From the NCBI GenBank assembly GCA_017554405.1, contig JAFZIK010000035.1, positions 1 through 39,003 on the forward strand: a DNA stretch of 39,003 bases, read 5' to 3'. The notes beneath the pieces were generated by a model. The model worked only from the letters and a program-made list of their open reading frames with translations, ran no database searches and had not been told where the DNA came from. Shown here in pieces: positions 1 to 39,003 of the stretch (position 1 is its first letter; the number at the start of each line of letters is the position of its first letter). The position numbers and the translations under genes are program-made. This DNA comes from Clostridia bacterium (GTDB lineage: Bacteria; Bacillota; Clostridia; Oscillospirales; Acutalibacteraceae).

Positions 1-141
1 TCCACTTCTACAACTATCAGCGCATCCAACTCAAAACAAAACTGACACCGATGGAATATCGGTGCCAGTTCGTTGCTTAAAAACTTAATATCGTGTCATA
101 GGGGGCTTTTTTGTGCTGTCCGTACAAATTGGGGCAGTTCA
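1..141 (+). mobile_element. Right end of an IS3-family insertion sequence (truncated by window)
   Basis: The 3' end of a transposase OrfB is followed by about 60 bp of non-coding DNA that ends in GGGGCAGTTCA at 131-141. Read inward from the element's outer end this is TGAACTGCCCC, the form of terminal inverted repeat usual in IS3-family elements. The end of the IS is placed at about 141 from this repeat alone; the left end lies outside the window, so boundaries and target duplication cannot be confirmed. The next gene (MFS transporter, opposite strand) ends 20 bp beyond. Confidence 0.6.
3..80 (+). CDS. IS3-family transposase OrfB, C-terminal fragment
   Basis: The frame opening at base 3 reads HFYNYQRIQLKTKLTPMEYR and ends FVA-stop at 78-80. 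The FYNYQR...LTPMEYR string is the usual C-terminal end of the IS3/IS150 OrfB integrase core (rve domain), after the catalytic DDE residues. Only 25 residues are inside the window, so whether the full gene is intact is unknown. It is too short for standard ORF calling but the motif is distinctive. Confidence 0.75.
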   Translation, partial: HFYNYQRIQLKTKLTPMEYRCQFVA

Positions 142-160
142 GATCGCTCCGGGCATTTCT

Positions 161-1423
161 TTAATCATCGGTCTTCGTTCTTTTGCGGGTAATAATCTCA
201 AATATCGCCACAATAACTATCGTGCATACCGAAACCGCGAGCAGGAGATTAAGGACTGCGCTCCAGTTATTATTGCTTCTATCGGCGACAAAGCCGAGCA
301 GATATGTTGAGATCGCACTGCCCGCGTAGCAGAATCCGTCAAGCAGACCCGCGGCAAGGCCGGGATTCATATAGCTTCGTAGATTAAGCGGCGCTATGCT
401 TGTTATTATGCAGTTTATGGCGTAGTTTCCGATCATCACCAGCGCAAAGAAGATAACGACCGGTATTGACGATTTTTTTAAAAGCTTTATTATCAGCAAA
501 ACGAATACCGAGACAAAGGAATAGAACGTAAGCGCCAGCAGTATATTATCCTTTATGTATTTGTTTATAAACCGCACAAGCAGTGCGCCTAAGGCGCCTA
601 AAAAATAGATCGAGGTCGCAAGTATAAGGGCGTCGGCGTCGGTAAAGCTGTATGTTTTTTTTAGTATGGTGGGTATCCAGTTCTGCAACCCGTCCTTTAC
701 AAAACTGCCCGATACGGCAAGAATCGCAAGCCCCGATACCGTGATAAGGGCAACGTGTGAAAACGACTGCCTTTTTGCGTTTTTGTTATCCTTTGAGGTT
801 TCCTGCACCGGTATATCGGTCCGCTGATGCGGTTCAAAGAGCAACAGCCACATCACTGCTACCGCGACCATAATAGCTGCGGCTAAAACAAACGACCACT
901 CGTAAAGGTCAAACAGCGCCATAATATAGCTTGTGCCGTAAGCGATAAAGGTCCCCGCGGGCACCGAGGTGCTGATAATAAACCCCGACCGCGAAATATT
1001 CTTGGTTTCTATGTTTTTACCGAACACAAAGATGATCGAAGACCATATCATTGATTGCGCGGCGCCGTTGAGCGCCCAAAGATATTTGAGCAAAAAGAAC
1101 AGATTGCCGAGATAACCGCTTTTCATAAATATAAAAACGCATAGGTTTATAAAGGCGGAGGAACCGAGCGCTATCGGGAAGGTCCACCGCGAGGAGTATT
1201 TTTTGCAAAGGAAACCGTTTATGATCTGACCCGCGCCGTAGGCAACAAAAAAGAACGTGGCTACAAGTCCGGCGTCGGCATTATTGATGATACCTTCGTA
1301 GTGCTGTGATATTGAGTTGATGCTCGAGGAATAACTGTAACGCCCGAAGTATGCCGATGCGTAAACGCACCAGCATAGGAATATTATCAGATTCTGGGTA
1401 TCTTTAGTTTTGCCTTTGCCCAT
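161..1423 (-). CDS. MFS transporter, OPA (organophosphate antiporter)-like
   Basis: A 420-residue integral membrane protein with about 12 hydrophobic segments. The N-terminal part (CVYASAYFGRYSYSSSINSI, residues about 18-37) resembles the GlpT/UhpC group of the major facilitator superfamily, and a basic tail (RKRTKTDD) closes it. It would move a small solute across the cytoplasmic membrane; the substrate cannot be read from sequence. Its start overlaps the end of folC by 20 bp, so it is probably the third gene of the riboswitch-controlled folT-folC operon. That makes transport of a folate-related compound or precursor possible, but this is an inference from position only. The family call is sound; the substrate is open. 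Confidence 0.8.
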   Translation of the reverse strand: MGKGKTKDTQNLIIFLCWCVYASAYFGRYSYSSSINSISQHYEGIINNADAGLVATFFFVAYGAGQIINGFLCKKYSSRWTFPIALGSSAFINLCVFIFMKSGYLGNLFFLLKYLWALNGAAQSMIWSSIIFVFGKNIETKNISRSGFIISTSVPAGTFIAYGTSYIMALFDLYEWSFVLAAAIMVAVAVMWLLLFEPHQRTDIPVQETSKDNKNAKRQSFSHVALITVSGLAILAVSGSFVKDGLQNWIPTILKKTYSFTDADALILATSIYFLGALGALLVRFINKYIKDNILLALTFYSFVSVFVLLIIKLLKKSSIPVVIFFALVMIGNYAINCIITSIAPLNLRSYMNPGLAAGLLDGFCYAGSAISTYLLGFVADRSNNNWSAVLNLLLAVSVCTIVIVAIFEIITRKRTKTDD

Positions 1424-2711
1424 TTAAGAGTTCACCTTTTTTCTTAAACTCGTTTATTGCTGATCTTACTTCACCATACATATAAAGTGTGCCGCAGGAT
1501 ATTAGTGGCAATGATTCCTTTTTTGCCGCTTTTATTGCGGCGGCAACGCCGTCCGTTACCGTATCAAAGGGCTTTGCGGCAATGCCGTTTCGGGTAAAAG
1601 CTTCCGCGAGCGCTTTGGCGTCAAGCGAGCGTGGATTATCGGGTGTTACAGTAAATACCCGCTTTGCAAAGGGCAAAACGGTTTTGATAAGCAGGGTATA
1701 ATCCTTATCCGCCATAACGCCGATAAGGAAGACCGCCTTTTCTATACCCGCGGTGCGAAGCGTATCAGCGAGCGCTTCGGCGCCCTGCGGATTATGCGCG
1801 CCGTCATATATAACAAGCGGATCTTTGCAGAGTATTTCAAAACGGGCTTGCCAGCGGGTGGTTTTAAGCCCTTTTTTTATTGCCTCTTGCGGTATGTTTA
1901 ATGCGCCGTTTCCTAAAGCTTCGGCGGCGGTTATCGCCGTGCAGGCGTTATCCGCCTGATAAACGCCTTTAAGCGAAAGGCTTATTTTGCCGTATGGGCG
2001 CATATCAAATGAGGTGCCGCTAAGAGCCGCCGAAACGTTTTCCCGCCGACTGTAATCAACGGGTATGACCGGCGCGCTATTTTCCTTTGCGATGCTTTCT
2101 AAAACCGCAAAAGCGGCGGGGTGGCAGTTTGCTAAAACAAGCGGCGCGCCGTGTTTTATTATCCCGCCCTTTTCATAGGCGATCTTTTCAAGCGTATCGC
2201 CGAGTATCGCCGTGTGATCGAGCGCGATGCCGGTTATGACCGATAAAGCGGGTGATTTTATAACGTTGGTGGCATCAAGCCTGCCGCCAAGTCCGGTCTC
2301 GAGCACCGCTATATCGCATTTTTCCTCGTAAAAGTATAAAAACGCCGCCGCGGTAGCTATCTCAAACTCGGTCGGCTTATCGCTCATTGTATCGGCGACC
2401 GCTTTTATTCTGCCGATTATTTCAGCAAGGCGATTTTTCGGTATCATAGCGCCGTTTATTCTTGTGCGCTCCTCGAAAAAGCGCAGGTGAGGCGAGGTAT
2501 AAAGCCCGGTTTTGTATCCGGCGCACCTTAAAACCGAGGATAACATTGCGCAGACCGAGCCCTTGCCGTTGGTGCCCGCAACGTGGATATATTTTACCTT
2601 TTCCTGCGGGTCGCCGAGAGCGGAGCACAGCGCCTTTATGCGGTCAAGCCCCGGCTTGCTGCCAAGCATCCCCGCGGCGTTTATGTAATCTGAAGCTTCT
2701 TTATATTTCAT
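1404..2711 (-). CDS. folC: Folylpolyglutamate synthase / dihydrofolate synthase
   Basis: A 435-residue Mur-ligase-family enzyme that adds glutamate to (dihydro)folate or dihydropteroate using ATP. The N-terminal P-loop VAGTNGKGSVCAMLSSVL (about residues 44-61) is the FolC signature, followed by the SPHL motif (YTSPHLRFFEERTRING), ETGLGGRLDATN (residues about 138-149) and the C-terminal ligase segment with IYDGAHNP. Length is normal for the family. A GAGGG ribosome binding site precedes the ATG. It lies 12 bp after folT and overlaps the MFS gene, forming an operon behind a THF riboswitch, which fits control by intracellular folate. Confidence 0.95.
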   Translation of the reverse strand: MKYKEASDYINAAGMLGSKPGLDRIKALCSALGDPQEKVKYIHVAGTNGKGSVCAMLSSVLRCAGYKTGLYTSPHLRFFEERTRINGAMIPKNRLAEIIGRIKAVADTMSDKPTEFEIATAAAFLYFYEEKCDIAVLETGLGGRLDATNVIKSPALSVITGIALDHTAILGDTLEKIAYEKGGIIKHGAPLVLANCHPAAFAVLESIAKENSAPVIPVDYSRRENVSAALSGTSFDMRPYGKISLSLKGVYQADNACTAITAAEALGNGALNIPQEAIKKGLKTTRWQARFEILCKDPLVIYDGAHNPQGAEALADTLRTAGIEKAVFLIGVMADKDYTLLIKTVLPFAKRVFTVTPDNPRSLDAKALAEAFTRNGIAAKPFDTVTDGVAAAIKAAKKESLPLISCGTLYMYGEVRSAINEFKKKGELLNGQRQN

Positions 2712-2723
2712 TTTTTCCCTCTT

Positions 2724-3305
2724 TTAGAAACCCAACTGCTTTTTTATGCGCTCCGAGAGATCTGAAAGCACCGGTATAACGGCTATCTGCACCGGCACGA
2801 GTATCGCGTATTCAAGGAGCCTAACGGTAAACCATCCCCAGTATGTATATTTCCCGTAAAGCATACTTACCCAGGCGGTGTTAATAAAAAGACCTATTAT
2901 AACGCAGTTTATCAAAACCGGTATTATCACATTGGGGAAACGGCGTATCTTTCTGTTTTTCACAGAAAGGGTGAATCTCCGGGTTTTTACCTTGATATCG
3001 ATATTTACCGGGTCGCTGTTTAAAAACAAGCCGTAGATCGCGCCCATTAAGGCGGCGCATACCGTAAAGCCCGGATGATACGGTCCGAACGGCAGAAGTA
3101 TGGCGCCCGCAAGGTCGGCTATCGCCCATACAGCCGCGCCGGCGGCGGGACCTATAAGTATCGCCGCAAATGCCGCCGGAACGAAGGCGAGATTAATTTT
3201 TATCGCCTGCGTGTTTACCGATAAAAACCGGTCAAGCACGAATCCGAGCGCCGCGAGAACGGCAACAAGCGATATTTTTATAAGGTAATCTTTTCTTTTG
3301 CCCAT
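2724..3305 (-). CDS. folT: Folate-specific ECF transporter S component
   Basis: A 193-residue membrane protein with about six hydrophobic segments. It begins with a basic stretch and a first helix (LIKISLVAVLAALGFVLDRF), followed by AIKINLAFVPAAFAAILIGP and GAILLPFGPYHPGFT, which match the FolT type of substrate-binding S component. It would capture folate outside the cell and work with a shared ECF module (EcfA, EcfA', EcfT) encoded elsewhere. It is the first gene after a THF riboswitch, with its ribosome binding site AGGAGG inside a hairpin that ends just before the start codon. That context strongly supports folate as substrate. Confidence 0.9.
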   Translation of the reverse strand: MGKRKDYLIKISLVAVLAALGFVLDRFLSVNTQAIKINLAFVPAAFAAILIGPAAGAAVWAIADLAGAILLPFGPYHPGFTVCAALMGAIYGLFLNSDPVNIDIKVKTRRFTLSVKNRKIRRFPNVIIPVLINCVIIGLFINTAWVSMLYGKYTYWGWFTVRLLEYAILVPVQIAVIPVLSDLSERIKKQLGF

Positions 3306-3310
3306 AAAAA

Positions 3311-3344
3311 CCTCCTATCATCCGGACTAACAGATAACAGGAGG
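3311..3344 (-). promoter_or_regulatory. Hairpin sequestering the folT ribosome binding site
   Basis: Read on the minus strand, CCTCCTGTTATC (3333-3344) can pair along its whole 12 bp, with two G-U pairs, to GATGATAGGAGG (3311-3322). The second arm contains the AGGAGG ribosome binding site of folT, 5 bases before its ATG. Formation of the stem would hide the site. It is followed by TTTTT, so it could alternatively behave as a weak terminator. It lies directly after the THF aptamer and is the likely expression platform. Confidence 0.8.
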
Positions 3345-3350
3345 ATCCTT

Positions 3351-3456
3351 CTATTATTCGCCAGCGGGATGCGACTGAAAGACCGCGCGGAAAACCGCTT
3401 CGTCCGTATGACAACTCCCCGTTCATACGGCACTTTACGCCAGACAGTCTACTCTG
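3351..3456 (-). ncRNA. THF (tetrahydrofolate) riboswitch aptamer
   Basis: On the minus strand the leader contains, in order, AGAGTAGACTGTCTGGCGTA, AAGTGCCGTATGAACGGGG, TTGTCATACGGACGAAGCGG and GCGCGGTCTTTCAGTCGCAT followed by CCCGCTGG. These match the conserved segments of the clostridial THF riboswitch (GAGUAGA, GCGUUAAGUG, CGAAGCG, GCGCGG, GCAUCCGCU) with the expected hairpins CCGTATGA/TCATACGG and GCGGTTTTCCGC. Its place in front of folT-folC is the classic context. Precise ends are estimated. Confidence 0.93.
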
Positions 3457-3466
3457 TTTTTTCTAT

Positions 3467-3494
3467 ATTATATATCTTTTTTTCTGATTGTCAA
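3467..3494 (-). promoter_or_regulatory. Sigma-70 type promoter of the folT-folC operon
   Basis: The minus strand has TTGACA (3489-3494), a 16-bp spacer and TATAAT (3467-3472), both consensus hexamers. The promoter lies within the last codons of the upstream Nudix gene and would start RNA just before the riboswitch. Confidence 0.8.
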
Positions 3495-4046
3495 CGGTAT
3501 TTTGCCCTGTTTTATAAGAATATCCGCCTTAAGCAGCGCCGCCTGGGTTTTTGAATCGGGTATCATGCCGTCAAGCACCATTTTTACCGCCTCATTAAGC
3601 GGCAGGCGAACAAGGTTTATAAACTCGTCGTCGTCAGGATCGGCTTCACCGAAGGAAAGCCCTGTTGCGGCATACATATATATAACCTCGTTCGTGTATC
3701 CCGGAGAAGGGTATAGCGTGCCGAGCGTATAATAGTTCTCTGCGGCGGCGCCGGTCTCCTCCTTAAGCTCGCGTTTGCCGCAGGTAAGGGGGTCGCTGTC
3801 GCCCTTTTTATCGCGTTTGCCGGCGGGGATTTCTAAAGTCTCCTCCATATAAGGATAGCGAAACTGCTTCACCAAAAGCACTTCGCCGTTATTATCTATC
3901 GGCAGAACGCCAACGCCGCCCGGGTGCTCTACAACCTCGCGTTTCGCCGTGTTGCCGTTCGGCAGCAGGGCGTTATCAAGTCTAAGGTTTATTATCGCGC
4001 CTTTATATATGTATTTTTGATCGATCGTTTTTTCTTCGGTATTCAT
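3468..4046 (-). CDS. Nudix hydrolase, ADP-ribose pyrophosphatase-like
   Basis: A 192-residue protein with the Nudix helix core GKRELKEETGA (about residues 86-96) preceded by EIPAGKRDKKGDSD. It is of the NudF/ADP-ribose pyrophosphatase type, which splits ADP-ribose or similar nucleoside diphosphate compounds to AMP and a sugar phosphate. The segment between the first Gly and the REL core is two residues longer than the standard Nudix box, and the usual first Glu is not in register, so the precise substrate is uncertain. It lies upstream of the folT promoter on the same strand and diverges from the M14 peptidase gene. Confidence 0.88.
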   Translation of the reverse strand: MNTEEKTIDQKYIYKGAIINLRLDNALLPNGNTAKREVVEHPGGVGVLPIDNNGEVLLVKQFRYPYMEETLEIPAGKRDKKGDSDPLTCGKRELKEETGAAAENYYTLGTLYPSPGYTNEVIYMYAATGLSFGEADPDDDEFINLVRLPLNEAVKMVLDGMIPDSKTQAALLKADILIKQGKIPLTIRKKDI

Positions 4047-4101
4047 AAAGCAGCCGCCTTTTATGTATATTTTAATAATAGAATATATGGTGGTGCTTAA
4101 A

Positions 4102-5004
4102 ATGTCAAGAACCGTTCGCGGCGAAAACTGCTCCTCGGCGGATATAAACAGGATAATAAGGGAGTTTTGCGAAAAATACAGTTTTCTCGAACGCTTTTCA
4201 ATCGGTAAAAGCGTTGCCGGAAGGGATATCCCGGCGGTGCGCCTTTCGCGCGGGGTAAGCTATACCCTTTTTGCCGCCGCCTTTCACGGCAGTGAGCATA
4301 TAACCAGCAACATCTGTTTAATGCTTTTAGAGGAGCTTGCCGCCGCTTATAAGGCGAACGCTTCAGTGGAAGGGATCAAGATAAGAAAGGCGCTTGAGGG
4401 CAGGGGGATAATATTTGTGCCCCGCGTTAATCCCGACGGGTGTGAAATATCGCTTTTCGGCGCCGCCGCGGCGGGCGAGCGCGCCGATATCATAACAAAG
4501 CAGTGCGCGGGTGAGTTTTCCCGCTGGAACGCCAACCTGCGCGGCGTTGATATAAACCATAATTTCAACGCCGATTTTGAAGAGGTAAAACGCCGCGAGC
4601 GGGAGGCGGGCATTTATACCGCCTGCCGTTCGCGCTATGGCGGCACCCGACCCGAAAGCGAGCCCGAAACGGCGGCGCTCGTAAAGCTTTGCAAAACCGA
4701 GAACATCCACCACGTTTGCGCGCTTCATACCCAGGGCGAGGTCATATACTGGGGATATAAGGATCACTGCCTTTCCCGCAACCGTCAAATGGCGCAGATA
4801 CTTGCCGCGACCGGCGGCTACGCGCTGGACGTTCCTACCGGCACGGCGGTGGGCGGCGGCTTTAAGGATTGGTTCGTATCATACTTTGAGCGCCCCGGCT
4901 TTACGCTCGAAATGGGGCGGGGCAGAAACCCGCTCCCGATAGAAAAGGCGCTCGAAATATATCTTAAAGCCCGCGAAATGCTTACCGTTTGCGCGATACT
5001 GTAA
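4102..5004 (+). CDS. M14-family zinc carboxypeptidase
   Basis: A protein of about 300 residues. Zinc ligands are visible as HGSEH (AAFHGSEHITSN), the substrate-binding region as VPRVNPDGCEIS, the third zinc His as CALHTQGE, and the catalytic Glu as FTLEMGRG. This order is that of the gamma-D-glutamyl-diaminopimelate peptidase branch of family M14, which trims peptidoglycan peptides. No signal peptide is seen, so it would act in the cytoplasm, for example on recycled muropeptides. I chose the ATG at 4102 (GGTGGTG 6 bases upstream). An in-frame ATG at 4063 has no ribosome binding site and lies 17 bp from the divergent Nudix start. Confidence 0.85.
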   Translation: MSRTVRGENCSSADINRIIREFCEKYSFLERFSIGKSVAGRDIPAVRLSRGVSYTLFAAAFHGSEHITSNICLMLLEELAAAYKANASVEGIKIRKALEGRGIIFVPRVNPDGCEISLFGAAAAGERADIITKQCAGEFSRWNANLRGVDINHNFNADFEEVKRREREAGIYTACRSRYGGTRPESEPETAALVKLCKTENIHHVCALHTQGEVIYWGYKDHCLSRNRQMAQILAATGGYALDVPTGTAVGGGFKDWFVSYFERPGFTLEMGRGRNPLPIEKALEIYLKAREMLTVCAIL

Positions 5005-5028
5005 AAAACTCGGCACGCTGTCGAAAAA

Positions 5029-5048
5029 TGTCAAATTTTAACATTTAA
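5029..5048 (+). promoter_or_regulatory. Operator-like repeat, copy 1, upstream of glmM promoter
   Basis: TGTCAAATTTTAACATTTAA is repeated with 19 of 20 matches at 5104-5123. The inner 15 bases TGTCAAATTTTAACA form a near palindrome. The two copies bracket the promoter at 5057-5085 and are 75 bp apart centre to centre, about seven helical turns, as expected for a repressor that loops or occludes. Confidence 0.55.
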
Positions 5049-5056
5049 AAAAACTG

Positions 5057-5085
5057 TTGACAAACCTTTGCCGATGTGGTAATAT
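5057..5085 (+). promoter_or_regulatory. Sigma-70 promoter of the glmM operon
   Basis: TTGACA (5057-5062), a 17-bp spacer and TAATAT (5080-5085) precede glmM by about 90 bp. It is flanked on both sides by the 20-bp operator-like repeat. Confidence 0.75.
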
Positions 5086-5103
5086 TGATAAGGTTAGGGC
5101 AAT

Positions 5104-5123
5104 TGTCAAAATTTAACATTTAA
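5104..5123 (+). promoter_or_regulatory. Operator-like repeat, copy 2, downstream of glmM promoter
   Basis: TGTCAAAATTTAACATTTAA differs by one base from the copy at 5029-5048. Lying about 20 bp after the predicted start of transcription, it would be in position to block elongation or be part of a paired operator. The binding protein is unknown; none of the nearby genes is an obvious candidate. Confidence 0.55.
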
Positions 5124-5177
5124 TAGTCCTGATCTTAATGAATTATCGAAAAAAGGATACTGAAAGGAGCAGTAACA

Positions 5178-6542
5178 ATGGGAAAATACTTCGGAACCGA
5201 CGGATTCCGCGGCAAGGCGGGCGCCGATCTTACGGCTGAACACGCCTTCAAGATAGGTCGTTTTCTCGGCTGGTATTATAAGGAAAAGAAAAACGGCGGT
5301 GAAGCGCGCATAGTAATAGGCAAGGATACAAGGCGTTCCTCCTATATGTATGAAAACGCTTTGGCTTCCGGCATCATTTCCTCGGGTGCGGATGCTTATC
5401 TTTTGCACGTTACAACAACTCCGTGCGTAAGTTACATTACCTACACCGAGAATTTTGATTGCGGCGTTATGATATCGGCTTCCCACAATCCGTTTTCGGA
5501 TAACGGCATTAAGCTTATGAATAGCGAAGGCGAAAAGATGGATGACGATCTCCAGGATGAGATCGAAAAGTATATTGACGGCGAACTGCCCGAGATCCCA
5601 TTTGCAACCGGCTATAAGATAGGCAAAACCATAGATTACTATACCGGAAGAAACCGTTATATCGGCTTTTTGACCGGTCTTGCCACCCGCTCTTTTGAAA
5701 AACACAGGATCGCGATAGATTGCTCAAACGGCTCCTCCTGGATGATAGGCAGGGCGGTATTTGAGGCGCTCGGCGCCAAGGTAAACGTGATAAACGCCGA
5801 GCCGAACGGCTTTAACATCAACGCCGCCTGCGGTTCTACTCATCCCGAGGGCTTGATGGAATACGTTAAAAAGAACAAGCTTGACGTGGGCTTTGCCTTT
5901 GACGGCGATGCCGACCGGTGCCTTGCGGTGGATGAAAACGGCGAGCTTGTAAACGGCGATAAGATAATGTATATCTGCGCCAAATACTTAAAAGAACGCG
6001 GACAACTGCCCTCCAACACGGTAGTTACAACGATAATGTCCAACTTCGGGCTTTATAAGGCGCTTGACCGCGAGGGCATAGGTTATGAAAAAACCGCGGT
6101 GGGCGACCGCTACGTTTATGAAAATATGAAGGAGAACGATCACCTTATAGGCGGCGAGCAATCGGGACATATAATTTTCCGTAAATACGCTCACACCGGC
6201 GACGGACTCCTTACCGCCGTAATGCTTATGGGCGTTCTTATCGATACCCAGCTGCCGCTCAGCGTCCTGGCGGCGAAGTGCGAGATGTATCCGCAGGTGC
6301 TTAAAAACGTTAAGGTCGACGATAAGGATGCAACGCTCGCCGATCCCGCGGTAAAGGCGGCGGTAGACGCCGCTTCGGCAGAACTCGGCGATAACGGCAG
6401 GGTGCTCCTAAGAAAGAGCGGCACCGAGCCGGTGCTTCGCGTTATGAGCGAAGCCGGCAGTGACGCCGAGTGCGAAAAGCACGTTAACGCCATAATCGCG
6501 GCTATGGACAAATCCGGACATTTAATAGAGGTGAAACAGTAA
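5178..6542 (+). CDS. glmM: Phosphoglucosamine mutase
   Basis: A 454-residue alpha-D-phosphohexomutase. The N-terminus KYFGTDGFRGKAGADLT is the GlmM signature. The active phosphoserine loop is MISASHNPFSDNG (about residues 98-110), the metal loop is DGDADR (about residues 240-245), the sugar-binding loop is GEQSGH, and the phosphate-binding C-terminal loop is RKSGTEPVLRV. It converts glucosamine-6-P to glucosamine-1-P for UDP-GlcNAc and cell-wall synthesis. AAAGGAG lies 8 bases before the ATG. It is the first gene of an operon with an acyltransferase and nagB; the next ATG overlaps its TAA. Confidence 0.93.
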   Translation: MGKYFGTDGFRGKAGADLTAEHAFKIGRFLGWYYKEKKNGGEARIVIGKDTRRSSYMYENALASGIISSGADAYLLHVTTTPCVSYITYTENFDCGVMISASHNPFSDNGIKLMNSEGEKMDDDLQDEIEKYIDGELPEIPFATGYKIGKTIDYYTGRNRYIGFLTGLATRSFEKHRIAIDCSNGSSWMIGRAVFEALGAKVNVINAEPNGFNINAACGSTHPEGLMEYVKKNKLDVGFAFDGDADRCLAVDENGELVNGDKIMYICAKYLKERGQLPSNTVVTTIMSNFGLYKALDREGIGYEKTAVGDRYVYENMKENDHLIGGEQSGHIIFRKYAHTGDGLLTAVMLMGVLIDTQLPLSVLAAKCEMYPQVLKNVKVDDKDATLADPAVKAAVDAASAELGDNGRVLLRKSGTEPVLRVMSEAGSDAECEKHVNAIIAAMDKSGHLIEVKQ

Positions 6543-7204
6543 TGGACGTCAGAATAAGTGCTCTTTATGATCTTACCCATACCCGCGCGGCGGAGTATTT
6601 ATCGCAGTTCACCTATCCGTGGGAGGCGCTCGCCGGAATTTCGGATCTGGTTCTTGAGATCGGCAAGGCACTGCCTGCGGAGGAGTTTGACCACCCGGCG
6701 GAGGATGTCTGGATAGCAAAAGATACCACGGTAGCGCCGACCGCGTCTATAACAGGTCCCTGCGTTATAGGGCATAATACCCAGGTAAGACCGGGCGCCT
6801 TTATACGCGGCAGTGCCCTTATAGGCGATAACTGCGTTGTGGGCAACTCTACCGAGATCAAAAACGTTATCATTTTCGATAACGTTCAGGTCCCCCACTA
6901 TAACTACGTTGGCGATGCTATCTTAGGCTTTCACGCTCATATGGGCGCCGGCAGTATCACAAGCAACGTCAAGGCTGATAACAAGAACGTTGTTATCAAA
7001 AACGGCGAAGAGCTTATCGAAACCGGTCGCAGAAAGGTGGGCGCCATGCTCGGCGACTATGCCGATATCGGCTGCGGCAGCGTGCTCAACCCCGGCGTTG
7101 TTATAGGAAGTCATACAAACGTATATCCGCTGTCCTGTGTGCGCGGAGTAGTTCCTCCGAACAGCATTTACAAGGACAAGGATAATATAGTTGAAAAATA
7201 CTAA
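6542..7204 (+). CDS. Left-handed beta-helix acyltransferase, GlcN-1-P acetyltransferase-like
   Basis: A 220-residue protein whose residues about 60-200 are hexapeptide repeats of the left-handed beta-helix (for example ITGPCVIGHNTQVRPGAFI and VIGSHTNVYPLSCVRGVVPP), with loop residues HMGAGSI and GRRKVGAMLGDYADIGCGS as in the acetyltransferase half of GlmU. It lacks the uridylyltransferase half. Overlap of its ATG with the glmM TAA implies translational coupling, and the neighbours deal with glucosamine phosphates, so acetylation of glucosamine-1-P is likely. Formally it could act on another sugar nucleotide. Confidence 0.83.
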   Translation: MDVRISALYDLTHTRAAEYLSQFTYPWEALAGISDLVLEIGKALPAEEFDHPAEDVWIAKDTTVAPTASITGPCVIGHNTQVRPGAFIRGSALIGDNCVVGNSTEIKNVIIFDNVQVPHYNYVGDAILGFHAHMGAGSITSNVKADNKNVVIKNGEELIETGRRKVGAMLGDYADIGCGSVLNPGVVIGSHTNVYPLSCVRGVVPPNSIYKDKDNIVEKY

Positions 7205-7221
7205 GAAAAGAGGAAAAACAA

Positions 7222-7953
7222 ATGAAGGTAATAGTTTGCGAAAATTATGAGGCGGTAAGTAAAGCCGGCGCGGATATCATGGAAAAGGTCATCCGCGAAA
7301 ATCCCGAGTGCACAATAGGTCTTGCGACCGGATCAAGCCCCGTGGGTATGTATAAAGAGCTTGCCCGCAGATGCAGTGAAGAGGGTCTTGATTTTTCAAA
7401 GGTCCATTCTGTAAACCTTGATGAATACGTAGGTCTTGAGCCCACCCACGATCAGAGCTATCGCTATTTTATGGACGATAACCTCTTCAACCATATCAAT
7501 ATCGATAAGGCTAACACCTACGTTGCAAAGGGCGTGGGCGATGCCGAGGCGAACCTTAAGGAATTCAACGCCGTTCTCGATAAGGCGGATATCGCCATCC
7601 AGGTTTTAGGCGTCGGACCCGACGGTCATTTAGGCTTCAACGAGCCGGGCGAGGTGCTTTACGATAAGGCGCACAAAGAGGTTCTTGATGAATCCACTAT
7701 TGACGCCAACGCCCGCTTCTTCGCTTCGCGTGACGACGTTCCGCGTTACGCCTTTACAATGGGTATGGGCAACATTATGCGCGCCCGGAAGCTTTTAATG
7801 ATAGTAAACGGCGATAAGCGCGATGCCATGACCAAGCTTCTTATTGAAGATAAGCTTGATCCTAAATGCCCCTGCACCTTTATGCGTATGCACAGGGACG
7901 CGACCGTTATCCTCGATAAAGCTCTTGCCGATGCGATAGGATATAAATACTGA
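7222..7953 (+). CDS. nagB: Glucosamine-6-phosphate deaminase
   Basis: A 243-residue protein with LATGSSPVGMYKEL (phosphate loop, about residues 33-46), VNLDEYVGL (catalytic Asp region, about residues 65-73) and GVGPDGHLGFNEPG (about residues 130-143), all diagnostic for NagB. It interconverts glucosamine-6-P and fructose-6-P plus ammonia. It follows the beta-helix acyltransferase by 17 bp with AGAGGA as ribosome binding site. In this operon it could run in either direction, feeding or draining the GlcN-6-P pool used by GlmM. Confidence 0.95.
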   Translation: MKVIVCENYEAVSKAGADIMEKVIRENPECTIGLATGSSPVGMYKELARRCSEEGLDFSKVHSVNLDEYVGLEPTHDQSYRYFMDDNLFNHINIDKANTYVAKGVGDAEANLKEFNAVLDKADIAIQVLGVGPDGHLGFNEPGEVLYDKAHKEVLDESTIDANARFFASRDDVPRYAFTMGMGNIMRARKLLMIVNGDKRDAMTKLLIEDKLDPKCPCTFMRMHRDATVILDKALADAIGYKY

Positions 7954-7969
7954 TACCCGTTAACGGCAG

Positions 7970-8002
7970 GATCCGCCGCGGTTTTTCCGCGGCGGATCTT
8001 TT
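7970..8002 (+). terminator. Rho-independent terminator of the glmM-nagB operon
   Basis: GATCCGCCGCGG (7970-7981) and CCGCGGCGGATC (7987-7998) pair perfectly over 12 bp around a TTTTT loop and are followed by TTTT. It sits between convergent nagB and the LysR gene. Confidence 0.9.
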
Positions 8003-8024
8003 ATATGGCAAAACATCCGGCTTT

Positions 8025-8963
8025 TTATTCGGTTTCCCCGGCCACCTCGATAAACCTCTGGCAGGCTTTTGAAAGATAGTGGTTTTTCTTTACGTAGAAA
8101 AAGATATTCCTTTCGCTTTCCGGGTCTGAAAGCCTGTAAAAGCAAAGCGGCGGTTCGGTGTTCAGGTGATTTATGAGGGTGTCGCTCACGAACGATACGC
8201 CCATACCTGAGGCGGCGATATTGAACGCCGTAAGCTGTTGATCCACGTAAAGCTTTACTTTCGGAGCGATACCGTGCTTTTTTAATATCGCTTCCGCGCG
8301 TTCTCCTGTATCGTTGCCCGCGTTAAGAAGAATAAACGGTTCCTTTTTGAAGTTTTCCATCGCAACGTCAAAATTGCCGGTGATATGCTTTCCCGCCTTG
8401 ATATCGGCGCTTTTAAGCATAAACGGCAAAAGCGCCTTATTTACCGGAAAACTATCCGGAACTGCAAGCAGCAGGCGCTCCGATGAAAACACGGTGGCTT
8501 TTATCCTGTCATCGTTTATTATCGCGTTGTCTATTACGATATCCAAAGCGCCTATACTTAACTTTTCAAGCAGGATATCGGTGTTGTTTTCAAAAATTTC
8601 TATATTTATATGCGGGTATTTTTTTTGAAAAGCCGCTATCATCCGGGGGATCATAAAGGAGGAAAAGAAGCTGCTGCCGCCGATTTTTACCGTCCCGGTA
8701 AGAACGTGGTATTGATCGCTTATATACTGTGAAAAGGCGCGCTCCTTTTCCTCTATTTCGCGGGCGTATTTAACGTATTCCTGCCCGGCTTCGGTAAGCG
8801 AAACGGGATTTGTTGACCTATCGAAAAGAGGAGCGGATATCGCCTCCTCAATGCGTTTTATCGAAGCGCTGAGCGATGGCTGGGAAATATATAAACTTTT
8901 TGCCGCTTTTGAAAAATTGCCTTCATTTACGACTGCCAAAACGTATTCTTTATTCTCAAACAT
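8025..8963 (-). CDS. LysR-family transcriptional regulator
   Basis: A 312-residue protein. The N-terminal winged helix-turn-helix is FSKAAKSLYISQPSLSASIK (about residues 18-37) followed by APLFDRSTNPVSLTEAGQEY, the standard LysR DNA-binding domain, and residues about 90-300 form the periplasmic-binding-like effector domain. It is transcribed away from aspA with a 110-bp shared AT-rich intergenic region. By the usual LysR arrangement it probably controls aspA and itself. The effector is unknown; aspartate or fumarate would be guesses from context. Confidence 0.9.
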   Translation of the reverse strand: MFENKEYVLAVVNEGNFSKAAKSLYISQPSLSASIKRIEEAISAPLFDRSTNPVSLTEAGQEYVKYAREIEEKERAFSQYISDQYHVLTGTVKIGGSSFFSSFMIPRMIAAFQKKYPHINIEIFENNTDILLEKLSIGALDIVIDNAIINDDRIKATVFSSERLLLAVPDSFPVNKALLPFMLKSADIKAGKHITGNFDVAMENFKKEPFILLNAGNDTGERAEAILKKHGIAPKVKLYVDQQLTAFNIAASGMGVSFVSDTLINHLNTEPPLCFYRLSDPESERNIFFYVKKNHYLSKACQRFIEVAGETE

Positions 8964-9013
8964 AACCGCACCCCATAACTTAAAAATTATGATAATTATA
9001 CTTTAATATGTAT

Positions 9014-9042
9014 TTGATTATATCACATAAACGAAGTATAAT
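9014..9042 (+). promoter_or_regulatory. Promoter of aspA in the divergent LysR-aspA region
   Basis: TTGATT (9014-9019), a 17-bp spacer and TATAAT (9037-9042) lie 31 bp before the aspA start. Just upstream, an AT-rich stretch around 8975-8998 with ATAATTAT dyads is the natural place for LysR binding. Confidence 0.65.
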
Positions 9043-9073
9043 CAACACGCATTATAAAAAAGGGGATAGCGTT

Positions 9074-10444
9074 ATGGAAGGATTCAGAACGGAACACGAT
9101 TCTATAGGTGAGGGAAAGGTGCCGAGTGATGCGTATTACGGCATCCAGGCTTTGCGGGCTTCCCGTAACTTTAGGATATCCGGTCAAAGCGAGTATCCGC
9201 TTATGATCCGCAGTATGGCGGAGATAAAGCTGGCGGCGGCTTCGGTAAACTGCGATGCCGGCAGGATAGAAAAGCAGGTCGCCGATGCGATAATAAGCGC
9301 CTGCGGGGACGTTATCGAAGGTAAACTTGATAAGCATTTTATCGTTGATCCTATCCAGGGCGGCGCGGGAACATCGCTTAATATGAACGCCAACGAGGTC
9401 ATCGCGAACCGTGCTTTGGAGATCTTGGGCAAAGAAAAGGGCGATTATAAAACCGTTCATCCCAACGATCACGTAAACTGCGGGCAATCAACCAACGATG
9501 TTTATCCGAGCGCGGGCAGAATAACCGCTATAAGACTGCTTCAAAAGGGAATTAATCGACTGGATGAATTACAAGCCGCGTGGGATGAAAAAGCAAAAGA
9601 GGCGAGAGACGTTCTGGAGCTCGGGCGCACCGAGCTACAGGACGCGGTCCCCGTTCGGTTCGGGGAGATATTCCACGCCTATGCAACCTCCGCCGAGCGC
9701 GATAAAGCCCGCTTTCAAAACGCGATCGACGCGCTTTCGGTCATCAATATGGGCGGAACGGCTATCGGCACCGGCATTACCGCTTCTCCGGTTTATAGGG
9801 AAAATATAGTTCCCGCTTTATCGAAGGTCACCGGGATTTCGCTTAAAAAAGCCGATGATATGATAGATGCGACCCAGAACGCGGACGTTTTCGTCTACGT
9901 TTCCGGGATAGTAAAATCCTGCGCGGTCACCCTGTCTAAAATCGCGCACGATCTGCGCCTTTTATCCTCGGGGCCCCGCGCCGGGTTTGGCGAGCTTAAA
10001 CTTAAACCTAAGCAAAACGGTTCTTCTATCATGCCCGGAAAGGTTAATCCCGTTATACCCGAGCTTATAAATGAGATCGCCTTTCAGATAATCGGTAACG
10101 ATGCCGTTATTACCCACGCCGCCGAGGCGGGTCAGCTTGAACTTAACGCCTTTGAGCCGATCATTTTCCATTCACTTTTTATTTCCCTCCATTATCTTTG
10201 CAACGGGCTTTCGGCATTTATCACCTGCATAAAAGAACTTGCGGTTGATGAAAAACAGTGCCGCGAAAACCTCGATCAAAGCGTATGGCTCGCAACCGCG
10301 GTAAGCCCGCGCATAGGTTATGAAGAAGCTGCAAAGTATGCAAAGCGCGCCCTGCGCGAGCATAAAAAGGTATCTGATCTTTTGGTGGAGGACAAGCGCT
10401 TTACCGAAGAAGAATTAGATGCTTTACTCCGCGATTCGGTTTGA
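9074..10444 (+). CDS. aspA: Aspartate ammonia-lyase (aspartase)
   Basis: A protein of 456 residues in the fumarase/aspartase superfamily. The superfamily signature GSSIMPGKVNP (about residues 318-328) is followed by VIPELINEIAFQIIGND, which matches aspartases rather than class II fumarases (where TQCEA follows). The N-terminal EHDSIGEGKVPSDAYYGIQA and the catalytic region GGTAIGTGI are also present. It converts L-aspartate to fumarate and ammonia. I chose the ATG at 9074 because GGGGAT lies 7 bases upstream; the longer in-frame start at 9008 overlaps the promoter. It is divergent from a LysR gene that probably regulates it. Confidence 0.88.
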   Translation: MEGFRTEHDSIGEGKVPSDAYYGIQALRASRNFRISGQSEYPLMIRSMAEIKLAAASVNCDAGRIEKQVADAIISACGDVIEGKLDKHFIVDPIQGGAGTSLNMNANEVIANRALEILGKEKGDYKTVHPNDHVNCGQSTNDVYPSAGRITAIRLLQKGINRLDELQAAWDEKAKEARDVLELGRTELQDAVPVRFGEIFHAYATSAERDKARFQNAIDALSVINMGGTAIGTGITASPVYRENIVPALSKVTGISLKKADDMIDATQNADVFVYVSGIVKSCAVTLSKIAHDLRLLSSGPRAGFGELKLKPKQNGSSIMPGKVNPVIPELINEIAFQIIGNDAVITHAAEAGQLELNAFEPIIFHSLFISLHYLCNGLSAFITCIKELAVDEKQCRENLDQSVWLATAVSPRIGYEEAAKYAKRALREHKKVSDLLVEDKRFTEEELDALLRDSV

Positions 10445-10470
10445 TTAAAAACGGCTATAAGCCATTTGTG

Positions 10471-10508
10471 CGATATCCCGGTCGATACGGCGGGGATATC
10501 GTTTTTTT
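10471..10508 (+). terminator. Rho-independent terminator after aspA
   Basis: CGATATCCC (10471-10479) pairs with GGGATATCG (10493-10501), followed by seven T residues at 10502-10508. Confidence 0.85.
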
Positions 10509-10711
10509 ATCCGTAAACGCGCCTTGATCCGGTAAAAACTTTACTTTTAGAATATTTTACCGCAAAAACCGCAAAAAAATGTTAAAATAACGCAAAATTA
10601 TAGTATACAGTTTTTTGTTGATTGTGTATAATAAATAAGTAAAATTGTGAACCGTGTTTTACACTTTGTTGAAATACGGCGCGGTTTACTAAAAAAGAAA
10701 GGAAAATGTGT

Positions 10712-13700
10712 ATGTTTTCAAAAAGCTTTTTTAACGGATTAAAAAAAACAACGGCTGTATTTTTAGCGGTATGTATGCTTGTAAGTCTTCTTACCTGCCT
10801 TACCGTTATAACCGCCGTTGCCGAGCCTGATGAACCCGGCGGGACAGTAACTCCGGTATCGACCGAGACCGCGGTATTCATCGGCAAAACCGGCGTCGAA
10901 AAGCAGGCGGCGATATTTATGCCGGTGGATATCAAACATCCAACGGATGATTCCAACCTGTTTACGGGCGAAGAAATGTTCCAGGTCTCCTTTAAATGCA
11001 AAATGCTCTCGGGCAGCAAGCCCGCGGTGGGCGTTTACGACGTGGACGATTCAAACAACAAGGCATGGGCGCGAGTAGACTGGTGCGATCAGAACAGCGT
11101 TGTTATTGAAGACGGCGTTTGCACCGCAATGATAAAGGTGAATTTCCACCGCCGCGTTGAACCCAACGGCGAGGGTTACCGTTCTTTCTACCTTGTAATA
11201 GGCAACTCCTATTATAACGGCAGCGAGACCGCTTACGGCGATTTTGAAGACGCCTTTATTTTAAGCGACGTTAAACTCGTTTGGTATGACAGCGATGAAG
11301 AAGCGCTGGACGTTGATGATGAGACCGGTGAGGAAGTCAACCGCCTGCCCGAGTTTACTGCCGAAAACATCAACTTTAAAGGCACATATTTCTTTAAAGC
11401 TGACGGCTGCGATAACTGGGATTCTCCGCTTGGTGCCAACACGATGAAATGGCATATTATGGCGGCTCCGGCTTATATCAAGCAGATAACCGTTCCGAGC
11501 GACTATAACGTTTCGGAAAATTATGCCGCGGCAAACTTTACAAAAACCGAAGAGACCGATTTTACCCGCGAGTATTATACCAATGATAATTATCCGGGCA
11601 AATACTTTGCGGCTCTTAAGAACAGTAACGGAGCCGGGTTTGAGATAATAAGCAGCGATATAAACAAAAAAATGATTATTATCGACGCCAACCACGAGGG
11701 CGAAGAGGATGTCCGTGATGTTGACGGTTACAAACCAACAAACAATAAAGCCGCGAATATTTTTCTTCCCATATCTTACGGTCAGTATGCTATGACCGGC
11801 GGCACGGCGGAAGATATCAACTTCCTCGTAAAGATCACCTTTAAGGCGGTTCGCCTTGAGGGTGAAGGATATCCCGTGCTCGGGAGAATAGTAGGTAAAA
11901 AAAGCGGCACAGACGGTAAAGGCTCAACGGCATTCGGCAAAATGGCAAAAAACCTGCATTTAAGCGGATACTATACTGCCTCAGACCACGAGGTTTATAA
12001 CGGAGGAGATTATTCTTACAATGAAGAAACCGGCGAGTTTGTAGGATGGATGCGCGTCCGCGCCGCCGATAACGATTATGCTACACGCTGGGGCTGTAAT
12101 GAGGTTATTACAATAGGTAACGCCGAGCACGTTTGGCAGGAAGGAACTTTTGACACAACCGAATTCAATTCTTCTTTTGCCATCAGCGATATCAAGGTCG
12201 ATGTATACTCCTGCATCGCCCCGACGTATACCGTAGGAGAACTTGTTGCCGAGGACGTTGCGCCGGCGCTTTACGCAGATAACATCGACGATACGTCGGT
12301 TCACGCTTATCAATACAGGGGAAGCACCGCCTCGAATAATGATTGGGACTGCATCCGTGCTTCTCAGTATCTCTGGAGCGCCGAGGGCAACGTCGGTATG
12401 GTTCACGCGGAGGACCTTACTGTGTGCATGAAAGATAATCATAAGACAACACATCATGAGGCAACAGAAAGCACGCGTGAATATTGGTCCTGCTCCTGCG
12501 GAAAAACTTTTGCCGACGCCTATGGCAAAACCGAAGTGTTCGACCTGTCTGCCGCTGACTGCGTTATAAAAATGAATGCTTCCGCGAATCCCGAGAGTGT
12601 ATTTATTCCCATAAAACTTTCCGGATTTACGGGTTATCAGTGGCATAAATTCACCTGCAAATGTAAACTTATCGACAGCGATACCGCACCGGTCGTTACA
12701 ACCCTCTATGCAACATATTATGGGTATAAGAAGGGTGGCAAAAACGGTGAGTCAGGATTTTGCGAGCCGACTAACACCACCGATAACGACGGTGATATGT
12801 CCGTGGTGGAAACCACTTACGATCCCGAAACATACACGCTTACAGCTTATATAAAAGCATGGCTGCCAAGCAATTATAACAAATCTGACAGATATCCCTT
12901 CGTGCGCTATAACCCGCACAGCGATGCTAATATTGCGATCGTTATCGGAAACGGCAGATATATCGGCTCAGGAGGCTACGGAGACAAGGTCGATACCGGT
13001 TTTGCCATAGCCCAACCAGAACTTTATAAGCTTGATTGCACATCCGGCAGCAATTCCGGTCTTGATACCGCCAAGAGTGCGGCAAGTATCAGCGATAATC
13101 TTATTGCTCCGATTACCAACAGGACGGTTGATTTCGAAAGCGAACACGTGGCAATCTGGACGAATAAAGGCAATCCGCTTTCCGCGCCGCGCGATCATTG
13201 GTATAAAATGGCTCAAGACGACGAGGCGAGAGATGCTATAGTTGTAAAAACCCTTCCCGAGAACTACTTTACCGCGGATTACGTAGAGTGCCCCCACGAG
13301 CAGACCCGCGTTGAGCCGGCTGTCGCCTCCACCTGCTGCACCCAGGGCCACGGCGAATACACCTATTGCATCACCTGTAACGAGGTGCTCGAAGGCTCCG
13401 ATGCGCTTCTCCCGCTCGACCCGACCAACCACGAAGGCGAAACTGAAGTTCGCGACGCGGTTGCCGCCACCTGCAAGGATCACGGCTACACCGGCAATAC
13501 CTATTGCCTCGGCTGCGGCGCAAAGATAGCCGACGGCGAGGAAACCGATTTTGCCGACCATACCATAGGCGATTGGCTTACCGACGCAACCTACCACTGG
13601 CATTACTGCTCGGTATGCGAAGGCGCCCTTGACCAGGCAGAGCATACCTACGAGTGGGTAGTAACCAAAGAGGCAACAGCCGAAGAGAACGGCACCGAAT

Positions 13701-13957
13701 CCGAGGTTTGCTCGGTTTGCGGTTACGCTACCGGCAACACCCGCGAATTGATCTTCGTATCCCATATGGCGGGCGATATCAACGGCGATAAGGCTGTAAA
13801 CAACAAAGACCTTACCCGTCTGTTCCAGTATCTCAGCGACTGGGAGGTTGAGGTTGACGAGTCCGCGCTTGACGTTAACGGTGACGGCTCCGTCAACAAC
13901 AAGGACCTCACCCGTCTCTTCCAGTATCTCTCTGATTGGGACGTAGAGATATTCTAA
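10712..13957 (+). CDS. Large secreted protein with C-terminal type I dockerin and Cys-rich repeats
   Basis: About 1081 residues. A signal peptide (hydrophobic core TTAVFLAVCMLVSLLTCL, cleavage probably near AVAEP) begins it. Residues about 45-850 are a long, largely beta-type extracellular region made of at least two related halves, each ending with a similar WD-rich stretch. Residues about 860-1015 contain repeated Cys-x-x-Cys pairs (TYCITCNEV, TYCLGCGAK, HYCSVCEGA, EVCSVCGYA), and an earlier lone copy (WSCSCGKTF) sits near residue 590. The C-terminus has two dockerin repeats, DINGDKAVNNKDLTRLFQYL and DVNGDGSVNNKDLTRLFQYL, with calcium-loop Asp/Asn residues. No catalytic domain is recognisable. 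The ATG at 10712 has GAAAGG 9 bases upstream; the ATG at 10706 is too close. It could be a cellulosome-like or surface-anchored protein. Confidence 0.85.
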   Translation: MFSKSFFNGLKKTTAVFLAVCMLVSLLTCLTVITAVAEPDEPGGTVTPVSTETAVFIGKTGVEKQAAIFMPVDIKHPTDDSNLFTGEEMFQVSFKCKMLSGSKPAVGVYDVDDSNNKAWARVDWCDQNSVVIEDGVCTAMIKVNFHRRVEPNGEGYRSFYLVIGNSYYNGSETAYGDFEDAFILSDVKLVWYDSDEEALDVDDETGEEVNRLPEFTAENINFKGTYFFKADGCDNWDSPLGANTMKWHIMAAPAYIKQITVPSDYNVSENYAAANFTKTEETDFTREYYTNDNYPGKYFAALKNSNGAGFEIISSDINKKMIIIDANHEGEEDVRDVDGYKPTNNKAANIFLPISYGQYAMTGGTAEDINFLVKITFKAVRLEGEGYPVLGRIVGKKSGTDGKGSTAFGKMAKNLHLSGYYTASDHEVYNGGDYSYNEETGEFVGWMRVRAADNDYATRWGCNEVITIGNAEHVWQEGTFDTTEFNSSFAISDIKVDVYSCIAPTYTVGELVAEDVAPALYADNIDDTSVHAYQYRGSTASNNDWDCIRASQYLWSAEGNVGMVHAEDLTVCMKDNHKTTHHEATESTREYWSCSCGKTFADAYGKTEVFDLSAADCVIKMNASANPESVFIPIKLSGFTGYQWHKFTCKCKLIDSDTAPVVTTLYATYYGYKKGGKNGESGFCEPTNTTDNDGDMSVVETTYDPETYTLTAYIKAWLPSNYNKSDRYPFVRYNPHSDANIAIVIGNGRYIGSGGYGDKVDTGFAIAQPELYKLDCTSGSNSGLDTAKSAASISDNLIAPITNRTVDFESEHVAIWTNKGNPLSAPRDHWYKMAQDDEARDAIVVKTLPENYFTADYVECPHEQTRVEPAVASTCCTQGHGEYTYCITCNEVLEGSDALLPLDPTNHEGETEVRDAVAATCKDHGYTGNTYCLGCGAKIADGEETDFADHTIGDWLTDATYHWHYCSVCEGALDQAEHTYEWVVTKEATAEENGTESEVCSVCGYATGNTRELIFVSHMAGDINGDKAVNNKDLTRLFQYLSDWEVEVDESALDVNGDGSVNNKDLTRLFQYLSDWDVEIF

Positions 13958-13960
13958 ATT

Positions 13961-14127
13961 TTCCTGCGGCAAATTTAGAATATCAATGAATTGCCTTCGG
14001 CGTGAAATGACGCTTATGCGTCGTGAATTGCCTTCGGCGTTAAGGAGCGGCTTTGCCGCGACATATAAAATGTGCGGCGGTGAATCATCACCGCCGCTTC
14101 TAACGTCTAACATCTAACGTCTAACGT
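13961..14127. repeat. Intergenic repeats: GAATTGCCTTCGGCGT pair, strong hairpin and heptamer array
   Basis: Two copies of TGAATTGCCTTCGGCGT (starting near 13987 and 14024) flank a small palindromic stretch. GCGGCGGTGA (14074-14083) pairs perfectly with TCACCGCCGC (14088-14097). From 14099 to about 14132 the heptamer TCTAACG (one copy TCTAACA) is repeated about five times. The block lies between the convergent dockerin and proS genes; the hairpin may end transcription from either side, but there is no good T-run. Confidence 0.6.
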
Positions 14128-15564
14128 CTAATATGCTTTGCCCCAGTATAACATCTTATCCGCCTTTTTGCCGCAGCAAACGCAGGTATCGGATATTTTT
14201 TCCTGTTCAAAGGGTATGCATCTTGAAGTAACGCCAGCAACCTCTTTGAGCTTGTCCTCGCATTCGCGGTCGCCGCACCACATAGCCCTTATAAATCCGG
14301 GCTTGGTATCGGCGATTACTTTCATTTCGTCAAGGGTTTTGGCGTCGTAGGTCATATTCTCGCGGCGGGCGAGCGCTCTTTCATACATAACGCCGTGTGC
14401 CGCCTTTAAGAGCGCGGGTATTTCCTTTTCGATATTGTCGAGACTTACCGTGACCTTTTCGCCGTCCACCCTGCGGGCTACTACGCACTGATTGTTTTCG
14501 ATATCGCGGGGACCAAGTTCTATGCGAAGCGGCACGCCCTTCATCTCATATTCCGCAAACTTCCAGCCGGGGGACTGATCGCCCTCGTCAAGCTTTACGC
14601 GGCAAACGGCTTTCAGCCGGTCATTGAGCTCGCGCGCCTTTTGGAGCACGCCCTCTTTATGCGAAGCAATGGGGATTATAACCGCCTGTATCGGCGCGAT
14701 AGCGGGGGGCAACACTAAGCCGCTGTCGTCCCCGTGGGTCATGATGACCGCGCCTATAAGGCGGGTGGTAGTGCCCCAGGAGGTCTGGTGCGGATAAACA
14801 AGCTTGTTTTCCTTATCGGCATACTGGACCTCGAACGCCCGCGAAAAACCGTCGCCGAAATAGTGCGAGGTCCCGCTTTGAAGCGCCTTGCCGTCGTGCA
14901 TGAGCGCCTCTATCGTGTAGGTCGCTTCGGCGCCGGCAAAACGTTCCTTTTCGGTTTTCTGACCCATTACAACGGGCATTGCCAGGGTCTCTTCGGCAAA
15001 CTTCGCATAGATCTTAAGCATCCGCTCGGTCTCCTGCTTTGCCTCTTCGGCGGTGGCGTGCAGGGTATGACCCTCCTGCCATAAAAACTCGCGTGAGCGT
15101 AAGAACGGGCGGGTGGTCTTCTCCCACCGAACAACGCTGCACCACTGGTTATAGAGCTTGGGCAGATCGCGCCAGGAATGAACTATGTTTTTAAAATGAT
15201 CGCAGAAAAGCGTTTCGCTCGTAGGGCGAACGCACAGCCGCTCCTCAAGCTCTTCCTCGCCGCCGTGGGTCACCCAGGCAACCTCGGGCGCAAAGCCCTC
15301 AACGTGGTCCTTTTCCTTCTGCAAAAGACTTTCGGGAATAAAAAGCGGCATATAAACGTTCTCGTGCCCGGTCTCTTTGAACATGCCGTCCATGATATGC
15401 TGTATGTTTTCCCATATCGCGTAACCGTAAGGGCGGATGATCATACAGCCCTTTACCGAGGCATAATCGATAAGCTCCGCTTTGAGGCATACGTCGGTAT
15501 ACCACTTGGCGAAGTCTTCTTCCATAGAGGTTATTTCTTTAACAAGTTTTTTGTTATCAGCCAT
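14128..15564 (-). CDS. proS: Prolyl-tRNA synthetase, archaeal/eukaryotic type
   Basis: A 478-residue class II synthetase that attaches proline to tRNA-Pro. Motif 2 is visible as [20 protein letters not shown] and motif 3 as [17 protein letters not shown], and the C-terminal zinc-binding segment has [11 protein letters not shown] and DTCVCCGKK and ends in LYWGKAY, the terminal Tyr typical of this ProS class. There is no editing insertion domain. The start at 15564 (MADNKKLV) has GGTGAT 5 bases upstream; an extra in-frame ATG at 15582 is less likely. It shares a strand with the upstream TRIC gene 73 bp away. Confidence 0.95.
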
Positions 15565-15637
15565 AATATCACCAAAACACATTATAGTTTAACCGCCGCC
15601 GGTTTGCAACAGTTTTATCGCATTATGCCGGCAAATT

Positions 15638-16291
15638 TTATTCATTGCCGTTCTTGATGCGTATCCTCGGCAGTTTCCAATGATACCTTGCCGCAAGCAG
15701 GCGGATCGTTATAATAACGGGTATGGCGACAAACAGTCCGCATATTTTGCTTATGTTAATTCTTAACAGATAGTATATAACAGAGCCCGTTATTGAGGCA
15801 AGCGCGTAAATGTGTTTTTTAAGAACGTAGGGTATTTTATCTACGAGGATATCCCGCACGATGCCGCCGCCTATCCCGGTTATTACGCCCATTGATACCG
15901 TAAGCAGCGCGTTGCCGCCGTGATCCGTGCCGAAAGCCACCTCCATACCGGCCACCGAAAAGGTGGCGAGACCTATCGCGTCAAACAGTATGTTGGCGGT
16001 TTCTATCCTTTTTTCAAGTTTTTCGATCTTTGAAGCGTTCAGATATGCGATTATAAACACCAGGATCGAGGTTACCGCGGCGATCAACAACAGTAATTTG
16101 TTTGAAAAGATCATTGGCGGGAAGGAACCGAGCATAACGTCTCTTATCATTCCGCCGCAAACCGCCGTAACACAGCCCACGAGCACAACGCCGAACAGAT
16201 CAAGCCCGTATCTTGCCGCGATTATAGACCCCGATATCGCAAAAGCGACCGTGCCGATGATCTCCATAACAGTAATTATCATGCTTTCCAT
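15638..16291 (-). CDS. TRIC / UPF0126-family membrane channel protein
   Basis: A 217-residue membrane protein with about seven hydrophobic segments arranged as two homologous three-helix repeats, each carrying the family's Gly-rich motif: AVCGGMIRDVMLGSFPP (about residues 43-59) and GIGGGIVRDILVDKIPY (about residues 139-155). This is the bacterial TRIC (YicG/YadS, UPF0126) family, whose members form cation or small amino acid conducting channels in the cytoplasmic membrane. GGAGGC 4 bases before the ATG supports the start. It is next to proS but a functional link is not evident. Confidence 0.88.
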   Translation of the reverse strand: MESMIITVMEIIGTVAFAISGSIIAARYGLDLFGVVLVGCVTAVCGGMIRDVMLGSFPPMIFSNKLLLLIAAVTSILVFIIAYLNASKIEKLEKRIETANILFDAIGLATFSVAGMEVAFGTDHGGNALLTVSMGVITGIGGGIVRDILVDKIPYVLKKHIYALASITGSVIYYLLRINISKICGLFVAIPVIITIRLLAARYHWKLPRIRIKNGNE

Positions 16292-16404
16292 AATTGCCTC
16301 CGGGAAGGGTAGTATTTACTCGATAATTGTATACCCCTCGCGGACGATTTTCAACATAAAGTTTAAATATTTTCAAATAAACCGCCCGCGCCGCCCTAAT
16401 TCTC

Positions 16405-16433
16405 TTGACTTTGAATGTCCGCTGTTATATAAT
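16405..16433 (+). promoter_or_regulatory. Promoter of the interrupted tRNA-Leu gene
   Basis: TTGACT (16405-16410), a 17-bp spacer and TATAAT (16428-16433) lie 22 bp before the tRNA-Leu 5' half. As the tRNA is split, transcripts from here now run into the mobile element and toward its intact tRNA-Leu 236 bp downstream of the -10 box. Confidence 0.8.
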
Positions 16434-16454
16434 TACTTTCGTCAGTTTAAATAT

Positions 16455-16497
16455 GCACCTGTGGCGGAACTGGCAGACGCGCTAGATTCAGGTTCTA
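16455..16497 (+). pseudogene. tRNA-Leu(CAG), 5' half, cut in the anticodon arm (attL)
   Basis: GCACCTG (16455-16461) is the acceptor 5' strand, followed by the D-arm (TGGCGGAACTGGCAGACGCG), the anticodon 5' stem CTAGA (16482-16486) and the loop TTCAGGT with anticodon CAG. After TTCTA (ending 16497) the sequence departs from a tRNA. The missing 3' half is at 32785-32839, where TCTAG would complete the anticodon stem and CAGGTGC the acceptor stem. The left half is not restored by the element sequence that follows (ACGCACC...). Confidence 0.9.
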
Positions 16498-16616
16498 ACG
16501 CACCAAAGAGATAATTTCTTTGGCTGCCGAAACCCCGCAATCCCAGTAAAATCAAGGTTTTTTGAGCATTTTTACCTTGATTTTGAAACCTTCAAAAACG
16601 CTTAAAAATCACCGGA

Positions 16617-16636
16617 TTCTAACAGATTTCTAACAA
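16617..16636 (+). repeat. Arm-type repeat pair, left end of element
   Basis: TTCTAACAG (16617-16625) and TTCTAACAA (16628-16636) are 11 bp apart, one helical turn, about 120 bp inside attL. The same pair followed by a similar GCAGAAAA tail occurs inside attR. Probable arm-type binding sites of the Int or Xis protein; binding is inferred. Confidence 0.55.
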
Positions 16637-16668
16637 ACTGCAGAAAAACTGTTTTAATCCACCCATTC

Positions 16669-16755
16669 GCGGGTATGGCGGAATTGGCAGACGCGCAAGA
16701 TTCAGGTTCTTGTGGGGGCAACCCTGTACAGGTTCAAGTCCTGCTACCCGCACCA
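16669..16755 (+). tRNA. tRNA-Leu (anticodon CAG), intact, encoded by the element
   Basis: Acceptor stem GCGGGTA (16669-16675) pairs with TACCCGC (16745-16751), then discriminator A and encoded CCA (16753-16755). The anticodon stem is CAAGA/TCTTG around the loop TTCAGGT (anticodon CAG). A long variable arm (GGG...CCC), as in class II tRNAs, and the T-arm ACAGG-TTCAAGT-CCTGC follow. It has the same anticodon as the tRNA gene broken by the element, but a different acceptor stem, so it is not a restored copy of that gene. It lies inside the element between attL and int and may replace the lost decoding of CUG. Confidence 0.95.
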
Positions 16756-16756
16756 T

Positions 16757-16796
16757 CCCCGGAAGCCCAGTAAAATCAAGGGTTTCCGGGGTTTTT
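16757..16796 (+). terminator. Terminator after the element-borne tRNA-Leu
   Basis: CCCCGGAAGCCC (16757-16768) pairs over 12 bp (one G-U) with GGGTTTCCGGGG (16780-16791), followed by TTTTT. It begins one base after the tRNA CCA end. Confidence 0.9.
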
Positions 16797-16855
16797 AATA
16801 CCTAAGAATCGAGGTGTAAATATCCCGTTTTTAGTACGCAAAAACGCCGTTTTTG

Positions 16856-16887
16856 CTGTTAGAATTCTGTTAGAAAATCTGTTAGAA
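16856..16887 (-). repeat. Three inverted arm-type repeats next to int
   Basis: CTGTTAGAA occurs at 16856-16864, 16867-16875 and 16879-16887, spaced 11 and 12 bp. It is the reverse complement of the TTCTAACAG units found at 16617 and 32613. Helical-turn spacing and position between the core site and int fit arm-type integrase or excisionase sites. Confidence 0.55.
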
Positions 16888-16943
16888 GAGGGTCAAATTC
16901 ATATGTTCGGGCGGCCAAAACCGCCCTTGTTTTTTTGCGAAAA

Positions 16944-18131
16944 TCAGTCTTCATCCTTCTTTTCGCCGAGAGTCAGGGTCTGCGCCATCGTTTCCGCCGA
17001 TTTCATCTTCGCGCCGTACTCCAGATGGCTGTAAATGTTGGCTGTCGTACCGAAATCCGAGTGACCTAACCAGTCCTGGATCTCCTTTAAGCTCACGCCG
17101 TTTGCGAGGAGCAGACTGGCGCAGGAGTGTCGCAGATCGTGAAAACGGATGTGCTTCATACCGTGCTTTTTCAGGAAATAATTGAAGTGATGCGTGACGA
17201 AATCGGGCGTCAGCAGATTGCCGAGCTCATCGACGCAGATGTAATCGAGATATTCCTTATTGTATGAATCCCGACAGAGCTTTTGCCGTTCGGTCTGCGC
17301 CTTTTTCGTCTTGATGAGAAGCTTCTCGATCTCCGGCATCAGCGGGAGCGTGCGAAGGCTCGCCTTGTTCTTGGTGGTGTCCTTCTGAACGACCATCCGC
17401 TTGCCGTCCATACCCATCATACAGACAGTATGACGGATGCAGAGCGTCTTTTCCTTGAAATCGACCGCGCTCCATTTGAGCCCGATCGCCTCGCTTCTAC
17501 GCAAGCCGTAGAACGCCGAGAGTATCACCGGCACCTCGATCGGATCGCCCTTGATCGCTTCAAAAAGCGCCTGCAGCTCGTCCCTGTCGTAGTGTTCGGC
17601 GATATACTTCTGCCTTTTCGACGGCTCGATCTTCAGCGCCGGATTCGACGGGATGTACTCCATCTTGACGGCGTAATCAAGCGCCCTGCGAATCACGGCG
17701 TGGTGCTTGTTTACCGAGTTCCACTTGATCCCCCGCTTGAGCATCGTGTTGTAGTATTCCTGAATGTCGCTCGTCCGGATATTCTGCAGAGTGATCTTCT
17801 TCTCGTCAAAATACGGGTTGATCCGCTTGTCGACGAAATACAGATAGCTCGAATAGGTCGTGATGAGGATCGTGCTCTTGACCGTTTCAAGCCAGTCGGA
17901 CAAAAACCGTGAAAACGGTATATCCGGCCGCTTGGTCGGGTCAAGGACGTATTCAAGCTCGTTTTCCATATCGTCGATCCGTTCTTTCAGGATCTCTTTC
18001 GCCTTGCGCAGATTGCCCCGGGCGTCAAGCCCCGTCGTTTGCCACTTCTGCCTTCTGACGCCGTCCTTATCGTAATAACTGATGACGGTGTACAGAAGGC
18101 CGTTCTTTTCCTGTACCGTTCCGTTTACCAT
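16944..18131 (-). CDS. Tyrosine site-specific integrase (phage/ICE type)
   Basis: About 395 residues. The N-terminal arm-binding region (YYDKDGVRRQKWQTTG) is of the AP2-like type, then a SAM-like core-binding domain (FLSDWLETVKSTILITTYSS), then the catalytic domain with Arg in GLRRSEAIGLKW, His-x-x-Arg in HDLRHSCASLL, His in LGHSDFGTTANIYSH and the nucleophile Tyr in that same segment. It would catalyse integration at the tRNA-Leu core and, with Xis, excision. The start at 18131 (AAAGGA 9 bases upstream) was chosen; an upstream in-frame extension to 18257 overlaps xis. Its C-terminal end faces attL, the usual layout. Confidence 0.92.
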   Translation of the reverse strand: MVNGTVQEKNGLLYTVISYYDKDGVRRQKWQTTGLDARGNLRKAKEILKERIDDMENELEYVLDPTKRPDIPFSRFLSDWLETVKSTILITTYSSYLYFVDKRINPYFDEKKITLQNIRTSDIQEYYNTMLKRGIKWNSVNKHHAVIRRALDYAVKMEYIPSNPALKIEPSKRQKYIAEHYDRDELQALFEAIKGDPIEVPVILSAFYGLRRSEAIGLKWSAVDFKEKTLCIRHTVCMMGMDGKRMVVQKDTTKNKASLRTLPLMPEIEKLLIKTKKAQTERQKLCRDSYNKEYLDYICVDELGNLLTPDFVTHHFNYFLKKHGMKHIRFHDLRHSCASLLLANGVSLKEIQDWLGHSDFGTTANIYSHLEYGAKMKSAETMAQTLTLGEKKDED

Positions 18132-18253
18132 AACTCTTTTCCTTTCTGCATACTTTTTCTTTTGAATCTCTCCTTCATATTCGCCGGCGCGCTTGGGATT
18201 TGCGACGGTATTCAAAGTATGTAAGTCGCGGCCTACGCCGCGGCGGACGGGTT

Positions 18254-18472
18254 TCATAGCGAAAGCAGATACTCGATGACGGACATTTTGGTGATATGAT
18301 AGCCCTTGGATTTTATAAATTTCAGAGTGCCGTCGTTTACCATGGCGTATACTTTCTTAACGCCGCATCCGAGCATCTTACAGCATTCTTTTACGGATAC
18401 CATATCCTTATACTCAGTGAACATCAACTGATAAGCGGTATCGGCGTCCATATTGATTTTTACTTTTTCCAT
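18254..18472 (-). CDS. Excisionase-like small DNA-binding protein
   Basis: A 72-residue protein with a MerR/excisionase-type helix-turn-helix: MVSVKECCKMLGCGVKKVYA (about residues 24-43) followed by a wing NDGTLKFIKSKGYHIT. AAGGAGG lies 9 bases before the ATG. It is immediately upstream of int on the same strand, the standard place for xis, and probably directs excision of the element. The small size and wing fit Tn916-type Xis relatives. Confidence 0.82.
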   Translation of the reverse strand: MEKVKINMDADTAYQLMFTEYKDMVSVKECCKMLGCGVKKVYAMVNDGTLKFIKSKGYHITKMSVIEYLLSL

Positions 18473-18625
18473 TGAGTCTTTCCTCCTTATTGGTTTTTGC
18501 CTCCTTTCCGCCGGAGGCGAGCTTGTAAGTTTCGCATTTTAAAAATCTCCTTCATATATTTGAATAATAACGGCGGGATCGGGAGGATACCCGCGTCCGG
18601 GCATCCTCCTTCTCCGTTCGTTTTG

Positions 18626-19588
18626 TCAGCTTCTTACTTCAGCCAGATAATCCTTCGTGATGCCGGGTCTGTGATGACCGAGGCGCTCACTGACTTCCTT
18701 TAATGCGTTTTTACCGTCAACATTTTTTAAGACGTTATACCTTGTCTGGGCGTAATAGTGACGAAAGCCGTGCCAGCTGGGCAGTTCGATCCGTTCCTTT
18801 TCGCCGGGATTGACCTTGGATTGGCGGTCGGGATCGGTGAACTTTCTGCGATTGTTATACATCCAGGACGACAAGGCTGCGATCTCTTTCTCGATACCGC
18901 GCTTATCTTTTTGGACGATGACACAATCGCCGGGGTTCATTCCTTTGGATCTTGCGTAGTTGATCAGACGATACACAATCTCCCTCTGCTTTTCGTTTTC
19001 GATCGGGATCGCTCGGATCTGGGTTCCTTTCCCCTTGACTGTAAGCTCTCCGTAACGAACCGCTTTCAAAAGCTGTTCGACTTTAAGCTCACACATCTCG
19101 TGAATACGGAGCCCGAACCGCTCGCCGAGTCGGATTCCGAACGCAGCGTCGATTCTGCCCATTTCGATTGCCACCGAATAAGCTTTCTCAACCTCTTCGG
19201 GGAACCAGGCGCGATTCAGCTCGCCCCGATTACGTTTCCCGATTGGAAGCCCCTTGTTATCCGGCAGACGGTTTTTTCCTCCGGAATACCCGTAGAAGAA
19301 GCGGATCGACGAAAGTTCGGTAACGATGGTGTTGGGAGTCAATTCCTTGTCCCGCATATATTCGACGTAGGCGCGAATATGCTTTCCCGAAACGTTAACG
19401 AATTTTTGCAGATGCCACTCCTCCGCGCAGTATCGGACGAAGCGGTCAGTACCTTCAAAGTAACGCGCTCGAGTCGCGATCCCTTTGGCGTTGATACTGT
19501 TTTTGAGAGACAGGATCTGATCGTGTAAATTATCGTATCCTGTTCTCACTTTGGGTTGAGAGTTTTTAGTTTTTTTCTCGTAATACAT
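18626..19588 (-). CDS. Tyrosine recombinase of the Integrase_1 type, copy A
   Basis: About 320 residues with N-terminal core-binding helices and a catalytic domain showing Arg in RFGLRIHEMCEL, His-x-x-Arg in WHGFRHYYAQTR, and His and Tyr in LGHHRPGITKDYL. It is a clear relative of the recombinase at 34905-35888: compare LNRAWFPEEVEKA with LNRAWMDSEIEKA, and GERFGLRIHE with GQRFGLRVNE. The ATG at 19588 has AAGGAG 7 bases upstream. Directly upstream are three R1 repeats and a structured tail, as for its relative. Its target is unknown; it is unlikely to be the tRNA-Leu integrase because a dedicated int/xis is present. Confidence 0.88.
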   Translation of the reverse strand: MYYEKKTKNSQPKVRTGYDNLHDQILSLKNSINAKGIATRARYFEGTDRFVRYCAEEWHLQKFVNVSGKHIRAYVEYMRDKELTPNTIVTELSSIRFFYGYSGGKNRLPDNKGLPIGKRNRGELNRAWFPEEVEKAYSVAIEMGRIDAAFGIRLGERFGLRIHEMCELKVEQLLKAVRYGELTVKGKGTQIRAIPIENEKQREIVYRLINYARSKGMNPGDCVIVQKDKRGIEKEIAALSSWMYNNRRKFTDPDRQSKVNPGEKERIELPSWHGFRHYYAQTRYNVLKNVDGKNALKEVSERLGHHRPGITKDYLAEVRS

Positions 19589-19871
19589 AAGAGAACTCCT
19601 TATTTGCGTGCGCATTCCTCATTTTGTATTTCAAGAAGCACGACGTCTTTTGCTTATGAAAACCGCAAGGAATAACGCGATATATGACAACACCTTTCCC
19701 TCGAGAACTAAAGGCGATGTTACCAAAGAATTTGTCTGAAAGTGTAAAATGGTTTGTTTTACGCTTTCATTGAAATAATGATGACAATATTCGATTGTCA
19801 AGGATCGGTTTCACGTCCGGTATCCGAATTCCCGGCGTGATATATATTGCAAGGGAGAAAGTCCCGAACAA

Positions 19872-19933
19872 TCGTTACGTTTACAATTTGCGAGTCTTTT
19901 CGGTGCCGTTTCAAGAAAACAATCACTTTTTTG
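19872..19933 (+). repeat. R1 repeat, copy a
   Basis: Core TGCCGTTTCAAGAAAACAAT at 19904-19923, preceded by CGTTACGTTTACAATTTG and followed by a TTTTTT run. It matches the other R1 copies at 20183, 20787, 36031 and 36159. Confidence 0.7.
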
Positions 19934-20182
19934 GCTCAATTTACAAATTGTTTACAGTTTTCGTCCTGAGCGTCGAAAAAGGTTTCGTGACGAAAACTAT
20001 GTAGGATTCCGCTGCGGGTTTTATGCCGCGAAAGACGCTTTACAATGAGTGGGCGGTGCGGTAGACTTTTTCGTCCGACAGGCGGGAGGCGAAGCCGTAC
20101 CCCCTGCCGACGCCTGTCCATATCCGCGCCGCCGGAGGCTCGTCGTCAAGCGGACCGTGGAATAAATCCGCGCGGAGATTTC

Positions 20183-20248
20183 TTTACGAAAAATCAATTT
20201 CAATATGGGTGCATTTTTTACGGCGTTTCAAGAAAACAATCTTTTTTA
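20183..20248 (+). repeat. R1 repeat, copy b
   Basis: It contains TCAATTTCAATATGGGTGCA, a T-run, then GGCGTTTCAAGAAAACAATC and another T-run. Closest to copy c at 20787, with which it brackets the 68-residue ORF. Confidence 0.75.
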
Positions 20249-20491
20249 CATTTTCATGGTAGACTTTTTCTTTCACATATGATAATATTCAATTGTCTGA
20301 TTCTTCTTTATCGAGTGAACATAGATAGCGCAGAATCAAACTCCTCCCGCGGAAGGTAACCGATCGCATTGACTGATATTGATTCTTAGGTGTTCACGTT
20401 CAATATTCCGGTGCTCAAAGATGGCTCTCGGTAGTCGGCACATTCCAATGCGACTTTTATCGAGGTATCTGCGGTGAAAGGAGAAAAGACT

Positions 20492-20698
20492 ATGGCTGGT
20501 AAAAAAGGTGTTTCATCAAAAACACACACAAAACAGCAGTTGGACAACTATGCGAATCAGCATAACCCCAACAATAAGGCTTACACTGCCGACAAACAAA
20601 ACCGGATCAGTACAAAAAGTTCTGCAAGGACAAAAAAGAACGAAAAGTATGATATCGGTATTTTAGACGGCGAAAGCTACGGTTGGTGTGACGACTGA
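20492..20698 (+). CDS. Small conserved-type hydrophilic protein (cassette gene)
   Basis: A 68-residue polar protein with KQQLDNYANQHNPNNKAY, then a Lys/Ser/Thr-rich middle and an acidic end (GILDGESYGWCDD). Proteins with the QLDNYANQ-NPNN pattern are common in gut Firmicutes, but I know no function. AAAGGAG lies 8-9 bases before the ATG at 20492, which I prefer to the in-frame GTG at 20474. It is flanked by R1 copies b and c and looks like a single-gene cassette in the recombinase A module. Confidence 0.7.
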   Translation: MAGKKGVSSKTHTKQQLDNYANQHNPNNKAYTADKQNRISTKSSARTKKNEKYDIGILDGESYGWCDD

Positions 20699-20786
20699 TA
20701 AGCAGGATGATCCAGAAGGAATCGGGGCATCGTAAGGTGTCCCCTTTCTTTTTCGTCATGAAGTTTATTTGTCAAAAAAGGATTTC

Positions 20787-20851
20787 TGTACGAAAATTCA
20801 ATTTCAATATGGGTGCGTTTTTGTTGCCGTTTCAAGAAAACAATATTTTCG
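20787..20851 (+). repeat. R1 repeat, copy c
   Basis: It contains TTCAATTTCAATATGGGTGC, a T-run and GCCGTTTCAAGAAAACAATA. Directly followed by the structured tail beginning near 20860. Confidence 0.75.
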
Positions 20852-20859
20852 TCACGAAA

Positions 20860-21452
20860 TTTTTTGATTATTTCAGGACGAAAATTTCGCGCCGTCATTT
20901 CGAAACGACAGTCCGGCGTCATTTCGAAGCGAAAATCGTTTGACACTTTTTTCGGGATTTCAAAACGAAAGTCATCTCAAAATTCTTATCATCCCGATGT
21001 GGAAAATCCTTCGTCATATCGAAAAGACAGCGTCAAGGCATACTTCACCCATCTGTAAAATCAGATCCGTTTCTTTGTTTTTCCATATTGAGATGGGGCG
21101 GTATGCCTTGACGTCCCGACTCCCGAAAGGTGTTCCGGGAGTCGTTTCTATTGAGTTCACTTCGTTCGCTCAATAAAAACGACTCCGCTCTCGAAACGAT
21201 AAATGACAGTTGATATCGAACCGACAGTCATTTGTCATATATCATATCGAAGCGATAACCCCTCGGCTCGGTCGTCTCCGACCGGCTCTGACGAGCAGAC
21301 CTCCGACTCCCAAACGCATCTCATACGGAAAATCACTTCAAAATTATCATCATCGGATCCCGTAAGGAGGTTAGTACTTGGCGCTCGCCTTGCGGCGGAC
21401 GCCGTGCGCATACCCTTGAAGCAAGGGTGTCCCCAGTGGACTGCGCGACGCC
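20860..21452. repeat. Structured tail, copy A (short palindromic repeats, inverted-repeat block, three-way fold)
   Basis: It starts with GGACGAAAATTTCGCGCCGT and units GTCATTTCGAAACGACAGTC (20894-20913), GTCATTTCGAAGCGAAAATC (20918-20937) and more degenerate ones to 21032. Next comes a 155-bp block in which GTCAAGGCATAC (21032-21043) pairs with GTATGCCTTGAC (21101-21112), and GGAGTCGTTTCTATTGAG (21138-21155) pairs with 21169-21186 with one mismatch. After more short repeats it ends with a three-way-junction-like fold at 21380-21449. The same order and spacing recur at 38172-38822. No gene is supported here. Confidence 0.7.
21380..21449 (+). repeat. Three-way-junction-like fold, copy A
   Basis: It follows TTAGTAC at 21371. 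Hairpin GGCGCTCGCC/GGCGGACGCC (21380-21403, one mismatch) comes first, then an outer stem GCGCA (21406-21410)/TGCGC (21442-21446) enclosing ACCCTT/AAGGGT (21412-21428) and GTCC/GGAC (21429-21441). Copy B has the same layout with different stem bases. Confidence 0.6.
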
Positions 21453-22454
21453 GAATCCCGAACGTAGTCGGTATTTCTCGGCGGGAGCTTTACGATTCGA
21501 CGCTATGCCCGACGAAAGCTGCCTTAGAAAGCCCGTGATCCGGGGACGAAAAACATACGCTTCAACTGCGGCTTACAGTTTTCGTCCTCAACCGATGCAG
21601 GTTTTCGCTTTTTGGTTTTCCTTATGAACGCTCAAAGCGATAAAGAGCGTTTACGCATTCCTTCCGATCGCGTGACAGAGGTCGAGCCCCTATCGCTTTC
21701 CTACCTGATCTCGGCTTACGGCTATTATGCGTTTGCCTTCGCCATGTGTCGTGACTCTTACGGTCGATTCCCCTGGGTCTCCCTCCGAAAATGAGGTTGT
21801 CCTTCACCTCGTTTTCGTCATGAGACCGCGCTCGCTAAATAATCAGTTGCCATATTGACTAAGCGAGCGTTTCGTTCTGCGTTCCTTCCGATCGCTTCAC
21901 CGAGGACTTGCCTCTCCGTTTTCGTACCTGTTCCGGCGTCCGGCTATTACGCTCTTGCCGGTGCCCTGTTTCGGTTAACACTTCAACCTTTTTGTTTCCC
22001 TTTTCTAAAGTTCTTTCATAATCAATCGCTCCTTCATAGAATTGAATAATGTATATTTGAGTCCCACAGATGCGAACACCCGCGGGGAAACAAAAAGCAA
22101 GTTTTGATTTATAAAACACCGTCAACGTATAGCAGAACGAACCGTACTCTTCAAGTTCAAATCATGCTAACGCTGACGGTGTTTTTTCTGTGCTTACACT
22201 GTAATATTACGGGTTTTTTCAAGTCTTTTCAAGAGCACACGAGTGGCACATAACGGTTCTGTTACGCGGTTTTCCGCACCTTTTGAGCGCCGTATTTTTC
22301 CCTGCTCGGCAATAGACGGCAATGCACGCCGAAAATTTTTTTAAAAAAATTTTTTGACAACTTTCAAACAGTGCCTCTTCTTTGAAAATTCACGCATAGT
22401 ACTTGAATTTTCACGAATTTTGTGTTACAATGCTTTTAACGTGGAGGTTTAACC
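21453..22454. other. Non-coding region after tail A, with a duplicated segment
   Basis: About 1 kb without a supported gene. An inverted repeat GGACGAAAA (near 21542)/TTTTCGTCC (near 21583) is present. A diverged direct duplication (about 21640-21755 and 21868-21975) shares GCGTT, TTCCTTCCGATCGC and GGCTATTA landmarks. A long hairpin with AAAACACCGTCA (22113-22124) pairing to TGACGGTGTTTT (22174-22185), then TTCTG, may be a terminator. From 22190 the sequence becomes AT-rich leader DNA of the AbiEi-like gene. Frames here lack ribosome binding sites or are interrupted. Confidence 0.5.
22403..22431 (+). promoter_or_regulatory. Promoter of the AbiEi-like gene
   Basis: TTGAAT (22403-22408), a 17-bp spacer and TACAAT (22426-22431), 23 bp before the start codon. 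Confidence 0.7.
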
Positions 22455-23195
22455 ATGGAACATTACGTTACACTTTTGAAAATGGGTGCTTTCAGCCGTG
22501 AAGACGTTGCAGGAATAACCGGTAACATCCGCACGGCGGACAGTCTTTTGTATTCCTATAAGAAGAAGGGCTGGATTGCGTCGGTCCGGCGGAATTTGTA
22601 CGTTGCGATCAGTCTTGAAACCGGACAGCCGGTGTGCAACCCTTATCAGATTGCCGCGCATATTTCGCCCGATGCCTGCGTTTCGCACCATTCGGCCTTT
22701 GAGGTTCACGGCATGGCGAATCAAGTCTTCTCCGACCTGTACGTTTCGACCTCCGCTGTTTTTCGTCCGTTTGAATTCGACGGCAAGCACTTTGAACGTG
22801 TGCCGTCAATCACCACCGAGGGCGTTAAGGAAATCGGCAAGATCCGTGTGACCGACCTGGAGCGCACCGTCGTTGACGGTATCAAGGACTTTGCGAAGAT
22901 TGGCGGACTGGAGGAGCTTTTGCGCTGCCTGATGATGATCACCTATGCCGACGCTGACAAGCTGACGCGATACCTTACCATATATGATAACTGCTTCCTG
23001 TGGCAGAAGGCGGGGTATATCCTCTCACACTTCCCGAACATGAAACTCCCCGCCTTGTTCTTCGACACCTGTAAATCCAACGCCCGTAAAAACGTGCGGT
23101 ATTTGTATGAGGATATAAAAAAAGAGTCCCCCGTCTTTGAAAGCGAATGGGGACTATACATACCGAAGGATATGATGAAGCTTTTGGAAAGCTGA
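22455..23195 (+). CDS. AbiEi-family antitoxin-like regulator
   Basis: A 246-residue protein with an N-terminal winged helix (FSREDVAGITGNIRTADSLL ... KKGWIASVRRNLYVAI, residues about 14-50), then the AbiEi-type middle region (HISPDACVSHHSAFEVHGMA, IRVTDLERTVVDGIKDFAKI). The family supplies antitoxins and autorepressors of type IV toxin-antitoxin systems, normally beside an AbiEii nucleotidyltransferase. Here no AbiEii is present; the next gene, 115 bp downstream with its own very similar promoter, encodes a Fic protein, which may be its partner. Start from GGAGG 8 bases upstream. Confidence 0.83.
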   Translation: MEHYVTLLKMGAFSREDVAGITGNIRTADSLLYSYKKKGWIASVRRNLYVAISLETGQPVCNPYQIAAHISPDACVSHHSAFEVHGMANQVFSDLYVSTSAVFRPFEFDGKHFERVPSITTEGVKEIGKIRVTDLERTVVDGIKDFAKIGGLEELLRCLMMITYADADKLTRYLTIYDNCFLWQKAGYILSHFPNMKLPALFFDTCKSNARKNVRYLYEDIKKESPVFESEWGLYIPKDMMKLLES

Positions 23196-23245
23196 TTTAT
23201 AACTGAAAATTCACATAATAATCATCAGAATCGACTCATCACTAC

Positions 23246-23274
23246 TTGAAATTTAGGGAACTTTGTGATATAAT
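23246..23274 (+). promoter_or_regulatory. Promoter of the fic-like gene
   Basis: TTGAAA (23246-23251), a 17-bp spacer and TATAAT (23269-23274). Spacing and flanks (CACTACTTGAA...) resemble the promoter of the upstream AbiEi-like gene, which suggests shared control. Confidence 0.75.
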
Positions 23275-23310
23275 ACGGTTGTTAGATTTCCCTATAAGGA
23301 GATTGCAAGT

Positions 23311-24249
23311 ATGAATTACGAATATATGGAGATCCAGGAGCTGCTGCAGCAGCGTGCTGATTTACAAGCGCGCCTGAAGCTTTTGCCATACGACGGCACT
23401 CCGGAGATAAAAGAAAATAGCAGCGGAAAGTATCTGTACGTCCGCAAGCGCGTCGCCGGAAAGCTGACCAGCACCTACGTTGACGTTTTTTCCGATGATC
23501 TATACGCCGCGCTCCTTCGTTATACCAAAGATGCGCGCGAGTTGAGAAAAGGCGTCCGTAAGATTGAAAAGCGGTTGGCGGAGCTCGGCTATGCAACTGA
23601 GGAGCTTTCCGATAAAGTCATTCTAAATGTCGACTTTGCCCGCGCGAATATGAAAGCGAATATATACGATCAGGCGGTGCTTGAAGGCGTTGCGACCTCC
23701 TTCCCGCAGACCGAGGATATCATCGAAAACGGGCGCGTCAACGGCGTCTCGGCGAATGACGTGCAGAAGATCCTCAACCTGAAACACGCGTGGGAGTTTA
23801 TAATGGACCGCGACGTGATCGCCACCAAGACGGATTATTATATTCTTTGCCATATCGCAAAGCTCGTGAACGAGGGCTTTTACGCCGAGGGCGGCAGAAT
23901 CCGCGGCGTGCCGGTCACGATCGGCGGAACTTCATACGTGCCGCCGCTTCCGATTGAGCTTGACGTCAAAGAAAGAATCGCCGCCATCGTAGCAGAAGAC
24001 GCCGAACCCGTTGAAACGGCGATCCGGCTCTGCCTCTATTGTATGAAGACACAGATTTTCAACGACGGCAACAAGCGCGCGGCGGTCATCTTCGCCAATC
24101 ACTACCTCATAGGCAAAGCCGCCGGACTTCTCGTGATCCCCGAAAAGGACGTCCCGGAATTCAAGCGCCTCCTCGTCGCCTATTACGAAGACCGCGACAC
24201 AGGAGAGATCGTAGAGTTTATGAAGGATAAGTGCTGGAGAAAGATATAA
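23311..24249 (+). CDS. Fic-domain protein with substituted catalytic His
   Basis: A 312-residue protein. The Fic core is CMKTQIFNDGNKRAAVIFAN (about residues 242-261), preceded by the flap-type segment GVPVTIGGTSYVPPLPIE (about residues 199-216). The usual HxFx(D/E)GN(G/K)R motif reads QIFNDGNKR, so the catalytic His is Gln. Canonical Fic enzymes transfer AMP or another nucleotide moiety to a protein; loss of the His suggests altered or lost chemistry. A helical N-terminus (residues 5-100) with many Lys/Arg/Glu may be the partner-binding part. A possible inhibitory Glu lies in SFPQTEDIIENG. It probably pairs with the AbiEi-like protein. The start has AAGGAG upstream. Confidence 0.85.
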   Translation: MNYEYMEIQELLQQRADLQARLKLLPYDGTPEIKENSSGKYLYVRKRVAGKLTSTYVDVFSDDLYAALLRYTKDARELRKGVRKIEKRLAELGYATEELSDKVILNVDFARANMKANIYDQAVLEGVATSFPQTEDIIENGRVNGVSANDVQKILNLKHAWEFIMDRDVIATKTDYYILCHIAKLVNEGFYAEGGRIRGVPVTIGGTSYVPPLPIELDVKERIAAIVAEDAEPVETAIRLCLYCMKTQIFNDGNKRAAVIFANHYLIGKAAGLLVIPEKDVPEFKRLLVAYYEDRDTGEIVEFMKDKCWRKI

Positions 24250-24305
24250 AAGCTCACCGATATTATTGTCAGCTTGAATTGTAGAACGCAGGAGGAAACA
24301 AAATA

Positions 24306-25874
24306 ATGCCGACGCTTGAATGGATCGGAAAAGATAAAGTGATAAATCATCACCAGCAGGTGCCGTATCGGGTGCTGGAGGAGAAATATACATACAATGC
24401 CGACAAGAGCGACAACATGATCATCCGCGGGGATAATCTGGAGGCGCTCAAAGCACTGCTACCCAAATATGAGGGCAGAATCAAGTGCATCTATATCGAT
24501 CCGCCATATAATACCGGCAACGAGGGCTGGGTTTATAATGACAACGTAAACGATCCAAAAATCAAAAAATGGCTTGGTGAAGTTGTCGGCAAAGAAGGCG
24601 AAGATTTAAGCCGTCACGACAAATGGCTGTGTATGATGTATCCGCGGCTCAAACTGTTACAAAAGTTGCTTTCCGACGATGGCGCAATATTTATAAGTAT
24701 TGACGATAATGAATGCGCAAATCTAAGGCTTATTTGCAACGAGATATTTGGAGCAAATTGTTTTGTAACTGATGCTATTTGGCATTCAAGCGATAATAGT
24801 AACAACAACTCTCTCAGTTTTTCTGAGGACTATAATCACACTCTCATTTATTCAAAGAAGACTGGTTGGAGACCAAACTTCATTAATGATGCAAGTAAAA
24901 GAAGTCATTTTAAAAACCCTGATAATGATCCCCGTGGACCATGGTTTGATGGTAATCCTGTAAATAATCCTGGTTGGAGACCCAACCTTCAGTTTAACAT
25001 TACTACTCCAAACGGAAATGTTATCAAGCATCCTCAAAACGGGTGGCGTTGGTCAATGGAGACAATCGAAGAAAAATTGAAAACAGGAGAATTACGCTTT
25101 TCTGAAGATCAAACACGTCTCATAAGAAGAACATACTTATATGAACTTGGTGGCTTAACTCCATCTAATCTTTGGTATGATTTGGACACAACAGGACATA
25201 CTCGCCGTGCTAAATATGATTTAAAAAAAATATTCCCAGAGATTAAAGTTACGGACTTGTTCAGCACTCCAAAACCGGCACTACTTATCGAATATATCTT
25301 GCAATTAGCAAGCGATCCTAATTCCATTATCCTCGACTCTTTCGCCGGCTCAGGTACAACCGCACATGCTGTACTTAATATGAATAAAGCGGATGGCGGC
25401 AATAGAAAGTTTATTCTTGTGGAAATGATGGACTATGCCGACAGCATTACCGCCGAGCGTGTAAAGCGAGTGATAGACGGTTACGGAGAGGGCAAAAATG
25501 CCGTTGAAGGTACCGGAGGCGATTTCACATTCTACGATTTAGGACAGGCTTTGCTTTTGCCCGACGGAAATCTGAATGAAGAAGTCGACACAGCAAAGAT
25601 TCGGGATTATGTTTGGTATATGGAAACCAAAACGCCGCTTACGGGAGTTGCGGCCGATAATGCCTATTATCTCGGCTGTAACAATAATACAGGCTACTAT
25701 TTCTACTACGAAAAAGACCGTATCACCACCCTGGGATACGAGTTCCTTACTACGATCAAGGAAAAGGCGGAAAGCTATCTTATCTACGCCGATCTTTGTA
25801 CGATTCCGGATGAAGAATTGAAAAGGCATAATATAACATTTAAGAAAATTCCGAGAGATATAGCTAAACTGTGA
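24306..25874 (+). CDS. mod: Type III restriction-modification methyltransferase (Mod)
   Basis: A 522-residue beta-class DNA methyltransferase: motif IV DPPYNTGNEG (about residues 66-75) comes before the AdoMet-binding motif I DSFAGSGTTAHAVL (about residues 344-357), with the target-recognition region between. It adds a methyl group to adenine in the system's recognition sequence and gives the Res subunit its specificity. CAGGAGG precedes the ATG. The central part (about bases 24690-25340) is much richer in A+T than both ends, which points to replacement of the recognition domain by recombination. It is 13 bp ahead of res. Confidence 0.92.
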   Translation: MPTLEWIGKDKVINHHQQVPYRVLEEKYTYNADKSDNMIIRGDNLEALKALLPKYEGRIKCIYIDPPYNTGNEGWVYNDNVNDPKIKKWLGEVVGKEGEDLSRHDKWLCMMYPRLKLLQKLLSDDGAIFISIDDNECANLRLICNEIFGANCFVTDAIWHSSDNSNNNSLSFSEDYNHTLIYSKKTGWRPNFINDASKRSHFKNPDNDPRGPWFDGNPVNNPGWRPNLQFNITTPNGNVIKHPQNGWRWSMETIEEKLKTGELRFSEDQTRLIRRTYLYELGGLTPSNLWYDLDTTGHTRRAKYDLKKIFPEIKVTDLFSTPKPALLIEYILQLASDPNSIILDSFAGSGTTAHAVLNMNKADGGNRKFILVEMMDYADSITAERVKRVIDGYGEGKNAVEGTGGDFTFYDLGQALLLPDGNLNEEVDTAKIRDYVWYMETKTPLTGVAADNAYYLGCNNNTGYYFYYEKDRITTLGYEFLTTIKEKAESYLIYADLCTIPDEELKRHNITFKKIPRDIAKL

Positions 25875-25887
25875 GGAGGCGAGAATA

Positions 25888-28515
25888 ATGGAACTGAAAA
25901 CATATCAAAAGAACGTTATCGGCGACTTGTCGCGCTTCCTTACTTTGCTGACTGAGAAAGGAACTGCCGCCAAAGCATACAGCGCCTTGTGGGAAGAAAA
26001 GAACGTCAACGTCGGATTAGGCGGTATGCCATATTACCACTATAATCTGCCTGGCGGCGTTCCGGACGTTTGCTTCAAGGTGCCAACCGGCGGCGGGAAA
26101 ACATTTATCGCGGCGAACGCAATAAAAACGATATATGACGCAGTGCCGAGAGCAACGGCGAAAGCCGTCGTATGGCTTGTGCCTTCCGACGCTATTTTGA
26201 CACAGACCTATGCAGCGCTGAGCGATCCACATCATCCCTACCGTCAAAAGATCGACGTTGATTTTGGCGGTGCGGTGGAAGTATATTTAAAGGCACAGCT
26301 TTTGAACGGGCAGAATTTCAACCCGACGACTGTAACGGAGCAGCTTTCGATTTTCGTCCTCAGCTATGATTCCTTCCGCACCAGCAAAAAGGAAGGTCGC
26401 AAGGCATTTCAGGAAAACGGCAATCTTGCCACGTTTCCGAAACTGATGCAGGACAAGTCTATGTTGCTTCCCGATACAGATGAAACGGCATTGATCCAGG
26501 TCATTCGTTCCCTAAATCCGGTCGTTATTGTGGACGAAAGCCATCATGCCACTTCTGATTTGAGCGTCGAGATGTTGAAGAATTTCAACCCCTGTTTCGT
26601 CCTCGACCTCACTGCTACGCCGAAGAATAACAGTAACATTATCTCTTTTGTTGACGCCTCGCAACTCAAAAAAGCGAATATGGTCAAACTGCCGGTTATC
26701 GTATATAACCGCAAGTCCCAAGATGACGTATATGCAGACGCAATCAGCATTCGCAGAAAGCTCGAAATGCAGGCTCAAAACGAGCAGAAAACAACTGGCA
26801 GATATATCCGTCCCATCGTATTGTTCCAAGCGCAGCCGAGAGTTGGTGCAGAAAGCACAACATACGATAAGATCAAGGCGACGCTGATTGAGGCAGGTAT
26901 TCCGAAAGAAGAAATCGCCATTAAAACGGGTGACAAAGATGAATTGAAGAACGTCAATCTGCTTTCGCCAGATTGTCCGATTCGTTATATCATCACGGTC
27001 AATGCTTTAAAAGAGGGCTGGGACTGCCCATTTGCCTATGTTTTGGCAACCGTTGCAAACCGGACGTCTTCTGTAGACGTTGAGCAGATTTTGGGGCGTG
27101 TTTTACGACTTCCGTACACACAGAAAAACGGGAGTAACGTATTGAATATTTCTTATGTTATCACGTCATCGGCGGATTTCGGGAAAACGCTGGATAGAGT
27201 CGTATCCGGATTGAACAATGCAGGTTTCAGCAACAAGGACTATCGGGCAAAAGATATTGAAACGGAGCACGACAACAAAACAGATGAAATCCCCGAGCCG
27301 GTACAACTGACGATACCGCCGGAGGAAGAGACGGAGATTCCAGAGGTTAATACCAGCGATTTACGGCAAAGAATCGAAGACGTAATGCGGCAAGAAGAAT
27401 CCGCCCCCACGGAAACGATAGAGGCGGACGAATTGCTATCTGTTGCTTTGGCTAAAAATGAAGAATATGAAGAAAAAGTCAATCAAACGGTCGAAACAGC
27501 GATCGATCTTGCTCCGACGGAGGTGCGCGATAAAATGAATTCTTTCAGAATTAACGACGCTTTTGCAGAGGAAGCGTCCAAATTGCGATTCCCTCAGTTT
27601 ATGATGGAAGTCGGACCGAGCTTTTTCTCTGATAACGAATACATCCCGTTGAAGACAGAACATTTGGAAGAAGGATTCACGCTGAAGGATAAAGACGTCC
27701 GGATCGATTTCACCACAGTTGACGCCGAAATGGCGCGCGTTGATACAGACGATTCCGCCGACGCAGCTCCGAAGGTTTGGCAGATCAAAGGTACCGACAG
27801 CACTTATTACAAGGAATGGTTTAACGCCCAGCCGTCGAATGTCCGTCTCGCGCATTGCAAGGCGCTCATAAAGGAACGCATTTCAAAGCTGAACTGCGTC
27901 AACGATAAAGAGCTTCAGGATTATATTGATCGTGTCGTTGAAACGATGACGGAAGACCAGCTCAGCGATATGGAACAGTCGATCTACCCGTATATTGTGA
28001 AAGTAGAGAAAAAAGTGAAAGATCTTCTGGCTGGTCATAGATCAAACATCTTTGATTTGTGGCTGGAGCAAGGGAAAATCGTATGTAAACCCAATTATGC
28101 CCTCAGCCCGGTGATTTCACCGACAAGCTTTTTCTCCACCTATCCGAAGTCGCTGTATTCGAGCGAGGAAGACGTTAACGAATACGAACGCAAAATGGTA
28201 TGGGAACTTTCATCGCTTGATAATATCAAATGGTGGCATCGGAACATTTCGCGCCTCGGCTTCCAGATAAACGGCGCTATTCACGCCTATCCGGATATTA
28301 TCGCTATGACATCAAGCGGAAAGATCCTGATGATCGAGACGAAGGGCGACCACCTGGATAACGACGAGTCCAAAGCGAAGGCAAAGATCGGGCATCAGTG
28401 GGACAACCTTGCCGGTCCAATGTATCGGTATTTTATGGTGTTTCAGACCAAATCGCCCGACTATCCCGGCGCGTACTCCTTTGATCGCTTTATTGAGATA
28501 GTGAAGGGACTGTAA
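25888..28515 (+). CDS. res: Type III restriction endonuclease subunit (Res)
   Basis: An 875-residue superfamily 2 helicase-nuclease. The helicase shows the Walker A motif VPTGGGKTFIAANAI (about residues 66-80), DExH box VIVDESHHATS (about residues 213-223), LDLTATPK, and motif VI QILGRVLRLPY (about residues 398-408). Near the C-terminus, AYPDIIAMTSSGKILMIETK is a PD-(D/E)xK nuclease core. With Mod it would translocate along DNA from unmethylated sites and cut. GAGGAGG precedes the ATG. It appears complete; length and motif order are normal for Res. Confidence 0.93.
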   Translation: MELKTYQKNVIGDLSRFLTLLTEKGTAAKAYSALWEEKNVNVGLGGMPYYHYNLPGGVPDVCFKVPTGGGKTFIAANAIKTIYDAVPRATAKAVVWLVPSDAILTQTYAALSDPHHPYRQKIDVDFGGAVEVYLKAQLLNGQNFNPTTVTEQLSIFVLSYDSFRTSKKEGRKAFQENGNLATFPKLMQDKSMLLPDTDETALIQVIRSLNPVVIVDESHHATSDLSVEMLKNFNPCFVLDLTATPKNNSNIISFVDASQLKKANMVKLPVIVYNRKSQDDVYADAISIRRKLEMQAQNEQKTTGRYIRPIVLFQAQPRVGAESTTYDKIKATLIEAGIPKEEIAIKTGDKDELKNVNLLSPDCPIRYIITVNALKEGWDCPFAYVLATVANRTSSVDVEQILGRVLRLPYTQKNGSNVLNISYVITSSADFGKTLDRVVSGLNNAGFSNKDYRAKDIETEHDNKTDEIPEPVQLTIPPEEETEIPEVNTSDLRQRIEDVMRQEESAPTETIEADELLSVALAKNEEYEEKVNQTVETAIDLAPTEVRDKMNSFRINDAFAEEASKLRFPQFMMEVGPSFFSDNEYIPLKTEHLEEGFTLKDKDVRIDFTTVDAEMARVDTDDSADAAPKVWQIKGTDSTYYKEWFNAQPSNVRLAHCKALIKERISKLNCVNDKELQDYIDRVVETMTEDQLSDMEQSIYPYIVKVEKKVKDLLAGHRSNIFDLWLEQGKIVCKPNYALSPVISPTSFFSTYPKSLYSSEEDVNEYERKMVWELSSLDNIKWWHRNISRLGFQINGAIHAYPDIIAMTSSGKILMIETKGDHLDNDESKAKAKIGHQWDNLAGPMYRYFMVFQTKSPDYPGAYSFDRFIEIVKGL

Positions 28516-28551
28516 ACAAGCGATTTCAATGAATTGGAACGAGGTCATATA

Positions 28552-29850
28552 ATGAAATCTGTGATTTTTAATGACAAAAAAGTATTATCTACATACGACT
28601 TTGATAATATTGAAGTAGATGAGTTCTGGAACAAATCATCTGCTAAAGAAGCTCGTATGCATAGCATTCATAACTATCCTGCAAAATTCCCGGCTTTCAT
28701 TGCTGATAAAGCCATTGAATACGCTTTACCTTTTTTCAATAACAAGATTAACTGTATATCTGATGTGTTTTGCGGATGTGGGACAGTAGCTTTAGAATCG
28801 CGAATTCATGGAATAGATTTTTGGGGTTGCGATATTAATCCTGTTGCAACTCTTATAGCTAAAACCAAAAGTGATATTTATTCTGTGCAAACGCTAAAAA
28901 AGTTTGAAAAACAACTATACGATGAGATAGATACCCAATTATCTCAGGGTGATGACTATGCAAATGCAAACGAGCGAATAAGGTACTGGTTTGACAAAGA
29001 CAACTATAAGAAGTTATCGGCAATCAAGCGTTCAATTTATCAAATACCGAATAATAAATATAGACGGGCATTTTTATGCGTTTTTTCTTCGATATTAAAA
29101 GCATCTTCTAAATGGTTAACAAAATCAATTAAACCCCAGATTGACCCGGAGAAGTCTCCCGTTGATCCTATAGTTACATTTAAAAGTTCTGTCTCAAAGT
29201 TCATCTCTATAGTTGAAAAAGAGCAAAAAAATAATGCGGCAAGAATTGAGATTGACAACTGTAATTTTATTACAAAAAAGAAATTTCCAACCGTTGATCT
29301 AATTATTACAAGTCCCCCGTATGTTACGTCATATGAATACGCCGATCTTCATCAGTTATCATCATTGTGGCTTGATTATGTTGATGACTATACTGAATTA
29401 AGAAAGGGGACAATAGGAAGCGTTTATAATAGTGAGGATTATTACTTTGATCTTATTGATTTAAATGAAACAGCGAGTTGTGTGGTCCAAGCATTGTATA
29501 ATGAAAAGTCCGTGGGCAACGCAAAAACAAAGTCGGTTGCGCGGTACTATGTCGATATGCAAACTGCGTCCAAAAACTGTTTTAAAATGTTATCGGATAG
29601 AGGAATAGCGTGTTTTGTAATAGGTGACACAGAGTATAAGGGAGTAAAAATCGAAAATGCAAAGCATTTAGTTGAATCCTTACTGGATGCCGGTTTTAAA
29701 AATGTTATAGTATCTAAAAGACGCATTTCAAATAAAACACTTTCGCCATATAGAGACGAATCAGGTAAATTTTCTTCAGATTCAAACAAACGAGAAGTTT
29801 ATCATGAAGAATATGTTATAATTGCGCACAAAAAGGAGATTAAAAAATGA
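28552..29850 (+). CDS. DNA methyltransferase with TSPPY motif (N4-cytosine/N6-adenine type)
   Basis: A protein of 432 residues. The AdoMet-binding motif DVFCGCGTVALESRIHG (about residues 71-87) comes first and the catalytic TSPPYVTSYEYADLHQLSSL (about residues 251-270) later, an order different from that of Mod. SPPY-type motifs are frequent in N4-cytosine enzymes, but the base cannot be assigned with certainty. The gene is strongly A+T-rich compared with res. Its stop overlaps the start of the GHKL gene (ATGA), so the two proteins are made together. The start at 28552 (GAGGT upstream) is preferred to an in-frame ATG at 28534. It may protect DNA from the nuclease encoded next. Confidence 0.85.
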   Translation: MKSVIFNDKKVLSTYDFDNIEVDEFWNKSSAKEARMHSIHNYPAKFPAFIADKAIEYALPFFNNKINCISDVFCGCGTVALESRIHGIDFWGCDINPVATLIAKTKSDIYSVQTLKKFEKQLYDEIDTQLSQGDDYANANERIRYWFDKDNYKKLSAIKRSIYQIPNNKYRRAFLCVFSSILKASSKWLTKSIKPQIDPEKSPVDPIVTFKSSVSKFISIVEKEQKNNAARIEIDNCNFITKKKFPTVDLIITSPPYVTSYEYADLHQLSSLWLDYVDDYTELRKGTIGSVYNSEDYYFDLIDLNETASCVVQALYNEKSVGNAKTKSVARYYVDMQTASKNCFKMLSDRGIACFVIGDTEYKGVKIENAKHLVESLLDAGFKNVIVSKRRISNKTLSPYRDESGKFSSDSNKREVYHEEYVIIAHKKEIKK

Positions 29851-32321
29851 ATCAATTCAATCTTGCAAATATTGGTACTGAAATCGACAAAATTAACGTT
29901 GAAATTAGTTATAAGATTATTGAATTGTTCTCAGCGGGATTGTATTCAAGTCCGAACAAAGCTTTTGAAGAATTAATATGTAATTCGTATGATGCTTTTG
30001 CGACAAAAGTCTCGGTGTATGTCTCTCCAGATTTATCCACAGAAGATGCCTATATTATGGTCGTTGACAATGGTGAAGGTTTATCTCAAGATGAATTCAA
30101 AGACTTGTGGAAAATTGGAGAATCCTCGAAAAGAAAGTCGCCTGAAAGAGATGAAAAGCGCCTTCAAATAGGTCAATTCGGAATAGGTAAACTTTCTACA
30201 TATATTTTAGCCCGTAAACTAACTCATATTAGTTTTAAATCAGGAAAATACTTGATGACAACTATGGATTATGGAGCTATTAGCGCTGCGACTAGTTCTG
30301 TTGAATTGCCTGAAATTGAACTGACGAAAGAACAGGCAAAAGAGGTTATTCAACACTACTTATATAAAGACGGAAATTCACTTATTTCATTTGACTTATT
30401 TAAAGAGGAGGACCCTCTAGATAGTTGGACCATTTCTCTATTAACTGATCTAAAACCTAAAGCAGCAGAAATAAAAATCGGTCGACTCAAGTGGATACTC
30501 AGTACAGCATTGCCGCTCAACCCCACATCATTTGCGCTTGATTTAAACGGCACAAACATTGAATCATCCAAGACAAGAATACCTGTTAAAAAAGAGTGGA
30601 TCGTCGGAAAAGACGACCTAACCGCCGATGAATTAGATTTCTGTAATCCTAGTTATGACAGTAGTAATAATTCGTATTTCGTAGATTTTGAAAGCCTCAA
30701 AGGAGTAACTGGTCGCTTTATTCTTTACGAGCAGTCACTTTTAGGAGGTAAAGCTGAAGATAACGGTCGTAGCCATGGCATTTTTCTTATTATAAGGGGA
30801 AGACTTATCAATTTAGACGATCCTCTTTTAGGGATGGAGCCTTTCTCTCATGGTCCTTTCAATCATTGCCAGATTATTGTTCATGCTGACGGACTTGATT
30901 CTAACTTGGCTTCTACGCGTGAAGCCGTAAAAGAATCACTCCCGTTGACTCAACTAAAACAGTATATTAAGAAAAAATTTAATAACGAAGTACGTAAGTT
31001 TTATTTTGAAAGCATCGAAGAAGAGGCGGCTAAAAAGACAATCGGATATAGATTGGCTCAAACGACTTACTCTTCGTCTCAAAAACCAATTAAAAGTTTT
31101 ATTGAAAAGTTTTATGATGGTTCTATAGCAAACCCAATTCTGATCCAAAAGCCTCTAGCCAAAACAAAAGATGAATTACTGAAGCTTTACTCAGATCATG
31201 CTGATGATGTATCAGTAAACGCCATTGAAAAAATTGATTGGGCCATCATGGATTCTCACGCTCCAATTGCGACCCTAGATCTTGATAGCAAAACAATAAG
31301 AATTAATGCCCTGCATCCATTTGTGGCCAACTATTCAGGTTCTTTTAAAGATAACTCCCCTTTAGAAAGTATTGTTGTCACCGAAGTACTTACAGAAGCA
31401 TTTATGTATGAAATTGGGATTGATGAAGGATGTATTAACACAATTATTAAGCGACGCGATGAAGTACTGCGTCAATTGGCTTTTTCTGATAAAGAACGAA
31501 TCCCGGCAGTAACCCAATTGCTTTTGGACTCTTTATCAGATGCGACAGGATTGGAAAAAGCGGTTTATCGTGCATTATTAGCGCTAGGATTTGAAGCAGT
31601 TCCAATAGGCGGCAACGGCAAACCCGACGGCTTTGCCACAGCCGTTCTTGGCTATAATACTGATGGAACACCAAAAGAATATACATTAACATATGATGCA
31701 AAAAGCACTTCAAATAAAAAAATCCAAGCAGGTACTGCTAGGCTTTCTGGTCTTAAACGACATCAAAACGATTATAGTGCAACTTATTGTTTTGAAGTAG
31801 CAATTGGATTCGATGGAGAGGATGATTTAAATAGCGCAATATCAAAAGAGGCAATTCAGGAAAAAATAACAGTTATTAGCGCAAAAGATTTTGCCCGGCT
31901 ACTTATGTATTCTATCCCCAATCAGCTTGGATTATCTCAATTAGAGGATTTATTTAAAACATGTTATGCACCCAAACAGGTTTCTGATTGGGTTGATAAC
32001 TTCGTAAGCAAAAAGCCGGAAAAAGCACCATATTACGATATTATTGATGTCGTATATGATTTGCAAAAGAAAGACACTGAACCACCAACGTTAAGTGTTA
32101 TCAGAATGAAAGTTAACGAAAAACTCTCAAAGAATTATTCATCTGATAGTATAAAAACTCATTTGCAAGCTATTGAAAATATAATCCCTGGTTTCTTTCA
32201 CTTTGACGGATCATATGCATATGTTGAAGGAACACCTGATGTAGTAAAGAACAGAATCTCATCAGCCATTTCGACAGATTTTCCGGTAGGTATACAAGAT
32301 ATAATTAAGGCAATGTTTTAG
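29847..32321 (+). CDS. GHKL-type ATPase fused to a PD-(D/E)xK nuclease domain (MORC/MutL-like R-M component)
   Basis: An 824-residue protein. The N-terminal Hsp90/MutL-like ATPase is clear: N-box FEELICNSYDAFA (about residues 40-52), G1 box VVDNGEGLSQ (about residues 73-82) and G2 box GQFGIGKLSTY (about residues 110-120). Near residues 593-619, KPDGFATAV and YTLTYDAKSTSNKK fit a PD...DxK nuclease core. A C-terminal winged-helix-like stretch follows. GHKL ATPases with nuclease domains next to DNA methylases are known as prokaryotic MORC/MutL-like restriction systems (Iyer, Abhiman and Aravind). It is translationally coupled to the methyltransferase upstream. A+T-rich, unlike the chromosomal genes. 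The nuclease assignment is from motif reading only. Confidence 0.78.
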   Translation: MNQFNLANIGTEIDKINVEISYKIIELFSAGLYSSPNKAFEELICNSYDAFATKVSVYVSPDLSTEDAYIMVVDNGEGLSQDEFKDLWKIGESSKRKSPERDEKRLQIGQFGIGKLSTYILARKLTHISFKSGKYLMTTMDYGAISAATSSVELPEIELTKEQAKEVIQHYLYKDGNSLISFDLFKEEDPLDSWTISLLTDLKPKAAEIKIGRLKWILSTALPLNPTSFALDLNGTNIESSKTRIPVKKEWIVGKDDLTADELDFCNPSYDSSNNSYFVDFESLKGVTGRFILYEQSLLGGKAEDNGRSHGIFLIIRGRLINLDDPLLGMEPFSHGPFNHCQIIVHADGLDSNLASTREAVKESLPLTQLKQYIKKKFNNEVRKFYFESIEEEAAKKTIGYRLAQTTYSSSQKPIKSFIEKFYDGSIANPILIQKPLAKTKDELLKLYSDHADDVSVNAIEKIDWAIMDSHAPIATLDLDSKTIRINALHPFVANYSGSFKDNSPLESIVVTEVLTEAFMYEIGIDEGCINTIIKRRDEVLRQLAFSDKERIPAVTQLLLDSLSDATGLEKAVYRALLALGFEAVPIGGNGKPDGFATAVLGYNTDGTPKEYTLTYDAKSTSNKKIQAGTARLSGLKRHQNDYSATYCFEVAIGFDGEDDLNSAISKEAIQEKITVISAKDFARLLMYSIPNQLGLSQLEDLFKTCYAPKQVSDWVDNFVSKKPEKAPYYDIIDVVYDLQKKDTEPPTLSVIRMKVNEKLSKNYSSDSIKTHLQAIENIIPGFFHFDGSYAYVEGTPDVVKNRISSAISTDFPVGIQDIIKAMF

Positions 32322-32324
32322 ATT

Positions 32325-32477
32325 TTACGAACCGTGGGAAATGATATCAAGCGATATTAGAATTCTATCTATTTGTTCTAAGTAAGTCAAATAATCAGGC
32401 AATTTGTCGTTGCTATTATTCTTTATTGCATCTATAAGCTCCAAAACTTTAGTGTGAAGATCAATTAGAGATTCCAT
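32325..32477 (-). CDS. Small ORF of 50 residues at the right end of the element
   Basis: ATG at 32475-32477 is preceded on the minus strand by AGGAAGG 6 bases upstream, and the frame runs 50 codons to TAA. The product (MESLIDLHTKVLELIDAIKN ... YLTYLEQIDRILISL) would be mostly amphipathic helix with two Leu/Ile-rich segments. I do not recognise it. It converges with the GHKL gene with only 3 bp between stops, and is too short for common ORF thresholds. It could be a small regulator or antitoxin-like partner, or a chance frame; the good ribosome binding site favours a real gene. Confidence 0.5.
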   Translation of the reverse strand: MESLIDLHTKVLELIDAIKNNSNDKLPDYLTYLEQIDRILISLDIISHGS

Positions 32478-32612
32478 ACATTCCTTCCTAAAACATAAGA
32501 ATATGTTATATCATATCCAGTTCAGGGCTAGGTTATTCATAAAAGCATTTGGATTAGACACCCAATCTAACGCTCCAACCGTCCCATTACGCTCAAAATC
32601 TAACGCTTTTCG

Positions 32613-32643
32613 TTCTAACAGAATTCTAACAATTTTCTAACAA
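32613..32643 (+). repeat. Arm-type repeats, right end of element
   Basis: TTCTAACAG (32613-32621), TTCTAACAA (32624-32632) and TTCTAACAA (32635-32643), spaced 11 bp, then a GTGCAGAAAACGTG stretch matching CTGCAGAAAAACTG after the left pair. They lie about 140 bp inside attR, mirroring the left pair 120 bp inside attL. Confidence 0.6.
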
Positions 32644-32784
32644 ACGTGCAGAAAACGTGAAAATCGCGAAACCCAGGCGGGAAGCCGGATTTCGCGAAAA
32701 TGGCGTAATTACGGGCTTTTCGGGCGATTTTGCAAAGCCGAGCAACGCCGCGAAAAGCGGAGCATTAGAGCAGGAATCTTATGT

Positions 32785-32839
32785 TTCAGGTTCTAGTCGG
32801 GGCAACTCGGTGCAGGTTCAATTCCTGTCAGGTGCACCA
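32785..32839 (+). pseudogene. tRNA-Leu(CAG), 3' half (attR)
   Basis: It starts with the shared core TTCAGGTTCTA. Then follow the last base of the anticodon stem, a long variable arm CGGG-GCAA-CTCG, the T-arm GCAGG-TTCAATT-CCTGT, the acceptor 3' strand CAGGTGC (32829-32835), discriminator A, and encoded CCA (32837-32839). It pairs with the 5' half at 16455-16497. No promoter or 5' half is present in front, so it cannot give a functional tRNA here. Confidence 0.9.
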
Positions 32840-32985
32840 AGTCTTAATAGCTTGAACCTCTTTACCGTTGGTAAGAAGTTCGGGCTATTTTGCTTTATTG
32901 AGGAGTTTGATGATTTTTCTAATTTAAATGATTAGTTCTATTTAAAAGCATAATTCTAATTGAATGGGGTTTTAATAATGAAATC

Positions 32986-33013
32986 TTGCTTTTTTTACAA
33001 AAAATGATATAAT
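32986..33013 (+). promoter_or_regulatory. Promoter of the dGTPase-like gene
   Basis: TTGCTT (32986-32991), a 16-bp spacer and TATAAT (33008-33013), 40 bp before the start. Confidence 0.65.
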
Positions 33014-33053
33014 ACTATACGATGTGACTTAATGTTTAATAGGAGAATAGTTT

Positions 33054-34565
33054 ATGCTAATCTGGAGTAATTTGTTACAACCCATCAGATCTCGTCAAAC
33101 TGAATCTGTACCAAAATCTCCCAACGATAACAGATCACCTTTTAAGAAAGACTTTGACACTGTATGCAATAGCACAATTCTGCGTCGGCTACAAGATAAA
33201 GCTCAAGTTTTTCCGCTAGAAAAAGAGGATTACGCTAGAACTAGGTTGACGCATTCAATTGAAGTTATGTCGATATGTGAAAGCCTTGGCTATCAAGCGA
33301 TAAGTATAATTCTTTCCAAAGATGAAAAGTATATTTCCGAGTCAAAAGACAAGGAAAACGAAACAAAAAAATTGATTAATGATATTCCATTTATACTTAA
33401 AACTGCTGCTCTTTTGCATGATATGGGAAATCCGCCGTTCGGGCATTTGGGAGAAGAAGTTATAGGGGAATGGTTTAGAAAGAATCTTGGAAAATTGTCT
33501 TTTAATTCAGATAAAGAATTAGTGTTCAATTCTTCTTCAGAACCTAAAGAAACGCTTGAATACTTGTTTAAAGGAAGTTATGCGGAAGACTTGAAGCACT
33601 TTGAAGGCAATGCTCAATTATTGAGATTAGTCACAAAGTTATGCTTTGTCGTAGATGACAACGGTATGAATCTATCTTTTCCTGTCATGGCTTCATTCAT
33701 TAAATACCCAACAGCATCTACTAGGATTGATAAAAATGCTGGCCTGCTGACAAAAAAGATGGGATACTTTTCCGCTGAGCAAGAAATATTTAAAAACATT
33801 ACAAGTAAATTAGGATTAAAAAATTGTAGGCATCCTCTTGCATACTTATTAGAAGCTGCTGATGACATTGCATATTTAACGGCCGATATAGAAGATGCTC
33901 ATCGCAAAGGATTGATTTCTCTTAAAACGATTACAGACTATTTTGAAGAACAAAAAGAGGACAAATTAGTTTCAAGAGTTTTAGATGCTATACAGTCTTA
34001 CATAAAAAAAGCTCAAGAGTTGGGATACGAAGATGAAGAGGATTACGTCGTACATAGAATTAGAGTTTTAATTAAAGGACTTATGATTGATTCGATGAAT
34101 GATGCTTTAAACAATGTTTATGACTTGATAATGCAGGGAGAGTTTAACGATGAGCTAATCAATGTGTCATCGGCATGTTGCATTGCAAAAACTTTACGGA
34201 AAATAGAAAAAGATAATATATATTATTGCTCACATATTCTTAAAACGAAAACACAAGCAATTGCCGTGTTGAACAAGTTGTTAGATGTATATGTGCCCGC
34301 GATTGTAAATTGGAATGAAAAATCTGACGCGAACTCCGATAAGCCTAACAATCTTTTGTATTTATCTTTGTCGAAGAATTATAGATATATTTGTCAAGTT
34401 GCAAATCAAAAGTATAAAGATAAGAGCATGGATGAATTGCAGCCAAAAGAATTAGAAAACTATATTTACAATAAAATACTGCTAGTTACAGATCAGATAT
34501 CTGGAATGACAGACTCTCATGCGTTAACTGTGTATAGAACAATTACAGCAAATTCTGTTACTTAA
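33054..34565 (+). CDS. dGTPase-like HD-domain triphosphohydrolase
   Basis: A 503-residue protein. The HD metal site is laid out as in dGTP triphosphohydrolases: RTRLTHSIEVMSI (first His, about residues 62-74), LLHDMGNPPFGHLGE (His-Asp pair plus following His, about residues 119-133) and EAADDIAYLTADIEDAHRKG (last Asp, about residues 267-286), with FDTVCNSTILRRLQDKAQVF near the N-terminus. Such enzymes cleave dGTP (or other dNTPs) to nucleoside and triphosphate. Bacterial dGTPases can act against phages by emptying dNTP pools. The gene is A+T-rich and lies between the tRNA-Leu 3' half and a recombinase, so an imported defence gene is plausible, though a housekeeping role cannot be excluded. 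Confidence 0.88.
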   Translation: MLIWSNLLQPIRSRQTESVPKSPNDNRSPFKKDFDTVCNSTILRRLQDKAQVFPLEKEDYARTRLTHSIEVMSICESLGYQAISIILSKDEKYISESKDKENETKKLINDIPFILKTAALLHDMGNPPFGHLGEEVIGEWFRKNLGKLSFNSDKELVFNSSSEPKETLEYLFKGSYAEDLKHFEGNAQLLRLVTKLCFVVDDNGMNLSFPVMASFIKYPTASTRIDKNAGLLTKKMGYFSAEQEIFKNITSKLGLKNCRHPLAYLLEAADDIAYLTADIEDAHRKGLISLKTITDYFEEQKEDKLVSRVLDAIQSYIKKAQELGYEDEEDYVVHRIRVLIKGLMIDSMNDALNNVYDLIMQGEFNDELINVSSACCIAKTLRKIEKDNIYYCSHILKTKTQAIAVLNKLLDVYVPAIVNWNEKSDANSDKPNNLLYLSLSKNYRYICQVANQKYKDKSMDELQPKELENYIYNKILLVTDQISGMTDSHALTVYRTITANSVT

Positions 34566-34573
34566 TTATATTA

Positions 34574-34614
34574 TAGCCTCGGGCAGCGCTTCACAGACTG
34601 TCCGAGGCTATTTT
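34574..34614 (+). terminator. Terminator between the dGTPase-like gene and the small ORF
   Basis: TAGCCTCGGGCAG (34574-34586) pairs over 13 bp (one G-U) with CTGTCCGAGGCTA (34598-34610), followed by TTTT. It can serve the dGTPase-like gene and, being between convergent genes, the minus-strand ORF as well. Confidence 0.85.
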
Positions 34615-34619
34615 CTTCC

Positions 34620-34811
34620 TTAACCGGACGTATGGATGGAATCAGCGTCGTCCTTCTCAGTCTTCCTTGCTTTCCATTCATCATAATCTCTTCTGCCCTC
34701 GTCAGAGGCCAGATACTCTTGCAATATCGGAAGTAACACTCTTGCCAGTGATTCCATCTGATACTCCGGTATCCCCAGATCATTCTGAGGGATCTTTTTC
34801 TTTCTTGCCAT
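34620..34811 (-). CDS. Small conserved-type hypothetical protein next to recombinase B
   Basis: A 63-residue polar protein (MARKKKIPQNDLGIPEYQME ... LLPILQEYLASDEGRRDYDE) with a basic start and a helical, acidic middle. Similar small proteins with the pattern LLP-x-x-QEY...EEGRRDYEEWK occur near recombinase or transposon genes in gut Firmicutes; I know no function. AAAGGAG lies about 11 bases before the ATG, a little far. A longer overlapping frame (34571-34861) is less likely. It may be co-transcribed with the recombinase on the same strand. Confidence 0.6.
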   Translation of the reverse strand: MARKKKIPQNDLGIPEYQMESLARVLLPILQEYLASDEGRRDYDEWKARKTEKDDADSIHTSG

Positions 34812-34904
34812 TGTATCAGAATCTCCTTTCTCAGATGGTGCATTTCAAAACCTTCCTTCATAAAATTAAAAATTTGTTATATAAGAGCGTGCAGTAGCAC
34901 GGAC

Positions 34905-35888
34905 TTACTCTTCGTAAATCTTCGTAATCGAGGTGCGATGATGCCCGAGGGATTCGGACGCCTCTTTTTGAACTTTCTTTTCGGGCAAGCCCTGCTCACG
35001 CATATCTTTCATCGACTTTTGAGTGTAGGTATGCCGAAGCGAGTGGAATCCGAGGCGTTTGGTAGCTCGCGGTTTCTTGCCGGGTTCGACTTTCGATGCC
35101 CTGTCGGGATCCTGGCACTTATGCTTGTGATTGCTGATCCAGCGCTCGATACGCTTCTTCTCTTCAAAGACGCTGTTCTCGTGGTTATCGCAAAGCAGAT
35201 AGTCCCCGGATTCTTTGCCTTTTTTCTTGGCATAAGCGAGAAGTTTTTCAAGCAGCGTGATCTGTTCTTTGGTCGTAACCGGAATATCTCTGCGCTGACC
35301 GCATTTACCCCTTGGAACATGAAACTGACGGGTTCGGAGTGCATATTCCAGATCTCCTACTTTGACCTGAACGCTCTCATTGACGCGCAGACCAAAACGC
35401 TGACCGAGACGAAAAGCGGCGATAATATCCAGATGATCTCCGCCGCCCTTCATCTCGTATGCGACGCGGCAAGCTTTTTCGATCTCCGAATCCATCCACG
35501 CTCGGTTGAGCGCACCGGGATGACGCTTTTCAAGATGTAATTCTTTGTTATCCTTGGGCATCTCATTTTTTCCGCCGAGCTTATCGTTGTAATACCGTAT
35601 CGCGGACAGCGTGGCATAGATATATGACGTAGAGAGACCTTTCGCTTTCATTTCTTTTGCAAAAGCGTAAAAGTGACGGGGTTCTACGTTCTTGAGGTTT
35701 TGCAGAGAATAGTTCTCGGCAAGAAAGCGGCAGAATCTTTTCTCGGCGGCATAATACGGCTTTCTCGTATCGATCGAGCCGGAACGATCGTGACGAAAAA
35801 CTCTATGCGCTTGCCTTTCAAGATTCTTATACAAGCCACGGGTTCTTTCGGCTTGCTGTTCGGGCGTTAACTTTTCTTTGTTACTCAT
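34905..35888 (-). CDS. Tyrosine recombinase of the Integrase_1 type, copy B
   Basis: About 327 residues. It has a helical core-binding domain (YYAAEKRFCRFLAENYSLQN), then a catalytic domain with Arg in RFGLRVNESVQV, His-x-x-Arg in FHSLRHTYTQKS, and His and Tyr in LGHHRTSITKIYEE. It is related to copy A (18626-19588) along the whole length, with conserved blocks LNRAW, RFGLR and SLGHHR. AAAGGAG is 10 bases before the ATG at 35888; a longer frame to 35942 is less likely. Upstream lie R1 repeats, a TIR gene, a toxin-antitoxin pair and a structured tail, paralleling the layout of copy A. Confidence 0.88.
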   Translation of the reverse strand: MSNKEKLTPEQQAERTRGLYKNLERQAHRVFRHDRSGSIDTRKPYYAAEKRFCRFLAENYSLQNLKNVEPRHFYAFAKEMKAKGLSTSYIYATLSAIRYYNDKLGGKNEMPKDNKELHLEKRHPGALNRAWMDSEIEKACRVAYEMKGGGDHLDIIAAFRLGQRFGLRVNESVQVKVGDLEYALRTRQFHVPRGKCGQRRDIPVTTKEQITLLEKLLAYAKKKGKESGDYLLCDNHENSVFEEKKRIERWISNHKHKCQDPDRASKVEPGKKPRATKRLGFHSLRHTYTQKSMKDMREQGLPEKKVQKEASESLGHHRTSITKIYEE

Positions 35889-36030
35889 ACAGTCTTTTCT
35901 CCTTTCTTTGAAACTCGGACTGTTGTCCTGTATGTATAACATACGGGCATTTTTCGTGACGAATCAAGAAAACAATCAGATCATGTGGAAAAATCTTTTG
36001 CTTCCAATTTTGTGACGAAAATCCCCGGTT

Positions 36031-36091
36031 CGTACGGTTACAATTTACGGCGCATTTTGATGTCGTTTCAGGAAAACCATCTTTTTTGAGG
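36031..36091 (+). repeat. R1 repeat, copy d
   Basis: CGTACGGTTACAATTTACGG, then GATGTCGTTTCAGGAAAACC and ATC followed by a T-run. It aligns with copies a to c with a few substitutions. Confidence 0.65.
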
Positions 36092-36158
36092 ACGAAAAGG
36101 TTGTTTTCTTGATTTATAACCAAAATGTTTGTATATGGCACGAACATAAAAAAAGAAC

Positions 36159-36220
36159 CGTACGAATTTGTACGGTCATAATATGGGCTACTTTTTTGAT
36201 GCGATTTCAGGAAAAGACAA
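36159..36220 (+). repeat. R1 repeat, copy e
   Basis: CGTACGAATTTGTACGGTCA, then TAATATGGGCTAC, a T-run and GATGCGATTTCAGGAAAAGA. The most diverged full copy, directly in front of the TIR gene promoter. Confidence 0.6.
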
Positions 36221-36278
36221 ATAATATTATCGACACTTGCTGTCATACTAATAGTTGTAACGGCTTATGGATGGATAG

Positions 36279-36306
36279 TTGATTTTTTTCAATAAAGTGA
36301 TATAAT
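36279..36306 (+). promoter_or_regulatory. Promoter of the TIR-domain gene
   Basis: TTGATT (36279-36284), a 16-bp spacer and TATAAT (36301-36306). The sequence AGTGATATAATA is shared in form with the fic-like and dGTPase-like promoters. Confidence 0.7.
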
Positions 36307-36335
36307 AGGAGAAAAAAGTGATGAGGAATCGAAAT

Positions 36336-37361
36336 ATGAAAGTTTTTATCAGTTGGTCTGGCAAAATAAGTTGGCAAGTAGCAGTAGTATTCAGAGACTG
36401 GCTACCTTCTGTTATTCAATCTGTTGAGCCTTATGTTTCTTCCGAAGATATAGACAAAGGGGCGAGATGGAGCACAGATATTGCAAAAGAGCTTGAGAAC
36501 TCAACATTTGGTATTCTATGCGTTACTAGAGATAATCTAGAGGCGCCGTGGTTATCTTTTGAGGCTGGTGCGCTATCAAAAACTATGGAGAAATCATTTG
36601 TCACTCCGTTTTTGTTCGATATAAAGCGATCGGAAGTTCAAGGACCAATATTGCAATTTCAATCCACTATTTTTCAAAAAGATGATATTAAAAAAATGGT
36701 TCAGACCTTGAATAAGGCAAGCGGAGAAACTGGTATATCTGATCAACGGCTCGAAAAATCATTTGAAGTATGGTATCCAACTCTTGAATCAGAGCTAAAC
36801 AAAATAAAAAATGAAAGTACTAATGCGGATGTGGCTATCTCCAACGAGGATGCGAATCACTCGTCGGAAATGTTGGAAGAGATTTTGGAATTATCTAGGG
36901 ATAATCAAAAACTGTTGAGAAGCCCTGATTCGAGAATATATGATGATTTAGAAAAAGTTAAAGATTATCTTGAACATATCTCTATGAGAAATGAAAGTCT
37001 TTATGAGAAAAGGAGGATGTCAAGAAGATATAATTCTATGTTTTTAGAAGAAATTATGCATATGGATAGTTTACGAAGATCATATGCGTTTTTGATGACA
37101 CTTAGCCTCTTGAAAGAAGATTTTCCTTGGGTTTATGATATGGGGAAAGAATTAATTGAAATACTAAAAAGTGATAAGTATCCTGAAGAAAAGTCTTTGT
37201 CTATCAGAGAATTTAAAGAACTGGTCGATTTTACTTTCGGTCATCCTATTATGCGTGATATGTTTGGTAGAAATAAAGATAGTGTTGTTTTTATGAAAGA
37301 AGTGCCATATTATCTGATTCAATGTTTAGACGATATTTCTAATGAAGATGGAATAATGTAG
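36336..37361 (+). CDS. TIR-domain protein, probable defence effector
   Basis: A protein of about 341 residues. The first 100 residues are a TIR domain: MKVFISWSGKISWQVAVVF (first strand and helix), VEPYVSSEDIDKGARWSTDI (BB-loop region) and LEAPWLSFEAGALSK, where the Glu fits the catalytic position of NAD-cleaving TIR domains. Residues about 165-341 are mostly helical (LSRDNQKLLRSPDSRIYDDL), perhaps a sensing or oligomerising part that I do not recognise. The ATG at 36336 has GAGGA upstream; earlier in-frame starts at 36318/36321 fall almost on the predicted transcription start. A+T-rich. Sitting between R1 repeats and a toxin-antitoxin pair, it is likely imported. Confidence 0.82.
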   Translation: MKVFISWSGKISWQVAVVFRDWLPSVIQSVEPYVSSEDIDKGARWSTDIAKELENSTFGILCVTRDNLEAPWLSFEAGALSKTMEKSFVTPFLFDIKRSEVQGPILQFQSTIFQKDDIKKMVQTLNKASGETGISDQRLEKSFEVWYPTLESELNKIKNESTNADVAISNEDANHSSEMLEEILELSRDNQKLLRSPDSRIYDDLEKVKDYLEHISMRNESLYEKRRMSRRYNSMFLEEIMHMDSLRRSYAFLMTLSLLKEDFPWVYDMGKELIEILKSDKYPEEKSLSIREFKELVDFTFGHPIMRDMFGRNKDSVVFMKEVPYYLIQCLDDISNEDGIM

Positions 37362-37385
37362 CATTTAATTTAAAAAATAACGTAT

Positions 37386-37420
37386 GGCTCCCGCGGACTG
37401 ATTCGCAGTCCACGGGAGCC
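37386..37420. terminator. Bidirectional terminator-like hairpin between the TIR and toxin genes
   Basis: GGCTCCCGCGGACT (37386-37399) pairs with AGTCCACGGGAGCC (37407-37420) with one mismatch. There is no strong T-run, but its place between convergent genes supports a termination role. Confidence 0.6.
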
Positions 37421-37443
37421 GTGTGTCATTTAGAAACGATAGT

Positions 37444-37764
37444 TCAACTTTCGTTCAGATGTTTTTCGAGGTCTCTTGCGCCGTACATAATACGGATAAT
37501 CCTTACAGCGTTCTTTTCTTCATTGACGGTATAGAACACAAGGAAGTTCTTGACCGGCAGTTTTCGTAGCCCCCGGCTTCGCCACGGTTCGTTTTCATAC
37601 AGAGCGTTACGGAGCGGAAAGGTCTTAAGCGTATGTACGGCGGCGATGATGTTTTGATACATCTTTCCCGCCGTCACCGGTTCTTGCAGGCTAAAAGCGA
37701 TATACTCATAGATTTCTTCCAGGTCGTCCCGCGCTTTCGCGGTATAGAAGACGTCATAACTCAT
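37444..37764 (-). CDS. RelE/ParE-family toxin
   Basis: A 106-residue protein with the RelE/ParE fold pattern: YDVFYTAKARDDLEEIYEYI (first strand and helix, residues 3-22), LRKLPVKNFLVFYTVNEEKN (residues about 71-90) and VRIIRIMYGARDLEKHL at the end. RelE members cut mRNA at the ribosome; ParE members attack gyrase. Sequence alone does not decide here, though the Arg/Lys and C-terminal RIMYGARD pattern fits the RelE/ParE superfamily well. Its ATG overlaps the antitoxin stop by 4 bp (ATGA). Confidence 0.88.
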   Translation of the reverse strand: MSYDVFYTAKARDDLEEIYEYIAFSLQEPVTAGKMYQNIIAAVHTLKTFPLRNALYENEPWRSRGLRKLPVKNFLVFYTVNEEKNAVRIIRIMYGARDLEKHLNES

Positions 37765-38066
37765 ACGTTAAACCTGCTTTTCATATGTGATTCTACATCA
37801 GCAGCGGAGTAGAGGTTTCCAGATTCAACGTCATCAAATCCTTTTCGGATCTCGGAATCAAACTGCTCTTTAGTCAGTTCTCCGACCGCGAGCGGGCGGC
37901 GCAGCGGCAGCTTCATATCAAAAGGAATACCGTTATGCATCACAACCTGACGCAGAAACATACCGATTGCGTTTGACATGGGGATGCCGAGTTGATCCAA
38001 AATCTCTTCCGCATGTTCTTTTACAACGGGATCGACCCTCGTATAAATATTTGCTGTTCTTGCCAT
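37761..38066 (-). CDS. RelB/DinJ-family antitoxin
   Basis: A 101-residue protein with an N-terminal ribbon-helix-helix: TANIYTRVDPVVKEHAEEIL (residues 4-23) and GIPMSNAIGMFLRQVVMHNG (residues about 27-46), as in RelB/DinJ. The C-terminal part would wrap the toxin. The ATG at 38066 (AGAGGTG upstream) is chosen over a frame extension to 38126 that covers the promoter. It is the first gene of the antitoxin-toxin operon and probably its autorepressor. Confidence 0.9.
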   Translation of the reverse strand: MARTANIYTRVDPVVKEHAEEILDQLGIPMSNAIGMFLRQVVMHNGIPFDMKLPLRRPLAVGELTKEQFDSEIRKGFDDVESGNLYSAADVESHMKSRFNV

Positions 38067-38097
38067 GGCAATCACCTCTTTCTTCAAGTTCACTATT

Positions 38098-38126
38098 AGT
38101 ATATCACATTTGATTGCGAATAGCAA
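38098..38126 (-). promoter_or_regulatory. Promoter and operator of the antitoxin-toxin operon
   Basis: On the minus strand TTGCTA (38121-38126), a 17-bp spacer and TATACT (38098-38103). The palindrome TTGCTATTCGCAA (38114-38126) overlaps the -35 box, a natural operator for a RelB-type repressor. Confidence 0.65.
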
Positions 38127-38171
38127 GCATTTTGCAAAAGTTCATAAAAATTTTTCATCTTGATCTCGTGA

Positions 38172-38822
38172 CGAAAATTTTGCGCCGTCATATCGAAACG
38201 AAAATCCTTCTCATCATATCGAACAGAGAATCCGGCGACGCAGAAGACCTTTTCAGCCGACTGTACGGTGTTTGATACAGATTGCACGCTCTCGGTTCCA
38301 TCGTATCAAGCACCGAACAGCTGGAACACGCCGCAGGCGTGCAAAAAAATCGCGCGGTCATATCGAATCGACAGTCCGGCGTCATCTCGAACAGAAAGTC
38401 GTTCCGAACTTTTTGGATATCGAAATGACAATCATCTCGAAAAGAGTCATATCGAACATAGTATTCTCTGTCATATCAAAAAGACAGTCGCAAGGCATAG
38501 GAAAGCCTGTGGCGTTAAGGGCATTTTTAACGTCGTTTTACTCGTTTTCTTTTTCCCACATATCCTGGATGCCTTGCGGGACGGCTCTTTCGGCTGTTGC
38601 CTCGGAGCCGTTTCTATCCCACCTACGGCGGGGATAGAAACGGCTCCGCGTCCAAAATGATAGTCATGTATTATATCTCAAAGAGAAAGTCATCGTCATA
38701 TCAAAGAGCCGGTCATATTGAATTGTTCCATTAAAAGAGCTTAGTACGATGGGAAGCTCACTGCTCCCAGCGCATACCTGCCGCTTGACAGGCGTCGGCA
38801 TAGCCGACAGCGCAATGCCGTA
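38172..38822. repeat. Structured tail, copy B
   Basis: It opens with GACGAAAATTTTGCGCCGTC, nearly the same as the start of copy A. Units include GTCATATCGAAACGAAAATC (38187-38206), GTCATATCGAATCGACAGTC (38357-38376) and GTCATCTCGAACAGAAAGTC (38381-38400). The inverted-repeat block is 157 bp: GCAAGGCAT (38490-38498) pairs with ATGCCTTGC (38569-38577), and GAGCCGTTTCTATCCC (38605-38620) pairs perfectly with 38631-38646. More short repeats follow, then a three-way fold at 38751-38813. Stem bases differ from copy A while pairing is kept. No gene is supported in this stretch. Confidence 0.7.
38751..38813 (+). repeat. Three-way-junction-like fold, copy B
   Basis: It follows TTAGTAC at 38741. Hairpin GGGA-GC/GC-TCCC (38751-38768, one bulge), outer stem GCGC (38770-38773)/GCGC (38810-38813), inner hairpins CCTG/CAGG (38777-38792) and GTCGGC/GCCGAC (38794-38808). 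Order and loop positions match copy A at 21380-21449. Confidence 0.6.
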
Positions 38823-38862
38823 TACTTACCGTTCGATAAGCCCGGAAATCCGCCTCCGGAAC

Positions 38863-39003
38863 TGATATGCACCCCAAAAGTTAGACACTTTTGGAGGTGC
38901 ATATTTTTATGGCAAAAAAGGGGCAAAAGTTCAAAACGTACTCGCCGGAATTCAAAGAATGTGTTATACTGGATATGCGAGAACACCGTTTAGGTATAAT
39001 GGA
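38863..39003 (+). mobile_element. Left end of an IS3-family insertion sequence (truncated by window)
   Basis: TGATATGCACCCCAAAAG (38863-38880) has the form of an IS3/IS150-type terminal inverted repeat and is followed 46 bp later by an OrfA start. It sits right after structured tail B. The rest is outside the window. Confidence 0.75.
38909..39003 (+). CDS. IS3-family transposase OrfA, N-terminal fragment
   Basis: ATG at 38909 with GGAGGTGC 9 bases upstream opens a frame that runs off the window (31 full codons). It reads MAKKGQKFKTYSPEFKECVI and on, the start of an IS3-type OrfA helix-turn-helix protein (YSPEFKxxV motif), which binds the IS ends. Confidence 0.8.
   Translation, partial: MAKKGQKFKTYSPEFKECVILDMREHRLGIM

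Follow-up and report, generated by a model that had tools for sequence, protein, structure and literature searches.

A recombinase module with a variable gene slot and a conserved hairpin tail in Oscillospirales genomic islands

Two loci in a 39,003-nucleotide stretch of DNA (the window) from a gut bacterium of the Clostridia, whose genome is a 1.67-Mb metagenome-type assembly, share one layout: a recombinase gene, copies of a 50-nt repeat (R1), cargo genes and a structured tail. The sequence-only reading took them for a cassette-capture platform reminiscent of integrons. Does the recombinase capture genes at R1, or do the parts of the module serve other ends? Two elements of that proposal, a variable slot and a link between tail and recombinase, stood up in our analysis; the notion of R1 as an integron-like capture site did not.

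Two modules and their recombinases

Module A occupies the left end of an island in a tRNA-Leu gene:

16669..16755, plus strand: tRNA-Leu (cag), left junction of the island
16944..18257, minus strand: Int1, the island's tyrosine integrase (Pfam PF00589, 1.8e-23)
18254..18472, minus strand: Xis-like small protein (TIGR01764 excise, 29.6 bits, cut-off 28.8)
18500..18517: CCTCC-N-GCCGGAGG hairpin, at which the conserved block ends on the left
18626..19615, minus strand: Int2 of module A, open reading frame of 329 aa, second ATG at 19588
19881..19930, minus strand: R1a, promoter/operator-like, aimed leftwards at int2
20177..20247, minus strand: R1b, promoter/operator-like, TTGAAA-18-CATATT leftwards
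20492..20698, plus strand: 68-residue cargo gene that matched no family in Pfam or NCBIfam
20781..20851, minus strand: R1c, promoter/operator-like, TTGAAA-18-CATATT leftwards; behind it no gene was found that reads leftwards
20870..21201: tail, repeat units followed by hairpins P1 and P2 (21025-21201)
21202..21560: further tail repeat units and hairpins, boundary not fixed

A 19-nt repeat (16857-16875) recurs inverted at 32613, and a diverged copy of the tRNA-Leu 3' half near 32.8 kb forms the right end. The element thus has an integrase at a tRNA, an xis gene and a copy of the tRNA end on the far side, as integrase-type genomic islands do. It also encodes AbiEi-like and Fic proteins, a type III restriction pair, a methyltransferase and an ATPase that is similar to the BbrUII/HgiDII enzymes. 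These borders bear out the earlier placing of module A inside the tRNA-Leu element and of module B beyond it:

34620..34811, minus strand: 63-residue small protein 3' of Int2 B, no family found by profile search
34905-35942, or from 35888, minus strand: Int2 of module B, open reading frame
35934..36087, minus strand: R1d and R1e
36318..37361, plus strand: TIR protein, cargo (PF13676; PADLOC TIR-TM 1.8e-114)
37444..38126, minus strand: RelE/ParE-type toxin and RelB antitoxin, cargo (profile matches)
38163..38870: tail, hairpins P1 and P2 at 38482-38662

The twin layout first noticed is real: in both modules a minus-strand int2 is accompanied by R1 copies, cargo and a tail. The five R1 copies start at 19881, 20198 and 20802 (a, b and c, in A) and at 35934 and 36038 (d and e, in B), and module B holds further R1-like copies, one of them inverted. 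A dGTPase-like gene adjoins module B. Locus L060 has, as judged by eye, a small protein similar to the 63-residue one, also 3' of Int2.

Int2 A and Int2 B, the only two Int2 found in the window genome, are 38% identical, and both match the Pfam family Phage_integrase (PF00589) together with SAM-like N-terminal domains. Tyrosine recombinases share the catalytic motif R-K-H-R-H-Y, and R170, K196, H282, R285, H314 and Y323 are invariant among 12 sequences. The protein had been called an Integrase_1 recombinase; it is a tyrosine recombinase, and the label itself falls away, Pfam giving no Integrase_1 match at E 1e-3. The integron-integrase profile TIGR02249 did not match Int2 A at E 0.01, and it gave Int2 B 18.5 bits, far below its cut-off of 265.

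In 22 of 99 related genomes Int2 has a match at E 1e-3, and in 18, all of them within the window's genus, the match is below E 1e-10. A scan with one genome per species returned 99 relatives, of which 80 were kept, mostly from Clostridia/Oscillospiraceae genomes of herbivore guts; isolates with Int2 are Oscillibacter valericigenes An860 and An890 and Flavonifractor An306 and An92. By identity to Int2 A the 80 split into 43 at or above 36% and 37 below. The closer set used here comprises 46 loci: the 43, the window's two modules and L043. Contig flanks in the closer group are short (<1 kb) on the 5' side of Int2 in 14/43 loci and on the 3' side in 3/43.

Int2 relatives are found in many Oscillospirales and often adjoin an xis-int1 operon. 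Homologues of Int1 (relatives of four Int1 queries) lie 3' of Int2 in 55 of 87 loci; 39 are tyrosine and 16 serine recombinases, and 52 are on the same strand as Int2. Blocks that are closely alike in Int2 and tail occur with an Int1 of either type, as in L058 and L061 and in L053 (serine Int1) and L054 (tyrosine Int1), which share the Int2 block from about -1090. The join lies just 5' of the next gene's ribosome-binding region, at a CCTCC-GCCGGAGG hairpin that is present 3' of Int2 in 20 of 49 closer-group loci, including the window's module A.

A slot with variable cargo

Between Int2 and the tail there is, very probably, a genuine slot for variable genes. The first tail unit stands at most 610 bp from Int2 in 29 of the 36 loci that have a tail, and more than 1 kb away in the other seven, which are filled. 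Their contents are the 68-residue gene of module A, the TIR, RelE and RelB genes of module B, a 535-residue protein of no family (L054), Phd and Fic/Doc (L056), an XRE protein (L071), a Schlafen-like protein plus another (L085) and a sigma-70-like protein (L087). An automatic rule had counted 11 filled loci; L060, L061, L075 and L078 were then removed, their 60-91-residue open reading frames overlapping a short pre-tail stretch with the tail at most 610 bp away. Domain matches agree with the TIR gene and RelBE pair read earlier in module B. The complete difference in cargo between the two modules, also remarked on then, extends to all seven filled loci, whose cargo is unrelated: 11 cargo proteins, compared with one another, gave no match at 1e-3. 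For the 68-residue protein, matches came from 2 of 119 genomes, one of which is its own.

Strain-to-strain exchange of cargo at this border had been suggested as something to look for, and near relatives do differ by cargo there. Three pairs with and without cargo are L053/L054 (int2 DNA 90.6% identical), L072/L071 (87.9%) and L074/L087 (80.9%). L053 and L054 are alike up to ...GTTTTCAAGAAAA; L054 then continues for about 2 kb that include the 535-residue gene, and the two rejoin at CGTNACGAAAATC. Differences of this kind, with other ends, separate L074 from L087 and L072 from L071. The right breakpoints of L054, L071 and L087 fall at ACGAAAAT motifs. A set of these motifs with spacings of 23, 33-34 and 18 is whole in 8 of the 46 loci (L059, L062, L067, L074, L077, L078, L081 and L087). 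Direct ACGAAAAT repeats at the cargo ends were rejected as sites because flanking repeats do not beat shuffles: the best ones around the cargo of B, L054, L056, L071, L085 and L087 were equalled by 24-97 of 100 shuffles. That Int2 itself moves the cargo seems doubtful to us.

Repeat units and hairpins of the tail

The strongest of the new results concerns the tail. The correspondence between the two tails, seen from the start, was confirmed: 20870-20914 and 38163-38207 are 84% identical, 20881-20951 and 38344-38414 form a second match (82%), and P1 and P2 fold alike in both modules. Of the 46 loci, 36 have an array of GTCATATCRAAACGA-type units on the 5' side of Int2; the units resemble GTCATATCRAAACGAYAGTC, contain TTTCGAAA, and are nearly all on the same strand, often spaced by 24 nt. 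No unit was found in the remaining 10 loci, five of which have a flank shorter than 700 bp, and the branch below 36% has none save single stray matches.

P1 and P2 recur among the relatives, and both covary. In an alignment of 20 sequences, 20 of 38 pairs have both sides changed, with 52 such cells and a score of 0.194, as compared with at most 14 pairs, 17 cells and a score of 0.067 when the structures are slid by 1-3 columns; none of 500 shuffles reached the score. Of all cells, 88.6% pair, versus no more than 45.6% in slid structures (A4 excludes L078, as its second hairpin is absent). Within P2, GTTTC:GAAAC is nearly unchanged in a stem that otherwise compensates. The covariation is as clear as in many named structured RNAs, yet no known family matched: Rfam gave no match to window positions 18500-39003 up to E 1, and in eight relatives it gave only T-boxes at gathering scores.

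That the tail goes with the Int2 family is supported by where its counterparts lie. A covariance model of the hairpins has strong matches in 8 of 99 related genomes, seven of them with Int2; in the eighth (G059) the match is at the very end of a contig. Two weak matches (E 0.004 and 0.008) occur in genomes without Int2, and the model finds nothing in 11 of the 18 genomes where Int2 is clear. Untrained matches of the model, in L035, L036, L082, L084 and L090, all lie 5' of Int2. In the lower branch (Oscillibacter/Flavonifractor; the 37 loci below 36% plus L092 and L094) the first arm of P1 is kept as GGGCRYAGTNCRCCC, followed by GTTTC at 31-32 nt, in 24 of 39 loci. With at most one mismatch this motif has 22 sites in 22 genomes, and all 20 that were fetched share a 3-kb stretch with Int2. 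A conserved pairing partner for it in the Oscillibacter branch was sought and rejected, none rising above shuffles. Since the motif is kept beside Int2 in the lower branch, the tail contains an old motif linked to Int2. Phages and viral contigs gave no match to the tail region, three weak Int2 relatives and one match to the motif without Int2.

R1 repeats and rival readings of the module

R1 is a likely promoter or operator and, judged by its sequence and setting, probably not a recombination site. On the other strand its sequence is GTTTTC-TTGAAA, followed 18 nt later by a hexamer resembling a -10 box. Similarity to TATAAT peaks 18 nt after TTGAAA (mean 3.44 of 6; at least 4/6 at 14 of 25 sites) and rises again, less strongly, at 20 and 23 nt. 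The 25 sites belong to a list of 31 drawn from loci already studied, without the module B copies; L063 and L078 were left out as near copies, and L053:513, L054:2427, L187:1730 and L189:8000 as degenerate or chance cores. In a separate scan, too, R1b and R1c came out as minus-strand TTGAAA-18-CATATT. Classed by hand according to the gene behind them, 22 of the 31 sites directly precede leftward genes (int2 7, XRE 11, xis-like 4); behind R1c and the copy at 1577 in L043 no gene reads leftwards. In L058, L059, L061, L063 and L065, and in L073 and L078, R1 forms the border of the shared block immediately 5' of an XRE gene, which fits a block ending with its own promoter. The exact 13-mer STTTCAAGAAAAC occurs 34 times in 36 genomes, 15 times within 3 kb 5' of Int2 (matched by hand). 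Among the other 19, five were viewed with their neighbouring genes: those of L186, L188 and L189 precede xis-int1 or a pair of serine recombinases without an intervening Int2, that of L184 falls within a gene, and that of L187 has an ambiguous setting.

Several other roles for R1 were considered and dropped. An attachment core with arms and spacer does not agree with the promoter form, with R1 before operons lacking Int2 or with flanking repeats at chance level. Two genomes have R1 sites 10-13 kb away from Int2, which were candidates for a far cargo end; the same sequence occurs elsewhere in a third genome, so that it probably belongs to a conserved gene region. An autoregulator in the window genome was not upheld, as no close homologue of the L073 XRE protein was found in G000; one is present in 3 of 8 genomes. 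As R1 illustrates, a repeat near a recombinase may be taken for an attachment site although a promoter is the likelier identity.

Layout, conservation, covariation and the variable slot are observations; the reading that we prefer, and to which we give an even chance, goes beyond them. The modules would be the integrase-end part of Oscillospirales genomic islands, with Int2 as an accessory tyrosine recombinase that often heads a leftward operon int2-xis-int1, and with R1 as promoter/operator of this operon or of a small XRE regulator gene. The tail would be a conserved cis element, made of repeat units, two compensating hairpins and a motif kept in distant relatives, and might be the site where Int2, or the XRE protein, acts. 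Defence and toxin-antitoxin genes would be exchanged between the Int2 promoter and the tail, and also beyond the outermost R1.

In an integron-like process, Int2 would instead insert circular cassettes at R1 and leave direct R1 copies around each. R1b and R1c, 88% identical over 69 nt and 604 nt apart, surround the 68-residue gene just as such integration would leave them; R1 stands in one orientation 5' of Int2, within 3 kb for the 15 13-mers above, and homology ends at R1 in the seven loci named and exactly at its core where L033 and L034 part. Yet only module A, of seven filled loci, has R1 on both sides of its cargo, the other six having chance-level repeats; R1 precedes integrase operons without Int2; most cargo-free loci lack an R1 core between Int2 and tail; and Int2 scores far below the integron-integrase cut-off. 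Nor are R1a, b and c attC-like, for as single strands 146, 141 and 168 of 200 shuffles fold at least as well as they do (1 of 200 for R1d). Promoter evidence and the missing flanks in six of seven loci weaken this account to the point of improbability. Somewhat unlikely, in our estimation, is that Int2 works for the island only, as co-integrase, resolvase or copy control, and that cargo is swapped by homologous exchange in the flanks. In its favour, Int2 in many loci shares an operon with the integrase of the island itself, both slot flanks (Int2 side and tail side) are conserved, and significant cargo-end repeats are lacking outside module A; but it leaves unexplained the long tail with its strict link to Int2 and the right breakpoints at ACGAAAAT in L054, L071 and L087.

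The tail might also be a large structured RNA, perhaps an int2 leader read leftwards from an outer R1 promoter, that controls or guides the recombinase. Hairpin covariation would be expected of it, plus-strand folding beats shuffles (z -4.6 and -6.1), and wobble-type changes favour the minus strand, 22 to 11, a small bias among cells that are not independent. DNA cruciforms account for the covariation equally, however, the hairpins reading alike on both strands; with no Rfam match, and with the Oscillibacter branch keeping the motif without a pairing partner, we regard an RNA as unlikely. It is tempting to go further and see in Int2 and tail a new gene-capture machine, in which the recombinase works on a fold-dependent cis element (hairpin DNA or RNA), inserts adjoining defence cassettes and travels between islands with unrelated primary integrases; we hold this to be a long shot.

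The module of our preferred reading resembles several known systems in part. Integrons consist of IntI, attI and attC cassettes; there, too, a tyrosine recombinase gene is read away from a variable slot whose genes are often opposite, and copies of one repeat stand at intervals, as in module A. Our modules differ in the integrase score, the folding of R1 and the lack of a many-cassette array, and have a long conserved tail and an Int2 tied to xis-int1. Acinetobacter plasmids carry dif/pdif modules, which depend on the host's XerC/XerD and on 28-bp dif-like sites; a dif module stands between inverted XerC/XerD sites, and of inverted copies only the R1-like ones in module B were noted here. As far as the accounts consulted describe them, they likewise place small exchangeable toxin-antitoxin modules beside recombinase-type sites; here, in contrast, a dedicated recombinase is encoded, and candidate flanking repeats exceed chance only in A. 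Genomic islands have defence hot spots, and TIR, toxin-antitoxin, restriction and AbiE-type cargo at a fixed place recalls them, except that here a recombinase, together with a conserved non-coding element belonging to it, sets the place. Elements with several tyrosine recombinases, among them strand-biased circularizing elements and recombinase-in-trio, also have more than one recombinase gene adjacent at one end, going by the available part of their description (PMC10214605); unlike those, the companion Int1 may be a serine recombinase and Int2 has a tail of repeats and hairpins. None of the titles and abstract beginnings listed by literature searches gives a description of the module.

The slot marks a place where gut Oscillospirales swap defence and toxin-antitoxin genes, and Int2 with its cis element could be the agent. 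As the tail is tied to one enzyme family, its role is testable.

Contig ends at the tails

The tail, the conserved DNA of repeat units and hairpins lying 5' of the accessory tyrosine recombinase Int2, or its vicinity is a frequent end point of contigs among the closer relatives (those at least 36% identical to the Int2 of module A). Less than 1 kb of contig is left 5' of Int2 in 14 of these 43 loci, whereas flanks that short occur 3' of Int2 in 3 of the 43, a pattern of breakage such as repeated DNA would cause. The right side of the module B tail (38163..38870) is out of view, because the contig stops within the start of what by eye resembles an insertion element:

38870-39003, IS3-type element start (inverted end and orfA-like start, recognized by eye only)

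Surroundings of the R1 repeats

One locus (L043, G058:C2) has the R1 repeat at -971, 136, 259, 1577 and 1931 relative to Int2, and the outermost copy (1931) is followed by a series of genes including one for an Hsp70-like protein. Another (L185, G059:C13) has the tail at the contig start, then an XRE regulator gene, then R1; 35 bp further on lies a gene whose start, by eye, is FRG-domain-like. A ychF-like GTPase gene, also recognized by eye, adjoins a set of island integrase (Int1), Xis and R1 in L186 (G105:C39) and an R1 in L187 (G113:C99); the end of this GTPase gene is a possible insertion site. In L186 another integrase gene follows, 440 bp past R1.

Possible remnants and variable DNA beside Int2

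In L047 (G058:C8) Int2 carries an internal deletion; R1 is present and the XRE gene alongside looks intact. Clostridia-like Int2 blocks in records labelled Alphaproteobacteria and Opitutales (L071, L079) probably lie on contigs misplaced in their bins. In the Oscillibacter branch, L096 (G170:C194) has the Int2-linked tail motif in two direct copies 1,024 bp apart with a third, inverted copy between them, possibly the trace of an insertion. Four Flavonifractor-type loci (L116, L118, L120, L121) share a gene for an ATPase-like protein of 425 residues (~1.34 kb, DNA identity 85-91%), which lies 1.07-1.98 kb from Int2 and is preceded by DNA that differs among them. A common gene at shifting distances after unlike DNA is a further sign of a variable slot.
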